From Azoarcus olearius (GTDB taxonomy: Bacteria > Pseudomonadota > Gammaproteobacteria > Burkholderiales > Rhodocyclaceae): a DNA stretch of 64,000 bases. The translations under genes were made by a program, and so were the position numbers. Every line of letters starts with the position of its first letter. Position 1 is the stretch's first letter. Positions 1 to 64,000 of this stretch are shown here, in pieces. The DNA lies in assembly GCF_001682385.1 (NCBI RefSeq), contig NZ_CP016210.1, positions 3,968,001 through 4,032,000 on the forward strand, read 5' to 3'. The notes below the pieces were generated by a model. It searched no databases. It saw nothing but the letters and a program-made list of their open reading frames with translations, and was not told where the DNA came from.

Positions 1-945
1 GTGGGCCTCGGCCCCGGCAGCCACGACCACCTCACCGCGCGCGCCCGCGCCGCCATCGCCGAAGCCGACACGGTGATCGGCTACGTCACCTACATCCGCC
101 TGGTGGCCGACCTGCTGGAAGGCAAGGAAGTCATCAAGAAGTCGATGACCGAAGAACTCGACCGCGCCATCGAGGCGCTGGACCGCGCCCGCCAGGGCAG
201 GAAGGTGGCACTGGTGTCCTCGGGCGACGCCGGGGTGTACGGCATGGCCGGGCCGACCTTCGAGGTGCTGTTCCAGGCCGGCTGGACGCCCGACTCGGAG
301 ATCGAGGTGGAGATCGTTCCCGGCGCTTCGGCCTTGAACACCTGCGCCGCCTTGGTCGGCGCGCCGCTCACCCACGACTTCTGCGCGATCTCGCTGTCCG
401 ACCTGCTCACGCCCTGGCCGGTGATCGCGCGCCGGCTCGACGCCGCCGCCGCGTCGGACTTCGTCACCGCGCTCTACAACCCCAAGAGCGGCCGCCGCAC
501 GCGCCAGATCGTCGAAGCGCAGCGCCTCTTCCTGCGCCACCGCGACGCAGATACGCCGGTCGCCATCGTCAAGTCCGCCTACCGGCCCAAGCAGCGCATC
601 GAGTTCAGCACGCTGGCGAAAATGACCGAGTGCGACATCGGCATGCTCACCACGGTGCTGATCGGCAACAGCAGCACCTTCGTGCGCGACGGCCTGATGG
701 TCACCCCACGCGGCTACGCCAACAAGTACGACGTCGCCGGCGACGGCGCCGCGCGCAGCGGCGAACAGGCCGGACGTTCGCTCTCCACCGGCCTCAATGG
801 CTGGCTGGAAACCCTCCGCAGCAGCGGCGAAACCCCGGCCCAACTGGCCGCGCGCTACCGCCTGCCGCTGGACTACATCGTCGCCACCCTGGCCGAAGGG
901 CCGGAAGCCGAGGCTGAAGACAGCGTCGAGGAGCCGGCGGCATGA
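1..945 (+). CDS. cobJ: Precorrin-3B C17-methyltransferase CobJ, 5' end cut by window edge
   Basis: This enzyme transfers a methyl group from SAM to C17 of precorrin-3B and drives ring contraction in aerobic cobalamin synthesis. The 314 visible residues begin inside the SAM-binding glycine loop (GLGPGS) of the tetrapyrrole methylase fold. That loop normally lies about ten residues into the protein, so the GTG at base 1 is probably an internal codon and the gene starts upstream. Other family marks are SSGDAGVYGMAG (about residues 73-84), the VPGASALN segment near 106 and YNPKSGRR near 158. The C-terminal tail of about 50 residues is Ala/Glu-rich and poorly conserved. The stop overlaps the next gene by four bases (ATGA), which suggests coupled translation. 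Confidence 0.93.
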   Translation: MGLGPGSHDHLTARARAAIAEADTVIGYVTYIRLVADLLEGKEVIKKSMTEELDRAIEALDRARQGRKVALVSSGDAGVYGMAGPTFEVLFQAGWTPDSEIEVEIVPGASALNTCAALVGAPLTHDFCAISLSDLLTPWPVIARRLDAAAASDFVTALYNPKSGRRTRQIVEAQRLFLRHRDADTPVAIVKSAYRPKQRIEFSTLAKMTECDIGMLTTVLIGNSSTFVRDGLMVTPRGYANKYDVAGDGAARSGEQAGRSLSTGLNGWLETLRSSGETPAQLAARYRLPLDYIVATLAEGPEAEAEDSVEEPAA

Positions 946-1334
946 GCACCTCCCCCGCGGCCGACAGCGGCGTGCCGGCCACCGAGATCGTCAAACCCAA
1001 ACTTGGCCACTACCGCCGCCACCTGCTGGTGTGCACCGGCCCGCGCTGCAGCGCGGACGGCGAGGCGCAGGCGCTGTTCGACAGCCTCGGCCCTACCTTC
1101 AAGGCTGCCGGGCTGGACCAGGGCGAACTGCGCGTGAAGCGCACCCGGGTATCCTGCTTCGCCGCCTGCAAGGGCGGGCCCATCCTGTGCGTGCAACCGG
1201 ACGGCGTGTGGTACTACAACGTCACGCCCGAGAACATGCAGCGCATCGTGGATCGGCATCTGGTGGGGGGTGAGGTGGTGGAGGAACTGGTATTTCACCG
1301 GGGGCCGGGGCTGGGGGATGGCGGCGAGGGTTGA
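942..1334 (+). CDS. Thioredoxin-like [2Fe-2S] ferredoxin in cob operon
   Basis: This is a 130-residue soluble protein with four cysteines spaced as in thioredoxin-fold [2Fe-2S] ferredoxins: C31 and C36 in VCTGPRC, and C72 and C76 in SCFAACKGGP. Small proteins of this family often sit in cobalamin operons (CbiW or (2Fe-2S) ferredoxin-domain annotations), where they are presumed to supply electrons. The exact partner is not established. The start overlaps the cobJ stop (ATGA at 942). The last 20 or so residues are Gly-rich and probably disordered. Its role in corrin chemistry is inferred from position; the cluster itself is read from the cysteines. Confidence 0.82.
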   Translation: MSTSPAADSGVPATEIVKPKLGHYRRHLLVCTGPRCSADGEAQALFDSLGPTFKAAGLDQGELRVKRTRVSCFAACKGGPILCVQPDGVWYYNVTPENMQRIVDRHLVGGEVVEELVFHRGPGLGDGGEG

Positions 1335-1411
1335 GCGGTCGGCTTGTTTACCTGCGGTCGGCGACTGGTGTTTCAGCCAACGCTGGTTTCCGTCAGTCAT
1401 ACCGCAGCGCA

Positions 1412-1652
1412 GTTTTTCCCCCTCCCCTTCAAGGGGGCGTAGACGGGGTTTCGCGGAGCACCGCTCTTCGCCGCCGGAGCGGCGGAGCGACGCGGAGACT
1501 CCATTGGGGTGGGGATGGGTTTAGTAAGCGCCGGAAGCCAAACCCCATCCCCCTCCTAAGTAGTCTCGGCTCCGCCTCACCGCTCCGCAGGCGGCGAGCA
1601 GTGCTCGCCGAAACCCCTGCTACGCCCCCCTTGAAGGGGGAGGGACAAAGCC
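1412..1652. repeat. Large imperfect inverted repeat (about 240 bp), intergenic
   Basis: The gap between the [2Fe-2S] gene and the next gene (1335-1674) is mostly one long palindrome. The left arm (about 1412-1522) reads CCCCTCCCCTTCAAGGGGGC, then a GGGGTTTCGCGGAGCAC block, a GGCGGAGCG block and finally GGGGATGGGTTT. The right arm (about 1537-1652) contains the reverse complement of each block in mirror order. The arms are roughly 80 percent identical by eye, around a spacer of about 15 bases. A short open frame across it (1331-1678) looks like a by-product. It resembles a miniature, REP-like or decayed mobile repeat. No transposase is present. Confidence 0.8.
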
Positions 1653-1674
1653 ATCTCTCGTTGAGGGGGGAGGA

Positions 1675-2184
1675 CTAGCCCCTCGCCTCCCGACCCCGCG
1701 TACCGACCCGGTCACCGCTCGCAAACCCTGCCTGCACATAGCGCACCGCCAGCCGCCCCTTCACCAGATACGCCGCCCGCGCAGGCTCCACCGGCCGGGA
1801 CGCGCTTACGCCATCCACCGGGCGGCCCCCGCCAACACTCACCGCCGGCATACCCATCACCCAATCACCCACCCTCACCCACCACGGCCGCGGCACCTCC
1901 ACCAGACACTGCCCGGCCCGGTCCATCGCCCACAGCGCCACCGTGGCTGCTCCCGACAACACATGGCTGTCGCCTTCGGCCAGCACCACCCGGCGCAGCG
2001 GCCAGCCGCCGTCCAGCCACACGCCATCCGCATCCCGGTAGGCCACCGTCACGCCACCGCCGACTGCGACGATGCGGGTGCCGGCGCGGCATTCCAGCTC
2101 TGTCGCACTATCCCGCGACAGCGCCACCAGCGCGGCGTTGGAAGCGGCGGGACGACGTGCGAAGCGGCGTTCGAAGGCAGACAT
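1675..2184 (-). CDS. Small hypothetical protein, possibly DUF2917-like
   Basis: This is a 169-residue protein with no signal peptide or membrane segment. The ATG at 2184 is chosen because AGGAG lies eight bases upstream; an in-frame ATG at 2265 has no such site. The core (about residues 30-90) has a short beta-rich pattern with RAGTRI, a Tyr-Arg-Asp-Ala-Asp stretch and GDSHVLSGAA. This resembles DUF2917, a single-domain beta protein of unknown function. It is divergent from the MocR regulator at 2369, an arrangement I recall for DUF2917 genes elsewhere, so the pair may be regulator and target. The stop lies 23 bases beyond the large palindrome. The family call is tentative; the gene itself is likely. 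Confidence 0.6.
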   Translation of the reverse strand: MSAFERRFARRPAASNAALVALSRDSATELECRAGTRIVAVGGGVTVAYRDADGVWLDGGWPLRRVVLAEGDSHVLSGAATVALWAMDRAGQCLVEVPRPWWVRVGDWVMGMPAVSVGGGRPVDGVSASRPVEPARAAYLVKGRLAVRYVQAGFASGDRVGTRGREARG

Positions 2185-2368
2185 GGCGGGCTCCTGTTCC
2201 GGGCGCGGCCCGGTGTGATCGACGTGCCGCCAGACTAGGTTTCGCCCGCCGGGCGCAACAGGCACAGCCCACTACAATGTGAAGCGCAACAGACACGGAA
2301 TCACCGCCGCTGTTGCGGCCCGTTTCGCCCCGCTCTGTATCTGTCGCCGCACGCGCCGCGGCGCCATC

Positions 2369-3883
2369 ATGGTGTTCATGGACTTGTCGCCCCCGCCCGC
2401 GCCGCCCGCCTCCGCCCAGCCGCTGTACAGACAGCTGGCCGCCGGTTATCGCACCGCGATCGAGGACGGCACGCTGCGCCCCGGCGACCGCATGCCCTCG
2501 GTGCGGGCGCTGATGCAGCGCCACGCGGTCAGCCTGTCCACCGCGCTGCAGCTCTGCCGCCACCTGGAGGACGAGGGCTGGCTGGAGGCGCGGCCGCGCT
2601 CCGGCTACTTCGTGCGCCGCCGCCTGCGCGCGATAGCGCCCGTCGCCGAACCGGACGCCGCCGGCAGGCCCGACCCCGCCGCCTTTGTCGGCATCCACGC
2701 CACGGTGTCGGCGATCGTCGCCGAAGGCCTGCGCTGCCCGGATGCGCTCAACCTCGGCGGCGCCAGCGCCGCGCCCGAGCACTACCCCACCGAGGCGCTG
2801 AAGAACGCCGCATTGCGCGCACTGCGGCGCAACCCGGAACTGCTCACCACGCCCGGCTCGCCCAACGGCAACCCGGCCTTCCGCGCGGTGCTCGCGCGCC
2901 GCGCGCTGGAAGCCGGCATCCGCGTCACCGCGGACGAGGTCACCGTCACCCACGGCGGCATCGAGGCGGTGAACCTGGCGCTGCGCGCGGTCGCCAATCC
3001 CGGCGACACGGTGGCGGTGGAATCGCCCACCTTCTTCGGCCTGCTGCAGGTGCTGGAAAGCCTGGGCATGCGCGCGCTGGAAATCCCCACCAGCCCGAGC
3101 AGCGGCATCTCGGTGGAAGCGCTGGAGCTGGCGATCGAGAGCTACGGCGACATCAAGGCGGTGGTGGTCGTGCCCAACCTCCAGAACCCGCTCGGCGCGA
3201 TCATGCCGGACAGCCGCAAGGCCGCGCTGGTGGCGCTGTGCGAGCGCAACGGCATTGCGCTGATCGAGGACGACCCCTACCGCGAGATGCACAGCCGGGC
3301 GACGCCGCCGAAGGCGCTGAAGGCCTGGGACCGCAGCGGCAACGTGATCCACTGCGCCTCGCTCAACAAGGTGCTCGCCCCCGGCATGCGGCTGGGCTGG
3401 ATGGCGGCGGGGCGCTGGCAGGCGCGGGTGGCGATGCTGAAGTTTGCGCAAAGCCGCCACAACGAGGAATGGTCGCAGCTCGCCGCTGCCGAGTTCATGG
3501 CCACCAGCGCCTACGACCGTCATCTGCAGCGCCTGCGCGAACACCTGCGCGAGCAGCGCGAACGCATGGCCGACGCGGTCGCCGCGAGCTTTCCCGCCAC
3601 CACCCGGCTGAGTGTGCCGGACGGCGGGGCGATGCTGTGGATCGAGCTGCCGGGCCAGCTATCGTCGCGGCGCCTGTTCGAACACGCCCTGGCGGCCGGC
3701 ATCCGCATCGCGCCGGGCACGATGTTCTCCAACTCGGCGCGTTTCGATCACTTCATCCGCCTGGGTTGCGGTCTGCCCTTCACCCCCGCGCTGGCGGCGG
3801 CACTGCAGCGCCTAGGCGGCCTTGCGCATGCGCTGGCGGCCGAAGCGGGCGACAACGCAGCCCGGGCTGCGGCGGCGGGCTGA
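2369..3883 (+). CDS. MocR-type regulator: GntR HTH fused to PLP aminotransferase fold
   Basis: This is a 504-residue MocR/PdxR-class transcription factor. An N-terminal GntR winged helix (about residues 15-85, with PLYRQLA, PGDRMPSVRALM and GYFVRR) is joined to a class I aminotransferase fold (about 110-490). The Schiff-base lysine is K334 in SLNKVLAPGMRLGW, and NLQNPLG and DDPYRE are also present. Such proteins usually bind PLP as a sensor rather than act as enzymes. The frame is open back to 2279. The ATG at 2369 is preferred because the upstream residues are unlike the family, and MDLSPP at 2378 is an alternative. The target is unknown; the divergent gene at 2184 is the obvious candidate. 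Confidence 0.88.
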   Translation: MVFMDLSPPPAPPASAQPLYRQLAAGYRTAIEDGTLRPGDRMPSVRALMQRHAVSLSTALQLCRHLEDEGWLEARPRSGYFVRRRLRAIAPVAEPDAAGRPDPAAFVGIHATVSAIVAEGLRCPDALNLGGASAAPEHYPTEALKNAALRALRRNPELLTTPGSPNGNPAFRAVLARRALEAGIRVTADEVTVTHGGIEAVNLALRAVANPGDTVAVESPTFFGLLQVLESLGMRALEIPTSPSSGISVEALELAIESYGDIKAVVVVPNLQNPLGAIMPDSRKAALVALCERNGIALIEDDPYREMHSRATPPKALKAWDRSGNVIHCASLNKVLAPGMRLGWMAAGRWQARVAMLKFAQSRHNEEWSQLAAAEFMATSAYDRHLQRLREHLREQRERMADAVAASFPATTRLSVPDGGAMLWIELPGQLSSRRLFEHALAAGIRIAPGTMFSNSARFDHFIRLGCGLPFTPALAAALQRLGGLAHALAAEAGDNAARAAAAG

Positions 3884-3989
3884 GCCGGCCCACGGTCGGA
3901 ACGCCGGCTTCGTTCGGCGATATCGCGAGACTCACGCACGCGCCGCGGAGCGCTGCTCCGCAAGCCTTGCGTGGCTTCACCCCTGCGGG

Positions 3990-4799
3990 TCAGCGGCCTG
4001 CGCCGCGCTGGCGAACGAAATCCGCCACGCCCTGCTGGAACGCCGCTACCAACGCAGCGCGCGGCACGCCCCCGCCCGCGCTTGCATGCGCCATGACGAG
4101 CGCGGGATACACGCTGCGCTCCCCCTGCGCGACAAAGGGCAGCCAATCCAGCGAGCGCACCGCGACCGCATCGAAATCCAGCTTGTCGAGCAGGCTTTCG
4201 AAACGCGCCAGGCTGCCGATCGCCGGCACGCACAGCAACTGCCCGTCCGGCCGCAGCCAGCCGAAGAGCTGGCGCAGCAGCGCCGGATCGACATCCGGCT
4301 CGATCAGCCCCTGCGTATCCACGATGGTGTCGAAAGGCGGATCGGCGACGTAGCGCCGGGCATCGGTGGCGGCGTAGCGCAGATTGCCCAGCCCCAGCCG
4401 GGTGGCAAAACGCCGTGCCTGTTCGATGCTGGACGGCGAGACGTCGATACCCCATACCTCGGCCCCGGGCCGGCAGCGCGCATACCAGCTGGTGAGGTAG
4501 CCGATGTTGCAGCCCAGGTCGAGGATGCGCTCCCCGCCCAGCCGGGCGGCGACGAACTCGCCGGTGACGCGGATCGCGTCCGCCTTGCCGGCATGGATCA
4601 AGGGGGCGAGGTCCGGCCGCGCGATGAACTCGTAGAAGGCGAGCACGTCCGCAGGCCGGGGCCGCGCGCGGTCGACCGCCTTGCCGAGTTGCGCGAGACG
4701 TTTGGCATCCCGTGGCGCGAGCGCCGCCATCGGTGCCGGACGGATGCCGAAAACGGCCAGATGATCGGAAAGCGTGGGCAGGGCGGAGGTGTCGGTCAT
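3990..4799 (-). CDS. Class I SAM-dependent methyltransferase, substrate unknown
   Basis: This is a 269-residue soluble protein with a Rossmann-type methyltransferase core. Motif I is ILDLGCNIGYLTSWY and motif II is VWGIDVSPSSIEQAR; a later acidic strand reads FDTIVDTQGL. The N-terminal 90 or so residues are helical and specific to this protein. The LGCNIGYLT form resembles CmoB-like methyltransferases, but nothing here fixes the substrate. The start at 4799 (MTDTSALP) gives a normal length; an upstream ATG at 4874 would add 25 low-complexity residues. No clear Shine-Dalgarno is seen before either start. The next gene upstream on this strand (GST) ends at 4875, so the two could be co-transcribed. 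Confidence 0.8.
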   Translation of the reverse strand: MTDTSALPTLSDHLAVFGIRPAPMAALAPRDAKRLAQLGKAVDRARPRPADVLAFYEFIARPDLAPLIHAGKADAIRVTGEFVAARLGGERILDLGCNIGYLTSWYARCRPGAEVWGIDVSPSSIEQARRFATRLGLGNLRYAATDARRYVADPPFDTIVDTQGLIEPDVDPALLRQLFGWLRPDGQLLCVPAIGSLARFESLLDKLDFDAVAVRSLDWLPFVAQGERSVYPALVMAHASAGGGVPRAALVAAFQQGVADFVRQRGAGR

Positions 4800-4874
4800 G
4801 GCGAGGAGAGGTGACGCGGGCGCAGCCCGGTGCCCGTCGCGGGCGGCCGCATTGTAAACGGCCTCCGCCGGCAT

Positions 4875-5750
4875 TCAGCCCCGGGAGGCGTCCAGCTTGT
4901 CCTGCGTGCGCAGGTCGAAATCGCTGGCGGCGTGGCGTTCGTGCAACTGCCCCGCGGGATCGCCCCAGGTGCGGTTCACCATGCGGCCGCGCGCCACCGC
5001 AGGCCGCAGCGCCACTTCGTCCGCCCAGCGCAGCAGGTTGCGGTAGTGCTGTGCATCCAGGAACTCGGCGGCACCGTACACCTCGTTGCGCACCAGCGCG
5101 CCATACCAGGGCCAGATGGCGATGTCGGCAATGGTGTAGGCGTCGCCCGCGACGTAGCGGTGTCGCGCAAGCTGGCGGTCGAGCACGTCGAGCTGGCGCT
5201 TGGTCTCCATCGCGTAGCGGTTGATCGGGTATTCGTACTTCTCCGGCGCATACACGTAGAAGTGGCCGAAACCGCCGCCGACGAAGGGCGCGCTGCCCAT
5301 CTGCCAGAACAGCCACGACAGGCACTCGGTGCGCTGGGCGAGGTCGCGCGGCAGGAAGGCGCCGAACTTTTCCGCGAGGTGGAGCAGGATGGCGCCGGAT
5401 TCGAACACGCGCAGCGGCGGATCGAGGCTGCGATCGACCAGCGCCGGAATCTTGGAATTGGGATTGACCGCGACGAAGCCGCTGCCGAACTGGTCGCCGT
5501 CGTTGATCCGGATCGGCCAGGCGTCGTACTCGGCGCCCGCATAGCCGGCGGCCAGCAGCTCCTCCAGCAGGATGGTGACCTTGGCGCCGTTGGGGGTGGC
5601 GAGCGAGTAGAGCTGCAGCGGATGCTGCCCCACCGGCAAGGCGCGCTCGTGGGTGGAGCCGGCCACCGGACGGTTGATCGACGCAAAGCTGCCGCCGCTG
5701 GGCGCCTCCCAGGTCCACACCTTGGGGGGCGTATAGCTTGGATTGCTCAT
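4875..5750 (-). CDS. yghU: YghU-type glutathione S-transferase / disulfide-bond oxidoreductase
   Basis: This is a 291-residue member of the nu-class GST family (YghU/YfcG), which binds glutathione and has disulfide-bond reductase activity in E. coli. The N-terminal extension is typical (TPPKVWTWE, then GGSFASINRP and LPVGQHPLQLYS). The thioredoxin-like half includes TPNGAKVTILLEE and NPNSKIPALVD followed by FESGAILLHLAEK. The helical half has a YTIADIAIWPW motif. The ATG at 5750 is preceded by GAGGAG at proper spacing. It lies head to tail with the methyltransferase gene and is separated from the PEP-CTERM gene by a terminator. Homology is clear; the physiological substrate is not known. Confidence 0.92.
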   Translation of the reverse strand: MSNPSYTPPKVWTWEAPSGGSFASINRPVAGSTHERALPVGQHPLQLYSLATPNGAKVTILLEELLAAGYAGAEYDAWPIRINDGDQFGSGFVAVNPNSKIPALVDRSLDPPLRVFESGAILLHLAEKFGAFLPRDLAQRTECLSWLFWQMGSAPFVGGGFGHFYVYAPEKYEYPINRYAMETKRQLDVLDRQLARHRYVAGDAYTIADIAIWPWYGALVRNEVYGAAEFLDAQHYRNLLRWADEVALRPAVARGRMVNRTWGDPAGQLHERHAASDFDLRTQDKLDASRG

Positions 5751-5825
5751 CGTTGGCTCCTCGTCAGGGGTCGGCAGCGGTCGTCTGCCGCCGCTTCGTC
5801 CCGCAAGTATCGCCCAGCCAAAAGA

Positions 5826-5853
5826 AAAACGGCCTCCGCAGGGAGGCCGTTTT
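5826..5853 (-). terminator. Rho-independent terminator after PEP-CTERM gene
   Basis: A perfect hairpin has arms of 12 bases (AAAACGGCCTCC and its complement) around a four-base loop, with T runs on both strands. It lies just downstream of the stop at 5875 on the minus strand. It would end transcription of the PEP-CTERM gene and insulate the yghU gene that follows on the same strand. Confidence 0.88.
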
Positions 5854-5874
5854 GCAGCGATGCCGGAAACGCGA

Positions 5875-6750
5875 TCAGGCGCGCTTGCGACGGGCGAAAG
5901 CGAGGCCGAGCGTGGCAAGGCCGAGCAGGCCGAGCGCACCGGGTTCCGGCACCGTGGTGATGCCGAAGGACGGGTCGCGCGCCCACAGGCTGACGTGCGA
6001 CAGCCCCTTGCCCAGCGTCTTCGAGATGTCGAAGGTGCCGCCGAAGTGCAGCGGGGTCATGTCGGCGGTCGGGTGCTCGATGCCGAACTGGGCCGCGGTG
6101 AAGTCGTAGGCGGCGAACGCGGTGGATTGCTTGAAGATCAGGGCGAACTGGTCGAAGTAGTTCTTGCCCAGGATGTCGAAAGCACGCTTCGCGACGTCCG
6201 GATCCGGGGTGAACGCCCAGGTGCCGGTGCCGTCGCCATTGCTCTTCACGGTGAAGAAGCTGGCCCAGACGATGCTGTCGTCACCGCCGATCAGCATCGG
6301 CTTGAAGGTGCCGGAGCCATCCTTCGCGAAGTCGATGCGGCCGAGCATGATCCAGCCCGGGTCGTCCACCTCGCCGTCCTTGTCGAGATCCGACAGCGGG
6401 TAGGTGTCGCTGATGAAGGCGCCGCCCGGGAACAGGACGCCGCCACCCTGGCCGCCCTGCTGAGGTGCGCCGTTGAGCAGGCCGTCGCCCGCGTAGCCGA
6501 GATTTCCGTCGGCCTCCTGGGACGGCTTCGGCATGTCGTTGCCCGCAAAACCGCCCGCGCAATCGAACGAGTTGATCGGCGAAGGCAGGTTGGGCTTGGT
6601 GATGTCCGAGGTGGTGTCGGTCGACAGCAGCACCGTGGTCACCTTCACGTCGCTGGTGCTACACGTGGTGAAGCCCGCATGCGCCGCGGAATACGGGAGG
6701 GCACCGAGCAGGGCGACGGTGGAGGCCATCGCGAGGAGCTTGTTTTTCAT
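5875..6750 (-). CDS. PEP-CTERM anchored exported protein
   Basis: This is a 291-residue exported protein. It has a signal peptide at residues 1 to about 25 (KNK, a hydrophobic stretch, then SAAHA). A classic PEP-CTERM tail closes it: VPEPGALG, a hydrophobic helix, and a basic end with ARRKRA. That tail marks proteins sorted by exosortase (EpsH) to the outside, often with exopolysaccharide. The body matches no domain I recognise. One stretch near residue 120, DLDKDGEVDD, resembles a calcium-binding EF-hand or dockerin-type loop. Two cysteines (about C30 and C64) could pair. An AGGAA site precedes the ATG, and a strong terminator follows at 5826-5853. No exosortase is in this window. Confidence 0.88.
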   Translation of the reverse strand: MKNKLLAMASTVALLGALPYSAAHAGFTTCSTSDVKVTTVLLSTDTTSDITKPNLPSPINSFDCAGGFAGNDMPKPSQEADGNLGYAGDGLLNGAPQQGGQGGGVLFPGGAFISDTYPLSDLDKDGEVDDPGWIMLGRIDFAKDGSGTFKPMLIGGDDSIVWASFFTVKSNGDGTGTWAFTPDPDVAKRAFDILGKNYFDQFALIFKQSTAFAAYDFTAAQFGIEHPTADMTPLHFGGTFDISKTLGKGLSHVSLWARDPSFGITTVPEPGALGLLGLATLGLAFARRKRA

Positions 6751-6883
6751 CTGACTATTTCCTGTGGTCCGTGACGTAGTTCTTCGTTTGCAGACTGGAC
6801 TTTGTGGTTATGCCGAAAGATATATGTCGAAGCTAAATCCGGGGTCACATAAAGCATCAACCGTGCCTGAATTTTTTTCTGCT

Positions 6884-6916
6884 TTGTAAGCAGACGCTTG
6901 CAAATTTTGCTTACAA
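6884..6916. promoter_or_regulatory. Inverted repeat TTGTAAGCA-N15-TGCTTACAA
   Basis: Perfect nine-base arms (6884-6892 and 6908-6916) flank a 15-base spacer in the divergent AT-richer gap between the PEP-CTERM gene and the CoA-transferase gene. A second short palindrome, AGTTGAG-GCT-CTCAACT, abuts it at 6916-6932. Either could be a protein binding site or an RNA hairpin. There is no T tract suitable for a terminator on the plus strand. Function is unassigned. Confidence 0.5.
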
Positions 6917-6969
6917 GTTGAGGCTCTCAACTGTAAAAAATGCCGACACAGGACGGCCGCGCTGCGCAG

Positions 6970-7002
6970 TCCATACGCGTTCGTATGGAAGCTACGTATA
7001 AT
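6970..7002 (+). promoter_or_regulatory. Putative promoter with overlapping operator for CoA-transferase gene
   Basis: A perfect palindrome, TCCATACG-CGTT-CGTATGGA (6970-6989), lies where the -35 element would be relative to a consensus -10 hexamer, TATAAT (6997-7002). The start codon follows at 7049 behind a strong AAGGAG site. The layout suggests repression, or ligand-dependent control, by a dimeric regulator. No regulator gene is adjacent. The promoter assignment is inferred from spacing only. Confidence 0.5.
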
Positions 7003-7048
7003 CCTTATCCGGAGATACACAACATCTATAAGCAAGGAGAGGAAGAGG

Positions 7049-8344
7049 ATGAGCCCGCAAGATCTTTACGCCAGCAAACGCATGACCGCGGCCGACGCAG
7101 CCGGCCTGATCCGCGACGGCGACACGGTGGTGGTGCCCACTGGCGTCGGCGAGCCGCCCGCGCTGCTGCATGCGCTGTCGGAACGCCGTCAGTCGCTCAA
7201 CGGTGTGGTGGTCAGCCAGATCCTGCCGCTGCGCAAGTACGCGTACTACGACGCCGGCACGGTGGCCAACGTCCGCCACAGCGCCTACTTCTACGGCGGC
7301 GCCTCGCGCCCGGGCGGCCAGGAAGGCTGGGTGGATTTCGTCCCCAACTACTTCTCCGAACTGCCGCTGCTGATCGACCGCGGCCTGACCCCGGCCGACG
7401 TCGTCGTGTCGATGGCCTCGCCGATGGACGATCACGGTTATTTCTCGCTGTCGCTGGCGCCGGACTACACCATGGCGGCGGTGAAGAAGGCGCGGGTGAT
7501 CCTGCTGGAAGTGAATCCCAACGTGCCCTTCGCCTTCGGCGACTGCCATGTGCACATCTCGCAGGTCTCCGGCCTGGTGGAGAGCGATGAAGCGCTGTTC
7601 GAAGTCGGCCTGCCCAAGATCGGTCCGGTGCAGGAAGCGATCGGCAAGTACGTCGCCGACCTCATCGACGACGGCGCCACGCTGCAGATCGGCTACGGCG
7701 GCATTCCCGACGCGGTGGTGATGCAGTTGCAGCACAAGCACGACCTCGGCATCCACACCGAGATGATCGGCGACGGCATCCTGTCGCTGATCGAATCCGG
7801 CGCGGTGAACAACAGCCGCAAGAACTTCATGCCCGGCAAGATGGTGGCGACCTTCGCGCTCGGCTCGCGCAAGCTCTACCGCCACCTGCACCGCAATCCG
7901 GCGCTGGAGATGCACCCGGTCGATTTCACCAACGATCCCTACATCGCCGCGCGCAACGACAACCTGTGCGCGATCAACGCCACGCTGCAGATCGACCTGC
8001 TGGGCCAGTGCGGTTCGGAAAGCCTCGGCTCCACGCCCTACTCCGGCACCGGCGGCCAGGTGGATTTCGTGCGCGCGGCCAACCGCTCCAAGGGCGGCAA
8101 GGCCTTCATCGTGCTGCCGTCCACCGCCAAAGACGACACCATCTCGCGCATCGTGCCGACGCTCACCGCCGGCACCCACGTCACCACCGGCAAGAACGAC
8201 ATCAACTACGTCGTCACCGAGTACGGCGTGGCGCAGCTGCGCGGCAAGAGCGCCAAGCAGCGCGCCGAGGCGTTGATCGCGATCGCCCACCCCGACTTCC
8301 GCGCCGAGCTGCGCGAGCAGGCGCGCCGCATCAAGCTGCTGTAA
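7049..8344 (+). CDS. Acetyl-CoA hydrolase / 4-hydroxybutyrate CoA-transferase family protein
   Basis: This is a 431-residue cytosolic enzyme of the acetyl-CoA hydrolase/transferase family (Cat1/Cat2/AbfT-like). It moves CoA between acyl groups or hydrolyses acyl-CoA. The N-terminal half has the PTGVGEPPALL loop; the C-terminal half has IGYGGIPDAV and TGGQVDFVRAA. The expected catalytic glutamate is E324 in QCGSESLGS. Length is normal. An AAGGAGAGGAAGAGG stretch gives a strong ribosome site before the ATG. The gene stands alone, with leuE 61 bases downstream, behind a promoter containing a perfect palindrome (6970-6989), so it looks inducible. The acyl substrate cannot be told from sequence. 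Confidence 0.88.
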   Translation: MSPQDLYASKRMTAADAAGLIRDGDTVVVPTGVGEPPALLHALSERRQSLNGVVVSQILPLRKYAYYDAGTVANVRHSAYFYGGASRPGGQEGWVDFVPNYFSELPLLIDRGLTPADVVVSMASPMDDHGYFSLSLAPDYTMAAVKKARVILLEVNPNVPFAFGDCHVHISQVSGLVESDEALFEVGLPKIGPVQEAIGKYVADLIDDGATLQIGYGGIPDAVVMQLQHKHDLGIHTEMIGDGILSLIESGAVNNSRKNFMPGKMVATFALGSRKLYRHLHRNPALEMHPVDFTNDPYIAARNDNLCAINATLQIDLLGQCGSESLGSTPYSGTGGQVDFVRAANRSKGGKAFIVLPSTAKDDTISRIVPTLTAGTHVTTGKNDINYVVTEYGVAQLRGKSAKQRAEALIAIAHPDFRAELREQARRIKLL

Positions 8345-8405
8345 GCGGCACCGACACCCGCAGTAGACTGTCGCCTTCGCTGGCCACCCTACTGCGGGCG
8401 TCTCC

Positions 8406-9062
8406 ATGTCCTACGGCATCACCGATCCGCTCACCTTCCTGCTCGGCACCATCTTCATCGTGCTGCTGCCGGGGCCGAACTCGCTCTACGTGATGTCGGT
8501 CGCCTCGCGCCACGGCATTGCCGCCGGCTACCGCGGCGCGTTCGGCATCTTCGTCGGCGATACGGTGCTGATGCTGCTGTCGGCCACCGGCATGGCCTCG
8601 CTGCTGCACACCACGCCGGCGCTGTTCATGGTGGTGAAGTACGCCGGCGCGGGCTATCTCGCCTGGCTCGGCATCGGCCTGCTGCGCGCCGCCATTGCCG
8701 GCTGGCGGCAACGGGCGGCGCAGTCCGGCAGCACGGCGGCCACGCCGGTGCCCGACGCCGCCCGCCCCTTCCGCACCGCGCTGCTGATCAGCCTGTTGAA
8801 TCCGAAGGCGATCCTGTTCTTCGTGTCCTTCTTCGTGCAGTTCGTCGATCCGGGCTACGCTTGGCCCGCGCTCACCTTCCTGATCCTCGGCGTGATCGTG
8901 CAGGTCTGCAGCATCGCCTACCTGTCTGCGCTGATTTTCGGCGGCGCCCGCCTGGCCGAGTTGTTCCGCCGTCGCCAACGGCTGGCGGCCGCGGCAACCG
9001 GCAGCGTGGGCGGCCTCTTCATCGGCTTCAGCGCCAAGCTCGCCAACGCAACGCTGGGCTGA
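8406..9062 (+). CDS. leuE: LeuE-like leucine exporter (LysE/RhtB family)
   Basis: This is a 218-residue inner-membrane protein of the LysE/RhtB family with about six hydrophobic helices. The first helix carries the family motif (FIVLLPGPNSLYVM), and a later block, SLLNPKAILFFVSFFVQFVD, matches E. coli LeuE closely. LeuE exports leucine and some analogues. Between the third and fourth helices is an Ala-rich cytoplasmic loop (about residues 98-120). It lies 61 bases after the CoA-transferase gene on the same strand and could be read through from it. The gene ends three bases before the convergent M32 peptidase gene. Family is certain; leucine specificity is inferred from similarity. Confidence 0.85.
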   Translation: MSYGITDPLTFLLGTIFIVLLPGPNSLYVMSVASRHGIAAGYRGAFGIFVGDTVLMLLSATGMASLLHTTPALFMVVKYAGAGYLAWLGIGLLRAAIAGWRQRAAQSGSTAATPVPDAARPFRTALLISLLNPKAILFFVSFFVQFVDPGYAWPALTFLILGVIVQVCSIAYLSALIFGGARLAELFRRRQRLAAAATGSVGGLFIGFSAKLANATLG

Positions 9063-9065
9063 GAT

Positions 9066-10556
9066 TCAGTCCCCGCCGAGATAGCGCGCCTCGAGGTGGG
9101 CGCGGAAATGCGCCGGATTGAGCGCTTCGCCGCTCGCGCGCCGTACCAGTTCCGGGGTTTCCCAGCGGCTCGCCTGCGACCAGATGTTGTCGTTCAGCCA
9201 GCCGAACACCGGGGCGAAATCGCCCTGCGCGATCCGTCCATCGACATCCGGCTGAACCCGGCGCAGCGTGGCAAACCACTGCGCGGCGTACATCGCACCC
9301 AAGGTGTAGCTCGGGAAGTAGCCGAAGGCACCGTCGGTCCAGTGCACGTCCTGCAGGCAGCCGTCGGCGTAGTTGCCGCGGGTGTCGAGGCCGAGCAGGG
9401 CCTGCATCTTCTCGTCCCACAGCGCCGGAATGTCCTCCGCCTCGATCTCGCCTTCGATCAGCGCGCGCTCGATCTCGAAGCGCAGGATGACATGCGCCGG
9501 ATAGGTCACCTCGTCCGCCGCGATGCGGATGTAGCCCGGCTTCACACGGGTGAACAGCCGGTACAGGTTGTCCGCGTCGAAGGCGGGCTGGTCGCCGAAA
9601 TGCTCGCGCAGCAAGGGCGCCAGCAGGCCGACGAAGCCACGGCTGCGCGCCAGCTGCATCTCGAACGACAGGCTCTGGCTCTCGTGGATGCCGTAGGAGC
9701 GCGCCAGCCCGAGCGGCTGCCCGCACCAGGCGCGCGGCAGGTTCTGCTCGTAGCGGGCGTGGCCGGTTTCGTGGATGGTGCCGAGCAGCGCGCGGGTGAA
9801 ATCGTCCTCGTGATAACGGGTGGTGAGGCGCACGTCCTCGGGTACGCCGCCAGAAAAGGGATGGGCACTCTCGTCCAGCCGGCCGCCGTCGAAGTCGAAA
9901 CCCAGCATCCGCATCACCGCGACGCTCAGCGCGCGCTGTGCCGCCACCGGAAAAGGCCCGACCGGGGCGATCACCGGCTCGGCGCGCTGCTTCTCGCCCA
10001 CCCGCGCGATCAGCCCGGGCAGCCAGCTGCGCACCTCACCGAAAATGCGCTCGATCTCCGCCGCACGCATGCCGGGTTCGAAGCGGTCCATCAGCGCGTC
10101 ATAGGGCGACAAGCCGGTGTGCCCGGACAGCAGCCGCGCCTCCTCGCGCGACAGGCGCACCACCTCGCGGAAGTTCACCAGAAAGCCCGTCCAGTCGTTG
10201 GCCGGGCGCTGGCTGCGCCAGGCGTGCTCGCAGCGCGCGCCGGCCAGCGACCTGGCTTCCACCAGCGCTTCCGGCAACGCGTTGGCGTCCTGCCAGTTGC
10301 GCCGAATCTCGCGCAGGTTGGCGCGCTCGACGTCGTCCAATGGCTCCGCTTCCGCGGCGGCGATCAGCTCGGCCAGGCGCGGATCGGTGCGGCCGCGGTG
10401 GATCAGCGCCTGCAGCTCGGCCTCGGCCGCGGCGCGGGCTTCATTGCCCTTGGGCGGCATCATCGCGTTGCGGTCCCAGCCCACGATGGAAGCGAGGTGG
10501 TCGTAGCGGTAGAGGCGGAGGTAGTGGCGCGTGAGTTCGGCGTAAGCGGTGTGCAT
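9066..10556 (-). CDS. M32 family metallocarboxypeptidase (Taq-type)
   Basis: This is a 496-residue cytosolic zinc carboxypeptidase of family M32, which removes single C-terminal residues from peptides. The zinc and catalytic motif HETGH lies at residues 262-266. The family-specific HESQS motif follows about 30 residues later, and GIRIAADEVTYPAHVILR-type sequence appears further on. Length equals the family norm. The start at 10556 (MHTAYAEL) is where similarity should begin; a longer frame to 10613 is rejected. It converges with leuE and diverges from a small exported-protein gene at 10714. The assignment is firm, but substrate range and physiological role are unknown. Confidence 0.92.
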   Translation of the reverse strand: MHTAYAELTRHYLRLYRYDHLASIVGWDRNAMMPPKGNEARAAAEAELQALIHRGRTDPRLAELIAAAEAEPLDDVERANLREIRRNWQDANALPEALVEARSLAGARCEHAWRSQRPANDWTGFLVNFREVVRLSREEARLLSGHTGLSPYDALMDRFEPGMRAAEIERIFGEVRSWLPGLIARVGEKQRAEPVIAPVGPFPVAAQRALSVAVMRMLGFDFDGGRLDESAHPFSGGVPEDVRLTTRYHEDDFTRALLGTIHETGHARYEQNLPRAWCGQPLGLARSYGIHESQSLSFEMQLARSRGFVGLLAPLLREHFGDQPAFDADNLYRLFTRVKPGYIRIAADEVTYPAHVILRFEIERALIEGEIEAEDIPALWDEKMQALLGLDTRGNYADGCLQDVHWTDGAFGYFPSYTLGAMYAAQWFATLRRVQPDVDGRIAQGDFAPVFGWLNDNIWSQASRWETPELVRRASGEALNPAHFRAHLEARYLGGD

Positions 10557-10713
10557 GTCTGAAGTCCGGGCTCGATTGAAGTTGTCTGAGTAATGGTAGG
10601 CCGATGCAGCCACGGAATACGACTCCTGGCCGGGCTGGCAAACCTGTCGCCCCGTTTTTCATCCGAGAGTACAATGCCGAGTTATTCATTTGACATACAC
10701 CAAGGAGCATTGG

Positions 10714-11181
10714 ATGAATACTCACATGGCCACCGTAGCGCGCATCCTTGCGGCGGCGATTGCCTTGCAGGCACTACCTGCCGCCGCCTTCTTCATGACG
10801 GGGCTCAGGGGGCCCGACTCGCCTTCCGAAGCGCCCTCCTACTATTCCGGGGTGTCGCTGCTTTTCACGATCCTTCTTTCGGCCGAACTCTCCGACCAAG
10901 GCTGGTGCGGACTCTCGGACGCACTGGTCGACTTGGTCAGGACGGAGCAGAGCAGAACCACGGTCCATTTAAGAAACAAGGCCAACGATGCGATGCTCGC
11001 GCTGGAGATCCCCAACGAGGCGCTGGAGGGCAAGGAAATCCGGGTCGGCGACGCCGCCGAGGTGGTGCCACAGCCAGCCGGACTGATCGTCAAAATGACA
11101 GAGGCGAAGTTGGCGTTTTTCGTCGCGCTCCCCGACTCCTCCGACCTCCTCCACAGCCAACGTATTGGCGTTGTCCAATGA
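10714..11181 (+). CDS. Small exported protein of unknown function, partner of DUF2145 gene
   Basis: This is a 155-residue protein I do not recognise. It begins with a signal peptide (residues 1 to about 26, Ala/Leu-rich, ending near PAAAFF). The mature part is acidic to neutral with one cysteine in the QGWCGLSD segment and no membrane helix. The ATG at 10714 has AAGGAG six bases upstream, which decides against an in-frame ATG at 10690. The stop overlaps the next start (ATGA at 11178), so the two proteins are probably made together and may work together in the periplasm. I recall small exported proteins next to DUF2145 genes elsewhere, but no function is known to me. Confidence 0.72.
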   Translation: MNTHMATVARILAAAIALQALPAAAFFMTGLRGPDSPSEAPSYYSGVSLLFTILLSAELSDQGWCGLSDALVDLVRTEQSRTTVHLRNKANDAMLALEIPNEALEGKEIRVGDAAEVVPQPAGLIVKMTEAKLAFFVALPDSSDLLHSQRIGVVQ

Positions 11182-12005
11182 AGGGCCTTCGATCCGCGCT
11201 GCTGATCGCCGCGGTCGCGCTGAGTGCCGCCGCTGACGCGGGCCAACGCTGCGTCCCCCTGACCAACGTGGAGGTGCTATCGAAAGCCTTCACCCTCGCC
11301 CAGCTTGCCCGCACCGAACTCGACAAGACCGACGCCCGCGTGGTGCTGCTTGCCCGCATCGGCCAGGATCTGTCCGATTACGGCCTCACCTGGTCGCACG
11401 CCGGCTTCGCGGTGCGCGACCATCCGCGCGGGCGCTGGTCGGTGGTGCATGAACTCAACCTGTGCGGCACCGCGACCTCGGCCGTCCATGTGCAGGGGCT
11501 GGCGAACTTCTACGGCGACGACCTGTTTGCCTATCGCAGCGTGGCCTACCGGCTGCCGGCAGAACTGGAAACGCGGCTGCTGCCGGTGCTGACCACCGAA
11601 GCGGCGCTGATGACCCATGGCGCGGAATACCGGCTGACGGCATATCCGTTCTCGTCGAAATACCAGAACAGCAACGGCTGGATCATCGAAACCCTGGCGG
11701 TGGCGATGGCGCCGGAGGGCGCGGTGGTGTCGCGCGACACCGCGCAAAGCTGGCTGCGCAGCGCCGGCTACAGGCCGACCACGCTCGATATCGGCTGGCT
11801 GAAGCGACTGGGCGGCCGGGTGCTGAAGGACATCGTCTCGTTCGACGACCATCCACCCGCGCAGCGCTGGCGCGGGCAGATCGAGGTGGCGACGGTGGAT
11901 TCGATCTTCGGCTTCCTGCAGGCGCGGCTGGACCCGGCGCGCAGCGGGCCGGACCCGCTGCTGCACTTCGGCCTGCCGGACGCCGAAGCGACAGCTGCGC
12001 CTTAG
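11178..12005 (+). CDS. DUF2145 family exported protein
   Basis: This is a 275-residue protein with a short signal peptide (residues 1 to about 21) and a DUF2145-type body. Recognisable blocks are the ARIGQDLSDYGLTWSHAGFA segment, VVHELNLCGTA, GLANFYGDDLF and YQNSNGWIIETLA. The SHAGFA and NSNGW patterns recall NlpC/P60- or YiiX-like papain folds, but the expected catalytic cysteine is not evident. Cysteines near residues 25 and 95 could form a disulfide. Its start overlaps the previous gene, and its end overlaps the convergent psd gene by four bases. The family assignment is from memory of the motif pattern; the function is unknown. Confidence 0.75.
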   Translation: MKGLRSALLIAAVALSAAADAGQRCVPLTNVEVLSKAFTLAQLARTELDKTDARVVLLARIGQDLSDYGLTWSHAGFAVRDHPRGRWSVVHELNLCGTATSAVHVQGLANFYGDDLFAYRSVAYRLPAELETRLLPVLTTEAALMTHGAEYRLTAYPFSSKYQNSNGWIIETLAVAMAPEGAVVSRDTAQSWLRSAGYRPTTLDIGWLKRLGGRVLKDIVSFDDHPPAQRWRGQIEVATVDSIFGFLQARLDPARSGPDPLLHFGLPDAEATAAP

Positions 12006-12868
12006 ACGGCCTGCGGGGTGCAGGAGAAAAGATCGCCCATCTTCTCGCCCAACCGGATCGCCTTTTCCGGCGCCCACTCCGCATTGAAGCGGAGGCAATC
12101 CTGCGGGAACAGCATCACCACGGTGGAGCCGAGCAGGAAACGGCCCATCTCCTCGCCCTGCCCCAGCACCACCTGGCCTTCCGGGTAGCGCCAGTCGCGG
12201 ATCATGCCCGGGCGGGGGGAATTGACCACGCCGTGCCACACCGTGGCCATGCTGCCGACGATGGTGGCGCCGACCAGCACCATCACGAAGGGACCGTGTT
12301 CGCCGTCGAACACGCACACCACCCGCTCGTTGCGGGCGAAGAGGCCGGGCACGCCGCGCGCGGTGGTGGGATTAACCGAGAACAGCTCGCCCGGCACATG
12401 GATCATCCGCGTCAGCCGCCCCGCGCAAGGCATGTGGATACGGTGGTAGTCGCGCGGGCTGAGGTAGAGGGTGGCGAAGTGGCCATGGTCGAAATGCGTC
12501 GCCAGCTCGCGGTCGCCGCCCAGCAGCGCCGTGGTGGTGTAGCGGTGGCCCTTGGCCTGGAAGATCTGGTCGCGCTCGATCGCACCGAACTGGCTGATCG
12601 CGCCGTCCACCGGGCAGATGAAATCCGCCTGCGCCAGCGGACGCGCACCGGCGCGCAGCGGGCGGGTGAAGAACTCGTTGAAGCTCGCGTAAGCGGCCGG
12701 GTCCGGATTCTCGGCCTCGCTCATGTCCACCCCGTAACGGGCGATGAACCAGCGGATCACCGCGGTGGTGAGCGAGCCGGCGCGGGCGCCGGCAAGTCTG
12801 CCCATGAACAGGGTCAGGCGCTGCTTGGGCAGCAGGTACTGCGGCAGGACGGCGAGTCGGTCGGACAC
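12002..12868 (-). CDS. psd: Phosphatidylserine decarboxylase proenzyme
   Basis: This 288-residue inner-membrane enzyme makes phosphatidylethanolamine from phosphatidylserine. It self-cleaves at the LGST motif, and the serine that becomes the pyruvoyl group is S248. Other hallmarks are FNEFFTRPLRAGARP near residue 64, CPVDGAISQFG near 86, the SPRDYHRIHMP histidine block, and HVPGELFSVNP. This is the membrane-bound type close in length to E. coli Psd. The gene converges with the DUF2145 gene and is followed upstream by the end of the cobalamin operon, with 115 bases between. I see no clear terminator in that gap. Confidence 0.96.
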   Translation of the reverse strand: MSDRLAVLPQYLLPKQRLTLFMGRLAGARAGSLTTAVIRWFIARYGVDMSEAENPDPAAYASFNEFFTRPLRAGARPLAQADFICPVDGAISQFGAIERDQIFQAKGHRYTTTALLGGDRELATHFDHGHFATLYLSPRDYHRIHMPCAGRLTRMIHVPGELFSVNPTTARGVPGLFARNERVVCVFDGEHGPFVMVLVGATIVGSMATVWHGVVNSPRPGMIRDWRYPEGQVVLGQGEEMGRFLLGSTVVMLFPQDCLRFNAEWAPEKAIRLGEKMGDLFSCTPQAV

Positions 12869-12983
12869 CTTGCGGGCTCTCGGGCTGGACGAAGCGGCGG
12901 ATTATAGCGGCGATGCGGCCCGCATCCGGGCGCATCCGCAGGTGGGAGCGCGCCGCACCCCGCGCGGTTCCCCGCCCCCCGCC

Positions 12984-14282
12984 TCAGCCGGCGCCGAACA
13001 GGCGCGCCACCGCGACCGGATTGGACGGGAAGTAGAAATGCACGTACGAGGCGGTGACCGCAGCGCGGCGGTAGATCGCTTCACCCTCGCCGCCATCGGG
13101 GCGCCGCGCTCGCAGCAGCGGCGCAAGCGGCGTCTCGCTCTTCGAATAATGGAAGGTGTGGCCGCTGAGCCGCCCTTCCGGCAGCTCGGCTTCCTGCATG
13201 CCGAGCGCGGCGAGCCGCTTCTGCATCACCGCGCGTCCCGGCAGCAGTCCGCCGAAGCGGTGCTCGGCGCCGGCCTTGTCCACCACCGCCTCGAACAGGC
13301 TCATCATGCCGCCGCATTCGGCCAGCAGCGGCCGGCCAGCGTCGGCGTGCGCGCGCAGGACGGACCAGAAGCCGGTGTTGGCGGCGAGCGCCGCGCCATG
13401 CAGTTCGGGATAGCCGCCCGGCAGCCAGACCGCGTCGCAGGCCGGCAGCGGATCGCCGGCAAGCGGCGAGAAGAAGGCCAGCTCGGCGCCCAGCCCGCGC
13501 AGCGTGTCGACATTGGCCGGGTAGATGAAGCCGTAGGCGGCGTCGCGCGCAATGGCGATGCGGCGCCCCGCGAGCAGCGGCGGAAGCGCTTCCGCCGGGA
13601 CGGACGGAAACTCGACCGCGGCCGGCAGCTCGGCGGCGCCGGTGCGCGCCAGGCTGTCGGCCATGCGATCGAGCCGGGTTCCGAGGTCGTCGATCTCGGC
13701 TGCCTGCATCAGGCCGAGATGGCGTTCGGGCAGCGCCGCCTCCGCATCGCGCAGCACCGCGCCGAACCAGCGCATGCCGTCCGGCAAGGCCGCGCGCAGG
13801 ATGTCGGCGTGGCGCTCGCTGCCTACGTGATTGGCAAGCACGCCGGCAAACGGCAGGCCGGCGCGGAAGGTGGCCAGCCCGTGTGCGATCGCGCCGAAGG
13901 TCTGCGCCATCGCGCGCGCGTCGATCACCGCCATCACCGGAATGCCGAAGCGGCAGGCGATGTCCGCGCCAGAGGGTGCGCCGTCGTAGAGGCCCATGAC
14001 ACCTTCGACCAGGATCAGGTCGGCCTCGCCCGCCGCGGCGTAGAGCCGCGCCGCGATGTCGGCCTCGCCGCACATGCCGAGATCGACGTTGTACACCGGC
14101 GCCCCGCTCGCCACCGCGTGGATCTGCGGGTCGAGGAAGTCCGGCCCGCACTTGAACACCCGCACGCGGCGCCCGAGCCGGGTGTGCAGCCGGGCAAGCG
14201 CCGCGGTGACCGTGGTCTTGCCCTGGCCCGAGGCCGGCGCGGCGACCAACAGCGCGGGGCAGCGGCGTGCGGCGCTCAACAC
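12984..14282 (-). CDS. cbiA: Cobyrinate a,c-diamide synthase (CbiA/CobB)
   Basis: This 432-residue ATP- and glutamine-dependent enzyme amidates the a and c side chains of (hydrogeno)cobyrinate. The N-terminal P-loop domain has PASGQGKTT and CGPDFLDP. The C-terminal glutaminase-like domain has the nucleophile cysteine in LLAECGGMM and a downstream HTFHYS block. The GTG at 14282 is chosen because it overlaps the cobA stop (GTGTTGA) and gives the normal length. A longer in-frame reading to 14405 is Arg-rich and unlike the family. It is the last gene of the riboswitch-controlled operon. The name cobB is used in aerobic organisms; both names refer to the same step. Confidence 0.93.
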
Positions 14283-15169
14283 GCGTCCCCGCGCCCGGCC
14301 GCGGCGTCGCCGTCGAGGCCCTCCGCGACCTGCCCGGCATGCACCGCGCTGCAGCCGGCATGCGCCAGATGCGGTTCGCCTTCGGGCGGCGCGGCGGAAA
14401 ACCACGCGAGGCGCGGGTACAGCCCGACAACGTCACCGACGATGGTCAGCGCGGGCGGACGGATGCCGGCCTCGGTCACGCGCGCGGGCAGGGTCATCAG
14501 GTCCGCGGTCACCACGCGCTGCGCCGCGGTGGTACCGCGCTCGATGACGCCGGCCGGCGTGGTGGCCGGCAGGCCATGGGCGACGAGTTGCGCGCAGATC
14601 TCGGCCAGCCGCGAAATGCCCATGTAGATCACCAGCGTCTGCCCGCGCCGCGCCAGCATCGGCCAGTCGAGATCGAGCGCACCGTCCTTCAGGAAGCCGG
14701 TGGTGAACACGACGGACTGCGCATGTTCGCGGTGCGTCAGCGGTATGCCGGCGTAGGCGGCGATGCCGGCCGCCGCGGTGACGCCCGGCACCACCTCCAC
14801 GGTCACGCCAGCGGCCACCAGCACCTCCATCTCCTCGCCGCCACGGCCGAAGATGAAGGGGTCGCCGCCCTTCAGCCGCACCACCCGCTTGCCCTCGCCG
14901 GCAAGCTTCACCAGCAGCTGGTTGATCTCGTCCTGCGGCAGGGTGTGGTCGGCCGCCTTCTTGCCCACGTAGATGCGTTCCGCGCGGGCCGGCGCGAGGT
15001 CGATGATCGCCGGGCTGACGAGGTTGTCATAAACCACGACGTCGGCGCCCTCGACCAGGCGCGCACCGCGCAGCGTCAGCAGTTCCGGATCGCCGGGGCC
15101 GGCGCCGACCAGGTAGACATGACCCGGCAACGGGCCGGGGCGCGGATTGCGCAGGCGGGAATGCGTCAT
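14276..15169 (-). CDS. cobA: Uroporphyrinogen-III C-methyltransferase (SUMT)
   Basis: This 297-residue enzyme methylates uroporphyrinogen III at C2 and C7 to precorrin-2, the entry step to cobalamin and siroheme. Clear SUMT motifs are [45 protein letters not shown] and IPLTHR. It is a stand-alone SUMT without a CysG-type N-terminal dehydrogenase domain. The C-terminal 35 residues are His- and Gly-rich and variable. It starts four bases after the cobO stop and overlaps cbiA. Placing it under the B12 riboswitch suggests it is dedicated to corrin rather than siroheme synthesis. Confidence 0.95.
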
Positions 15170-15173
15170 CGCG

Positions 15174-15779
15174 TCACCACTCCATGCCGGGCATCGCCTT
15201 CACCCCGGCGGCAAAGGCATGCTTGACCGGCGTCATGTCGGTCACGGTGTCGGCCGCGGCCACCAGTTCGGGCGGCGCGGCGCGACCGGTAACGACCACG
15301 TGCTGCATCGTCGGCCGCGCCAGCAGGTCGGCGAGCACGGTGTCGATTTCAAGATAGCGGTACTTCAGCGCGATGTTCAGCTCGTCCAGCACGACCAACG
15401 CGATTTCGGGGTCGCGCAGGAAGCCGCGCGCCCGCTCCCACGCGGCGGCGGCGGCGGCGACATCGCGCGCGCGGTCCTGCGTTTCCCAGGTGAAACCCTC
15501 GCCCATCACGTGCCAGCTCACGCCCGGCAGGCCGCCGAGCACCTTTTCCTCGCCGGTGTCGCCGCGGCTCTTGATGAACTGCACCACGCCCACCTTCATG
15601 CCATGACCCAGCGCGCGCACCACCAGGCCGAACGCGGCCGAGCTCTTGCCCTTGCCGTTGCCGGTATTGACCAGCAGCACGCCGCGCTCGGCCTGGGCGG
15701 CGGCGATCTTCTCGTCCACCACGGTTTTCTTGCGTTGCATGCGTTCGTTGTGGCGCGTATCGCGATCGGATGTCGTCAT
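15174..15779 (-). CDS. cobO: Cob(I)yrinic acid a,c-diamide adenosyltransferase
   Basis: This 201-residue CobA/CobO/BtuR-type ATP:corrinoid adenosyltransferase attaches the adenosyl group to reduced cobalt. The P-loop is GNGKGKSS near residue 42, followed by GVVQFIKS and DELNIALKY, all family signatures. The start at 15779 (MTTSDRD) is chosen. A longer in-frame stretch to 15935 overlaps btuD and is not family-like. It lies 43 bases after btuD and four before cobA. It would serve both de novo synthesis and salvaged corrinoids taken up by the BtuBCD system. Confidence 0.94.
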
Positions 15780-15822
15780 GGTCTGGGCGGACAAGAAATG
15801 GGGCCGGCGCTGCTGCCGCGGC

Positions 15823-16619
<797 letters not shown>

Positions 16620-16620
<1 letters not shown>

Positions 16621-17645
16621 CAACGCGGATGCCTCGCCAGCAGGAACAGGAACACCGGCACCCCGATCAGCGCGGTGAGCACGCCCACCGGCAGCTGCTG
16701 CGGCGCCATCACCGTGCGCGCCGCGGTATCGGCCACGGTCAGCAGGACGCCGCCGGCGAACACCGCGGCCGGCAGCAGCAGGCGCTGGTCGTTACCCAGT
16801 GCGAGGCGCACCAGGTGGGGCACGATCAGACCGACGAAAGCGACCGAACCCACCAGCGTGACCGCCACCGCGGTGAAGCTGGACGCGAACAGATAGAGCA
16901 GCCGGCGCAGGCGATCGACGCGCACGCCGAGCGCGCGCGCATTGAGTTCGCCGCGCGTCAGCACATTGAGGTCGCGCGCCTGCGGCAGCACCAGCAGCAG
17001 CCCGACCACCAGCACCACCAGTGCCGGCCACGGCCGCGCTGCGCCGCTGGCGTCACCCATCAGCCAGAACAGCATGGACTGCACACGGGTGTCCGGCGCC
17101 AGGGCCAGCATCAGCGTCACCGCGGCGCCGCAGCCGGCGGCAACGATCACGCCGGTGAGCAGCAGCCGCGTCTGGGTCCAGCTGCCGTCACCGTGGGCCA
17201 GGCCGAACACCAGCAGCATCGCCGCGAAGGCGCCGACGAAGGCGGCGCCGTCTATCCACAGCGCGGCCGCGCCGAAGCTGATCGCAGCCAGCGCGCCCAC
17301 CGCGGCGCCGCCCGAGATGCCGAGGATGTAGGGATCGGCGAGCGGGTTGCGCAGCAGCACCTGCATCAGCGCCCCGGCCAGGGCCAGCAGCCCGCCACAG
17401 GCGAAGGTGGCCACGGCACGCGGCAGCCGCAGTTCGCGCACCACCTGCGCCGGCATGCCCTCGGCACCGCCGAGCGCGGCCCAGACCTCGGCCGCGGTCA
17501 CCGGCAGGTCGCCGGCGATGAGCGCCCAGCAGAACGCCGCCAGCGTCGCCGCGAGCAGTCCGCCGGCGCAGATCCATGCGCGCCGCCGCACGCTGCTCAT
17601 GCGCGGGCCCGCACCAGTCGCGGCAAGGGGCAATCCGACGGCCAT
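16620..17645 (-). CDS. btuC: Cobalamin/corrinoid ABC transporter permease
   Basis: This is a 341-residue FecCD/BtuC-family permease with about ten hydrophobic helices. Family landmarks are LRLPRAVATFACGGLLALAG near residue 72, NPLADPYILGISGGAAVG near 98, and near the end GLIVPHLVRLALG and LPVGVLTALIGVPVF. The ATG at 17645 lies seven bases after the btuB stop; MSSVRRR at 17600 is an alternative start. It is translationally coupled to btuD. Together with the receptor upstream it completes outer- and inner-membrane corrinoid uptake, apart from the missing periplasmic protein. Confidence 0.93.
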
Positions 17646-17651
17646 GCAGGC

Positions 17652-19523
17652 TCAGCGCGGCGCGTAGCGGACGGCAATGAAGGCACTGGCACCCGGCGTG
17701 CGATATCCCCGTGCAAGCTCGTAGTCCTTGTCGAGGAGGTTGTTGGCGCGCAGCTCCACCTTCCAGTCCGGCGCGACGCGGTAATGGGCATAGGCATTGA
17801 CCGTGCCGTAGCCGTGCAGCACCGTGGTGTTGGCCGCGTCGTCGTAGCGGCGGCCGGCGCCGTCGATGTCGACGCCCCATTCGAAGCGCTCCAGCGTCTG
17901 CGACAGGCGCAGGTAGCCGGTGCGCTGCGCGCGCCGGGGCAGCCGCAGGCCGGTGTCTTCGTCCTTGGCGCTGAGGAAATCGACCCCGGCGCCGAGCTTG
18001 AAGTCGCCGAGCGCGAGCAGGTAGCCGAGTTCGACCCCCTTCAGCCGGGCCTCGCCGATATTGATCTGCTGGCCGCGCAGCGCGGGCGTTGGATTGCTGG
18101 CGATCAGGTTCTTCACCTTGTTGTCGAAATAGGTCAGCTCGACCATATGGCTGCCCTGGCTCCAACGCAAGCCCAGCTCGCGGTTGAGCGCTTCCTCCGG
18201 CTTGAGGTCGGGGTTGCCGTGGTAGCTGGTGAGCGAGGTCATCGGCCAGTAGAGCTGGTTGAAGGTCGGCGCGTTGAACGCGGTGGCGATACTGCCGCGC
18301 AGGCGCAGCCCGGCGGCGAGGTCGTAGCCGTAGGCCAGCATCCCGGTGGTCTTGCCGCCGAATTGCGAATTGTCATCGTGACGGGCGTTGAGCTGCAAAT
18401 GGTGGGCGTCGAGATCGGCGGTCCAGCCGAGCAGCGCGGAATTCACCCGCCGGCTGTCCTCGCGGTAGGCGGTCGAGCTGTCGAGCCTGGTTTCGACGTA
18501 TTCATAGGCGAGCAGCAGGCGGCCGAGCGGCAGGTCGACGTCGTGCTGCCACATCAGCTGGTCCTGCAGGGTGTTGAAGAAGCTGGGCGCGGCGCTGCTC
18601 GCCTTGTTCAGCGACTTGTCCTGGCTCTGGCCGAGGCGCAGCGTGCTGGTCCAGCCACTGGCGAGCTGGTTGCGCATGTACACGCCGACGCTGCGAGCCT
18701 TCTTGTCGAGGTAGGAATCGAAGTAGCGCAGCGCCGAGGCGTCGTAGCGGTTGCGTGCATCCGACTGGGTGAAGCTCAGCCCGACCTCGTCGCGCTCGCG
18801 GAAACCCAGCGACAGCGCGCCGCTCAACATGTCGTTGCGATAGCCGTCGTCGTCCGCCCAGTACGAGGTGCGGGCGCCGCTGCGCCAGTAGGCCGGATCG
18901 CGCTTGGAATTGAAGCCGTCGGTGCGCTCCTTACCGGCGGTGAGGCTGTAGCGCAGGCGGTCGACGCCACCGGCGAGGGTCACCGAACCCTTGAAGGTGT
19001 CGTCGGTGCCGTAGCCCACGTAGACCTCGGGATGGAAGCCGGCCTCGCCGCGGCGGGTGAACACCTGGATCACACCGCCGATCGCCTCCGAGCCGTAGAG
19101 CGCGCTCGCCGGCCCGCGCAGCACTTCGATGCGCTCGATCATCGCCAGCGGGATGGTTTCGAAGGTAGCGGCGCCGGAGGTCGCCGAGCCGACGCGCACG
19201 CCGTCGATCAACAGCAGCGTGTGGCGCGCCTCGGCGCCGCGGATATAGACGTTGGCGTTGGCGCCGGCGCCGCCGTTGGCGGTGACCTGCACGCCGGGCA
19301 TGGCCCGCAACACCTCGATCAGCGAGGAATGGCCGGCGCGCTCGATGTCGGCGCGTTCGAGCACCTCGACGCTGGCGAGGCTGTCCTCGGCGCGGCGCTG
19401 CTGGCGGGTGGCGGTCACGACGACCTCGTCGAGCGCGGCATTGTCAGCGGCAAAAGTGGGCAGGGGAAACAGCGGCGCGGTCGCGGCAAGGGCGAGCGCA
19501 AGGGTGGTCAGGCGAAGCGTCAT
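17652..19523 (-). CDS. btuB: TonB-dependent vitamin B12 receptor BtuB
   Basis: This is a 623-residue outer-membrane receptor. It has a signal peptide (about residues 1-25), a TonB box (DEVVVTA near residue 32) and a plug domain with the MPGVQVTANGG segment, IRGAEARHTLLLIDGVR and RGPASALYGSEAIGGVIQVFT. A 22-strand-type barrel ends in an aromatic-containing RYAPR tail. The LYGSEAIGGVI pattern and overall length match BtuB. The start at 19523 follows from the signal peptide. It lies second in the riboswitch operon, 78 bases after another TonB receptor and seven bases before btuC. The B12 ligand is well supported by family and context. Confidence 0.9.
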   Translation of the reverse strand: MTLRLTTLALALAATAPLFPLPTFAADNAALDEVVVTATRQQRRAEDSLASVEVLERADIERAGHSSLIEVLRAMPGVQVTANGGAGANANVYIRGAEARHTLLLIDGVRVGSATSGAATFETIPLAMIERIEVLRGPASALYGSEAIGGVIQVFTRRGEAGFHPEVYVGYGTDDTFKGSVTLAGGVDRLRYSLTAGKERTDGFNSKRDPAYWRSGARTSYWADDDGYRNDMLSGALSLGFRERDEVGLSFTQSDARNRYDASALRYFDSYLDKKARSVGVYMRNQLASGWTSTLRLGQSQDKSLNKASSAAPSFFNTLQDQLMWQHDVDLPLGRLLLAYEYVETRLDSSTAYREDSRRVNSALLGWTADLDAHHLQLNARHDDNSQFGGKTTGMLAYGYDLAAGLRLRGSIATAFNAPTFNQLYWPMTSLTSYHGNPDLKPEEALNRELGLRWSQGSHMVELTYFDNKVKNLIASNPTPALRGQQINIGEARLKGVELGYLLALGDFKLGAGVDFLSAKDEDTGLRLPRRAQRTGYLRLSQTLERFEWGVDIDGAGRRYDDAANTTVLHGYGTVNAYAHYRVAPDWKVELRANNLLDKDYELARGYRTPGASAFIAVRYAPR

Positions 19524-19601
19524 GATCGGTAGGGAACAGGTCGTGGGCGCCCGGCGGCGAAGCACGCCGGGCGTAAAAACGAATGCGGCGACGGCGCGCG
19601 C

Positions 19602-21542
19602 TCAGAACGAGAAGCGGGCGCCCAGCTTCCAGGTGCGTTCGAAACTGACCGGATAGATGCGGTCGTCGCCCACCCACACGCCGTTCTCGTGCTCGAAGAG
19701 GTTGCTCACCGCACCGTACAGTTCCACGCCCTTGCCGATGCGATGGCGGTAGGTGAGGTCGGTGGACTGGTATGCGCGCTGCTTCTGCGCGTTGTCGTTG
19801 TCGAAGTCGTCGGCCGCCCACGCCTTGCTGCGCCAGGTGTGCGAGAGGTACAGGCTCCCGCCCTCGACCACGTCCACCGCCAGCCCCAGCACCAGGCTGT
19901 GGCGCGGCACGCCGGGCAGTTCCTTGCCGTCATAAGCGCCGCCGCCGGCATCGTCGCGGTCGACGATCGAACGCGTCCAGCTGTAGTTCACATGGCCGCT
20001 GACAGCAGGCGTGATCTGCCAGCTGTCCTGCAGTTCGAGCCCGTACTTGTGGGAGCGGTCGATGTTGGTGTTGGCGTAGGAAAACGGCTCAAGGAAGATT
20101 TCGTTCTTGAGCCGGACATGGAACAGCGACAGCTTGAGCCGGTTGGCCGCGGTGACATGGTTGAGGCCGACGGTCAGCGTCCGGGCGCACGCCGGCTCGA
20201 TGAAGCCATTGAAGCTGGTGGTGCCGGTCCACCAGTCGAAGCTGAAGAAGCGGTCGATGTCGGGGGCCTGGTAGCCGCTGTTGTAGTTGCCGAACACCGA
20301 CAGCGCGTCGTCGACGCGGTAGTTGAGGCCGAGGTCCCACGACGCCAGGCGCTCGGTTGCATCCAGGCGGGCGCCGCTGTCGGGCCGGTACTGGTAGCGC
20401 ACGCGCTCGCCGCGCGCGCCGGCCGACAGCGTCAGCTGTTCGAACACGTACTGGGTCTGCACGAAGAGCGCGGTGTTGCGCTTGGACGTGTCGTCGCTCA
20501 TGCCCTTGCGCACGCCGTCGAAACGCTGCGCGCCGCCGGTGACCGAGAACTGGTCGCCGCGGTACTGCAGCGAGAACTCGTCGGTCAGATAACGGTAGTC
20601 GGACACCCAGCTCGACTGCACGAATTCCGACATGCGCGCTTCGTCGCGATGGTCCACCGAGATCCGCCAGCGCGCGTCGAGGTCGTAGTCCGCTCCCACA
20701 CCCCAGTCACGGGTGTTGAACTTCTGGTAGGTATAGAGGCTGCCGTTGTTCTGCGCCGGATCGTCCTTGAACTGCGCCAGCGTCAGCGGCCCCATGTAGC
20801 GCGAGTCGATGCGCGCCTCGCCGGCGTCCAGCCGCAGGCGGAGTTCGTCCACCGGCTTGGCGCTGCCGCTGACGCGCCAGAGGTCGGCCTGCGAGGCGTC
20901 ACGATGGCCGGAGGCGTCCTTGTCGGCGGCGCCGTCGTCGGCGCTGCGCTCGGCGCTGGCCGAAATGCTGAAACGCTCGCGCACCAGCCCGGCGCTGAGC
21001 ACGCCGCCGCGACCGCCGTGGCTGCCGCCGTACAGCTCCACGCTGCCGCCGTCGCGCGGACGGGTGTGGATCTGGATGGTGCCGGCGGTGGCGCCATCGC
21101 CGTACATCACCGAGCCGCTGCCCTTGGTGATCTCGATGCGGTCGACGTCCGCGAGCGAAACCGCGCCGAGCAGCTGCGGCACCATGTCGACATTGTTGAG
21201 GCGGCGGCCGTCCACGGTGACCACCACGTTCTGGTAGCCGTCGGCGAGGCCATAGCCGCGCATGTTGAGCGACGGCGCAAACCGGTTGCCGAAGTTGGGC
21301 AGGACCTGCACCGAGGAATGGCGGGCAAGGTAATCCACCAGATTGCTCGCGCCGGAGCGTTCGATGTCCTCGCGGCGGTGGACCTCGGAGGCGTAGGGCG
21401 CCTCGGTATCCTTCAGTTCGACACGGGTGGCGGTCACGATGACCGGGGCGGCAATGCCGGTTTCAGCGGCCTGCTGGGCAAGCGCGGGATGCGGACAGAC
21501 GAGCGCGCACAGCGGCGCGACGGCGACAAGACGGAACTTCAT
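19602..21542 (-). CDS. TonB-dependent receptor, first gene of B12-riboswitch operon
   Basis: This is a 646-residue outer-membrane receptor. A signal peptide (residues 1 to about 23, ending ALAQ) precedes a TonB-box-like APVIVTATR and a plug domain with YLARHSSVQVLPNFGNRF, VVVTVDGRRLNN and ITKGSGSVMYGDGATAGTIQI. The barrel ends in KLGARFSF, a typical terminal aromatic. It is divergent in sequence from the BtuB next to it. Direct control by the cobalamin riboswitch argues that it imports a corrinoid or corrin precursor, or possibly another ligand needed when B12 is short, such as cobalt chelates. The ATG at 21542 has a GGGAGT site. Confidence 0.87.
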   Translation of the reverse strand: MKFRLVAVAPLCALVCPHPALAQQAAETGIAAPVIVTATRVELKDTEAPYASEVHRREDIERSGASNLVDYLARHSSVQVLPNFGNRFAPSLNMRGYGLADGYQNVVVTVDGRRLNNVDMVPQLLGAVSLADVDRIEITKGSGSVMYGDGATAGTIQIHTRPRDGGSVELYGGSHGGRGGVLSAGLVRERFSISASAERSADDGAADKDASGHRDASQADLWRVSGSAKPVDELRLRLDAGEARIDSRYMGPLTLAQFKDDPAQNNGSLYTYQKFNTRDWGVGADYDLDARWRISVDHRDEARMSEFVQSSWVSDYRYLTDEFSLQYRGDQFSVTGGAQRFDGVRKGMSDDTSKRNTALFVQTQYVFEQLTLSAGARGERVRYQYRPDSGARLDATERLASWDLGLNYRVDDALSVFGNYNSGYQAPDIDRFFSFDWWTGTTSFNGFIEPACARTLTVGLNHVTAANRLKLSLFHVRLKNEIFLEPFSYANTNIDRSHKYGLELQDSWQITPAVSGHVNYSWTRSIVDRDDAGGGAYDGKELPGVPRHSLVLGLAVDVVEGGSLYLSHTWRSKAWAADDFDNDNAQKQRAYQSTDLTYRHRIGKGVELYGAVSNLFEHENGVWVGDDRIYPVSFERTWKLGARFSF

Positions 21543-21669
21543 CGGGGACTCCCGGCGGCCACGGCATGCGTCCCCGCAATCCGTGGTCGATACGCACAAG
21601 GACATGCCGGGAGAAGCCGCACGAAGCACTGCACCCATCGCCGCCACCCCGCGGCACATCCGCCAGTTC

Positions 21670-21842
21670 GCGCTCGGGCCGGTATCCGGGCTCGCGGGCT
21701 GGAGCGGCTGTGGCCGGCTCCGACGCATCGCCTTCCCGGGGACGACCCAGTGGCTGTTGATGCGCCTTGCACTCGCTTACCGTTGCGGGGGCAGCACAGG
21801 CATTGCGCCGGAGGCGCGCACCTGTTTCCCGTTTAACCCTGG
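21670..21842 (-). ncRNA. Cobalamin (AdoCbl) riboswitch
   Basis: Read on the minus strand, this leader contains the conserved elements in order. They are a GGGAAACAGGTG block, then CTGCCCCCGCAACGGTAAGC (core J4/5-like strand), GCCACTGGG, CGGGAAGGC and the B12-box-like AGCCCGGATACCGGCC. Its 3' end is about 130 bases upstream of the TonB receptor start at 21542. Adenosylcobalamin binding would repress the whole receptor-to-cbiA operon. The mechanism (attenuation or ribosome-site occlusion) cannot be told by eye. With the start regions it fills the 407-base gap between 21543 and 21949. Confidence 0.95.
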
Positions 21843-21901
21843 GGCGAGGACCGCCTTCGGGCACCTGAAACGCGCCGCACCTTTCGGCGCGGAGGGCCCG
21901 G

Positions 21902-21929
21902 ATGATACCGTGTCCGGCTCTTTCCGTAA
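21902..21929 (-). promoter_or_regulatory. Possible promoter of the riboswitch operon
   Basis: On the minus strand a TTACGG hexamer (21924-21929) and TATCAT (21902-21907, five of six to consensus) are separated by 16 bases. Transcription would start some 50 bases before the riboswitch. The call rests on pattern and position only. Confidence 0.35.
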
Positions 21930-21949
21930 CGAGAAACATCGACCCCGCC

Positions 21950-22495
21950 ATGAGTTGCGAACTGATCCTGGGCGGCGCCCGCTCGGGCAAGAGCCGCCAC
22001 GCCGAAGCGCTCGCCGGCGCCAGCGGCCTCGCCGTCACCGTGATCGCCACCGCCGAGGGCGGCGACGCCGAGATGAGCGCGCGCATCCGCCGCCACCAGG
22101 CGGACCGCCCCGCGCACTGGCGCACCGTGGAAGAACCGCTGGCGCTCGCCGCGGCGCTGCGGCGCGAGGCCGACGCGGGGCGCTGCGTGATCGTCGATTG
22201 CCTGACGCTGTGGCTGACCAACCTGCTGGCGGGCGCCGAAACCCTGCCGCCCGAAGCGGGCGCGGACGCCCTGCCGCACTTTCGCGCCGAGCGCGACGCC
22301 CTGCTCGACGTGCTGCCCGCGCTGCCGGGCGAGATCCTGCTGGTGGCCAACGAGGTGGGGCTGGGCCTGGTGCCGGAAACGCCGCTCGGCCGCCTGTTCC
22401 GCGACGAGGCAGGGCGGCTCAATCAGGCGATCGCGGCGGGCGTGCCGCGGGTCAGTTTCGTCGCCGCGGGCCTGCCGCTGCGGCTGAAAGGCTGA
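21950..22495 (+). CDS. cobU: Adenosylcobinamide kinase / guanylyltransferase
   Basis: This 181-residue bifunctional enzyme (CobU/CobP) phosphorylates adenosylcobinamide and activates it with GTP for lower-ligand assembly. It has the P-loop GGARSGKSRHAE at the N-terminus, a RRHQADRP block near residue 45, the VDCLTLWLTNLL segment and NEVGLGLVPETPLGRLFRDE. The start at 21950 (MSCEL) gives the normal length. It is transcribed away from the riboswitch operon and converges with the M48 protease gene, so it is outside direct riboswitch control unless the divergent promoter is shared in some way. Confidence 0.95.
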   Translation: MSCELILGGARSGKSRHAEALAGASGLAVTVIATAEGGDAEMSARIRRHQADRPAHWRTVEEPLALAAALRREADAGRCVIVDCLTLWLTNLLAGAETLPPEAGADALPHFRAERDALLDVLPALPGEILLVANEVGLGLVPETPLGRLFRDEAGRLNQAIAAGVPRVSFVAAGLPLRLKG

Positions 22496-23557
22496 TCAGC
22501 GCAGCCCGAGCGCGCGCAGCCGCTCTTCGGTGGCGGGGTGGGTGGAGAGGTAGTCCTGCCAGCCGGATTCCGACGCGGCGCAGTCGGCCTCGGGCTTGCA
22601 GTCCGGATCGCGGTCGAGGCGGGACAGCATCGCGCCGAAGTGGGCGGCCGCTATGCCCTGCGTGGCGAGCGTGCGCACCGCGTAGCGGTCGGCCTCGAAC
22701 TCGAAGCTGCGCGAATAGCCGAGCTGGGTCAGCAGCACCGGAATCGCGGTGACCAGCGAGGACACCGACGACACGTCGCCGGTCACCGCGGTCACCACCA
22801 GGCCGAGCGCCGAGGCCTGCAGCACCTGGCGCAGCGCGTGGCGGCCCTCCACATGGCCGATCTCGTGCGCCAGCACCGCCAGCAATTCCTCGTCGCGCGC
22901 CGCCAGGCGCACCAGCTGGTCGGTGAACACGATGGTGCCCGAAGGGAGCGCGAGCGCATTCGCGCCCAGCCCGTGGCGGCCCGCGCGGAACACCACGGTG
23001 ACCGGCCGCGCCGGCGTCGACACCGGCGCCAGCAGCGGGGCGAACACCGCCTGCAGGCGCGCCTGCTCCGCCGCATCCAGCGTGGAAGGGCCAAGCAGTT
23101 GCGCATCGAGCAGTTCCAGCGCGCCATCGCCGATCTGGCGATCCACCGCCGGTGGCAGCGCGTAGGCCACGGTCTGCGCGAGCGCGGGAATGCCGTAGCG
23201 GACCCCGCCCCACACCACGGCCACCGTCACCAGCAGGCCGAGGGCGACGTAGCGCAGTCTGGACTCCAGCCGGTGCGCCAGGTCGTGCGCCGGCCGCAGC
23301 GGCGTCAGCAGGCGGTCGATGGTGTCGTTGTCGGCGGTCTCGAAGCAGCCGCCATCCGGAAAGCGCAGGAAGCGCGGGGTGCGGCCGAGGCGCGAGCTGA
23401 CCGTCACCTGCGCCTGCGGCAGCGGGCCGGCGAGTACGCCCGCGTCGCCCTGCACGGTGAACGCGCCCTCAGCCAGGGTCAGCGTGGCGGGCAGGCGGCG
23501 CGAGCCGGCGCCGCTGAAGAAGACGCCGGCGACCGCGTGCCCGCCCGCCTCGCTCAC
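22496..23557 (-). CDS. M48 family membrane metalloprotease
   Basis: This is a 353-residue protein with a short N-terminal cytoplasmic domain, a transmembrane helix at about residues 102-122, and an M48 peptidase domain. The zinc motif HEIGH is at residues 231-235, and the third ligand is probably the glutamate in FEFEADRYAV. Relatives include the YggG/BepA and HtpX groups. The GTG start at 23557 overlaps the stop of the yjgN-like gene (GTGA), so the two are translationally coupled, a pairing I recall from other Betaproteobacteria. It probably degrades or processes envelope proteins; the substrate is unknown. Confidence 0.87.
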   Translation of the reverse strand: MSEAGGHAVAGVFFSGAGSRRLPATLTLAEGAFTVQGDAGVLAGPLPQAQVTVSSRLGRTPRFLRFPDGGCFETADNDTIDRLLTPLRPAHDLAHRLESRLRYVALGLLVTVAVVWGGVRYGIPALAQTVAYALPPAVDRQIGDGALELLDAQLLGPSTLDAAEQARLQAVFAPLLAPVSTPARPVTVVFRAGRHGLGANALALPSGTIVFTDQLVRLAARDEELLAVLAHEIGHVEGRHALRQVLQASALGLVVTAVTGDVSSVSSLVTAIPVLLTQLGYSRSFEFEADRYAVRTLATQGIAAAHFGAMLSRLDRDPDCKPEADCAASESGWQDYLSTHPATEERLRALGLR

Positions 23558-25116
23558 AGGCCCAGATCCACGTCGAACAGGTCCGCCACCTCGCCACCGG
23601 CGGCCGCCACCTCTTCCTGGCGCGCGGCGACGAAGCTATCCAGATCGTCCTCCGCGACCAGCGCGATGTGCTCCGCCGCATAGCGCGCGTTGCGCACCTT
23701 GGCCCAGGGGTAGAACAGCCCCAGCGTCAGCACCGTCAGCAGCGTGTTCACCGCCATCAGGCGGGCGTAGCCGGGCAGCTCGTAAGTCGCCTCGAAGCGG
23801 TTGCCGGCGAGCGCGGTGTTGCCATAGACGAGGTTGGTGAAGCGCACCTTGAAGTAGGCGAAGGCCGCGACATAGGTGGCGATCATGACCAGCGGCGACA
23901 GGAAGGGGATCAGCCAGCCCACCAGCATCGCCGCCGCCATGCCGCCGATGAAGATGCCGATCAGCACCAGCACCATCATGTAGAAGCTGCGCACGCCCAG
24001 TTCGAGGCCGAAGCGGCAGGTGCCGTAGCGGCTGTTGCCGACCATGAAATGCTGCTGCTTGTGCAGGGCCATCGGTGCCAGGATGCCGAACGTGATCGCC
24101 GCCAGCAGGGGCCACAACACGAAGGCCTTCCCCGCCTCGGCGAGCTTGCCGTCGAAGCCGAAACGCACGCCGCGCCACGCGCTGTTGTGGTTACGGAAGG
24201 CGAGCCCGCGCACGATCATCCACGGCATCGCGGCAAGGAACAGCAGCAGCGCCAGCAGGCCGAGGATGGGCGAGATTTCCCCCGCCATCGAATACAGCAC
24301 GAACAGCACGAAGGCGATCGCGCGGCCCTTGAGGATCTTGATCGGGTCGCCGAGGTAGTCGAAGCTGCTGCCGTCGAGCTGGGTGTTGCCGTAGAAATAG
24401 CGCTGGGTGCGCACCTTGGCCCACGCGGAATAGATACCGAGCGTGACGATCGTCAGCAGCACGTTGACGATCCAGATGCGGAAGAACTCGCCGCCCTCGC
24501 CGAAGAACTGGAACGGCAGCACGCGCGGCTCCGCGTGCGGCGTGGCCGCCGCGCGCGCCACCCCGCCAGCCGGCGGAGCACCCGCGCCGGCGGCCGGCTC
24601 CAGCGTCGGCCGCGACGGCGGAATGATCATGGTCTGCGCGCCGTGGTCGAAGGCCGGCGCCGCGCTGGCCGCAAGCGCCGCCGGGCGCTGGACCATCACG
24701 GTCTCGTCGGCGGCCTGCGGGCGCGAAGCCGGGGTCACGACCATCGTCGGCGCCATCGGATCGACCTGCGCAGCCGCAGGCGCGGGGGCGTGCGCCACCA
24801 CTTGGGTGACCGCGGTGGATGCCGCGACCGCGGGGTCCGGCTGCGCGGCGGGAGACGGCGCGCTGGTGACGAACTGCTGGGCCGCGGGCGCCTCGACGCT
24901 GACCACCGCGCCGATGCTGCCGAGCGTGATGCGATAGCGGTCGGCCTCGTCGCGGCTCAGGCCCTTCTTCAGCACCACCTTGGGATGCGAGAACAGCTGC
25001 TCGAGCTTGTCCGCCCCGAGCCCGAACAGGCGGCCGAAGCCTTCCTGCACCTGTTCCCGGCTGAATCCGTCGAGGATCTCGCCCCTGAACACCACCGCAT
25101 ATACCGCTTCCGACAT
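23554..25116 (-). CDS. YjgN (DUF898) family membrane protein with N-terminal extension
   Basis: This is a 520-residue inner-membrane protein. Residues 1-75 form a small soluble domain ([19 protein letters not shown], then [18 protein letters not shown] and GAVVSVE) seen at the front of several unrelated membrane proteins. A long Pro/Ala-rich linker follows (about 75-190). Two DUF898-type repeats come next, each starting with a helix and the pattern [12 protein letters not shown] or [12 protein letters not shown], with about seven hydrophobic helices in all. The ATG at 25116 is preceded by GGGAGG. It is coupled to the M48 protease downstream. No function is established for DUF898, so I assign none. 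Confidence 0.85.
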
Positions 25117-25259
25117 CGACGCCTCCCTTCGGCCCCGTTTATGGTTTGAGTGCGGCGCGCGCCAGCATGCTGCCCGGAAAGGACAGGCGCGCGACGTCCG
25201 CGGGCATGATAGATGCAAGGTCGGCGCCGACCAACGCAAGCGCGCCGCCGCCTCGCGGA

Positions 25260-25281
25260 CTCCGTGACGCGGGTCACGGAG
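25260..25281. promoter_or_regulatory. Perfect inverted repeat CTCCGTGAC-GCGG-GTCACGGAG upstream of cobT
   Basis: Nine-base perfect arms surround a four-base spacer, about 100 bases before the cobT start, in the divergent gap between the yjgN-like gene and cobT. There is no T tract, so it is more likely an operator or an RNA leader hairpin than a terminator. It does not match cobalamin-riboswitch elements. Confidence 0.45.
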
Positions 25282-25383
25282 CGGCGCCCGCCGCGGCGGC
25301 GGATGCAGGCGCGGATTCGATCTGCTACCGTTCGCCCCCTGCCGGCGCGCCGCGCGCGCCCTCCTTTCCAGCCCGACCCGCCG

Positions 25384-26430
25384 ATGAAGACCACCCTCGC
25401 CGCCCCCGACGAGCGCCTGCGCGCCGCCCTGCAACACTGCATCGACCGCAAGACCAAGCCGCTCGGCGCGCTCGGCCGGCTGGAGGCGCTGGCGCTGCAG
25501 GTGGGCCTGGTGCAGCAGACCGAAACGCCGCAACTGCGCCAGCCGCACATCCTGGTCTTTGCCGGCGACCACGGCGCCGCCCGCGCAGGCGTTTCCGCTT
25601 ACCCGCAGGACGTGACCTGGCAGATGGTGGAGAACTTCCTCGCCGGCGGCGCCGCGATCAACGTCTTCTGCCGCCAGATGGACCTCGGCCTCAGCGTGGT
25701 CGATGCCGGCGTCAACCACGACTTCGGCAAACGGCCCGGGCTGGTGGATGCAAAGATCGGCCCCGGCACCGCCAACTACCTGGAAGCGCCGGCGATGACG
25801 GCCGCCCAACGCGACGCCGCGCTGGAACGCGGGCGCGGCCTCGCCCACGCCCTTGCGGCCAACGGCTGCAACGCGGTCGGCTTCGGCGAAATGGGCATCG
25901 GCAACACCGCCTCGGCGTCGCTGATCACCCATTGCCTTGTCGGCGAGGCGCGTGGCGCCGACCTTGCCACCATCACCGGCCGCGGCACCGGGCTCGACGA
26001 CGCCGGGCTGGAACGCAAACGCGCGCTGCTGGCGCGCGCGCTGGCCCGCGGCGGCCGCCCCGCGGACCCGCTGGCGGTGCTGGCCGAGTACGGCGGCTTC
26101 GAGATCGCGATGATGGCGGGCGCCATGCTGGGCGCGGCCGAGAAGGGCATGCTGGTGCTGGTGGATGGCTTCATCGTCACCTCGGCGCTGCTCGTCGCGC
26201 ACGCGCTCGCGCCGCAGATCCTGCCCTACTGCGTGTTCGCCCACCGCTCGCGCGAGCCGGGCCACCGCGTGCAGCTGGACGCCCTCGGCGCCGAGCCGCT
26301 GATGGATCTCGACCTGCGCCTGGGCGAAGGCACCGGCGCCGCGCTGGCGTGGCCGCTGGTGCAGGCCGCGGTGAACTTCCTCGCCGAGATGGCGAGCTTC
26401 GAATCGGCCGGCGTCAGCGACAAGACCTGA
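25384..26430 (+). CDS. cobT: Nicotinate-nucleotide-dimethylbenzimidazole phosphoribosyltransferase
   Basis: This 348-residue enzyme makes alpha-ribazole phosphate from a lower-ligand base and nicotinate mononucleotide. Family blocks are [12 protein letters not shown] near residue 21, [20 protein letters not shown] near 58, [15 protein letters not shown] near 165, and the late [16 protein letters not shown] and HRSREPGH segments. Length matches CobT. The ATG at 25384 fits the family start. It is first in a cobT-cobS-cobC run, with 11 bases to cobS. These three genes and cobU, some 3 kb away, complete nucleotide-loop assembly. Confidence 0.96.
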
Positions 26431-26441
26431 CCGCGGCGCCG

Positions 26442-27212
26442 ATGCGGTCCCAGCTCGAACTCTTCTTCACCGCACTCGGTTACTTCAGCCGTCTGCCGGT
26501 GCCGGCCTGGGTGGCGTGGTCGCCGCAGCGCGCCGCCGCGGCCGCGCGCTATTTCCCGCTGGTGGGCTGGATCGTCGGCGCCGCCGCGGCCGCAGCCTAC
26601 GCCCTGGCCGCGCTGGTACTGCCGCCCGCGCCCGCGGTGGTGATCGCGCTCGCAGCCGCGGTGCTGCTGACCGGCGCGCTGCACGAGGACGGCTGGGCGG
26701 ACGCCTGCGACGGTCTGGGCGGCGGCTGGGCGCGCGAACAGGTGCTGGCGATCATGAAGGACTCGCGCATCGGCAGCTACGGTGCGCTCGGCCTGATGCT
26801 GATGCTGCTCGCCAAAGCCGCCACGCTGGTCGAACTCGCCGCCGCCGGCAGCGCCGCCTTCGCCAGCGCGCTGCTCGCCGCGCACGCGCTGTCGCGCCTT
26901 GCCGCCACCGCGCTGATGCAGCGCCTGCCCTATGCGCGCAGCGACGACAGCAGCAAGAGCCGGCCGCTCGCGCAGCCGCTCGACCACGGCGGCGTCGCAA
27001 TCGCCAGCGCGTGCGGCGTGTTGCCGCTGTTGCTGGTGCCCGGCGCCGCCGCCCTCGCGGCGCTGGCGACGACCGCGCTGCTGACCTTTGCCGCGGCGCG
27101 CTACTTCCTCCGCCGCCTCGGCGGCTACACCGGCGATCTGCTCGGCGCCACCCAGCAGCTCACCGAACTCGGTTGCTACCTCGCCTTTCTCGCGACATGG
27201 AACTTCACCTGA
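26442..27212 (+). CDS. cobS: Cobalamin synthase CobS (adenosylcobinamide-GDP ribazoletransferase)
   Basis: This is a 256-residue integral membrane enzyme with about six hydrophobic helices. It joins alpha-ribazole (phosphate) to adenosylcobinamide-GDP. Diagnostic residues are FSRLPVP near 15, the acidic metal-binding block [15 protein letters not shown] near 80, [11 protein letters not shown] near 103 and GYTGDLLGA near the end. It lies 11 bases after cobT, and its 3' end overlaps cobC by 16 bases. Family and position agree. Confidence 0.95.
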
Positions 27213-27748
27213 TCCGCCACCCGCGCCCCGACGTGCCGGCCGGCGTGTGCTACGGCCAGCGCGACGTAGGCCTCGCCGAACCTGCCGCGACCGTGGCCGC
27301 GCGCCTGCGGCCGCTGCTGCCGCCGCAGTTCGAGCTGCATGCCAGCCCGCTTGCACGCGCCCGCCTGCTCGCCGAGGCGCTGGGCGAACCGCGGCTGGAT
27401 GCGCGGCTGAAGGAAATCCACTTCGGCGAGTGGGAAGGCCAGCTGTTCGCCGAACTCGGCGGTGCGCTCGACGAATGGGCCACCGACCCGCTCGGCTTTC
27501 GCGCGCCGGGCGGCGAATCGGCGCGCGAGATGTCCATCCGCGTGCTGCACTGGCTGGATGCGCTGCTCGCCAGCGCCCCGCCGCGGCCGGTGGTGGTGGT
27601 GGCGCACGGCGGGCCGCTGCGTGCGATCGCCGGCCACCTGCTCGGGCTGCCCGCCGAGCGCTGGCTGGGGCTGGATTTCGAGTGCGGCCACGTCACCCGG
27701 CTCGACGTCGAGAACTGGGGCGTGGTGCTGAAGTGGTTCAACCGCTGA
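27197..27748 (+). CDS. cobC: Alpha-ribazole phosphatase / histidine phosphatase CobC
   Basis: This is a 183-residue phosphoglycerate-mutase-fold phosphatase. It removes phosphate from alpha-ribazole-5'-phosphate or from adenosylcobalamin phosphate. The catalytic histidine sits in LIRHPRPD; most relatives have RHG, so the glycine after RH is a proline here. [11 protein letters not shown] and [15 protein letters not shown] supply the other active-site residues. The start at 27197 lies inside the end of cobS, which fixes its place as the last gene of this cob run. This name means the phosphatase and not the threonine-phosphate decarboxylase also called CobC. Confidence 0.9.
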
Positions 27749-27888
27749 CGCCCGCCGCCATGCGCCTTCCCCGCGCCGGCACCGCCGCCGCCGGCACCGC
27801 AGGCCCCGGGCGACCGCGTTCGCCGCGCCGCCGGAGCGGCCTTCGTGGGATAATTGCGGACTTTTCAACACGCTAGCGCGCCTTGCCG

Positions 27889-28848
27889 ATGTCCCAACCG
27901 CTGCCTTCCTCCCTGCCCGACTTCACCCGCGGCCGCGTTCTCGTCGTCGGCGACGTGATGCTCGACCGCTACTGGCATGGCTCCACCACGCGCATCTCGC
28001 CCGAGGCCCCGGTGCCGGTGGTGAAGGTGGAAGGCGACGAATTCCGCGCCGGCGGCGCCGGCAACGTCGCGCTCAACGCGGCCTCGCTGGGCGCCGGCGC
28101 CGAGCTGGTCGGGCTGGTCGGGCGTGACGAAGCCGCCCGCCTGCTGCGCGAACGGCTGCAAGCCGGCGGCGTGGTGTGTCGCCTGGAAGAAGCGCCGCAA
28201 CACCCCACGATCACCAAGCTGCGCATCATCAGCCGCCACCAGCAGCTGATCCGGCTCGACTTCGAGGACAACTTCGCGGTGCTGGAATCGGCCGGCATCG
28301 AAGCCGCGTTCGAGGCGGCGCTGCCGGGCAGCGGCGCGGTCGTGCTCTCCGACTACGGCAAGGGCACGCTGGCCGGCGTCGGCACGCTGGTCCGGGTCGC
28401 ACGCGAACGCGGGCTGCCGGTGGTGGTCGACCCCAAGGGCACCGATTTCGCGCGCTACCGAGGCGCCACCGTGATCACCCCCAATCTCGCCGAGTTCGAG
28501 GCGGTGGTGGGCCACTGCGCCGACGAAGCCACGCTGGTCTCGCGCGGCGAGGCGCTGCGCGACACGCTGGACCTCGACGCGCTGCTGGTCACCCGCTCCG
28601 AGCGCGGCATGACGCTGCTCGAACGCGGCCACGCCCCGCTCAACCTGCCGACGCGCGCGCGCGACGTGTTCGACGTGACCGGCGCGGGCGACACCGTGGT
28701 CGCAGTGCTCGGCGCCGGCCTCGCCTGCGGGCTGACGCTGGCCGAAGCCACCGCGCTCGCCAACCTCGCGGCCGGCGTCGTGGTCGGCAAGCTGGGCACC
28801 GCCACGGTCAGCGCCGTCGAACTCGCCGATGCCCTGCGCGCCGCCTGA
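27889..28848 (+). CDS. rfaE1: D-glycero-beta-D-manno-heptose-7-phosphate kinase
   Basis: This is a 319-residue PfkB/ribokinase-family kinase that phosphorylates heptose 7-phosphate at C1 in LPS-heptose synthesis. It is the kinase half of HldE as a stand-alone protein. Signatures are [40 protein letters not shown], a [17 protein letters not shown] stretch and the anion-hole [11 protein letters not shown]. The ATG at 27889 is preferred to a TTG at 27883. It opens the LPS-core cluster and is followed by rfaD after 42 bases. The adenylyltransferase half (RfaE2) is not in this window. Confidence 0.94.
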
Positions 28849-28890
28849 GGCGCCCGCGGCCCCCAGACGTACTGAAAGAGGAAAACCGAG

Positions 28891-29868
28891 ATGATCATCG
28901 TTACCGGCGGCGCCGGCTTCATCGGCAGCAACATCGTGCAGGGCCTCAACGACCGTGGCATCACCGACATCCTGGTGGTGGACGACCTGCGCGACGGGCG
29001 CAAGTGCCTCAACCTGGCCGATGCCGACATCCGCGACTACATGGACATGGACGACTTCCTCGCCCGCATCCAGACCGGGGAGGACCTCGGCCGCGTCGAG
29101 GCGGTGTTCCACGAGGGCGCGTGCTCGTCCACCACCGAATGGGACGGCCGCTTCGTGATGCGGGTGAACTACGAGTACACCAAGGCCCTGCTGGCCTGGT
29201 GCACCCAGCGCAAGATCCCGCTGATCTACGCCTCGTCGGCCTCGGTCTACGGCATGGGCCCCACCTTCCGCGAGGCGCGCGAGTTCGAGCAGCCGCTCAA
29301 CATGTACGCCTACTCCAAGTTCCTGTTCGACTGCCATCTGCGCGCGCAGCAAGGCATCGAAAGCCAGGTCGTCGGGCTGCGCTATTTCAACGTCTATGGC
29401 CCGCGCGAACAGCACAAGGGCTCGATGGCGAGCGTCGCCTACCACTTCAACAACCAGTTGAACGAATCCGGCCGGGTGCGCCTGTTCGAAGGCTCCGACG
29501 GCTATGGCCCGGGCGAGCAGCGGCGCGACTTCATCCATGTGGACGACGTGGTCGCGGTCAACCTGTGGCTGTTCGACAACCCGCAGGTGTCCGGCATCTA
29601 CAACCTCGGCACCGGGCGCGCGCAAAGCTTCAACGACGTCGCGCGCGCGGCGATCAAGTGGTTCCGCGCGCAGGGCGAGGACGGCGGCCGCGAGCGCGGC
29701 GGCATCGACTACATCCCCTTCCCCGACCACCTCAAGGGCCGCTACCAGAGCTTCACCGAAGCCGACATGGGCGCGCTGCGCGCCGCCGGCTACGACCGTC
29801 CCTTCATGGACGTCGAAACCGGCGTGCCGGCCTACCTGAGCTGGCTGGCGAGCCAGGACAAGCGTTGA
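28891..29868 (+). CDS. rfaD: ADP-L-glycero-D-manno-heptose-6-epimerase
   Basis: This 325-residue short-chain dehydrogenase-fold epimerase inverts C6 of ADP-heptose to give the L,D form used for LPS inner core. The NADP-binding loop is [10 protein letters not shown], the catalytic tyrosine and lysine are in [10 protein letters not shown], and [14 protein letters not shown] and [17 protein letters not shown] are HldD signatures. A GAGGAAAACCGAG stretch precedes the ATG. Its TGA overlaps the TTG start of waaF. The identification is unambiguous. Confidence 0.97.
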
Positions 29869-30920
29869 GCCGCTCCCGCAAGATTCTCGTCGTCGGCCCC
29901 TCGTGGGTGGGCGACATGGTGATGGCGCAGAGCCTGTTCGCGCTGCTGCAGCGCGGCGGGCCGAACGCGCCCGCCACGACGATCGACGTGCTCGCGCCGG
30001 CGTGGTCGCTGCCCATCCTCGCGCGCATGCCGGAAGTGCGGCGCGGCATCGTGATGCCGATCGGCCACGGCGAATTCGGCCTGAAAGTGCGCTGGAAGCT
30101 CGGCCGCGAACTCGCCGCCGAAGGCTACGACCAGGCGATCGTGCTGCCCAATTCGCTGAAGTCGGCGCTGGTGCCTTTCTTCGCCGGCATTCCGCTGCGC
30201 ACCGGCTTCGTCGGCGAGCTGCGCTACGGTCTGCTCAACGACGCCCGCCGGCTCGACGAGGCCGCGCTGCCGATGACGGTGCAGCGCTTCGTCGCGCTCG
30301 GCCGCCCGGCCGGCTCGCCGCTGCCGGAACCCTTTCCGCTGCCCCGGCTCACCGCGGATGCCGCCAACCAGGCGGGGCTGCGCGAGCGCCTCGGACTCGC
30401 CACCGACCGCCCGGCGGTGGTCTTCATGCCGGGCGCCGAGTACGGCCCCGCCAAGCAGTGGCCGCTGCCCCACTTCGCCGCGCTCGGGCGCGAGCTGGTG
30501 GCGCGCGGCTACCAGGTGTGGGTGTCGGGCTCGGCCAAGGACAAACCCGCCGCGGCCGCCATCTGCGCCGATAACCCGGGCGTGATCGACCTCGCCGGTC
30601 GTACCGAGCTGGGCGACGCGGTCGACCTGCTGGCGCTGGCCGAAGCCGCAGTCACCAACGACTCCGGCCTGATGCACGTGGCTGCGGCGCTCGACGTGCC
30701 GCTGGTGGCCATCTACGGCTCGTCCAGCCCGGAGCACACCCCGCCGCTGGCGCAGAAGGTGGCGATCCGCAGCCTGCGGCTGGACTGCTCGCCCTGCTTC
30801 CAGCGCACCTGTCCGCTCGGCCACACCCGCTGCCTCACCGACATCACGCCCCAAAGCGTGCTCGCCGCGCTCGAAGGGCTGGGCGCCGGCGCGCGCCGCA
30901 TCGCGGTGCCGGAAGCCTGA
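29865..30920 (+). CDS. waaF: ADP-heptose:LPS heptosyltransferase II
   Basis: This 351-residue GT9 enzyme adds the second heptose to the LPS inner core at the inner membrane. Marks are [17 protein letters not shown] at the N-terminus, [15 protein letters not shown], the [12 protein letters not shown] loop, [12 protein letters not shown] and [11 protein letters not shown]. The only start that gives the full family N-terminus is TTG at 29865, which overlaps the rfaD stop (TTGA). This is an unusual start but fits coupling. The gene is followed seven bases later by waaC. Confidence 0.94.
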
Positions 30921-30927
30921 GCGCCGG

Positions 30928-32019
30928 ATGCGCGTCCTCGTCATCAAGACCTCGTCGCTCGGCGATGTCATCCACACCCTGCCGGCGCTGACCGACGCCG
31001 CGCGCGTCTATCCGGACATCCGCTTCGACTGGGTGGTGGAAGAACCCTTCGCCGAGATCCCCGCCTGGCACCCCAATGTCGAGCGGGTGATTCCGGTCGC
31101 GGTGCGGCGCTGGCGCAAGCATCCGCTGCAGGCCCGGCGCAGCGGCGAATGGCGCGCGTTCCGCCACGCGATGGGCGACACCGACTACGACGCCGTGATC
31201 GACGCGCAGGGCCTGCTGAAGAGCGCCTGGCTCAGCCGCTACGCCCGCTCGCCGGTGCACGGGCTGGACCGCCATTCCGCGCGCGAGCCGGTTGCCACGC
31301 TGTTCTATCGTCACCGCCATCCGGTGCCCTGGGGGCGCCACGCGGTGCGCCGGGTGCGCGAACTGTTCGCGCACGCGCTCGGCTACACCCTGGGCGAGGA
31401 TGCCGACGCCACCGGCAGCTACGGCATCGACCGCGCGCGCCTGCTGGCCAGCACGCCCTACCAGCCCGACCGCAGCCATCCCTACCTCGTCTTCCTGCAC
31501 GCCACCACCTGGCCCACCAAGCACTGGCCCGAAAGCTACTGGCGCACGCTCGCGGAACTCGCCAGCGGCCACGGCTGGTACGTGCATCTGCCCTGGGGCA
31601 ACGCGGCTGAGGGCGAACGTGCGCAGCGGCTCGCCGCCGGTCTGCAGGGCGTGACCGTGCTGCCGCGGCTGACGCTGACCGACATCGCCGCGGAGATCGC
31701 CGGGGCCGCCGCCGCGGTGGCGGTCGATACCGGGCTCGGCCACCTCGCCGCGGCGCTGGAGGTGCCGACGGTGTCGCTGTTCGGGCCGACCAACAACGGC
31801 TACACAGGCGCCTGGGGCCGCCGCCAGCTGCACCTCGCGGCGGATTTCCCGTGCTCGCCCTGCCTGAAAAAACACTGCGAGTTCAAGCCGACCGCGGACG
31901 ACATCCGCCGCTTCCAGCTCGACCTCCATCCCGAACAGCCGCCCTGCTTCACCCGCCTGCCGCCGGAGCGGGTGTGGTCGGTGCTCGAAACCCTGCTCGT
32001 CCAAGCCGGAACCGCCTGA
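30928..32019 (+). CDS. waaC: ADP-heptose:LPS heptosyltransferase I
   Basis: This 363-residue GT9 enzyme transfers the first heptose to Kdo2-lipid A. Family marks are VIKTSSLGDVIHTLPALTDA, DAQGLLKSAWLSRYA, FLHATTWPTKHWPESYW, the VDTGLGHLAAAL acceptor/nucleotide loop and LFGPTNNGYTGAWG. The ATG at 30928 has only a weak site in the seven-base gap after waaF. The stop TGA shares a base with the waaG ATG (TGATG). Confidence 0.95.
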   Translation: MRVLVIKTSSLGDVIHTLPALTDAARVYPDIRFDWVVEEPFAEIPAWHPNVERVIPVAVRRWRKHPLQARRSGEWRAFRHAMGDTDYDAVIDAQGLLKSAWLSRYARSPVHGLDRHSAREPVATLFYRHRHPVPWGRHAVRRVRELFAHALGYTLGEDADATGSYGIDRARLLASTPYQPDRSHPYLVFLHATTWPTKHWPESYWRTLAELASGHGWYVHLPWGNAAEGERAQRLAAGLQGVTVLPRLTLTDIAAEIAGAAAAVAVDTGLGHLAAALEVPTVSLFGPTNNGYTGAWGRRQLHLAADFPCSPCLKKHCEFKPTADDIRRFQLDLHPEQPPCFTRLPPERVWSVLETLLVQAGTA

Positions 32020-33152
32020 TGCAGCTCGCCTTCTGCCTCTACAAGTACTTCCCCTACGGCGGCCTGCAGCGCGACTTCCTGCGCATCGCCCTCACCTGCC
32101 AGCAGCGCGGCCACGCGATCCGCGTCTATGCGCTGGAGTGGCACGGTGAAGTGCCGCCCGGCTTCGAGCTGGTCAAGGTGCCGGTCAGCGCCTTCGCCAA
32201 CCACCGCCGCTACGCCAAGTTCACCCGCTGGGTGGAGGCCGACATCGCGCGCCGACCGGTGGATCGCCTGGTCGGCTTCAACAAGATGCCGGGACTCGAC
32301 GTCTATTACGCCGCTGACCCCTGCTTCGAGCACAAGGCGCGCACGCTGCGCAAACCCCTGTACCGCTATGGCCCGCGCTACCGCCACTTCGCCGCCTACG
32401 AGCGCGCGGTGTTCGCGCCCGAGGGCAAGACCGAGATCCTGATGATCTCGACCACCCAGCAGCCGCTGTTCGCCCAGTATTACGGCACGCCGGCGCGCCG
32501 CTTCCACCTGCTGCCGCCGGGCATCGCGCCGGACCGCCGCGCGCCGCCCGACGCCGCCGAACGCCGCACCGCCGCGCGCGCGCGTTTTGGCAGCGAGTTC
32601 GGCCTGCATGCGGACGATCTCCTGCTGGTGCAGATCGGTTCCGACTTCCCGCGCAAGGGGCTGGACCGCAGCATCGCCGCGCTGGCGGCGCTGCCCGAAC
32701 CGCTGAAGCGCCGCGCGCGGCTGGTAGCGCTCGGCGCCGACGACGCCCGGCCCTTCCTCGAACAGGCCCACCGGCTCGGCATCGGCGACCGCGTCCACAT
32801 TCCCGGCGGACGCGACGACGTGCCGGATTTCCTGCTCGCGGCCGACGCGCTGCTGCACCCGGCGCGCCACGAGAACACCGGCACCGTGCTGCTCGAAGCC
32901 CTGGTTGCCGGGCTGCCGGTCATCGCCAGCGCGGCCTGCGGCTACGCGCACTACATCGAAGACGCCGACGCCGGCCTGGTGGTCCCCGAGCCCTTCGCGC
33001 AGACCGCGCTCGACCGCGCGCTCGCCACACTGCTGGGCGACGACGAAGGCCGCGCGCGCTGCCAGCGCAACGCGCTCGCCTTTGCCGACCGCGCCGACCT
33101 CTACAGCCTGCCCGAGCGGGCGGCCGACATCATCCTGGGCCGGCGCGGATGA
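32019..33152 (+). CDS. waaG: LPS core glycosyltransferase WaaG (GT4)
   Basis: This 377-residue GT-B glycosyltransferase of family 4 probably adds the first outer-core hexose to heptose II, as WaaG does elsewhere. The N-terminal loop is FPYGGLQRDFLRIA, followed by GFNKMPGLDVYYAADPC and an IGSDFPRKGLDRSIAAL segment. The nucleotide-sugar-binding motif is HENTGTVLLEALVAG. The sugar donor cannot be read from sequence. It shares the TGATG junction with waaC and overlaps waaP by four bases. Confidence 0.93.
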   Translation: MQLAFCLYKYFPYGGLQRDFLRIALTCQQRGHAIRVYALEWHGEVPPGFELVKVPVSAFANHRRYAKFTRWVEADIARRPVDRLVGFNKMPGLDVYYAADPCFEHKARTLRKPLYRYGPRYRHFAAYERAVFAPEGKTEILMISTTQQPLFAQYYGTPARRFHLLPPGIAPDRRAPPDAAERRTAARARFGSEFGLHADDLLLVQIGSDFPRKGLDRSIAALAALPEPLKRRARLVALGADDARPFLEQAHRLGIGDRVHIPGGRDDVPDFLLAADALLHPARHENTGTVLLEALVAGLPVIASAACGYAHYIEDADAGLVVPEPFAQTALDRALATLLGDDEGRARCQRNALAFADRADLYSLPERAADIILGRRG

Positions 33153-33985
33153 ACCGGCTGGTGCTCACCCCGCCGCTGTCCACGTTGTGGGCAGAACGCG
33201 ACGCCTTTGCCGCGGCAGCGGAGCTGGCGGCCGCTGCGGCCCCGGGCACCGTGGTGCGCGACCTCGAAGGCCGCCGCACGCTGCGCTTCGAGATCGACGG
33301 CCGCGGCTACTACCTGAAACACCAGAACGGTATCGGCTGGGGCCGCATCGCCGAGGAACTCGTGCATCTGCGCCGCCCGGTGCTGGGCGCGGGCAACGAG
33401 TGGCTGGCGATCCAGACCTGCCACGCGCTGGGCGTGCCGACCATGACCGCGGTGGCTTATGGCGAGCGCGGGCGCGGACCGGCGCGGCGCGAGTCCTTCC
33501 TCGTCACCGAGGCGATCGAGCCGGCGGTGGACCTCGACGTGCATACCCGCGACTGGCGCAGCACGCCGCCGCCGGTGGCGCACAAGCGCGCCCTCATCAC
33601 GGCGGTGGCCGAGATCGCGCGCCGCATGCACGAAGGCGGCATGAACCACCGCGACTTCTACCTCTGCCACTTCCTGCTGCGCACCGGGGCATCCGCCGAC
33701 GAGGCGCCGCGCCTGGCGCTGATCGACCTGCACCGCGCGCAGATGCGCCCCGCCACGCCACGGCGCTGGCGCGACAAGGACCTGTCGGCGCTGTACTTTT
33801 CGGCGCTCGACATCGGCCTCACCCGGCGCGACAAGCTGCGCTTCCTGCGCGCCTACTTTCCAGGCCCGCTGCGCGCGACGCTGCAGCGCGAGGCCGCCCT
33901 GCTGCGCCATCTGGAACACGAAGCCGCGCGCCTCAAGCGCCGTTTCGAACGCAAGTTCGCCAACCGCCCGGCCTTGCAGCGATGA
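33149..33985 (+). CDS. waaP: LPS heptose I kinase WaaP (RfaP)
   Basis: This 278-residue cytoplasmic kinase phosphorylates heptose I of the LPS inner core. It has a protein-kinase-like fold: an ATP-site lysine in GYYLKHQNGIGWGR, the catalytic loop MNHRDFYLCHFLL with D169, and the metal-binding D in LALIDLHRAQ. These match WaaP of Pseudomonas and enterics. Start and stop both form ATGA overlaps with neighbours, placing it in the waaF-C-G-P chain. Core phosphorylation is important for outer-membrane stability in Pseudomonas. That knowledge is from the family and was not tested here. Confidence 0.94.
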   Translation: MNRLVLTPPLSTLWAERDAFAAAAELAAAAAPGTVVRDLEGRRTLRFEIDGRGYYLKHQNGIGWGRIAEELVHLRRPVLGAGNEWLAIQTCHALGVPTMTAVAYGERGRGPARRESFLVTEAIEPAVDLDVHTRDWRSTPPPVAHKRALITAVAEIARRMHEGGMNHRDFYLCHFLLRTGASADEAPRLALIDLHRAQMRPATPRRWRDKDLSALYFSALDIGLTRRDKLRFLRAYFPGPLRATLQREAALLRHLEHEAARLKRRFERKFANRPALQR

Positions 33986-34731
33986 CCGGCTGGACACTGG
34001 ACCGCACTGGACTGGCGCCCGCTGCCGCCGAGGCTTTTGCGTCGCTCGACGCAGTGTTCGCGCTCGCCGGCGAAGCGGTTGCGCGCGACCCGCTGAGCCA
34101 GGTGCTGCGGGTCACGGTCGGCGCGCGCCGCTACTACGTCAAGCGCTACCACGGTGCGGGCAAAAACCCGCTGCGGCGCTGGCTGGGCCGTCCGCGCGTG
34201 CAGGCCGAGTGGGAGAACCTGCAACACTTCGCGGCCTGGGGCATCCCCACCGCCCGGCTGGTGGGCTGGGGGCTGGAACGACACAGCGGCGCGTTCGCGC
34301 GCGGCGCGCTGATCACCGCCGAACTCGAGCGCACCACCGATCTCAACCACATGGCCCGCTTCGGCGATCCGCGCCTCGCCGACCGTCGCTGGGTTGCCGC
34401 GGTGTCGCGCCAGCTCGCCGACATCACGCGCCGCATGCACGCGCGCCGCTTCACCCACAACGACCTCAAGTGGCGCAACCTGCTGGTCGATGACAGCGCT
34501 GAACCGCGCCTCTACCTGATCGACTGCCCGGCCGGCGAGTTCTGGTGGGGCCCCTTCCTGCAGTACCGCATCGTCAAGGACCTCGCCTGCCTCGACAAGG
34601 TCGCCAAGTACCACCTGAGCCGGCCCCAGCGCCTGCGCTTCTACCTCGACTACGTCGGGCGGCCCCGCCTGACCGCCGCCGACAAGCGCCGCCTGCGCCG
34701 CGTGCTGGACTTCTTCGAGGGGCGCGAATGA
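33982..34731 (+). CDS. LPS core kinase, WapP-like
   Basis: This is a 249-residue LPS-kinase-family protein in the position of Pseudomonas WapP, directly after waaP. The probable ATP lysine is in RYYVKRYHG. The catalytic loop is FTHNDLKWRNLL, with H159-N160-D161 intact, and the metal Asp is in LYLIDCPAG. It therefore looks like an active kinase, probably for a second site on a core heptose. The exact acceptor is unknown. The start overlaps the waaP stop (ATGA at 33982). The next kinase gene begins 13 bases after its stop. Confidence 0.85.
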   Translation: MTGWTLDRTGLAPAAAEAFASLDAVFALAGEAVARDPLSQVLRVTVGARRYYVKRYHGAGKNPLRRWLGRPRVQAEWENLQHFAAWGIPTARLVGWGLERHSGAFARGALITAELERTTDLNHMARFGDPRLADRRWVAAVSRQLADITRRMHARRFTHNDLKWRNLLVDDSAEPRLYLIDCPAGEFWWGPFLQYRIVKDLACLDKVAKYHLSRPQRLRFYLDYVGRPRLTAADKRRLRRVLDFFEGRE

Positions 34732-34744
34732 TGCGGGGCCGCGG

Positions 34745-35518
34745 ATGAAGGACTTCCTCGCCCCCGACCTGCGCGCGCTGTTCGCGCGCCACCACCTCAC
34801 CGACTTCCTGGCGCTGTGGGCGCTCGACCTGCCCGGCGTTGACGCGCCCAACACCGGCCGCGGCGGCTGGAGCAGCGTGAGCCGGCTGGAGCTGGCCGAC
34901 GAACATGGCCACATCCACGCGTTCTACCTCAAGCGCCAGATCGACCATCTCAGCCGCAGCCTGCGGCGGCCCTTCGGCGAAGCGACCTTCGCGCGCGAGT
35001 TCCGCAACATCCTGCGCTACGCCGAGGACGGCGTGCCCGCGCTGCAAGCGGCCTTCTTCGGCCAACGCCGCATCGGCGGCAAGGCCTGCGCGATCCTCGT
35101 CACCCGCGCGCTGGACGACTACCGCCCGCTCGACGCCTGGCTGCGCGACTGGCCAACGCTGGCGCGCGGCGAACGCCGCCATCTGCTCGGCGCCACCGCG
35201 GCGCTGGTCAAGCAATTGCACGCCGCCGGCCACCTGCACAACTGCCTCTACCCCAAACACATCTTCGTACGCAGCGCGTCCGCCCCCGGTGCAGCCCCGG
35301 CCGCGTGCCTGATCGACCTGGAAAAGACGCGCCGGCCGCTGCGCCGCGCACCGCTGCTGCGCGACCTCGACACCCTGAACCGCCACGGCAAGGGCCCCAG
35401 CGCGGCCGACCGCCTGCGCTTCCTGCTGCGTTATCTCGACCTGCCCGCGCTGGACGGGCCGAGCCGCGCGCTCGTGCGCCAGTTGCTCGGACGCCGCCGG
35501 CACAAGACCCACGCATGA
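34745..35518 (+). CDS. LPS kinase-family (InaA/WapQ-like) protein with altered catalytic loop
   Basis: This is a 257-residue member of the WaaP/InaA family in the place of Pseudomonas WapQ. The fold marks are present: the lysine of AFYLKRQID, ILVTRALDDYRPLD and a metal-site-like CLIDLEKTRRP. The catalytic loop reads HNCLYPKH (H165-N166-C167), so the usual catalytic aspartate is a cysteine. As I recall, this is common in InaA-type proteins, so it may be an atypical kinase rather than a dead one. The ATG at 34745 follows a 13-base gap. The stop overlaps the next gene by four bases. Confidence 0.8.
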   Translation: MKDFLAPDLRALFARHHLTDFLALWALDLPGVDAPNTGRGGWSSVSRLELADEHGHIHAFYLKRQIDHLSRSLRRPFGEATFAREFRNILRYAEDGVPALQAAFFGQRRIGGKACAILVTRALDDYRPLDAWLRDWPTLARGERRHLLGATAALVKQLHAAGHLHNCLYPKHIFVRSASAPGAAPAACLIDLEKTRRPLRRAPLLRDLDTLNRHGKGPSAADRLRFLLRYLDLPALDGPSRALVRQLLGRRRHKTHA

Positions 35519-36972
35519 ATCCTTCGACGATTGCCGCGACTGCGCACGACGCGCCGCTGCTGGACGCCGCGGCGCTGGCGCATGCCGGGCGCACGCCGGC
35601 GACGCCATTCCGCATCCGCCTCGCCGACGGCAGCGAACTGCGGGTGCTGCGGCTGCTGCGCGTGCTGCCCGGGCGGCGCGTGGTGGGCGAAGCCTTGACC
35701 GCGGCCGGCGAGCACCGCCTCGCCAAGCTTTTCATCGATCACCGCGCCGCGCGCAACTGGCAGCGCGAACGCGATGGCATCGCCGCGTTGGCCGCCGCGG
35801 GCATCCCGACCCCGGCGTTGGCCGCCGCCACCACGCTCGAACACGGCGGACAGGTGCTGCTGACCGAGTTCCTGAGCGGGGCCGACACCGTGCTGGACCA
35901 CTGGCGCCCGCTCGCGGCGCGTCCGCCGGGCGACGCGGAGGCGGTGGCGCTGCTGCGCCCGCTGTTCGCGCTGCTGGGCCGCCTCCATGCCGCCGGCCTC
36001 AGCCACGACGACCTGCACTTCGGCAACTTCCTGTGCCACGCGGACCGCCTGCTGCTGATCGACGGCGACGCGGTCAGCGCCCACGGCCACGGCCCGCTGG
36101 CGGAACCACGCGCGGCACGCGACCTTGCGATGCTGCTGGCGCAACTGCCCCGCACCTGGGACGGCCACGTCGCCCCGCTGCTGGCGGCTTATGCGGAAAC
36201 CCAGCCGCAACCGCCGGGGCCTTCCGCACTGGCCGAAGCGCTGGAGCGCGAACGCGCCTGGCGCCTGCGCGACTACCTCTCCAAATGCGGCCGCGACTGC
36301 ACCTTGTTCAAGGTGGCGAAGCGTTTCGACCGCTTCAGCGCGGTGCTGCGCAGCGAGGCGGCAGCGCTCGCGCCGCTGCTCGCCGCGCCCGACCGCCATA
36401 TCGACACCGGCATCGCGCTGAAGCGCGGCAACACCTGCACGGTGGCGAAAGTGGAGATCGACGGCCGTCCGCTGGTGGTCAAGCGCTACAACCGCAAGAG
36501 CCTGCGCCATGCGCTGTCGCGCCTGTGGCGGCCGAGCCGCGGCTGGCATTCGTGGCGCGAGGGCCACCGCCTGCGCCTGTTCGGCATCCCCACGCCGGCG
36601 CCGCTGGCGCTGGTGGAAGAGCGCTGGGGCCCATTGCGCGGCCGCGCCTGGCTGGTGAATGAGTTCTGCGCCGGCACCGACCTGCTGGCCCTGCTTGACC
36701 CCGCGAGCGAACCGCCGCCGCCCATCGCCGCCTCACTGCGCACGGTGTTCGACACCCTGCACCGCGAGCGCATCAGCCATGGCGACCTGAAGGCCACCAA
36801 CCTGCTGTGGGACGGCGCGTCGCTACAGGTGATCGACCTCGATGCGATGCAGCAGCATCGCAGCGCCGCCAGCCACGCGCGGGCATGGCAGCGCGACCGC
36901 CGTCGCCTGCTGCGCAACTGGCCGGCAGACAGCGCGCTGTACCGCTGGCTGGACGCCGAGCTTCCGCGCTGA
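35515..36972 (+). CDS. Tandem double LPS-kinase-fold protein (PA5006-like)
   Basis: This is a 485-residue protein made of two kinase-like modules. The N-terminal module (about 40-240) has RLAKLFIDH and the loop SHDDLHFGNFL (H164-D166) followed by LLLIDGDAV. The C-terminal module (about 280-480) has LVVKRYNRKS and SHGDLKATNLLW (H422-D424) followed by VIDLDAM. Both have intact HxD loops and a downstream metal Asp, so both may be active. Pseudomonas PA5006 has a similar length and locus position, as far as I remember. The ATG overlaps the previous stop. It is the last gene of the rightward core operon and converges with msbA. Confidence 0.82.
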   Translation: MNPSTIAATAHDAPLLDAAALAHAGRTPATPFRIRLADGSELRVLRLLRVLPGRRVVGEALTAAGEHRLAKLFIDHRAARNWQRERDGIAALAAAGIPTPALAAATTLEHGGQVLLTEFLSGADTVLDHWRPLAARPPGDAEAVALLRPLFALLGRLHAAGLSHDDLHFGNFLCHADRLLLIDGDAVSAHGHGPLAEPRAARDLAMLLAQLPRTWDGHVAPLLAAYAETQPQPPGPSALAEALERERAWRLRDYLSKCGRDCTLFKVAKRFDRFSAVLRSEAAALAPLLAAPDRHIDTGIALKRGNTCTVAKVEIDGRPLVVKRYNRKSLRHALSRLWRPSRGWHSWREGHRLRLFGIPTPAPLALVEERWGPLRGRAWLVNEFCAGTDLLALLDPASEPPPPIAASLRTVFDTLHRERISHGDLKATNLLWDGASLQVIDLDAMQQHRSAASHARAWQRDRRRLLRNWPADSALYRWLDAELPR

Positions 36973-37029
36973 ACGGCCGCAGGGGCAGCGCGCCACCGTC
37001 TTCCGGCGGGCGCGCGCCGCGCGCGGAGC

Positions 37030-38832
37030 TTAGCTTTCGGCGGCCTCCGCCTCGTCGCGGAACTGCATCGCATGAAGCCGCGCATACGCGCCGCCGGCCG
37101 CCAGCAGTTCAGCATGGCTGCCGCGCTCCACGATGCGGCCCTGCTCCATCACCATGATCACGTCGGCCTTCTCGATGGTCGACAGCCGGTGCGCGATCAC
37201 CAGCGTGGTACGGCCGCGCATCGCGCTGTCGAGCGCGGCCTGGATATGGCGTTCGGACTCGGTGTCGAGTGCCGAGGTGGCTTCGTCGAGAATCAGAATG
37301 GGCGCGTCCTTCAGCAGCGCGCGCGCGATCGCGAGGCGCTGGCGCTGCCCCCCTGACAGCATCACGCCGTTCTCGCCCACCAGGGTGTCGAAGCCCTGCG
37401 GCAGGCGGTCGATGAACTCGCGCGCGTAGGCGGCTTCCGCGGCGGCCTCGACCTGCGCGCGCGGCGCTTCGGCGAGATCACCGTAGGCGATGTTGTTGGC
37501 GACGGTATCGTTGAACAGCGTCACCTGCTGGGTCACCAACGCGATGTGGCGGCGCAGGTTGCGCAACGTGTAATCCTCGACCTCGACGCCATCGAGCAGG
37601 ATCTGGCCCTGCTCATGGTGGTAGAAGCGCGGCACCAGGCTCGCCAGCGTCGATTTGCCGCTGCCGGAACGCCCCACCAGCGCCACCATCTGGCCCGGTT
37701 CGACGACGAAGCTGATGTCGTCCAGCACCACCCGCTCGGTGCCCGGATAGCGGAAGCTCAGGCCGCGCACTTCCAGCCTGCCGGCGATGCGCTCGCGCTC
37801 CACCGTGCCGCGGTCCAGCTCGGCCGGCTCGTCGAGCTGCTCGAAGATGCTCTCCGCACCGGCGACGCCCTTCTGTACCGTGGAACTGACTTCGGACAAC
37901 TGGCGGATCGGCTTGGGCAACAGGCCGGCGGCGGTGATGTAGGCGACGAGGTCGCCGGGCGAAGCGTCGCCACGCAGCAACAGCACCAGGAACAGCAACG
38001 CCGCCATCGCCACATAGGTAACCAGTTGCAGCATCGGCGTGTAGGTGGCGCCGGTCTTCACCATGCGCAACTGCTTGGCGGTGTTGTCTTCGCTGGCGGC
38101 CTGGAAACGGCGCGACTCGTAAGCCTCGCCGCCGAAGCTGCGCACGACGCGGTAGCCCTGGATGGTCTCCGAGGCGATGTGCGTGACATCGCCCATCGCC
38201 ACCTGGATCTTCTTGCTCTGCTTGCGGAACTTGCGGCTCGCGCTGGTCACCATCAGCCCGATCACCGGCAGGATGGCCACCATCACCAGGGTCAGCTTCC
38301 AGTTCATCCACAACAGGTAGCCGAACAGGAACACCACGGTCAGCCCTTCGCGGATCACCACCTTGATCGCATCGGTGGCGGCGCCGGTGACCATCGTGAC
38401 GTTGAAGGTGATGCGCGATACCAGATGGCCGGAGTTGTGGTTGTCGAAATAGCGGTTGGGCAGCCGCAGCAGGCTGTCGAACAGCGCCATCCGCAAGTCG
38501 TGCACCAGCCCCAGCGAAACCTTGGCGAGAAAGTAGTTGCCCAGGTAGGAGCCGATGCCCTGCCACACCACGATCAGGATGATCAGCACCGGCACCGCCG
38601 ACATCAGCGGCAGGCTGGCGAGCAGCGGCACGCCGGTGAACGGCGTCGCGCCCGGGTCGTTGAGCCCGTCGACGAAATACTTGATCACCCCGGCGAGCAT
38701 CGGCTGGGATGAAGCGAAGATCAGAAAGCCGACAATGCTCAGGACGAATTGTCCGACATAGGGGCGGACGTAACCGAGCAGGCGAAAGTAGATTCTGAGA
38801 CTGGATGGAGCCGGCGCATCGGCGCGAGACAT
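37030..38832 (-). CDS. msbA: Lipid A export ABC transporter MsbA
   Basis: This 600-residue half-transporter flips lipid A-core across the inner membrane. The N-terminal domain has six helices (about residues 20-310), with ESRRF- and LSEVSSTVQKG-like family segments. The C-terminal ATPase domain has Walker A (GRSGSGKST), Q-loop (VTQQVTLF), signature (LSGGQRQR), Walker B (ILILDEATSALD) and H-loop (IAHRLST). The start at 38832 (MSRADAP) gives the normal length; the frame is open to 38874. Next to core-assembly genes, a lipid A substrate is the natural reading. Confidence 0.93.
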   Translation of the reverse strand: MSRADAPAPSSLRIYFRLLGYVRPYVGQFVLSIVGFLIFASSQPMLAGVIKYFVDGLNDPGATPFTGVPLLASLPLMSAVPVLIILIVVWQGIGSYLGNYFLAKVSLGLVHDLRMALFDSLLRLPNRYFDNHNSGHLVSRITFNVTMVTGAATDAIKVVIREGLTVVFLFGYLLWMNWKLTLVMVAILPVIGLMVTSASRKFRKQSKKIQVAMGDVTHIASETIQGYRVVRSFGGEAYESRRFQAASEDNTAKQLRMVKTGATYTPMLQLVTYVAMAALLFLVLLLRGDASPGDLVAYITAAGLLPKPIRQLSEVSSTVQKGVAGAESIFEQLDEPAELDRGTVERERIAGRLEVRGLSFRYPGTERVVLDDISFVVEPGQMVALVGRSGSGKSTLASLVPRFYHHEQGQILLDGVEVEDYTLRNLRRHIALVTQQVTLFNDTVANNIAYGDLAEAPRAQVEAAAEAAYAREFIDRLPQGFDTLVGENGVMLSGGQRQRLAIARALLKDAPILILDEATSALDTESERHIQAALDSAMRGRTTLVIAHRLSTIEKADVIMVMEQGRIVERGSHAELLAAGGAYARLHAMQFRDEAEAAES

Positions 38833-39007
38833 GAGGACTACCCGGACAGCAAGATGCGCGATGCTACCACGCACCCCCGGTGCTCACTGTGGCGCCGCCG
38901 CCCGCGCCGCGCGGGAACCGGGGTCGATGCAGGAATAGGTCGTCAAGCGGGGGCGCTGGACGCCGCGGCGTGCGCCGCCATGCTCGCACACGCTAGAATC
39001 GCGCCCC

Positions 39008-39649
39008 ATGAGAACCAAGGCGGCGCTGCGCGCACTCGGACACGAGGACTACCTGAAGCTGCGCGAAGGCGCCCGCATCATCGAGGCCGATGGCCACGGC
39101 GACAAGGTGCTGCTGCTGCCGGACGGCAACTACATCAAGCTCTTCCGCCGCAAACGGCTGCTAAGCTCGTCCTCGCTCTATCCGTATGCACTCCGTTTCG
39201 CCGACAACCTGGATGCCTTGCGCAGCCGCGGGATTCCCTGCCCGGAACTGATCGCGCTGTACCGCGTGGCGGCAATCGAACGCGACGCGGTGCACTACCG
39301 TCCGCTGGCGGGCACCACCGTACGGCACCTGCTCAAGAACGGGATTCCGGCCGCGGAAGCGCCGGCGCTGCGAAAGGCCCTGGGCGAGTTCGTGGCCCAT
39401 CTGCACGGGCTCGGGGTGTATTTCCGCTCCCTCCACCTCGGCAATGTGGTGCTCACGCCGGAGCGCCGCTTCGGCCTGATCGACGTGTCCGACATGAGCG
39501 TGTTTCGCGCGCCGCTCGGCGGGCTGCGGCGCGCCCGCAACATGAAGCACCTGCTGCGCTACCGCGCCGAAGCGGCGTGGCTGGGCGAGGACGACGGCTT
39601 TTTTTCCGCCTACAACCAGGCCTCGGGGCGCCGGCTCGGCCCGACCTGA
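39008..39649 (+). CDS. Kinase-like protein (toluene-tolerance / PA4998-like), no catalytic Asp
   Basis: This is a 213-residue LPS-kinase/BUD32-like protein, of the kind sometimes annotated as toluene tolerance protein. The probable ATP lysine is in YIKLFRRKRLL, and the metal-site-like Asp is in GLIDVSDMSVF. The catalytic loop is YFRSLHLGNVVL (R140-S141-L142-H143-L144-G145-N146), so the usual HxD is missing while the asparagine remains. Such genes lie between msbA and waaL in Pseudomonas (PA4998), the same position as here. Divergent from msbA, convergent with waaL. It may phosphorylate core sugar by a changed mechanism or be a pseudokinase; function is not known. Confidence 0.78.
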   Translation: MRTKAALRALGHEDYLKLREGARIIEADGHGDKVLLLPDGNYIKLFRRKRLLSSSSLYPYALRFADNLDALRSRGIPCPELIALYRVAAIERDAVHYRPLAGTTVRHLLKNGIPAAEAPALRKALGEFVAHLHGLGVYFRSLHLGNVVLTPERRFGLIDVSDMSVFRAPLGGLRRARNMKHLLRYRAEAAWLGEDDGFFSAYNQASGRRLGPT

Positions 39650-39656
39650 AGATGGA

Positions 39657-40814
39657 TCATCCGTCGCGGGCACGCAGGTAGGCGGCGAGCGCGGGACGGC
39701 CGACATCGATCAAGGCCATCAACGTCGGCACCCAGAAGAACACCCACAAGGGACGCGGGGACGACACCAGGCCGCTGGTGGCCGTCGCCACGCCGCCCCA
39801 CCCCACCAGCGCAACCAGCAACCAGCGCGAGCGCACCCGCCACCCCTGCACGAACAGCAGCCCCAGCAGCGCCAGCAGCAAGCCGGCCGCCACGGCCCCG
39901 CCGTGATAGAACATCGACACGTAGGCGCTGTGCGGATGGAAGAACTCCCCGGCAAAGCGGTAGTCGTCGCGCCCGCAGCCCAGCACGGCATTACAGTCCG
40001 CCAGCACCCGGCGCAACGCGTCCGCCCAGATGTCGAGCCGGTAGCTCAGGCCGCGTTCGCTCAACGTCTGGCCCAGGCCTGACCACGCCAGCACCAGCAC
40101 CACCGTCCCGGCCGCCACCACGCCGGCGCCCACCAGGCGCCGCTGCACGATGTAAGCCGCGATGAACAGCCCGAACCCGAGCAGGGCCGAACGTGCCTGG
40201 AAGATCATCGCGCACAGTACGCACGCGGCCGTCAGCACCAGCAGGCCCACTGCGTGCGCCCAGCGCGAGGCAGCCGCAAGCCGCGCCTCCAGGACGAACA
40301 TCCAGCCGAACACGAGCGCACTGGTAATCAGCAAAGCGGCATAGACCGGGTTGGCGCTCTGCCCCCACAGCTCCACCCGCACCCAGATGCCATCGGCGTG
40401 GTAGGCCTGCAACCACAGCACCGTGGCGCAGGCCAGCATGGCGACGGCGACAAGGGCAAACCCGGCGAAAGCCTGCTCCACGCCGGGACGCGTCCGCTCC
40501 AGCATCACGCAGGCGAGGTACAGCGCCAGCAGGTACAGCCCCTCGCGCAGGAAGGACAGGTCGCGTGCAGCGAGCCACAGCACCAGCCCGGCGGCGAGCG
40601 CGAACACCGCCGGTGCGACCGCGAATACACGCGTTGCCACGCGCGGCCGGCACAGCCACCACAGCAGCGCCGGCAGGCCGACACCCGCGTAGAAGATGTT
40701 GTTGGTGCCCTTGGCGGACAAAGGCGCGAAGAACGACACCAGGAAAAGAAACAGGACCGCCGCCGCGACCGCGGGCCAGCGGCTGGATGACGTCATGCCG
40801 ATCGCCGACGTCAT
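39657..40814 (-). CDS. waaL: O-antigen ligase WaaL
   Basis: This is a 385-residue inner-membrane protein with about 11 hydrophobic helices and the Wzy_C/O-antigen ligase pattern. The large periplasmic loop ends in FFHPHSAYVSMFYHGG, the family motif carrying the essential histidine. A QARSALLGFG arginine block lies before it. It joins O-polysaccharide from undecaprenyl diphosphate to lipid A-core. Two in-frame ATGs (40814 and 40796) are both plausible. It starts four bases after the pyruvyltransferase-family gene stop and is the last gene of the leftward core-decoration block. Family-level confidence is high; ligase rather than polymerase is inferred from location beside core genes. Confidence 0.86.
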   Translation of the reverse strand: MTSAIGMTSSSRWPAVAAAVLFLFLVSFFAPLSAKGTNNIFYAGVGLPALLWWLCRPRVATRVFAVAPAVFALAAGLVLWLAARDLSFLREGLYLLALYLACVMLERTRPGVEQAFAGFALVAVAMLACATVLWLQAYHADGIWVRVELWGQSANPVYAALLITSALVFGWMFVLEARLAAASRWAHAVGLLVLTAACVLCAMIFQARSALLGFGLFIAAYIVQRRLVGAGVVAAGTVVLVLAWSGLGQTLSERGLSYRLDIWADALRRVLADCNAVLGCGRDDYRFAGEFFHPHSAYVSMFYHGGAVAAGLLLALLGLLFVQGWRVRSRWLLVALVGWGGVATATSGLVSSPRPLWVFFWVPTLMALIDVGRPALAAYLRARDG

Positions 40815-40817
40815 GCC

Positions 40818-41618
40818 TCAGAGCGACGGGAACGCCGCCAGCAGGCCGGCCTTGACGGTCTCCAGCCGGGGCCGGCAGTAGTTGCCCACCAGTCGCTCCG
40901 CATCGGCCGCGGTGGCGGCGGCGAGATCGGCCGCGCCCAGGCTGGCCGGTTCGTCCAGGCCGAATGCCGAGTAGTAATCAACGAACTTGAAGTCGGAGAT
41001 CTTGCCCTGCGACAGGGTGACGCGCCGGTTGGGCACGCCGAACGCGTCGGCGACGATCAGGCCGTGCATGCTGGAGGACAGGATGAAATGGCAGGACTGG
41101 ATCGCACGCAACACTTCTTCCACCGGCCAGTAGACGTCGATGATGCAGACGCCGGGCTGGCTGGCGACCTGCCGGACCGCGTCCGCATCCCGATCGACGT
41201 AATGGGGGATCACGCCCAGCGTGTAGCGCTTGTCCGGGCGCGGCCGGCCCTCCCACCATTCGCGCGCGAGCAGGCCCGGATCGCCGAGCGCGACGTTGCC
41301 CGGGTCGCCCTCGATCTGCGCCCGGGTTTGCGCGCCGCGCACCGCGTGGTAGTGGTGACGGCCCGAGAACACCCGCCCCGGCGCATCGGTGCCGCTGCCC
41401 CAGACGTGCAGCCGGCGCGGCAGCAGGAAGCGCTTGGCCTTGGATTCGCGATTCATGATCGAGCCGATCGCCATCATGTCGGCCTTGTGGATCGGCGCGT
41501 ACTCGACCGGGCGGCGCGAGGCCATCTCGACGATCAGCGGCGACAGGTAGTCGCCGAAGTTGCGCTGGGCGGGATCGTCGCGGCCCTTGCCGCGGCACCA
41601 ATAGAGTTTGATCGTCAT
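40818..41618 (-). CDS. Polysaccharide pyruvyltransferase family protein
   Basis: This is a 266-residue cytoplasmic protein of the polysaccharide pyruvyl transferase (CsaB/ExoV-like) family. The N-terminus has the typical NFGDYLSPLIVE; the C-terminal lobe has SSSMHGLIVADAFGVPNRR, the conserved SxxHGxxxA motif. Members attach pyruvate as a ketal to sugars, using phosphoenolpyruvate, and some members have other activities. The gene lies between waaL and a glycosyltransferase gene, so the target is probably a core or O-antigen sugar. A 52-base gap precedes it, with only a weak ribosome site. Confidence 0.82.
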   Translation of the reverse strand: MTIKLYWCRGKGRDDPAQRNFGDYLSPLIVEMASRRPVEYAPIHKADMMAIGSIMNRESKAKRFLLPRRLHVWGSGTDAPGRVFSGRHHYHAVRGAQTRAQIEGDPGNVALGDPGLLAREWWEGRPRPDKRYTLGVIPHYVDRDADAVRQVASQPGVCIIDVYWPVEEVLRAIQSCHFILSSSMHGLIVADAFGVPNRRVTLSQGKISDFKFVDYYSAFGLDEPASLGAADLAAATAADAERLVGNYCRPRLETVKAGLLAAFPSL

Positions 41619-41670
41619 GTTCGCGAAGCTCGTGGTTCGGGCGCCAGCGATGGCGTGCGCCCGGCTGTAT

Positions 41671-42627
41671 TCAGAGGCCCACCCGCAGTCGCAGGCGGTC
41701 GAGCCAGCCCAGCGGCGGGTGCGCGCGCAAGGGCGGCGCCAGCGCCTCGGCGATGCGGCGGCCGAGCACGTCGAAACGGAAGTCGCGCTCGACCAGGGCC
41801 TGGCCGGCCGCGGCGATTCGCTCGGTCAGCGCCGCGTCGGCGCGCAGCACGGCGAGCTTGGTGCTCAGTTCCTCGGCGCTGCGGTAGAGCACCACGGTTT
41901 CCATGTCACGGAAACCCAGCGCGGCGTTCTCCGCCTCGCCCTGGTCGTAGGCGCACAGCACGCAGCCGCAGGCCATGGCCTCGAAGTTCTTGATCATGTA
42001 CTCGCCGATTCCGACATCCGGGCTGACGAAGAAGCGGATGCGGTTGAGCGTGCGCAGGTAGTCCTCGCCCGATGCGGTACGCGTGACCAGCAACTGCTCG
42101 CGCGCGGCAATCTCGTCCAGCATCGCGCGCCGCCCGGTATAGACGGCGCTCTTGGTGCTGCCGACGAAAGCGAGTTCGATGTCGCGCGCGAGGCCGAGGT
42201 TGCGCAGCACGGCCGGGTCGTAGCCCTTGGGCACGAACACCGCGTCGTAGCCCTCGGCACGCAGGCGTTCGCTGACCGTGTAGCCGGAGCTGATGACCCG
42301 CGCCCACGGCAGTTTTGCGTAATGGCGGCTGAACTTGCCCTGGTACTTGCCCGGGAAGTAGTTCTGGCAGGCGTCGTGTTCGAGGATGACCAGGTTGGGC
42401 ACGGTGCGGATGAAGGGCACCTGGCGGATCTCCTGCTTGAAGCGCAGGAAGAACACGATGCGCTCGTAGGCGTTGACGTCCACCTCGCGGCGGAAATAGC
42501 GCCGCAGGTTGGCCTGGTCCGCCTTGCCGACCCAGCGCAGATCACAATCGGTGTGCGCGGCGATGCCCTCGTAGAGGCGGTCGAGGATGACGCGCTGCTC
42601 CTTCTGCACCAGCAGCAGGATCTTCAT
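41671..42627 (-). CDS. Glycosyltransferase (GT-B, Glyco_trans_1_2-like)
   Basis: This is a 318-residue protein. The N-terminal part is unusual (LLLVQKEQRVILDRLYEGI), but the C-terminal part has a clear retaining GT-B signature, YMIKNFEAMACGCVLCAYDQGE, with two glutamates seven apart. VPKGYDPAVL and ELAFVGSTKS mark the linker and donor-site strand. It belongs near the CgeB/DUF3880 type. The ATG at 42627 overlaps the stop of the gene before it (ATGA at 42624). The donor and acceptor sugars are unknown; context suggests LPS outer core. Confidence 0.82.
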   Translation of the reverse strand: MKILLLVQKEQRVILDRLYEGIAAHTDCDLRWVGKADQANLRRYFRREVDVNAYERIVFFLRFKQEIRQVPFIRTVPNLVILEHDACQNYFPGKYQGKFSRHYAKLPWARVISSGYTVSERLRAEGYDAVFVPKGYDPAVLRNLGLARDIELAFVGSTKSAVYTGRRAMLDEIAAREQLLVTRTASGEDYLRTLNRIRFFVSPDVGIGEYMIKNFEAMACGCVLCAYDQGEAENAALGFRDMETVVLYRSAEELSTKLAVLRADAALTERIAAAGQALVERDFRFDVLGRRIAEALAPPLRAHPPLGWLDRLRLRVGL

Positions 42628-43526
42628 GCGCCAGCCCCTGCGTCCGCTGCATGGAATCCCTGCGCGTCGATCACCCAACGCCCGGTGGCCGCGAGCGCGC
42701 GTACCGCATCCGCGGGCGGCGGCACCAGGCCGCGCCAGGCGTGCTTCTTCCACACGACAAAGTGGAAATAGGGGAAACGGCGCTCGCCGTCGCGGTCGTT
42801 GGTCAGGCGGCCATGATCCCAGGACCAGCGCGACGGGAATTCGAAGCCGCCATCCACCCAGGGCACCTTGGCGTCCGGCGTGGAGAAGGCCTCGATGAAC
42901 TCCGCGCGCCGGCGCCAGCGATTGAAGCGGCCGGCGAACTCGGCGAGCGGCTGCGGCCAGTTCTTGCGGCGGATGAAGATGCGGCTGAAGGCACCTTCGT
43001 CGAGCGCGTGATGGACGTTGTCCACCAGGCGCTGCTGCCAGTTGGGCATGCGGCGGAACAGTTCGCGCATGTCGGCGGTATTGCGCAGCAGGCAGCAATG
43101 GCCGGACACCCGCCGCGCGTGAGTGGCGTAGAGGTCCTTGCCGGCCAGCCGCTCGGCGGTGAAGTAGGCGCGCAGATCGCCCCAGACGAGGTCGATGTCG
43201 CCAAAGCCCCAGAAGTCGTAGCCCGCGAGTTCAGCCTCGTGGATGTAACCGAGCGCCGGCTTGAGGTCGCACAGCTTGTAGGGGTTGGCGGGGTGGAAAT
43301 CGATGCCGAGGCGCGCCGACACGCGATTGCAGTAATCGGCGTAGGACGTGGCGATCACCCGCACGTTGGGCGGGCAGTCCGGCAGTTCGCCGCAATCGGA
43401 AAACAGCAGCCAGTCGACGCTCGGGTTGGCGCGGCAGCTGGCGAGGAAGAACGGCATCCAGAACGGCCACTGGCCGAAATACGGGATGACGAAGCACAGG
43501 CTGGGCGTACGGCCTGCGACGCTCAT
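42624..43526 (-). CDS. DUF6625-type putative glycosyltransferase
   Basis: This is a 300-residue soluble protein with a GT-A-like look. It begins CFVIPYFGQWPFWMPFF, followed by NPSVDWLLFSDC, and has an acidic DxD-type site, GFGDIDLVWGD. KLCDLKPALGYIHE and VPWVDGGF are further conserved blocks. I recall this family as DUF6625, found in capsule and LPS loci with no proven activity. It overlaps its neighbours on both sides by four bases, so it is surely part of the core-decoration operon. Glycosyl transfer is inferred. Confidence 0.76.
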   Translation of the reverse strand: MSVAGRTPSLCFVIPYFGQWPFWMPFFLASCRANPSVDWLLFSDCGELPDCPPNVRVIATSYADYCNRVSARLGIDFHPANPYKLCDLKPALGYIHEAELAGYDFWGFGDIDLVWGDLRAYFTAERLAGKDLYATHARRVSGHCCLLRNTADMRELFRRMPNWQQRLVDNVHHALDEGAFSRIFIRRKNWPQPLAEFAGRFNRWRRRAEFIEAFSTPDAKVPWVDGGFEFPSRWSWDHGRLTNDRDGERRFPYFHFVVWKKHAWRGLVPPPADAVRALAATGRWVIDAQGFHAADAGAGA

Positions 43527-44653
43527 CGGATGCTCTCCCGCCCGAGCGCGTCCTGCACCATGGGCAGGGCGAAGAAGCGCTGGCGCGCCGCCTCGTCGGA
43601 GAAATACGCGCGCAGCCGCGCCAGCGCCGCCTCGGCGCCCGCAGTGCGCTGCGCGTCGGACCAGCCGGCATGCGCCACGATCAGCCGCGCGAGCGCCGCA
43701 TCGTCGCCGAGCGGGAACAGCGCCCCCGCATCGCCCACCACCTCCGGCGCGCCGCCGCAGTCGGTGGCGACCACCGGCACGCCGGCGGCCATCGCCTCCA
43801 GCAGCACCATGCCGAAGGGCTCATGGTCCGAGCTGAGCGCGAAGAGGTCGAAGGCGGAGAACGCCGTCCTGGCGTTGGGCACCTGGCCGAGGAAGCGCAC
43901 CGCGTCGGCAATACCGAGTTCGGCGGCCTGCGCCTTCAGCTTGGCTTCCAGCCGTCCCTTGCCGAGGATGGCCACCAGCGCGCCGGTCGGCAGCGCAGCG
44001 CGCGCACGGGCGAAGGCACGCAGCAGCGTGGCCTGATCCTTGTCCGGATGCAGGCGGCCGACGTTGCCGATCACGTAGGCATCCTGCGGCAGGCCGAGGC
44101 GCTCACGCGCGGCAGCGCGCGGCAGCACGTCGGCGCGCACCGCGTCGACGTCAATACGGTTGTGCAGGGTTTCGATGCGGTCGGCCGGCCACGACGGCAC
44201 GCCGCGGCGGATGTCGTCGCGAATCGCGTCCGACACGCCGAGCAGGCCGAGACGCTTGCCGAACCAGCGCGCGAAGAGCTGGTGCGACCGCCGCTCGTAG
44301 TCGCCGAAGGCGTGATGCACGCCGATCACCGGCAATTTCGTCGCCCAGCACGAGATGAAGATCGGCTTGAAGCGGTGCGCCAGGATCATGCGCACGTCGC
44401 GCGCGGCGACGATCTCGCGCAGCCGGCGCATCGCGTCGAGCTTGAGGCCGCGCACGTCCTTGCCGTCGTAGTCGAGGTAGATCACCTCGTCGGAGGCGGA
44501 CAGCGCGGTCACCTCGTCGCTGGGCGGGTCGGTCAGGTAGACCGTGGTGACCTTGTAGGGCGTGTCGCGGAACAGCACCGCGTACTGCCGCGCCACATCG
44601 GCGAAGGGGCCGTAGTGGCAGTGGCAGAACTGCAGGATGCGGGGCTCAGCCAA
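43523..44653 (-). CDS. Glycosyltransferase family 4
   Basis: This is a 376-residue GT-B enzyme with both Glyco_transf_4 (N-terminal) and Glycos_transf_1 (C-terminal) domains. The Rossmann linker has the IGNVGRLHPDKDQATLLRA segment, and the donor-binding motif is SSDHEPFGMVLLEAMAAG, followed by VVATDCGGAPEVV. It overlaps the carbamoyltransferase gene by eight bases at its start and the DUF6625 gene by four at its end. It resembles Pseudomonas WapH-type core transferases by position. The sugar is unknown. Confidence 0.87.
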   Translation of the reverse strand: MAEPRILQFCHCHYGPFADVARQYAVLFRDTPYKVTTVYLTDPPSDEVTALSASDEVIYLDYDGKDVRGLKLDAMRRLREIVAARDVRMILAHRFKPIFISCWATKLPVIGVHHAFGDYERRSHQLFARWFGKRLGLLGVSDAIRDDIRRGVPSWPADRIETLHNRIDVDAVRADVLPRAAARERLGLPQDAYVIGNVGRLHPDKDQATLLRAFARARAALPTGALVAILGKGRLEAKLKAQAAELGIADAVRFLGQVPNARTAFSAFDLFALSSDHEPFGMVLLEAMAAGVPVVATDCGGAPEVVGDAGALFPLGDDAALARLIVAHAGWSDAQRTAGAEAALARLRAYFSDEAARQRFFALPMVQDALGRESIR

Positions 44654-46430
44654 GGCTGGCCTCCGCGGCGCCGGCCTCCAGCTGCACGCCCGGCTTGACC
44701 ACCAGGATGTCTTCCATGATCAGGTACTCGAGGTCCGAGCCGTAGAACATGTTGAGCGCGTCGGTGGGCGAGCAGATCATCGGTTCGCCGCGGCGGTTGA
44801 GCGAGGTGTTGAGCGCCACGCCGTTGCCGGTGAGCTTTTCGAGTTCGACCATGAGGTCGTAGTAGCGCGGGTTGTATTCGCGCTTCAACACCTGGGCGCG
44901 GGCGGTGCCGTCTTCATGCACCACTTCGGGCACACGCGTCTTCCATTCCTCGGCAACCTCGAAGGTGAAGGTCATGAAGGGCGCGGGGTGGTCGGTCTGC
45001 AGCATCTGCGGGCCGACGCGGTCGAGCATGCTCGGGCAGAAGGGCCGCCAGCGCTCGCGGAACTTGATCTGCTCGTTGATGCGGTCGGCCACGCCGGGGG
45101 CGCTCGGGCAGCCGAGGATGGAGCGCCCGCCAAGCGCGCGCGGGCCGAACTCCATGCGGCCCTGGAACCAGGCCACCGGGTTGCCGTCGGCGAGAATCTT
45201 CGCGATGCGCTGCGGCACTGCGGTGACGCCATTCTCGAGCTTGCGCCACTGCGGCTGCGCCGGGTGCCGGGCGCAGGCGGCGATGACGTCCTCGTTGGTA
45301 TAGCTGGGGCCGAGGTAGACGTGCTCCATCTTCTCGACCGGCACGCCGCGCGCTTCGGACACGTAGGAAGCAGCGCCGACCGCAGTGCCGGAGTCGCCGG
45401 AAGCCGGCTGCACGAACAGTTCCTTCACCTCTGGCCGGGCGATGATCTTCTGGTTGAGCTTGACGTTGAGCGCACCGCCGCCGGCGAAGGCGAGCTTGCC
45501 GGTTTCGCGCAGGATGTCGCCGAGGTAGTAGTCCATCATCTGCAGCGCGAGATCCTCGAACAGCTTCTGCATGCTCGCGGCGTAATGGATGTAGGGGTCG
45601 TCAGCGATGTCGCCCTCGCGCTTGGGGCCGAGCCAGTCGATCAGCTTGGGCGAGAAGTAGTAGCCCTTGCCCTTTTCCTTGTAGCGGCGGAAGCCGATCA
45701 CATTGGCGTAGTCGGTGTTGATCACCAGCTCGCCGTTCTCGAACTTCGCCAAACGTGAGAAATCGTATTTCTCGGCATCACCGTAGGGCGCCATGCCCAT
45801 CACCTTGTACTCGCCGTCGAGCATCTCGAAGCCGAGGTATTCGGTGAGCGCGCCGTAGAGGCCGCCGAGCGAATCCGGGTCGTAGAACTCCTTGATCTTG
45901 TGGATCTTGCCGTTCTCGCCCCAACCGAAAAAGGTGGTGGCGTATTCGCCCTTGCCGTCGATGCCCATGATCGCGGTCTTCTCGGTGAAGCCGGAGCAGT
46001 GATAGGCGCTGGAGGCGTGGGCGAGGTGGTGCTCGACCGGGACGATCTCGACCTTCTTCAGGTCGAAGCCGAGCTGCTGCAGGCACCATTCGATGCGGCG
46101 CTTGTAGCGGTAGTAGCGGCGGTTGCCGGCGAAAATGGCGTCCAGCCCGCGGTCGGGCGCGTACCAATAGCGCTTGGCGTAGTGCCAGCGCGCCTTCTCG
46201 GCGATGCTGATGGGCGCGAACGGGATCGCGACCACGTCCACGTCCTTGGGCTTGATGCCGGCGAAATCGAGACAGAAGCGGGCCGCCTCGTAGGGCATGC
46301 GGTTCTTGGCGTGCTTGTCGCGCACGAAGCGTTCTTCTTCCGCCGCGGCGACGAGCTTGCCGTCGATGTAGAGCGCGGCGGAGGGGTCGTGGGTGAGCGC
46401 GCCGGAAAGGCCGAGTATGGTCAATGCCAC
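44646..46430 (-). CDS. NodU-family carbamoyltransferase, WapO-like
   Basis: This is a 594-residue O-carbamoyltransferase. The N-terminal Kae1/ASKHA-like domain has LGLSGALTHDPSAALYIDG, EEERFVRDKH and VEHHLAHASSAYHCSGF, with metal-binding histidines. The C-terminal YrdC-like domain has FQGRMEFGPRALGGRSIL, FRERWRPFCPSML and LNTSLNRRGEP. In Pseudomonas aeruginosa the related WapO carbamoylates a core heptose, and gene context here is much the same. The start is GTG at 46430, with GAGG upstream. It leads a run of overlapping genes and probably has its promoter in the 63-base gap before it. Confidence 0.9.
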   Translation of the reverse strand: MALTILGLSGALTHDPSAALYIDGKLVAAAEEERFVRDKHAKNRMPYEAARFCLDFAGIKPKDVDVVAIPFAPISIAEKARWHYAKRYWYAPDRGLDAIFAGNRRYYRYKRRIEWCLQQLGFDLKKVEIVPVEHHLAHASSAYHCSGFTEKTAIMGIDGKGEYATTFFGWGENGKIHKIKEFYDPDSLGGLYGALTEYLGFEMLDGEYKVMGMAPYGDAEKYDFSRLAKFENGELVINTDYANVIGFRRYKEKGKGYYFSPKLIDWLGPKREGDIADDPYIHYAASMQKLFEDLALQMMDYYLGDILRETGKLAFAGGGALNVKLNQKIIARPEVKELFVQPASGDSGTAVGAASYVSEARGVPVEKMEHVYLGPSYTNEDVIAACARHPAQPQWRKLENGVTAVPQRIAKILADGNPVAWFQGRMEFGPRALGGRSILGCPSAPGVADRINEQIKFRERWRPFCPSMLDRVGPQMLQTDHPAPFMTFTFEVAEEWKTRVPEVVHEDGTARAQVLKREYNPRYYDLMVELEKLTGNGVALNTSLNRRGEPMICSPTDALNMFYGSDLEYLIMEDILVVKPGVQLEAGAAEASLG

Positions 46431-46493
46431 AGGAAAACCTCAGGGTCGGGAGGCGCCCGGCGCGATGGCGGCGCGGGCGGCACAAGCGCGCGA

Positions 46494-48557
46494 TTATAAC
46501 CCGCGGGCCACCTCGCCCACGTCGCCGCCCCTGCCCGCACGCCCGAGAAGCGCCGGCAACTGCGCCTCCATCCGTCGCGCCAGCCAGTAAGAGCCCTCCA
46601 GCGACAGGTGGTCGTCGTCGCGGTACAGCAGCAGGCCGTCGCGCTTGCCGTAGCATGCCGCGGCGTCGCACATCAGCGGCACCGGGTCGAACTGCGCGAC
46701 TTGCGGGAACCGGGCCAGCACATGGCCGAGCAGCGGGCGCACCTCCGCCATGCGGGCTTCGGCCAGTGCGCGCGCCGTTGCGCACGAGGGGCGCGGCGTG
46801 CGGCTGATGAAGCGATTGGGGTGCCAGGCAATGCATTCGCGCGCGTGAAAGTCGAGTTCGGGCACGCCGTGCAAGAAGACCACGCGCTTGCCCGCGGCAG
46901 TGAGCGTGCGCAAGGTGTCATCCAGCGCATGCTCGAAAACTTCCGCGCGGCCCCAGTCCTTGGACTCCGGGCGTTCCGGCAGCACCAGCATTTCACTTGA
47001 GACCTGATCTGCCGCGTCCTTCAGTTCGCGCCCGGACGCGTGGTACACCCAGCGTCCGCCCAGGAATACGGTTTCGATCCCGGGCGTGCGCAGCGCGTAG
47101 TCGATCGCCGCATCGATCACCTGCCGGCAGCCGTTGAGGCTGCCGTCCTTCAGGATGGACGCCCCCTTCAACGGCGGACAACCGGCCCCCTGCAGCTGCA
47201 TCAGGATTACGCCCTGCTTGCGCAGGCTCTCGCTCAGCCCCCAGTAGTAGTGGTTGGCATGGCTGTCGCCGATGATGAGCGCGGTGGCCTGACGCGCGGG
47301 GTCCGCCTGCAGGCATTTGCCCGTCGTGCCCGCCGGCAGCGCGGGCTCGCAGTCGGTTTCCCCACGCAAGGCATCCGTCCAGTCCAGCGCCCGGGCATCC
47401 CGTTCGGCCTGCGCGTCCTTCAGGCGGAAATCCAGCCCGCCCCGGACCACGATGTTGGTCGCCACACCGACAACGAGCAGCGAGGTCAGGACAAGCCCCG
47501 CGACCGGCTGCCACCCGCCACGGCGCCGCAAGGGGATTTCGAGCAGACGATAGGTCAGGGTCGCGGCAATCAGCGCGGCGACAACAGCGCCCGCCAGCGC
47601 GAATGCGCCCGCCCCTTCGCCCAGCACGATGCGGACGAACGCAAGCAGCGGCCAATGCCACAGGTAGAGGGGAAAGCTGATCAGGCCGATCGCCACCATG
47701 ACGCGGTTGGCGAGCAGCACGCGGTTCAGCCACGCGCGCTCGCCCGCGGCAATCATCAGCACGGCACCCGACACGGGAAGCAAGGCCCACCAGCCCGGGA
47801 AGGCGCGTGTCTTGTCGATCACCACGATGGCCGCGAGACAGAGCGTGAAGCCGAGGCCGGCAGCGACATCGGCCAGCCGCCCGCCGCGCGGGAACAGCGG
47901 CCCTCGGCGCTGCACTCGCAATGCGAGCAAGGCCCCGGCAAGCAGTTCCCAGGCCCGTGCCGGCAGCAGGAAATACCCCGCGACCGGGGCCTGCACGGTC
48001 AGCACGAGGCCGACGGCAAACGACACCCCGGCAAGCAGCGCGACCGCCATCCAGAAGCGCTGCTTCAGGCGCCACGCCACCACCGCCACCGCGGGCCACA
48101 GGATGTAGAACTGCTCCTCGACACCGAGCGACCACAGGTGGAGCAGCGGCTTCAGCTCTGCCGCGGTATCGAAGTACCCCGCTTCGCGCCAATACACGAG
48201 GTTGGCGACGAATCCGAGCCCCGCCGCGGCATGCTTGCCCAGCTCGCGGTATTCAAACGGCAACAGGACGTTCCACCCCAGGGCCAGCGAGGCGAGGATC
48301 ACCAGCAGCAGCGCCGGGAAGATGCGCCGTACCCGGCGCAGATAAAAATCGGCAAAGCTGAAATCACCCCCGGCGAGGGCTTTGAAGATGATCGACGAGA
48401 TCAGGTAGCCGGAGATGACAAAGAAGACATCCACACCGACAAAGCCCCCCGGCAGCCACGCGGGAAAGGCATGGAACAGCACGACCGCCAGCACGGCGAT
48501 GGCGCGCAGGCCGTCGATGTCCGCCCGGTAGGCGAGATGGGGATTTGCGTGAGTCAT
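46494..48557 (-). CDS. Membrane O-acyltransferase (AT3) fused to SGNH domain, OafA-like
   Basis: This is a 687-residue inner-membrane protein. Residues 1 to about 370 are an acyltransferase-3 domain with 10-11 helices; markers are YRADIDGLRAIAVLAVVLFH, the VDVFFVISGYLIS segment, and RRVRRIFPALL. The rest is periplasmic and SGNH-hydrolase-like, with block I GDSHANHYY and a late DDDHLSLEGS carrying the Asp-His pair. Such fusions acetylate O-antigen or other glycans. The start at 48557 (ATG) is preferred to a TTG one codon earlier. It is separate from wbpM by 167 bases, so it probably has its own promoter. The acyl group is inferred to be acetyl. Confidence 0.9.
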   Translation of the reverse strand: MTHANPHLAYRADIDGLRAIAVLAVVLFHAFPAWLPGGFVGVDVFFVISGYLISSIIFKALAGGDFSFADFYLRRVRRIFPALLLVILASLALGWNVLLPFEYRELGKHAAAGLGFVANLVYWREAGYFDTAAELKPLLHLWSLGVEEQFYILWPAVAVVAWRLKQRFWMAVALLAGVSFAVGLVLTVQAPVAGYFLLPARAWELLAGALLALRVQRRGPLFPRGGRLADVAAGLGFTLCLAAIVVIDKTRAFPGWWALLPVSGAVLMIAAGERAWLNRVLLANRVMVAIGLISFPLYLWHWPLLAFVRIVLGEGAGAFALAGAVVAALIAATLTYRLLEIPLRRRGGWQPVAGLVLTSLLVVGVATNIVVRGGLDFRLKDAQAERDARALDWTDALRGETDCEPALPAGTTGKCLQADPARQATALIIGDSHANHYYWGLSESLRKQGVILMQLQGAGCPPLKGASILKDGSLNGCRQVIDAAIDYALRTPGIETVFLGGRWVYHASGRELKDAADQVSSEMLVLPERPESKDWGRAEVFEHALDDTLRTLTAAGKRVVFLHGVPELDFHARECIAWHPNRFISRTPRPSCATARALAEARMAEVRPLLGHVLARFPQVAQFDPVPLMCDAAACYGKRDGLLLYRDDDHLSLEGSYWLARRMEAQLPALLGRAGRGGDVGEVARGL

Positions 48558-48724
48558 CAAGGAACCGGCCGGCCCAGCGGACGCTGAAAAGGTGGGCGAT
48601 TCTATCGACTCTGTAACAGTCCAGAAACAATATGCTGCAACGCGACACCGACGCCGTCACGCTGCCGGCCAGAAAGCCGGGCGTTTCTCCCGCGGCTTGG
48701 GCGTCCGGCGGCGCCCCTGCCCGC

Positions 48725-50668
48725 CTAATGCAGGATGGAGCCGCGCGCGGCGATGGCCGGTGAAAGCGTGCCGTCCAGCAGTGCGCCGCGGCTACCGAGT
48801 TGCAGCGCGGCAGAGGCTTCTCCAGCCAGACGTGCCGGCACATATTCCGGCACCCAGTGGTGCAGCGCCGTCCTCACCTCGTCATCGGCGACAGGGCCGG
48901 GCTGCGACAACCAGTCGTGCAGACCCGCGATCGTGCCGGGCGCCACCGCGGGCGAGCGCGCGATACGCAGCTTGGGGTGCGGCGTCTGACAGGTACTCTC
49001 CGAGTCCGCGAGCAATTCCTCGTAGAGTTTTTCGCCGGGCCGCAACCCGGTGAACTCGATGCGGATCTCATCCTCGTCGTAACCCGACAACCGGATCATG
49101 TTGCGCGCGAGATCGACAATCTTGACCGGCTCGCCCATGTCGAGCACGAAAACCTCCCCGCCCTGCCCCATCGCCGCCGCCTGCAACACCAGTTCGGCGG
49201 CCTCGGGAATCGACATGAAGTAGCGGTTGATCTCGGGGTGGGTGACGGTTACCGGCCCCCCGCGCGCGATCTGCTCCGCAAACTTCGGAATCACGCTGCC
49301 GGTGCTGCCCAGCACGTTGCCGAAGCGCACCATCCCCAGCCGGGTTGCAGCACCGCTGGCGGCGTTTTCGGCCTGCAGGGCCTGGCACACCATTTCGGCA
49401 AGCCGCTTGCTGGCGCCCATCACATTGGTGGGATTGACCGCCTTGTCGGTGGAGATCAGCACGAAGCGTTCGGCCCCGTAGCGGCAGGCGTGCTCCGCCA
49501 CCAGCAGGGTTCCCAGCACGTTGTTGCGCACCGCCTGCCAGGCGTTGTCGATTTCCATCAGCGGCACATGCTTGTAGGCCGCCGCATGAAAGACCAGCTG
49601 GGGCCGGTAACAAGCGAATACCTCGTCCAGCCGCGCCGCGTCGCGCACGTCGCCCACCAGCGGCACGATGCTGACCCCGGGCTGGTAAACCGAGAACCAC
49701 TGTTCGATGGAGTACAGCGCGAACTCGCTGACATCGAACAGCACCAGCCGGTTGGGGCGGAAACGGGCCACCTGGCGGCACAGTTCGCTGCCGATGGAGC
49801 CCCCCGCGCCGGTAATCAGCACGGTACGGCCGGCGATCATGCGCTGCACGTTCGCGTCGTCGATCTGCACCGGCTCGCGCCCCAGCAGATCCTCGATTTC
49901 CACCCGGCGCATCGCGCTGACGGCCACCTTGCCGCCCATCAGGTCGTCGAGCCCCGGCACCTTGAAGACATGGGCCCCGGCCCGCACCGCAGTATCGGCA
50001 GCACGCTGGATGGCCTTGTTGGCCGCGGACGGCATCGCCAGGATCACATGCTGGGCCCGGTAGTCCGCCAGCACCTGCGGCAGATCGGCCACGCCGCCAA
50101 CGACCGGATAGCCGTACAGTTCGCGCCCCCACTTGCTCGCATCATCATCCACCAGCGCGACCACCCGCCAGTCCGGGCTACGCTGCAGCTCGCGCACCAG
50201 CATTGCCCCGCCGGTTCCCGCGCCAACCACCACGACCGGCTTGCCCGCACCGATGAGGCCGCCGTACAGCCGGTGTTCCTTCCACATCCGCCACGCCGCC
50301 CGGCCCCCGCCCATCACCAACAGCAAGAGCATCGGGTAGAGCAGCAGCATCGAGCGCGGCGTGTTCGGCGCCCCCCTGTCGAGTGCCACGAGTGCGGTGA
50401 CGGCCACCGTGGAGACGGCAATCGCTTTCAATACGCGTTTGAGGTCGGGCAGGCTGGCGAAGACCCACATGCCGCGGTAAAGACCGGCCCAGCGACATGC
50501 AGCGCCCTGGACGCACAGCAGGAACACGACAGAGGCAAGCGCCTTGCCGGTGTACTCGGAAGGCCATTCGAAGTTGAAACGCAGCAGCATGCCCACGCCC
50601 CACGCAACCACGACGGCGGCGAGATCGAAGAGGAGCACGAGGATGGAGCGCGATGGGGTCGTAATCAT
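48725..50668 (-). CDS. wbpM: WbpM-like UDP-GlcNAc 4,6-dehydratase
   Basis: This is a 647-residue inner-membrane nucleotide-sugar dehydratase. Four N-terminal helices (about residues 5-125) precede a CoA-binding-like domain (VVVVGAGTGGAMLVREL) and the C-terminal SDR domain. The latter has GAGGSIGSELCRQ, HAAAYKHVPLME, ISTDKAVNPTNVMGASKR (with methionine in place of the usual tyrosine, as in WbpM/FlaA1) and the ITFTGLRPGEK-like end (EFTGLRPGEKLYEE). It makes UDP-4-keto-6-deoxy-GlcNAc. Downstream genes of WbpV and WbpL type support a QuiNAc or FucNAc product. A 335-base gap lies upstream, so it may have its own promoter. Confidence 0.92.
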   Translation of the reverse strand: MITTPSRSILVLLFDLAAVVVAWGVGMLLRFNFEWPSEYTGKALASVVFLLCVQGAACRWAGLYRGMWVFASLPDLKRVLKAIAVSTVAVTALVALDRGAPNTPRSMLLLYPMLLLLVMGGGRAAWRMWKEHRLYGGLIGAGKPVVVVGAGTGGAMLVRELQRSPDWRVVALVDDDASKWGRELYGYPVVGGVADLPQVLADYRAQHVILAMPSAANKAIQRAADTAVRAGAHVFKVPGLDDLMGGKVAVSAMRRVEIEDLLGREPVQIDDANVQRMIAGRTVLITGAGGSIGSELCRQVARFRPNRLVLFDVSEFALYSIEQWFSVYQPGVSIVPLVGDVRDAARLDEVFACYRPQLVFHAAAYKHVPLMEIDNAWQAVRNNVLGTLLVAEHACRYGAERFVLISTDKAVNPTNVMGASKRLAEMVCQALQAENAASGAATRLGMVRFGNVLGSTGSVIPKFAEQIARGGPVTVTHPEINRYFMSIPEAAELVLQAAAMGQGGEVFVLDMGEPVKIVDLARNMIRLSGYDEDEIRIEFTGLRPGEKLYEELLADSESTCQTPHPKLRIARSPAVAPGTIAGLHDWLSQPGPVADDEVRTALHHWVPEYVPARLAGEASAALQLGSRGALLDGTLSPAIAARGSILH

Positions 50669-51003
50669 TATTTGCGCGGGGGAAAGCTCTGGCTGGAAGC
50701 TCTGTCCCTGCAGGGGATTTTAGCGTCGCACCGGCAACCGATGTTGTACCGCAGCAACGCAGCCTGAATAGGCGGCGAGGCCGACAGGCCACATTGCCCA
50801 GCCGGCTGTCGGCACTTGTATGTGGCCGCCTACCGCCCAATGACGCGCGCCGTAAGGGAAGCCAGCGTAAGAGGCAGTTGCCGACGTACTACAACTCACA
50901 ACGGCGTCGGCGGGCCGTCACAGCGGCAGAATGGCGTCAGACAAACATATTGCGACAAATTCCCCGATGGCAGCCGACACCCTGGTCGACACGCGGGGGA
51001 GAG
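50669..51003. other. Gap of 335 bases upstream of wbpM, with ops-like element
   Basis: I see no convincing gene here. On the minus strand, CTACCGCC (50830-50837) reads GGCGGTAG, the core of the ops element that recruits RfaH to long surface-polysaccharide operons. It lies about 160 bases before the wbpM start. Several short palindromes such as TCCCTGCAGGGGA (50704-50716) are also present. An eight-base match in GC-rich DNA can be chance. Confidence 0.3.
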
Positions 51004-52041
51004 TCAGAGTGAGGGACCGACCGTCGGCTCCCGCCGCCCCGCACCCAGCAGAAGCGCACCAACGAGCAGCGGTGCATAAGCCACAGCAAGGCCATGAAGC
51101 GGCGGCATCCAGTCCAGAATCACCAGGGCTGCAATTGGCAGCAGCCAGAACACATCGATCATCACAACGGCCAGGGTGACCGGGCGGTGGGCCTTCCAAC
51201 GCCGAGCCGCCTGCTGGTAGCCGTGGCTCCGATGCGCCTGATAGACGCGCTCGCCCCGCAGCAAGCGGCGCAGCAGCGTGAACGTGGCGTCCACCACGAA
51301 CACCCCGAGCAGGATCAGCCAGGACCAGAACAGCACTTCGTCGTGGCGCCCCGCTTGCAGCGAAAACGCGGCCAGCATCGCCCCTACGAAACCGCTACCG
51401 ACATCGCCCATGAATATCCGCGCTGGAGGGAAATTCCACGCAAGGAACCCTCCCAGCGCCGCGGCCAGCATCAGCGGCGGCACGATCACCTCGACCGGAT
51501 GGCCGGCCGCCACCGCCAGGACTGCTCCGCCCGTTGCGACCGCGATTCCTTCGACGGCAGCAATACCGTCGATACCGTCCATGAAGTTGTACAGATTGAG
51601 AACCCAGACGACATAAAGCGCTGCGACGACGGCGAGCATCTGGATCGGCACCGCAGAAAGCCCGAACGACGAGAACGCGGGAATACCGGCGCACCCCAGT
51701 AGCCAGGCAGCTGCAACAAAGTGGGTCAGTAGGCGCCAACGCGCGGCGACATGGCCATGATCATCCAGGAAGCCGACGGCCGCTACCAAGGTGGCAGCCC
51801 CCAGCAGGGCGGCCACTTCAGCCGCTGGCAGCAGCCCCACCCACCCCAGCAGCAGTATCGCCACCAGGAACGGCAGGACGACCGCCAGGCCCCCGCCCCG
51901 CGGAGTAGGTGTGGAATGAGAGCTACGGGCATTTGGAACGTCGACCAAGCTGCGCGCAAGGGCGTAGCGCCGCAACCATCCCGTACCCAGCCACGCCGCG
52001 AGCGAGACCCCAAGAGCGAGCCCGAGCAGCGCGGCCGTCAC
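51004..52041 (-). CDS. wbpL: WbpL/WecA-like undecaprenyl-phosphate HexNAc-1-P transferase
   Basis: This is a 345-residue inner-membrane enzyme of the MraY/WecA family with about ten helices. It starts O-unit assembly by moving a sugar-1-phosphate to undecaprenyl phosphate. Family marks are RSSHSTPTPRGGGLAVVLPF, a VGFLDDHGHVAARWR aspartate pair, NLYNFMDGIDGIAA, IFMGDVGSGFVGAML and the HRSHGYQQAARRW loop. The start is taken as GTG at 52041, which overlaps the upstream stop (GTGA). The gene order epimerase-WbpL-WbpM matches the end of the Pseudomonas O6-type locus as I remember it, pointing to QuiNAc/FucNAc as first sugar. Confidence 0.9.
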   Translation of the reverse strand: MTAALLGLALGVSLAAWLGTGWLRRYALARSLVDVPNARSSHSTPTPRGGGLAVVLPFLVAILLLGWVGLLPAAEVAALLGAATLVAAVGFLDDHGHVAARWRLLTHFVAAAWLLGCAGIPAFSSFGLSAVPIQMLAVVAALYVVWVLNLYNFMDGIDGIAAVEGIAVATGGAVLAVAAGHPVEVIVPPLMLAAALGGFLAWNFPPARIFMGDVGSGFVGAMLAAFSLQAGRHDEVLFWSWLILLGVFVVDATFTLLRRLLRGERVYQAHRSHGYQQAARRWKAHRPVTLAVVMIDVFWLLPIAALVILDWMPPLHGLAVAYAPLLVGALLLGAGRREPTVGPSL

Positions 52042-53021
52042 CGTCCTTCTCCTGCCACGGCCCGACGCAATCCCTCGTCGACGCCGACGGGGGGAATCCA
52101 ACCCAAGGTTTCGCGCGCGGAAGATATGTCCACTTGCAGCGATCCGCACAAACGCTGCAGCACGTCATGGTGTCCCGTGCCGGCCGCGGCGAGTCGCAAC
52201 ATCCACAAGGGCACCGGCCACAACCGTGCCGGACGCCCCGTCGCCCTCGCCAGACGACGCACAAGCGCGGCAGTCGACAGGTCCTCCCCATCCGCCGCGA
52301 AGAAACACCCTCCTGCAGCCCCCGGGTGGTCAAGACAGGTGATGATCAGATCGACGAGGTTGTCCAACGCGACGAGCGAACGGCGGTTTGCGTTGCAGCC
52401 CCCAAGGGGCAACGGCATCCCGCTAGCCACCCAGCGCACGATACTGCGGAAATTCGCTTTCACCCCTGGGCCATAAACAAGCGGCGGCCGGATCACGACC
52501 AGTTCCATCCCGGAACGCGCGCACAGGTTCCGCAATCCCTCTTCGGCTTCGGCCTTGGAACGAGCGTAGGGATCGACGGGCGCGAGTGCGTCGGTTTCAC
52601 GCAGCGGCCTTCCCGCAGGCGAGTTCTCGCCGTGTACCTTCACCGTGCTGACGAAAACGAAGCGCTTCACCTTTGCTTCGGCCGCCTGCCGCGCCAGTTC
52701 AAGGGTTCCCGTGACATTGACAGCCCGAAATGCCGCGAGCGGATCGATCTCCTCGTCCTTCATCACGTGCACGCGGGCGGCGAGATGGACCACCTGACCG
52801 GCACCTTCGAGGAACGGTGTCCAGCATGCCGAGTCCCCCAACGCCGGCGCCGCGCGGAAGCCGCGCCCTACGTCTTCTCGGCGTGCGAGCGGTATGACAT
52901 CACGACCGCGTGCACGCAGTGCGGTGACGAGGGCCTGACCAACGAATCCGCTTGCGCCTGTCACAACACAGCGCTGCGCCTCCGCGGAACCCACCACCGC
53001 GCCGTTGGTGGGTCCGTTCAA
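52038..53021 (-). CDS. NAD-dependent epimerase/reductase, WbpV-like
   Basis: This is a 327-residue extended SDR protein. The NAD loop is VTGASGFVGQALVTAL, followed by VVHLAARVHVM. The active site is VSTVKVHGE and PYARSKAEAEE, with tyrosine and lysine, and later RPPLVYGPGVKANF. This pattern is that of WbpV/WbpK-type reductases, which reduce the 4-keto group from WbpM to give UDP-D-QuiNAc or D-FucNAc. Product stereochemistry is not decided by sequence alone. It overlaps neighbours at both ends by four bases (53018 and 52041). Confidence 0.87.
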   Translation of the reverse strand: MNGPTNGAVVGSAEAQRCVVTGASGFVGQALVTALRARGRDVIPLARREDVGRGFRAAPALGDSACWTPFLEGAGQVVHLAARVHVMKDEEIDPLAAFRAVNVTGTLELARQAAEAKVKRFVFVSTVKVHGENSPAGRPLRETDALAPVDPYARSKAEAEEGLRNLCARSGMELVVIRPPLVYGPGVKANFRSIVRWVASGMPLPLGGCNANRRSLVALDNLVDLIITCLDHPGAAGGCFFAADGEDLSTAALVRRLARATGRPARLWPVPLWMLRLAAAGTGHHDVLQRLCGSLQVDISSARETLGWIPPVGVDEGLRRAVAGEGR

Positions 53022-54151
53022 GTGCCACCCGTACGGGCAACGCGCTCGAACAGCGCGGCATACGAGCGGCCAAGTGCGCCGCCGGAGAATCGCTGCTCGT
53101 AGCGCACGCGGGCTGCCGCGCCCATCCCTGCTCGCAGCTCCGGGTCTGCCAGCAAGCGGCGCATCGCCGCCGCGAGAGCAGCTGGCTGCTCGGGGGGCAC
53201 GACAAAGCCCGTGTCACCCTCCAGGTTGACAAAAGACGTTCCGGTGCCCAGTTCGCAGCTGATCATTGGCTTTCCGTGCATCGCCGCCTCAACCAGCACC
53301 ATGCCAAAGGCTTCAGAACGGAGGTGCGATGGCAGTACCAGCGCGCTGCAATGCGCCAGCAAAGCCATCTTCTCGGTTTCCGACACCAGTCCGGCAAGCC
53401 GCACGTTGGCCAGGCCTTCCGTTGCAATCTGCGCACGCAACCATTTGTCCTGGGGCCCACAGCCGGCGATCACGATCGGCGCATCCACCTCGGCCGCGGC
53501 GGACAACAGTGTGTGCAATCCCTTGTAGTACCGCAGAACGCCAATGAACAGGAAGAAGGGTTGCCCCACCACCAACCCCAGCCGCGCCAGCACGCTTTCG
53601 TCGCGGTTCGTGGGATAGGAGTTCTCGTCGATACCGAGCGGGATGACCTCCACTTTGTCCCGAATGCCGGCGACCTGGAGGACCGGACTGGTTAGCGCAT
53701 AGGCGGGAGACGTGGCAACCACGGCCGCTGCCCGGCGCAGCGTCCTCATCATCAACGGACGGTACAGTTTCCCCAGCAGGCGCTGCCGAACGATATCGGA
53801 GTGGTAGGTGACCACCAGTGGACGCCGCCCGCCGCTCAGGGCGCAGAGTACATCCGCGTATGGCCACGGGAAGTGCACATGGACGACGTCCGCCCACTCG
53901 ACACAGTCACGGAACGCGGCCAGCGCCGACGGACCACCAAGATCGCAGGAAGCGGGTGCCGCCCATGACCGGGCACGCACGACCTCGCCCTCGGGGCGCG
54001 CGAGCCGCGCCGGGTCGGGGCGCGGCGACAATGTGAAGATGCGGTTCTCGGCCCCCGCGTTACCGACCGCGATACAAATCTGCCGGACAGCCTCCTGAAG
54101 GCCGCCCGGGGGATCGGGGAAATAAGTCCGGTAAACGTGTACGACCCGCAT
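53018..54151 (-). CDS. Glycosyltransferase family 4
   Basis: This is a 377-residue GT-B glycosyltransferase. N-terminal signature: YRTYFPDPPGGLQEAVRQI and HVHFPWPYADVL. The C-terminal donor site has LFIGVLRYYKGLHTLLSAA and PSHLRSEAFGMVLVEAAMHGK followed by SCELGTGTSFVN. This last block resembles the WbpT/WbaZ-like mannosyl- or fucosyltransferases in O-antigen clusters; the sugar is inferred at best. The start at 54151 (MRVVHVY) follows the family. It lies 16 bases after the GT2 gene and overlaps the epimerase gene by four. Confidence 0.88.
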   Translation of the reverse strand: MRVVHVYRTYFPDPPGGLQEAVRQICIAVGNAGAENRIFTLSPRPDPARLARPEGEVVRARSWAAPASCDLGGPSALAAFRDCVEWADVVHVHFPWPYADVLCALSGGRRPLVVTYHSDIVRQRLLGKLYRPLMMRTLRRAAAVVATSPAYALTSPVLQVAGIRDKVEVIPLGIDENSYPTNRDESVLARLGLVVGQPFFLFIGVLRYYKGLHTLLSAAAEVDAPIVIAGCGPQDKWLRAQIATEGLANVRLAGLVSETEKMALLAHCSALVLPSHLRSEAFGMVLVEAAMHGKPMISCELGTGTSFVNLEGDTGFVVPPEQPAALAAAMRRLLADPELRAGMGAAARVRYEQRFSGGALGRSYAALFERVARTGGT

Positions 54152-54167
54152 GCAAGCCCGGCTTCGC

Positions 54168-54911
54168 CTACCTGACAATGGACTTGTACCAAACGGCATA
54201 AGGCTGGGCGAACCACCACTTCAGTGGCACCCGGCCATGGTGGCGGCGGACAAGCGCAATTGCCTCGCGGTAATGCCGCCTGCGCTGCGTCTTGGTCTTG
54301 GTTTCGTCGTGCTCACGATTGACTGCCACGAACTCGTCGACGAACCGGAGCGGGCCGAAACGGCGGAACAAGCGCCACCACAGGTCATAATCCATCGCCA
54401 TGTGCATCGAGGGATCGACCCCGCCCACCGCCTCCCAGGCCGAACGACGCATCAGCGTTGCCGGCTGCGAAATGATGCAACGCACGGCCAGGCGTCGTTC
54501 GGAAAACCGCTCGACCCACACCGGACGTCGCCGTCCCGTAGCGTCATCGAGGTTCCAGGCACGGCCGTACACCGCCGGCGCATCCGGCGCCCTATCAAGG
54601 TGGTCGCACAGGTGCCGCAAACCACCCGGCAGAAACAGATCATCACTATTGAGCCAGCACACATAGGGCGCTGTGCCGCTCGCGACGCCTTCGTTGATGG
54701 CGGCCGCCTGACCACCGTCGGGTCCACTACGCCACCCCGCGAGGCGGCTCTCCCACTTGCGGATCACGTCCACGGATCCGTCGGTCGAACCACCGTCCAT
54801 AACGAAGACCTCCAGTGGGAGGTCCTGCGCGAAAATCGAGGCCAGGGCGGCATCGAGAAAGCGCCCTTGGTTGTAGGACGGAACGGCGATGGTCACCAAC
54901 GGTGCCGTCAT
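54168..54911 (-). CDS. Glycosyltransferase family 2
   Basis: This is a 247-residue inverting GT-A enzyme. It begins [20 protein letters not shown]; the nucleotide-binding DGGSTDGS and the NSDD metal site follow. [16 protein letters not shown] and the late acidic [11 protein letters not shown] are typical of O-antigen GT2 enzymes. The start at 54911 overlaps the fcl stop (ATGA). The sugar donor is unknown. With GDP-L-fucose made by the two genes before it, fucosyl transfer is possible but unproved. Confidence 0.88.
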
Positions 54912-55870
54912 CGCGGAGACCCGAAACGCTGGAGATAGTCCTGGTAGGCCTTCGCGATTCCCTCGCGCAGGCCTGTCTTCGCCTGCCAACCCATTTCAGT
55001 CATCCGGTCGACGTTGAGCAACTTGCGCGGCGTTCCGTCCGGCTTTGCGCTGTCGAAGCGGATCGCACCCTCGAACCCCACCACGTCCATCACCATTTCC
55101 GCGAGTTCGCGAATGGTGAGATCAGCGCCAGTGCCGACATTCACGAGGCCGTCGCCCAGACCGCGCTCCATCAGGAATACACATGCATCCGCCATGTCGT
55201 CTACGTAGAGAAACTCACGCCGTGGCGCCCCGGAGCCCCACACCACGAGTTCATGGCTTCCCGTGACCTTGGCGTCGTGCGCCTTGCGGATCAGCGAAGG
55301 TAGCACGTGGCTGTTGTCGGGGTCGTAGTTGTCGTTAGGACCGTAGAGATTGGTCGCCATCACCGAGAAGTACGAAGTGCCGTACTGCGCGTTGTAGCTC
55401 TCGCACAGCTTCACACCCGCGATCTTCGCCAGCGCGTACGGCTCGTTGGTCTTCTCGAGCGGCCCGCTCAGGAGATAGTCTTCGTGGATGGGTTGCGGGC
55501 ACTGACGCGGGTAGATACAGCTCGAACCGATGAAGAGCAAGCGTCTGACCCCGGCGAGCCAGGCACCGTGGATGACGTTGGCCTCGATCATCAGGTTGCG
55601 ATAGATGAAATCCGCGCGATAGGTATTGTTGGCGTGAATACCTCCCACTCGGCCCGCGGCGAGGAAAATGAAATCCGGCCGCTCCTCACGGAGGAACGCG
55701 AAGACATCGGCCTGGTTGGTCAGGTCGAGCTCGTCATGGCTACGCGCAAGCACATTGGAATAACCGGCAGCCACCAGATGCCGCTCGATGGCGGAGCCGA
55801 CCATGCCGCGGTGCCCCGCGACATAGATCCGGGCATCCTTGTCCAAGGGCAGATTATTCGTGGTAGTCAT
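54908..55870 (-). CDS. fcl: GDP-L-fucose synthase
   Basis: This 320-residue epimerase-reductase turns GDP-4-keto-6-deoxy-mannose into GDP-L-fucose. Marks are [55 protein letters not shown], the active site [11 protein letters not shown], and the [18 protein letters not shown] block. The ATG at 55870 gives the family N-terminus, and it overlaps the 3' end of gmd by 17 bases, unusually long for this locus. It acts directly after gmd. Confidence 0.96.
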
Positions 55871-56939
55871 AGGCCGAATAGCCATGCGTCTTGACGAGTT
55901 CATCACGCTCCGCCGCCTTCATGTCTTCGCGCATCATCTCCGACACAAGTTCGCTAAACGAAATCCGTGGTGTCCAACCAAGCAGGCGCCGGGCCTTGGA
56001 GGCATCGCCCAGCAGCGTCTCGACCTCGGTAGGCCTGAAGTAGCGCTCATCGACTGCGACGATGCAGCGGCCGCTTTCGTCATACCCCTTCTCGTCCACC
56101 CCTTCGCCCTTCCAGGTGATGCGGATGCCGATCTCGCGCGCAGCCGCGTCGACGAACTCCCTCACGCTGTATTGCACACCCGTGGCGATGACGAAATCCT
56201 CCGGCTTGTCCTGCTGCAGCATCATCCACTGCATCTCCACGTAGTCCTTGGCGTGGCCCCAATCGCGCTTCGCGTTCAGGTTGCCGAGGAAAAGGCAGTC
56301 TTGCAGCCCGAGTTTGATGCGCGCGAGCGCGCGGGTGATTTTGCGGGTAACAAAGGTTTCACCCCGCACCGGGCTCTCGTGGTTGAACAAGATGCCGTTG
56401 CAGGCATAGATCCCATAGGCCTCGCGGTAATTCACCGTGATCCAGTAGGCATACATCTTGGCAACGGCATAGGGCGACCGCGGGTAGAACGGCGTCGTCT
56501 CCTTCTGCGGGATCTCCTGGACCAAGCCGTACAACTCGGAGGTCGACGCCTGATAGAAGCGAGACTTCTTCTCCAGGCCGAGGATGCGGATCGCCTCAAG
56601 GATGCGCAAGGCGCCAAGCGCGTCCGAGTTGGCGGTGTACTCAGGTTCTTCGAACGAGACCGCGACATGGGACTGCGCCGCGAGGTTGTAGATTTCGTCC
56701 GGCTGCACCTGCTGGATGATGCGGATCAGGCTGGATGAGTCCGTCATGTCGCCGTAGTGAAGAATGAAGCGGCGCCCTTCTTCGTGCGGGTCCTGATACA
56801 GATGGTCGATCCGGTCGGTGTTGAAGAGCGACGTGCGGCGCTTGATGCCGTGGACCTCATAGCCCTTGGCCAACAGCAACTCGGCGAGATAGGAGCCGTC
56901 CTGGCCGGTTACACCCGTGATCAACGCGACTTTTTTCAT
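55854..56939 (-). CDS. gmd: GDP-mannose 4,6-dehydratase
   Basis: This 361-residue dehydratase makes GDP-4-keto-6-deoxy-D-mannose from GDP-mannose. Family marks are [56 protein letters not shown] with [12 protein letters not shown], and [20 protein letters not shown]. The C-terminal portion [18 protein letters not shown] is also diagnostic. A 68-base gap separates it from the membrane protein gene upstream, with a weak AGAGAAA site before the ATG. GDP-mannose must come from elsewhere. Confidence 0.97.
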
Positions 56940-57007
56940 GTTTCTCTGCTTACTTGATAGAAATCTTGTGCTTCATTCGCCGACCGCGCGCCCTTGCCGG
57001 GCAGCTA

Positions 57008-59029
57008 TCAGTTCAATACCGCAACCTTATGCGGAAAACCGACCGAGCCCCCGTCCAGGATCGCGCCCGTGACGAATACATTGAGATAACCGTTGGCGAC
57101 CTCTTGCCGCTGGACGACACGTAGCTGCCCGTCGGCGAATCGCAAGATCGTGCCCGGAACGAACAGGGCCCGCGCTTCCGGCACATCCGCAACGAAGAAG
57201 CCGGGCCAATTGCGTGCAACCCCTTGGATCCAGGTTGCATCGGTAAGGTCGAAAGGAGCGATGCCTTCGTCGCCCTCGGCAGCAGCAACCCATCCCGTCT
57301 GCGCCTGGGTGAGGTAAAGCCCCGCGGGCCCGGCACGTTGCGCGTCGGCACACAGCACGTAGCCCTTGAGCGGGCGATGATCGCCTTCCGCACTCGCACG
57401 CGTCAATACAGCATAGCCGATGACCTCGTTACCATAATTTACGACGGGAGCCAGAACGCTTCGCGGCACCCCTCCGGAATCCACGCCCTCTAAGCGCCCC
57501 TCCAGATGGCATGTAGCCCGACGTCTGTCAGTTTCCACCGGCCGCACTGCTGCTGCAGCCACCGGCAAGCGCTCTACGGTGCCGCCGTTCGTGGCGTGCA
57601 GTGCCGGGAGATGCGACCAGGGGCCCTTGTGATCAATCCGAAGAAATGCAGCGGTCATCGGCAGTGCATCTATCCAGTACCAATCGTCTTTTACCCCCGG
57701 CCACACGGCCTCCCCTTCGGGGTGTGTCGGCGAAAATCCCATCGACAATGCCGCTGCCGCGATGTTGAGGTGGTCGTCGAAGGTGTAGAAACGGGCCAGG
57801 GTGGCGGCCGGCCACACTGCGGCCAGCGTAACCAGGAGGGTGACGCCTAGCTGGGCATGACGCGCAGCGCGAAAACGTGCCAACCCGAGAACCGCGACCC
57901 CCATGAAGATGCTCCAGGCCAGGCTTGCGTATGCTCCGTATCGCGCGCTCGCGAGCACCGAACGATAGGCCTCCCCGGCGTTCCCCGCGCCGACACGCAC
58001 GATCCAGAATGCCGCTGCCGCTGCCCCGGACAAGGCCAGAATCACAGCGATGACCCAAGCCATCGCCACCTCGTCGCTTACGTTCCACTGCCGCCCATTT
58101 CCCAGTGGCAGGCGCGCCGCGAACGCCAGGACAGTGCCATACGCGGCAAAGGCCGTGGTCACGGCGAAAACGATGAATCCCATGGACAGCAGCGTCCGCT
58201 CGCCGACGACGGGCCACAGATAGTTGATCGGGGTAGCAAAGTATGCGCACACCGCCTTCAGGAAGGCTCCCGCCATGTCAGGCGACGACAGCAGGATGCC
58301 GAGCGCCCCCAGTTCGCCGCCGCCTGGCGAGTAGTGCTTCTGAACGGCGATTCCGACGATAAGCGGCAGCGGGGCTCCCAGCGTCATGAGCGGGCGGCGC
58401 GAAAAGACAACGTGCAACAGTGCGAACGCGGCGGCAAAGAGGTGGCCTGCACCGTGAAAGGTTACGGCAAGGCAACTCGCCGCGACGACAGCCAGGTAAG
58501 CCCCCACGCTACCGCGCCGCAACACCTTGATGAGGTACCACAACAACAACAGGTAGGTCAGGCGCGACACACTCATGACGACCTGGAAAGGTTGCATCAG
58601 CGTTTCGTAGTCCGCGAGGTTGGTCACCAGTGCCGCCACAGCCACTGCGCCGCTCAACCGGACGATGAGTGAAATCCCTTCCCGCTCCATCCACGCCAGC
58701 ACGCGTCCTGCGACGAACAAAGCACAACCGGCAGTGGCGAGATAGGACACCACCGTCATTAGCAGCTGCCGCCCATTGGCCCAGTGGTAATCGGCCCAGG
58801 CAACGAGGTAAACAACCGAATGCAGATGCGCACCGTGCGGCAGAAACAGATACTGATCCCAGGTCACCTCGCCTGCCAGCAGACGCATCACGCGATTCCA
58901 TACGGCCCAGCCGTCGACCTTCGGCAGGTCCACCAGGGCATGGGCGGCGACGAATATCTGGGCAACGACGACGACCGCGACAAGCGCATAGGCCAGTCCG
59001 CGCTTGTGGCCCTCAGTCTCCGCCCTCAC
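57008..59029 (-). CDS. Large multi-TM protein, possible GT-C glycosyltransferase
   Basis: This is a 673-residue protein I cannot name. The first 440 or so residues hold about ten hydrophobic helices; the first periplasmic loop has acidic LVDLPKVDGWAVWNRV, as in GT-C enzymes where a catalytic Asp follows helix 1. The last 230 residues are soluble, probably periplasmic. The start is GTG at 59029, which overlaps the GT2 stop (GTGA) and has AAGGAG eight bases upstream. An ATG at 59071 lacks such a site. Downstream of a DPM1-like GT2 and an SMR-type protein, it could transfer a polyprenyl-linked sugar to O-antigen. A polymerase role is also possible. Confidence 0.7.
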   Translation of the reverse strand: MRAETEGHKRGLAYALVAVVVVAQIFVAAHALVDLPKVDGWAVWNRVMRLLAGEVTWDQYLFLPHGAHLHSVVYLVAWADYHWANGRQLLMTVVSYLATAGCALFVAGRVLAWMEREGISLIVRLSGAVAVAALVTNLADYETLMQPFQVVMSVSRLTYLLLLWYLIKVLRRGSVGAYLAVVAASCLAVTFHGAGHLFAAAFALLHVVFSRRPLMTLGAPLPLIVGIAVQKHYSPGGGELGALGILLSSPDMAGAFLKAVCAYFATPINYLWPVVGERTLLSMGFIVFAVTTAFAAYGTVLAFAARLPLGNGRQWNVSDEVAMAWVIAVILALSGAAAAAFWIVRVGAGNAGEAYRSVLASARYGAYASLAWSIFMGVAVLGLARFRAARHAQLGVTLLVTLAAVWPAATLARFYTFDDHLNIAAAALSMGFSPTHPEGEAVWPGVKDDWYWIDALPMTAAFLRIDHKGPWSHLPALHATNGGTVERLPVAAAAVRPVETDRRRATCHLEGRLEGVDSGGVPRSVLAPVVNYGNEVIGYAVLTRASAEGDHRPLKGYVLCADAQRAGPAGLYLTQAQTGWVAAAEGDEGIAPFDLTDATWIQGVARNWPGFFVADVPEARALFVPGTILRFADGQLRVVQRQEVANGYLNVFVTGAILDGGSVGFPHKVAVLN

Positions 59030-59859
59030 CGCGCGTACTCCTTTTCGTCCGGATTGAACTGCCCGAGACATGACGCCACCAGTACTTTGAGCACCGAAAG
59101 GTTGCCACGCACGCTGGAAATCTTGGTCGGGACTTCGCCCTTGGGATAGCGGCGGGCCGACGGCAATTCAACGCAGCGGAAACCGAGACGCGGTGCGCGA
59201 TACGACATGTAGGCCAGCAGTTCGTAGGTAACGAACACGTCCCGGAACGGGGCAACCCTGGGATCGAGAAGCATGGCACGGCTGTACGCCCGGAAACCCT
59301 GTGTCGTATCGGTCCAGCGGAAGCCGGAGGCGAGGCTCAACACGGGCGCGTGGATGAAACGAATGGCCCAGTCGCGCGAGCGCGGCGTGTTCTCGGCGAT
59401 ACCCCCAGCAACGAAACGCGACCCCTGGACAAAGTCGTAGCCTGCCTCCAGCGCCTGGATGAAGCGCGGAATGCCTTCAGGATCATCCTTGTCATTGCCA
59501 TCGATCGTCACGATACCGTCGTAGCCCTCATTGAGCGCAAACGCGTATGCACAACGTAGTTGCGCACCGAGCTTACCCGGCCCGGTCTTCACGAGCAGCC
59601 CCCGAACGCTCTCCGCCTGCAACGCCTCCAGCGCCAGCGATCCATCCTTGCTTCCGCCATCCACGATGATGATGTCGGCCTGCGAGGAGATGGACAGCGC
59701 GGTCATCCGCCGCAGCAGGTTGCGGATGCGCTCGCCTTCGTTGATGACGGGGATAACCACGCAATGGCGGTGGGTACGGCCGAGCCACAGGGGCGTATCG
59801 AAAGCGGGGACCTCCCACTGGGCGGCCTCGGGCAAGTTCGGCTTGAAGGATGATGTCAT
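59026..59859 (-). CDS. DPM1-like family 2 glycosyltransferase
   Basis: This is a 277-residue GT-A enzyme. An N-terminal extension of about 30 residues precedes VVIPVINEGERIRNLLRRM, then IIIVDGGSKDGSL, KLGAQLRCAYAFALNEGYD, and a TIDGNDKDDPEGI metal site. GSRFVAGG and TTQGFRAYSR match dolichol/undecaprenyl-phosphate sugar synthases. Unlike GtrB or ArnC it has no C-terminal membrane helices. It probably loads a sugar on undecaprenyl phosphate. Coupled to the downstream membrane protein by a GTGA overlap. Confidence 0.85.
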   Translation of the reverse strand: MTSSFKPNLPEAAQWEVPAFDTPLWLGRTHRHCVVIPVINEGERIRNLLRRMTALSISSQADIIIVDGGSKDGSLALEALQAESVRGLLVKTGPGKLGAQLRCAYAFALNEGYDGIVTIDGNDKDDPEGIPRFIQALEAGYDFVQGSRFVAGGIAENTPRSRDWAIRFIHAPVLSLASGFRWTDTTQGFRAYSRAMLLDPRVAPFRDVFVTYELLAYMSYRAPRLGFRCVELPSARRYPKGEVPTKISSVRGNLSVLKVLVASCLGQFNPDEKEYAR

Positions 59860-59872
59860 CGTCTTGGAGTAT

Positions 59873-60229
59873 TCAGGCGACGCGAAAAGTGATCAGGAAG
59901 ACGCCGGCAATCACCAGCACCACGCCAGCGGCCGTCGTCCAATGGAATGGCTCGCTGAACAACACGACCGAGAACAGCGCGACGGTGGCGACCGCTCCAG
60001 AGGTGAGCACCGGATGTGCAACATTGAGCGGCAGCCGCGCCAGTGCGGCGGCGTACAGCAGGAACGCCCCCCCATACAGCGCAAGACCAAGCCAGAACGG
60101 CCAGTTGGAAAGCGCCGCCATCGGGTCAGCGAGCGAGGGAAACCGTCGCGGCGGCAGCATGGCGTACTTCACCAGCACGCTGGCGGAAGCGTTGCTGAGG
60201 ATGCCCAGAACGAGAATCAACCACTTCAT
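59873..60229 (-). CDS. Small four-TM SMR/EamA-type protein, possible lipid-linked sugar flippase subunit
   Basis: This is a 118-residue inner-membrane protein with four hydrophobic helices. It has the small-multidrug-resistance/ArnE-ArnF look: SNASASVLVKYAM at the N-terminus, NWPFWLGLALYGGAFLLYAAAL in the middle, and LPLNVAHPVLTSGAV with a final AAGVVLVIAGVFLI. ArnE/ArnF flip an undecaprenyl-phosphate aminosugar. Here it stands alone, between a TIM-barrel gene (ATGA overlap at 60226) and a DPM1-like GT2 gene (13-base gap). Flipping of a lipid-linked sugar is inferred from context, not proved. The alternative is drug or polyamine export. Confidence 0.75.
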   Translation of the reverse strand: MKWLILVLGILSNASASVLVKYAMLPPRRFPSLADPMAALSNWPFWLGLALYGGAFLLYAAALARLPLNVAHPVLTSGAVATVALFSVVLFSEPFHWTTAAGVVLVIAGVFLITFRVA

Positions 60230-61056
60230 GCACCGCGCTCCGCCACCCGATAGGTCGCGTCGGCAGCGAGCAGCGCACGCTCGATCGCAGCGAGGTGCGG
60301 CTCGTCGTTCGCGGCCAGCATCTCGATGCATACCAGCTTGCCCACGCGCCCGTCCGCCAGGACGGCCGCCGCCCGAGCATGGTCGCTCCCGCCGTCACCC
60401 AGGGTTTTCAGCCCGGGCTCGCTCGCATGGATGTGGGCGATCAGGTCGCCATGGGCGGCCGCGACCTCACCGATGTCCTCGCCGTTCATAGCGAGGGCGC
60501 CGATGTCGAGCTGCATCCTTATTGCGGGATGGCCCACCGCCCGCACAACCGCAGCCGTCTCCGCGCTGGTCGTCATGAAATTCGCACCGTAGGCCACCGG
60601 GTTCGGCTCAAGGCATACCACCACGCCGTGGCGCGCAGCAACATCACCCAGACGGGAGAAAAACCCGCATGCCACGTCCAGGACGCGACTGTCGTCGAGC
60701 GCCGCCCGGTCCCGGTTCTTCGGCGAACCAAACACCAGGCACTTCGCCCCCAGGCCGCCGCCGATGCGGCATACGGCGTCGAGGTGCGCAAGCATGGCCC
60801 GCTGCACGTCGGCGGGACCGAAGACGTTGAGACCGGTGGTACCGAACAGCAAGGCCTGCATCCCCGTGATTTCGATGCCCCGACTTGCCCACCACCGGCG
60901 CACCTCCGCCACCTCCGCGTCCGTCGCCTGCTGCGGGCGCGGGAAATACTTGCCCGGCGCAACGTCCACCGCATCCACTGCATGGCGCGCGAGCAGTGCC
61001 GCCACCGCCGCATCCTCCTCCGCATCCCAGGCGATGTTCGAGATCGACAGTCTCAC
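60226..61056 (-). CDS. TIM-barrel sugar phosphate isomerase/epimerase-like protein
   Basis: This is a 276-residue soluble protein of the AP endonuclease 2/xylose isomerase-like barrel. Features are LSISNIAWDAEEDAAVAALL at the start, a CLVFGSPKNRDR segment, VVCLEPNPVAYG with a metal-ligand glutamate, MQLDIGALAMNG with Asp, and HIHASEPGL with histidines. The end has KLVCIEMLAA with a final glutamate. The E/D/H/E set suggests one divalent metal and isomerase or epimerase activity, as in IolE/IolI or hydroxypyruvate isomerase. Substrate unknown. It overlaps its neighbours by four bases at each end. Confidence 0.78.
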   Translation of the reverse strand: MRLSISNIAWDAEEDAAVAALLARHAVDAVDVAPGKYFPRPQQATDAEVAEVRRWWASRGIEITGMQALLFGTTGLNVFGPADVQRAMLAHLDAVCRIGGGLGAKCLVFGSPKNRDRAALDDSRVLDVACGFFSRLGDVAARHGVVVCLEPNPVAYGANFMTTSAETAAVVRAVGHPAIRMQLDIGALAMNGEDIGEVAAAHGDLIAHIHASEPGLKTLGDGGSDHARAAAVLADGRVGKLVCIEMLAANDEPHLAAIERALLAADATYRVAERGA

Positions 61057-61838
61057 TTTGCGGCCTCCACCTTCACCGCGCGCGGCTCGGACTGAGCATA
61101 GGCCCGCACGGCCGACAGCGTTTCACGCACGCTGTACTGATAGGCGCCCTGCCCGCCGAACAGTTCGGCGTGGCGGCTGCGCATGTCATATGTGGCGGCC
61201 GGTGTCGCGAGCGGCTGATCAAAACGCCGCCCGAAGCCACTCGCCGCCACCTCCGCCACACTGACCGGTGCCGCGGTCAGGTGGACCAGCGACAACCCGG
61301 CCTGCAGCGCCCGCTCGACGTCGTACCAGAGATTGACCATCGGGTAGAACTGGAAAACGCCGCGACTATCGATCGCGTGCAGGTTGTTGTCGTTTAGAAG
61401 GTCGAAGATGACGTTCTTGCGCAACCCAGGACCGACGAGGCCGGGCAGGCGCACCACAAGGTGGCGGTCGAAGCGGCGCTCCACGAACTTCTCCAGCAGG
61501 CGACGGTGAAGCCCGTAGGCGTGCAGCCCGCTTTCGTCGACCGGCGACGACTCGTCGACCGCGAGCGGCTGCTTGAACACGTCGACCGTGCTGATCAGCA
61601 CGAAGGTCTTGCACTCGACCCGGTCGAGATGACCGATGAGGCCGTTGATCTTCGCCAGGTCCGACTCCGGGTCACGGTTCGCGATCCATTTCTGTGCCGG
61701 CGCGCCGGCGCACACCACCAGATCGAAACGACGACCTTCGATTTCGTGAATGTCGGTGGAGCGAAATAGCGCGTCGAAGGCGGTCTGGCGGAGCAGCGTG
61801 CTGCCGACGAATCCGGTGTAGCCAATCAATGCTTTCAT
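61053..61838 (-). CDS. NAD(P)-binding SDR epimerase-like protein, atypical
   Basis: This is a 261-residue short SDR-fold protein. The NAD loop is reduced to LIGYTGFVGSTLLRQ, and FDLVVCAGAPAQKWIANR replaces the usual LAA segment. VLISTVDVF and HAYGLHRRLLEKF give a Ser/Thr and a YxxxR rather than YxxxK active-site pattern (tyrosine then H-R-R). RLPGLVGPGLRKNVIFDLL is a further mark. The missing lysine makes standard epimerase chemistry doubtful. It is coupled on both sides (ATGA at 61053 and 61835). I infer a role in making the unusual sugar of this module. Confidence 0.74.
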   Translation of the reverse strand: MKALIGYTGFVGSTLLRQTAFDALFRSTDIHEIEGRRFDLVVCAGAPAQKWIANRDPESDLAKINGLIGHLDRVECKTFVLISTVDVFKQPLAVDESSPVDESGLHAYGLHRRLLEKFVERRFDRHLVVRLPGLVGPGLRKNVIFDLLNDNNLHAIDSRGVFQFYPMVNLWYDVERALQAGLSLVHLTAAPVSVAEVAASGFGRRFDQPLATPAATYDMRSRHAELFGGQGAYQYSVRETLSAVRAYAQSEPRAVKVEAAK

Positions 61839-62995
61839 GTCGAAGACTCCTCCGTGCCCGATGACGGAAGCAGGGTTTCGCTCTCGAGCTTCTCGAGAAC
61901 GTCGTAGATGTTGTCGATCTTCCCGCCGAGGATGGAATAACAGCCCGGCAGCTCCGCATGGCGCTCGAACAGAATGGGGCGGCCGTCGTCGCCCTCGTTC
62001 TTCTGCAGCACCGTCTTCACCTCGAACAGCGAATCGACGTGGCGCGCCTGCTCAACCAACGGCAGGTATCGCGCCACGTCGCGCACCATCCTGTCCACCC
62101 GGGTGGGGCGTCCGTAGTCGTGCATACGCTGATACGGGTCCACCCCGACGGCGTCCTCCCACTGGAGGTGTGGCGTGTAGCGCACGTGGGACAGCGTGTG
62201 CAACGCCCGCGCCGGAAACGGCATCAGGGAAAAGAAGGGCCCGTCCATCACGGTGACGCCCAGTTCCTTGAAAGGGGCGGGCACCTCCACCAGCGCCATC
62301 TCGGTCAACTCATGCTTGAGCCCGGTCCTTGTCGTACCGAAACGGCCACCGAGTTGGTTGAGTCCGCTGTAGGTGCAGTTGAAGACATGGGCGGCGCGAA
62401 CCGGGTACTCACCTCGCTCGGCGGCACCCAGGGTCACGACGAGCCCGCCTTCCGTTGCCGGCACCACCGCAATGGCACGGGTTGCGAGCCGGACCTCGAC
62501 ACCGCTCTCCCGCAGTTCGCTCTCCGCCCAGGTGCGCAAGACGGTAGCGTCGAACGCATGCTCCTCGACGACGTAGACGTTCTCGATGAAGTGGGGGTCG
62601 AAGTAGCGTGCCAGGCTGACAGGGGCTGGTTCGATGAAGGCCCCGATGTCACGGCAAAAACGTTCGAACTGGCGGCTCGTCACCTTGGAATTGCGGCGCG
62701 CAATCGCGTACAGCTTGACGAAGTCCTTCTTAACCGCCGCCGGCCAGTCACGCACGAAACGCGGTAGATTCACGCGGCTGCGATAGGCGGTCGTGAAGCT
62801 CCGCGGATAGTGATACCCGTTGTGGACTCGGGCCTGGTTGTGATACGACGCGCGCACCAGCAATTCCCGCTCGCGCTCGACGAGCAGAACACGGCCGAAA
62901 CGACGCTGCTGGGCGAGGTAGATGGCAATCGCCGAGCCGTAAAATCCGCCCCCGACGACAATTGCGTCGAACATGGGCATCCCGGCAGCCGTCAC
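61835..62995 (-). CDS. FAD-dependent oxidoreductase (DAO type) in glycan cluster
   Basis: This is a 386-residue flavoprotein. The Rossmann FAD loop is DAIVVGGGFYGSAIAIYLA, followed by VLLVERE, an ASYHNQARVHNGYHYPRS block that probably sits near the flavin, and the late YSILGGKIDNIYDVLEKL segment with the GGK turn. The architecture is that of D-amino-acid oxidase/glycerol-3-phosphate-dehydrogenase-like enzymes. Relatives in surface-polysaccharide loci have no settled substrate as far as I know. The start is GTG at 62995 (GTGA overlap) or ATG at 62980. It probably oxidises a sugar or polyol precursor. Confidence 0.8.
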   Translation of the reverse strand: MTAAGMPMFDAIVVGGGFYGSAIAIYLAQQRRFGRVLLVERERELLVRASYHNQARVHNGYHYPRSFTTAYRSRVNLPRFVRDWPAAVKKDFVKLYAIARRNSKVTSRQFERFCRDIGAFIEPAPVSLARYFDPHFIENVYVVEEHAFDATVLRTWAESELRESGVEVRLATRAIAVVPATEGGLVVTLGAAERGEYPVRAAHVFNCTYSGLNQLGGRFGTTRTGLKHELTEMALVEVPAPFKELGVTVMDGPFFSLMPFPARALHTLSHVRYTPHLQWEDAVGVDPYQRMHDYGRPTRVDRMVRDVARYLPLVEQARHVDSLFEVKTVLQKNEGDDGRPILFERHAELPGCYSILGGKIDNIYDVLEKLESETLLPSSGTEESST

Positions 62996-64000
62996 GCGAC
63001 GCGTTCCACGCCAGCCAAGACCGACACTGCGCGAACCGACGATACATCCTCGATATTCAGCTTTTCGCGCCGCGTTAGCCGCGCGCTGGTGAATTCCTGC
63101 GCGACATGGTAGGGCGGGCCCTCGGTCGACAGACTCGCCATGTGCAGGATGTACTCGCCCAGCACCAGCAGGACCAGCGAGATCAGGAAGAACATCCCCG
63201 ATTGCTGCAGCGACAGGCTCGCCCAGCCCGGGGCGACGTCCGGACTCAGCAGCGCGACCGCTAGCACATAGATGGAATAGAGCACATTGGCGACCGCACC
63301 GAAGAGCGACAACGCGGTGACCAGACGCATGGGCGCGCGAGTGGTCGACACGAGCAGCCGTGTGCCACGGCCGATGCTTTCGCCAAGACGTTTGGTGGCG
63401 CGCGCGCGCGGCGGTGCGCTGTATTCCAGATTAACGCGGGCAAACCCACCTGTGGCGGGCAGATGGCGGTAGGTGATCGACGGCTGCGGGTGTTGCAGGA
63501 TGAAGTTGATGACCCGTTTGCTCAGCAATCGGTACTGCGGCGCCTCTTTGGCAAGGTGAATGCCGTTGAAGAACTTGTAGAGGCGGTTGAACGCCAAGTA
63601 CGCAAGATTGTATGCCAGCGACTGCGGCGGCCTTTGCTGGTTAGTCGCGAAGACGACATCGGCTCCCGAAACCGCCTTGTCGAGCATCTGCGGCAGAAAG
63701 GCGATGTCATCGGCAAGAGGGTCGATCACCGCGACGAAATCACCGAGTGCATTTTCCAGCCCCACCCATGAGGCCGTATCCGTATCGACCTCCTTGGTCA
63801 GGGCATAAACCTGCAGGTTGGGCAGCCCATCCTCGCCGGTCAGGCGCTTCAGCCTCGTCACGCTGTCATCAGAGGATGCGTTATCGACCACGACGATTTC
63901 GTAATCGCTCACGAGCGGCGAAACGCTGCCTACCGCAGACGCCAGGATGTCTTCAAGCCGCGCGGACTCGTTACGCACAACAAGCACGACCGACAGGAAC
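62992..64000 (-). CDS. GtrB/ArnC-like membrane glycosyltransferase family 2, 5' end cut by window edge
   Basis: The frame runs off the right edge, so the first residues are missing; the visible part, about 336 residues, begins FLSVVLVVRNESARLED. The GT2 domain has EIVVVDNASSDDS, VAVIDPLADDI in place of the usual DxD, and AYNLAYLAFNRLYKFFNGIHL. Two C-terminal helices (about residues 225-250 and 265-290) anchor it as in GtrB and ArnC, which make undecaprenyl-phosphate sugars. The last 40 residues are cytoplasmic. Coupled to the FAD oxidoreductase gene by a GTGA overlap. The substrate is unknown. Confidence 0.84.
   Translation of the reverse strand, partial: FLSVVLVVRNESARLEDILASAVGSVSPLVSDYEIVVVDNASSDDSVTRLKRLTGEDGLPNLQVYALTKEVDTDTASWVGLENALGDFVAVIDPLADDIAFLPQMLDKAVSGADVVFATNQQRPPQSLAYNLAYLAFNRLYKFFNGIHLAKEAPQYRLLSKRVINFILQHPQPSITYRHLPATGGFARVNLEYSAPPRARATKRLGESIGRGTRLLVSTTRAPMRLVTALSLFGAVANVLYSIYVLAVALLSPDVAPGWASLSLQQSGMFFLISLVLLVLGEYILHMASLSTEGPPYHVAQEFTSARLTRREKLNIEDVSSVRAVSVLAGVERVA

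Follow-up and report, generated by a model that had tools for sequence, protein, structure and literature searches.

What do seven adjoining genes accomplish at this locus of Azoarcus olearius, where two glycosyltransferases and two membrane proteins are combined with an FAD oxidoreductase, a short-chain dehydrogenase and a TIM-barrel protein? The sugars of surface polysaccharides determine by which phages, antibodies and hosts a bacterium is recognized, and known pathways for remodeling a sugar while it is attached to its lipid carrier are few. The cassette lies in a 64,000-nucleotide stretch of DNA (the window), in which Wzm, Wzt, gmd, fcl-like and WecA-like genes around it mark an ABC-type O-antigen locus. 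We favor, tentatively and with confidence somewhat short of even, the reading that the cassette is self-contained, builds a remodeled sugar on undecaprenyl phosphate (Und-P) and transfers this sugar to a glycan of the cell surface; at this locus the glycan is probably the O-antigen exported by the ABC system.

The seven-gene row and its protein families

Checking of the open reading frames (ORFs) found all seven in the window and all on the minus strand, in agreement with the leftward run of overlapping or barely spaced genes given in a preliminary description of this DNA. GT2A (62992..64000) comes first; its ATG start at 64017 is 17 bases past the window end, giving a full length of 341 aa. 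It is followed by FAD (61835..62995), SDR (61053..61838), TIM (60226..61056) and SMR (59873..60229), with a 4-base overlap at each of the junctions GT2A/FAD, FAD/SDR, SDR/TIM and TIM/SMR. A gap of 13 bases separates SMR from GT2B (59026..59859), which overlaps the last ORF, encoding a 687-aa protein (57008..59071), by 46 bases, and gmd begins 68 bases after this ORF.

GT2A is a GtrB-like membrane GT2 (PF00535) with two C-terminal transmembrane (TM) segments, and it matched GtrB (5eke) over nearly the full length (E 1.2e-23, profile positions 10-312 of 347). GT2B is a DPM1-like GT2 without TM segments (PF00535, score 46.7), the catalytic domain of which matched DPM synthase 5mlz (E 3.8e-13, positions 28-164 of 271). 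The DxD motif is altered in GT2A, the canonical pattern tested fitting 0 of 77 relatives, and is replaced by DGN[DN]K in 68/68 GT2B sequences. SMR, a small four-TM protein, scored 29.3 bits against Multi_Drug_Res (PF00893; cut-off, 23.7), and its best NCBIfam match was ArnF at E 6.5e-7, below the ArnF cut-off. We propose that SMR is a putative flippase of the lipid-linked sugar and, judging from sequence, that GT2B is a putative Und-P loader together with GT2A. The transferase-flippase-transferase logic suggested earlier is thus supported, because GT2A resembles GtrB, GT2B resembles DPM synthase, and SMR and GtrA are exchanged between loci.

Among the modifying enzymes, FAD scored 56.7 bits against DAO (PF01266; cut-off, 27.9), and both this curated score and a GlpD-like fold place the protein (P0001) in the DAO family, no FAD_binding_4-type Pfam domain being matched. 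It is proposed to be an oxidase that converts a ring hydroxyl to a ketone. TIM, a xylose-isomerase-like barrel, scored 68.4 bits against AP_endonuc_2 (PF01261; cut-off, 31.1). Its residues E150, D184, H210 and E245 were invariant in 25 and in 9 sequences, as in an E-D-H-E metal site; the first three are metal ligands by alignment with 3vnk, and E245 is presumably the fourth. Four TIM patterns matched 68, 47, 66 and 67 of 70 sequences. TIM was closest to ketose 3-epimerases (E 6e-10), matched the 3-keto-D-glucoside 4-epimerase 6wn6 (YcjR) less well (E 5.5e-5), and had hydroxypyruvate isomerase among its NCBIfam matches; on this sequence likeness it is proposed to be a putative epimerase at the carbon beside the ketone. 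SDR is atypical: it scored 16.6 bits against PF01370, below the Pfam cut-off of 20.9, and matched the dTDP-4-dehydrorhamnose reductase 8g22 at E 0.0033. YGxxR was found in 70/70 sequences, with Arg at the position of the catalytic Lys in place of the classical or extended YxxxK; the YGxxK pattern was also matched in 2/70, and the Rossmann glycines were kept in 67/70 by the pattern used. We propose SDR as a putative ketone reductase. Of the family labels assigned previously, those of FAD, TIM and the SMR-type protein stand above Pfam cut-offs and those of the two GT2s have a Pfam match, whereas that of SDR is weaker than had been stated.

The "GT-C-like" label of the 687-aa protein (P0006), a multi-TM protein with a C-terminal soluble domain, proved weaker than had been stated, since no Pfam family was matched. 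A sequence search of the PDB returned only a pyocin chain at chance level (E 0.086), and an iterative HMM found relatives over the full length in just two of the searched loci, L058 and L022. Comparison with one other cassette membrane protein by hhalign gave a probability of 0.5 %, and an AlphaFold2 model from 3 sequences was too poor for use (pLDDT 43). Pfam searches on 10 of 68 comparable ORFs likewise found a family in 0/10. By position and topology only, the protein is proposed to be a putative GT-C-like transferase. In L012, GT2B and PMT_2 share one reading frame, and the fused frame of Cereibacter was the one place where PMT_2 was seen.

Co-occurrence, order and mobility

At least 480 FAD relatives were confirmed, and the loci of the best 80 were compared, so divergent members are under-represented. 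GT2A, FAD, SDR, TIM and GT2B occurred together in 69 of these 80 loci; the SMR gene was also present in 64 of the 69, and 62 had the same order as the window, SMR included. An aldo/keto reductase (AKR) with an intact Asp-Tyr-Lys-His tetrad replaced SDR and TIM in 4 of the 80, and GtrA was also present in this variant. Furthermore, in a phylum sample of 397 other genomes, FAD was found in 6, SDR in 6 and both in 5 (Fisher P 4.5e-10). The preliminary description had named a lack of co-occurrence in other genomes as grounds for abandoning it; instead, the gene set recurs in distant genomes, mostly in the same order.

Plasmids also carry the set, FAD and SDR being found in the same 12 records. Ten of these were examined in detail (H17 and H24 were left out), and GtrA replaced SMR in 7 of the 10; the Azospirillum and Mesorhizobium records listed no flippase in the cassette. 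On a 10.8-kb Psychrobacter plasmid the cassette is the sole listed cargo, and its GT2A and GT2B share one reading frame (L009:5410-7188). Searching viral contigs by tblastn with SDR found no relative, and phages gave one partial FAD match of 31 % identity. The set of six or seven genes thus seems to move in one block among widely differing bacteria.

These data bear on whether unrelated genes merely came to lie side by side here, given that O-antigen loci are gene mosaics and that a congener (G658) has a similar polA to WecA-like locus without the cassette genes. We regard this as hardly credible, as order and co-occurrence are kept in distant groups and the cassette moves as plasmid cargo. 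Divergence of the cassette proteins was correlated as well (r 0.64-0.78 over 66 loci, shuffles at most 0.26, the species tree being ignored; L073 was excluded here and from the motif-pattern counts). The chance explanation was therefore rejected as contradicted by the co-occurrence result.

Several irregular loci were also seen. G651 has an FAD relative beside a Gfo/Idh-like gene, without SDR; G398, a 77 % complete genome, has SDR without FAD; and G020 has a weak SDR relative, the cassette being absent. The cassette is split over two contigs in G531 and rearranged in G420. In L055, SDR and TIM are present, and SMR and GT2B were not found. An apparent SDR-TIM fusion in L107 was rejected as a frame artifact, the two genes sitting in different frames.

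The identity of the acceptor is a separate matter. O-antigen, named as the acceptor in the preliminary description, is likely at the window locus, where the cassette is embedded in O-antigen genes, and is less certain as a general acceptor: the cassette of Azoarcus indigens lies outside an O-antigen locus, and in Ruegeria and Rhodobacter CZR27 the exosortase genes xrtD and xrtE are found near the cassette. Acceptors might accordingly differ by host, with protein glycosylation or exopolysaccharide being served. We consider this reading improbable, in view of the setting of the window cassette and of an AKR variant (L044) that stands beside a similar row of gmd, fcl-like, GT and WecA-like genes.

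Remodeling before or after loading

In the favored reading, that of remodeling on Und-P, Und-P would receive a common sugar, supplied by a nucleotide donor, through the action of the GT2A/GT2B pair, as homology to GtrB and DPM synthase suggests, and the FAD enzyme would oxidize one ring hydroxyl to a ketone. TIM may then invert the carbon beside the ketone, as its ketose 3-epimerase and 3-keto-glucoside 4-epimerase relatives would predict, and SDR would reduce the ketone to leave a doubly inverted sugar. SMR, elsewhere GtrA, would flip the lipid-linked sugar, which a putative GT-C-like protein, differing between loci, would attach. The rarer form with AKR in place of SDR and TIM would yield a singly inverted sugar. 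A keto-sugar or cyclitol had been suggested as the product; an epimerized sugar seems likelier, because a reductase (SDR or AKR) accompanies the oxidase in all 74 loci readable that far among the best 80 of at least 480.

Alternatively, the trio could make the unusual sugar as a nucleotide or free sugar, which the GT2 pair would load as a finished residue within an otherwise ordinary Gtr-like cassette, the order assumed in the preliminary description. This is a serious alternative that we nonetheless hold to be unlikely. It accords with the apparent solubility of FAD, SDR and TIM, the relatives of which had no TM segment in most cases by hydrophobicity scan, with L107, which has the trio without glycosyltransferases, and with the action of 8g22, the weak PDB relative of SDR, on a dTDP-sugar. 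It is opposed by the position of GT2A, which adjoins FAD in 79/79 loci with readable GT2A among the best 80 of at least 480, the AKR variant included; this constant adjacency suggests coupling of FAD to the loader. Moreover, Pfam found no nucleotidyltransferase among the seven cassette proteins, and the known oxidase-reductase pairs beside a flippase that are covered in PMC11127046 act on a lipid-linked sugar.

The role of TIM could also differ: as an eliminase or isomerase acting once the oxidation is done, it would split off a group or form a ketose, and leave a deoxy, unsaturated or ketose sugar as the final residue. The Mn2+ TIM-barrel enzymes AtOGE and PuCGE beta-eliminate 3-keto-glucosides and are encoded next to an oxidoreductase (PMC10628242), and the hydroxypyruvate isomerase match would fit an isomerase. 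Such a role appears improbable to us, considering that the closest solved relatives are ketose 3-epimerases, that a 3-keto-D-glucoside 4-epimerase is among the matches, that the AKR variant without TIM still has both oxidase and reductase, and that the lipid-linked donor would itself be broken down if the elimination took place at C1.

A fuller form of the Und-P reading is possible but doubtful as a whole: a hexose would be oxidized on Und-P, inverted at the neighboring carbon and reduced (e.g., glucose to gulose), or singly inverted by AKR (e.g., to allose), by a widespread mobile cassette whose GT2 pair with altered metal motifs would act as a joint loader.

Relation to known systems

A search of open-licence papers found no description of this gene set, and one may exist elsewhere. 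After treating DprE1/E2, Kelly et al. (2024) state that they are aware of no other epimerases in O-antigen side-chain systems (PMC11127046). If the Und-P reading is true, the cassette, which is compact, spread over distant groups and exchangeable in its flippase, reductase and transferase, would offer a general, testable route of sugar remodeling, and genomes could be screened for such residues with the cassette genes as markers. In the fuller form of that reading, rare hexoses would reach surface glycans with no need for additional nucleotide-sugar pathways.

GtrA/GtrB/Gtr cassettes are alike in their GtrB-like GT2, small four-TM flippase, variable membrane transferase and movement as a unit, and GtrA itself occurs in several relatives of the cassette, the window having SMR instead. 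They differ in that two GT2s with altered DxD are present here, together with three constant sugar-modifying enzymes that are not part of their composition as given in PMC11127046. The ArnC/ArnE/ArnF/ArnT system shares the logic of GT2 loader, SMR-type flippase and membrane transferase; however, no Arn sugar enzymes are found in the cassette, and the Arn NCBIfam scores are far under their cut-offs (ArnF 29.8/99, ArnE 25.3/92 and ArnC 54.0/529 bits).

A precedent for the proposed trio is YcjR of E. coli, a TIM-barrel 3-keto-glucoside epimerase that works with the two redox enzymes YcjS and YcjQ in a glucoside-guloside pathway. The pathway differs as a sugar-uptake operon that acts on soluble glycosides and is not known to include a glycosyltransferase or flippase, and the likeness of TIM to YcjR is distant. 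In the mycobacterial DprE1/DprE2 arabinofuranose pathway, with Rv3789, an FAD oxidase and a reductase of the SDR type similarly have a small flippase and membrane transferases as neighbors. DprE1 is an FAD_binding_4-type flavoprotein, whereas the FAD enzyme here has the DAO domain and GlpD-like fold, on which grounds DprE membership was rejected; in addition, the cassette has no UbiA-type phosphoribose synthase and has an extra TIM enzyme.

DprE1/DprE2 and ORF13 of Citrobacter O2 are nevertheless precedents for redox epimerization on a polyprenyl-phosphate sugar (PMC11127046). The three-component pentofuranose systems that Kelly et al. (2024) describe for Citrobacter youngae O1/O2 resemble the proposed pathway in their Und-P donor, flippase and epimerase that alters the side-chain sugar, and use a GT-C where the cassette has a candidate GT-C-like protein. 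As loader and flippase families, Pfam found GT2s and SMR only, and no PPPRS loader or MATE flippase, among the seven cassette proteins. Where the pentofuranose systems combine a PPPRS loader, a MATE flippase and a single SDR epimerase (PMC11127046), the present cassette combines GT2s, SMR or GtrA, and FAD-TIM-SDR.

Gene content of the cassette and its co-occurrence

The seven cassette ORFs were located leftward at 57008-64017 in the window sequence plus flank, the GT2A start lying outside the window. As the preliminary description had claimed, they are tightly packed, with four 4-base overlaps, one 46-base overlap and one 13-base gap, and because of these short overlaps and the small gap they look like one operon. 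The G+C content of the genes was 0.61-0.69 versus 0.684 for the window. Comparison with PDB relatives aligned GT2A with GtrB across almost its entire length, and matched GT2B to the catalytic domain of DPM synthase and TIM to ketose 3-epimerases and a 3-keto-glucoside 4-epimerase, in keeping with the family labels given earlier. However, the SDR fell short of the Pfam threshold, and P0006, the final protein, which had been called GT-C-like, had no family in the Pfam scan.

An FAD-alignment scan of genome contigs yielded at least 480 confirmed relatives, of which the best 80 were analysed. GT2A, FAD, SDR, TIM and GT2B occurred together in 69 of these 80 loci, 64 of them also with SMR; the co-occurrence in other genomes that had been proposed as a check was thus found. 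Among the other loci of the best 80, six end at a contig border (L020, L056, L065, L072, L077 and L078), and L055 carries SDR and TIM, with no SMR or GT2B found at the locus. Four more (L043, L044, L046 and L049) are the reductase variant, in which GT2A and FAD are joined by another DPM-like GT2, bearing a DLD motif, by a GtrA protein and by an aldo/keto reductase retaining Asp-Tyr-Lys-His. Because this variant keeps GT2A-FAD and swaps the remainder, the cassette consists of two halves, GT2A-FAD and SDR-TIM-SMR-GT2B. The window order was found with SMR in 62 of the 69 loci and without it in five; the halves are swapped in L064, and in Pseudomonas sp. T1-3-2 (L073:4483-15408) a single GT2A-FAD is flanked by two SDR-TIM-SMR-GT2B sets.

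In the phylum sample (398 genomes, including that of the window), FAD was present in seven, SDR in seven and both in six; of the five besides the window's genome that have both, G615 and G635 carry the whole cassette, G420 a rearranged one in which no flippase was found, G531 one split over contigs, and G604 the trio only. In the class sample, SDR matched 3 of 274 genomes: that of the window, G237, which carries the complete set, and G020, where the match is weak and the set absent. Another oxidase-dehydrogenase pairing was seen in G651, where a Gfo/Idh-like gene directly follows an FAD relative (L109:9143-10976).

Plasmid copies and exchangeable parts

FAD and SDR were co-resident in the same 12 plasmid records, and gene content was inspected in 10 of these. 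The gene list of the 10.8-kb Psychrobacter plasmid pA22P4 comprises only mobilisation (mobC, relaxase) and replication genes and the cassette (L009:2336-8624), its sole listed cargo. GtrA was listed and SMR was not in 7 of the 10 records (Cereibacter twice, Sagittula, Sphingomonas, Ruegeria, Roseobacter and Rhodobacter). On Mesorhizobium huakuii p_3 (L011:5989-11148), FAD and SDR lie together and TIM on the opposite strand between two IS5 copies, which looks like a disturbed cassette. GT2A and GT2B share one reading frame in Psychrobacter, suggesting that the two act together, and GT2B shares one with a PMT_2 domain in Cereibacter.

The large multi-TM protein is the most variable part of the cassette. 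Such an ORF lay within 5 kb on the cassette strand in 63 of the best 80 loci and on the opposite strand in 14; in 59 it was no more than 400 bases from a cassette gene. The Azoarcus indigens cassette, whose core is 81-85% identical to that of the window, comes with another membrane protein, which P0006 did not match. The C-terminal ~80 residues of P0006 (about 605-687, window 57011-57259) recur in otherwise different membrane proteins near cassettes (L047, L055, L070 and L075, and inside another ORF in L045); they are perhaps a glycan-binding domain swapped between transferases. Eight of the 104 collected membrane ORFs, including L017:14058-15668, bear an H-x-G-E ... I/V-H-G-x-x-D-x-I motif near the N terminus and may represent another family of transferases that serves the cassette.

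Genomic setting and acceptor

The cassette is surrounded by an ABC-type O-antigen locus. Its same-strand neighbours are gmd, a GDP-fucose-synthase-like gene, GT2, GT4, SDR and a WecA-like gene on one side. The other side has a double methyltransferase, Wzt including its C-terminal domain, Wzm, a large glycosyltransferase and another fcl-like gene, beyond which lies a gene named polA-like from its sequence. The FAD gene was found in three of the four genomes of the genus, that of the window included (sample of 61 relatives). In the congener without it, G658, the same two flanking genes enclose a locus with gmd, GT4, SDR and WecA-like genes in which the cassette genes had no match; the cassette is therefore an optional component of a variable locus. 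O-antigen, the acceptor proposed earlier, is likely in the window, but it may not be the acceptor everywhere: the A. indigens cassette is sited outside an O-antigen locus, and the exosortase genes xrtD and xrtE are found near the cassette in two Rhodobacterales, Ruegeria and Rhodobacter CZR27 (L015:12576-14228 and L120:3105-4715), where the acceptor may therefore be a protein or a different glycan.

Proposed chemistry and related systems

The cassette pairs an oxidase with a reductase, the latter in two unrelated versions, and this points to oxidation followed by reduction, inverting centres. The FAD model (pLDDT 90) has a GlpD/glycine-oxidase fold, and as other oxidases come close behind the top match by Z, GlpD (30.6), we only infer that FAD oxidises an alcohol. 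The FAD step would precede the reductase step, with net inversion of sugar centres; illustrative outcomes would be gulose from glucose and, for the reductase variant, allose. TIM retains E-D-H-E, and proton transfer adjacent to the ketone would fit it. SDR retains the Rossmann glycines, Ser and Tyr, with Arg instead of Lys, and the DxD motif is altered in both GT2A and GT2B. FAD, SDR and TIM also form a three-gene unit without glycosyltransferases (L107:8994-11718); this marks the trio as a unit and weakens the case for its dependence on a lipid-linked substrate. That unit is flanked by a sigma-factor/GNAT region and a region with a deoC-like gene and a sugar ABC transporter, and is possibly a catabolic or other cousin.

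The three-step chemistry of YcjS/YcjR/YcjQ is a precedent for the trio. For oxidation and reduction on a polyprenyl-phosphate sugar, DprE1/DprE2 are the precedent (PMC11127046). No description of this gene set was found in the open-licence papers searched, and an account elsewhere is possible. Although it lacks defining features both of the Gtr system and of the arabinofuranose-donor system, the cassette works like either.
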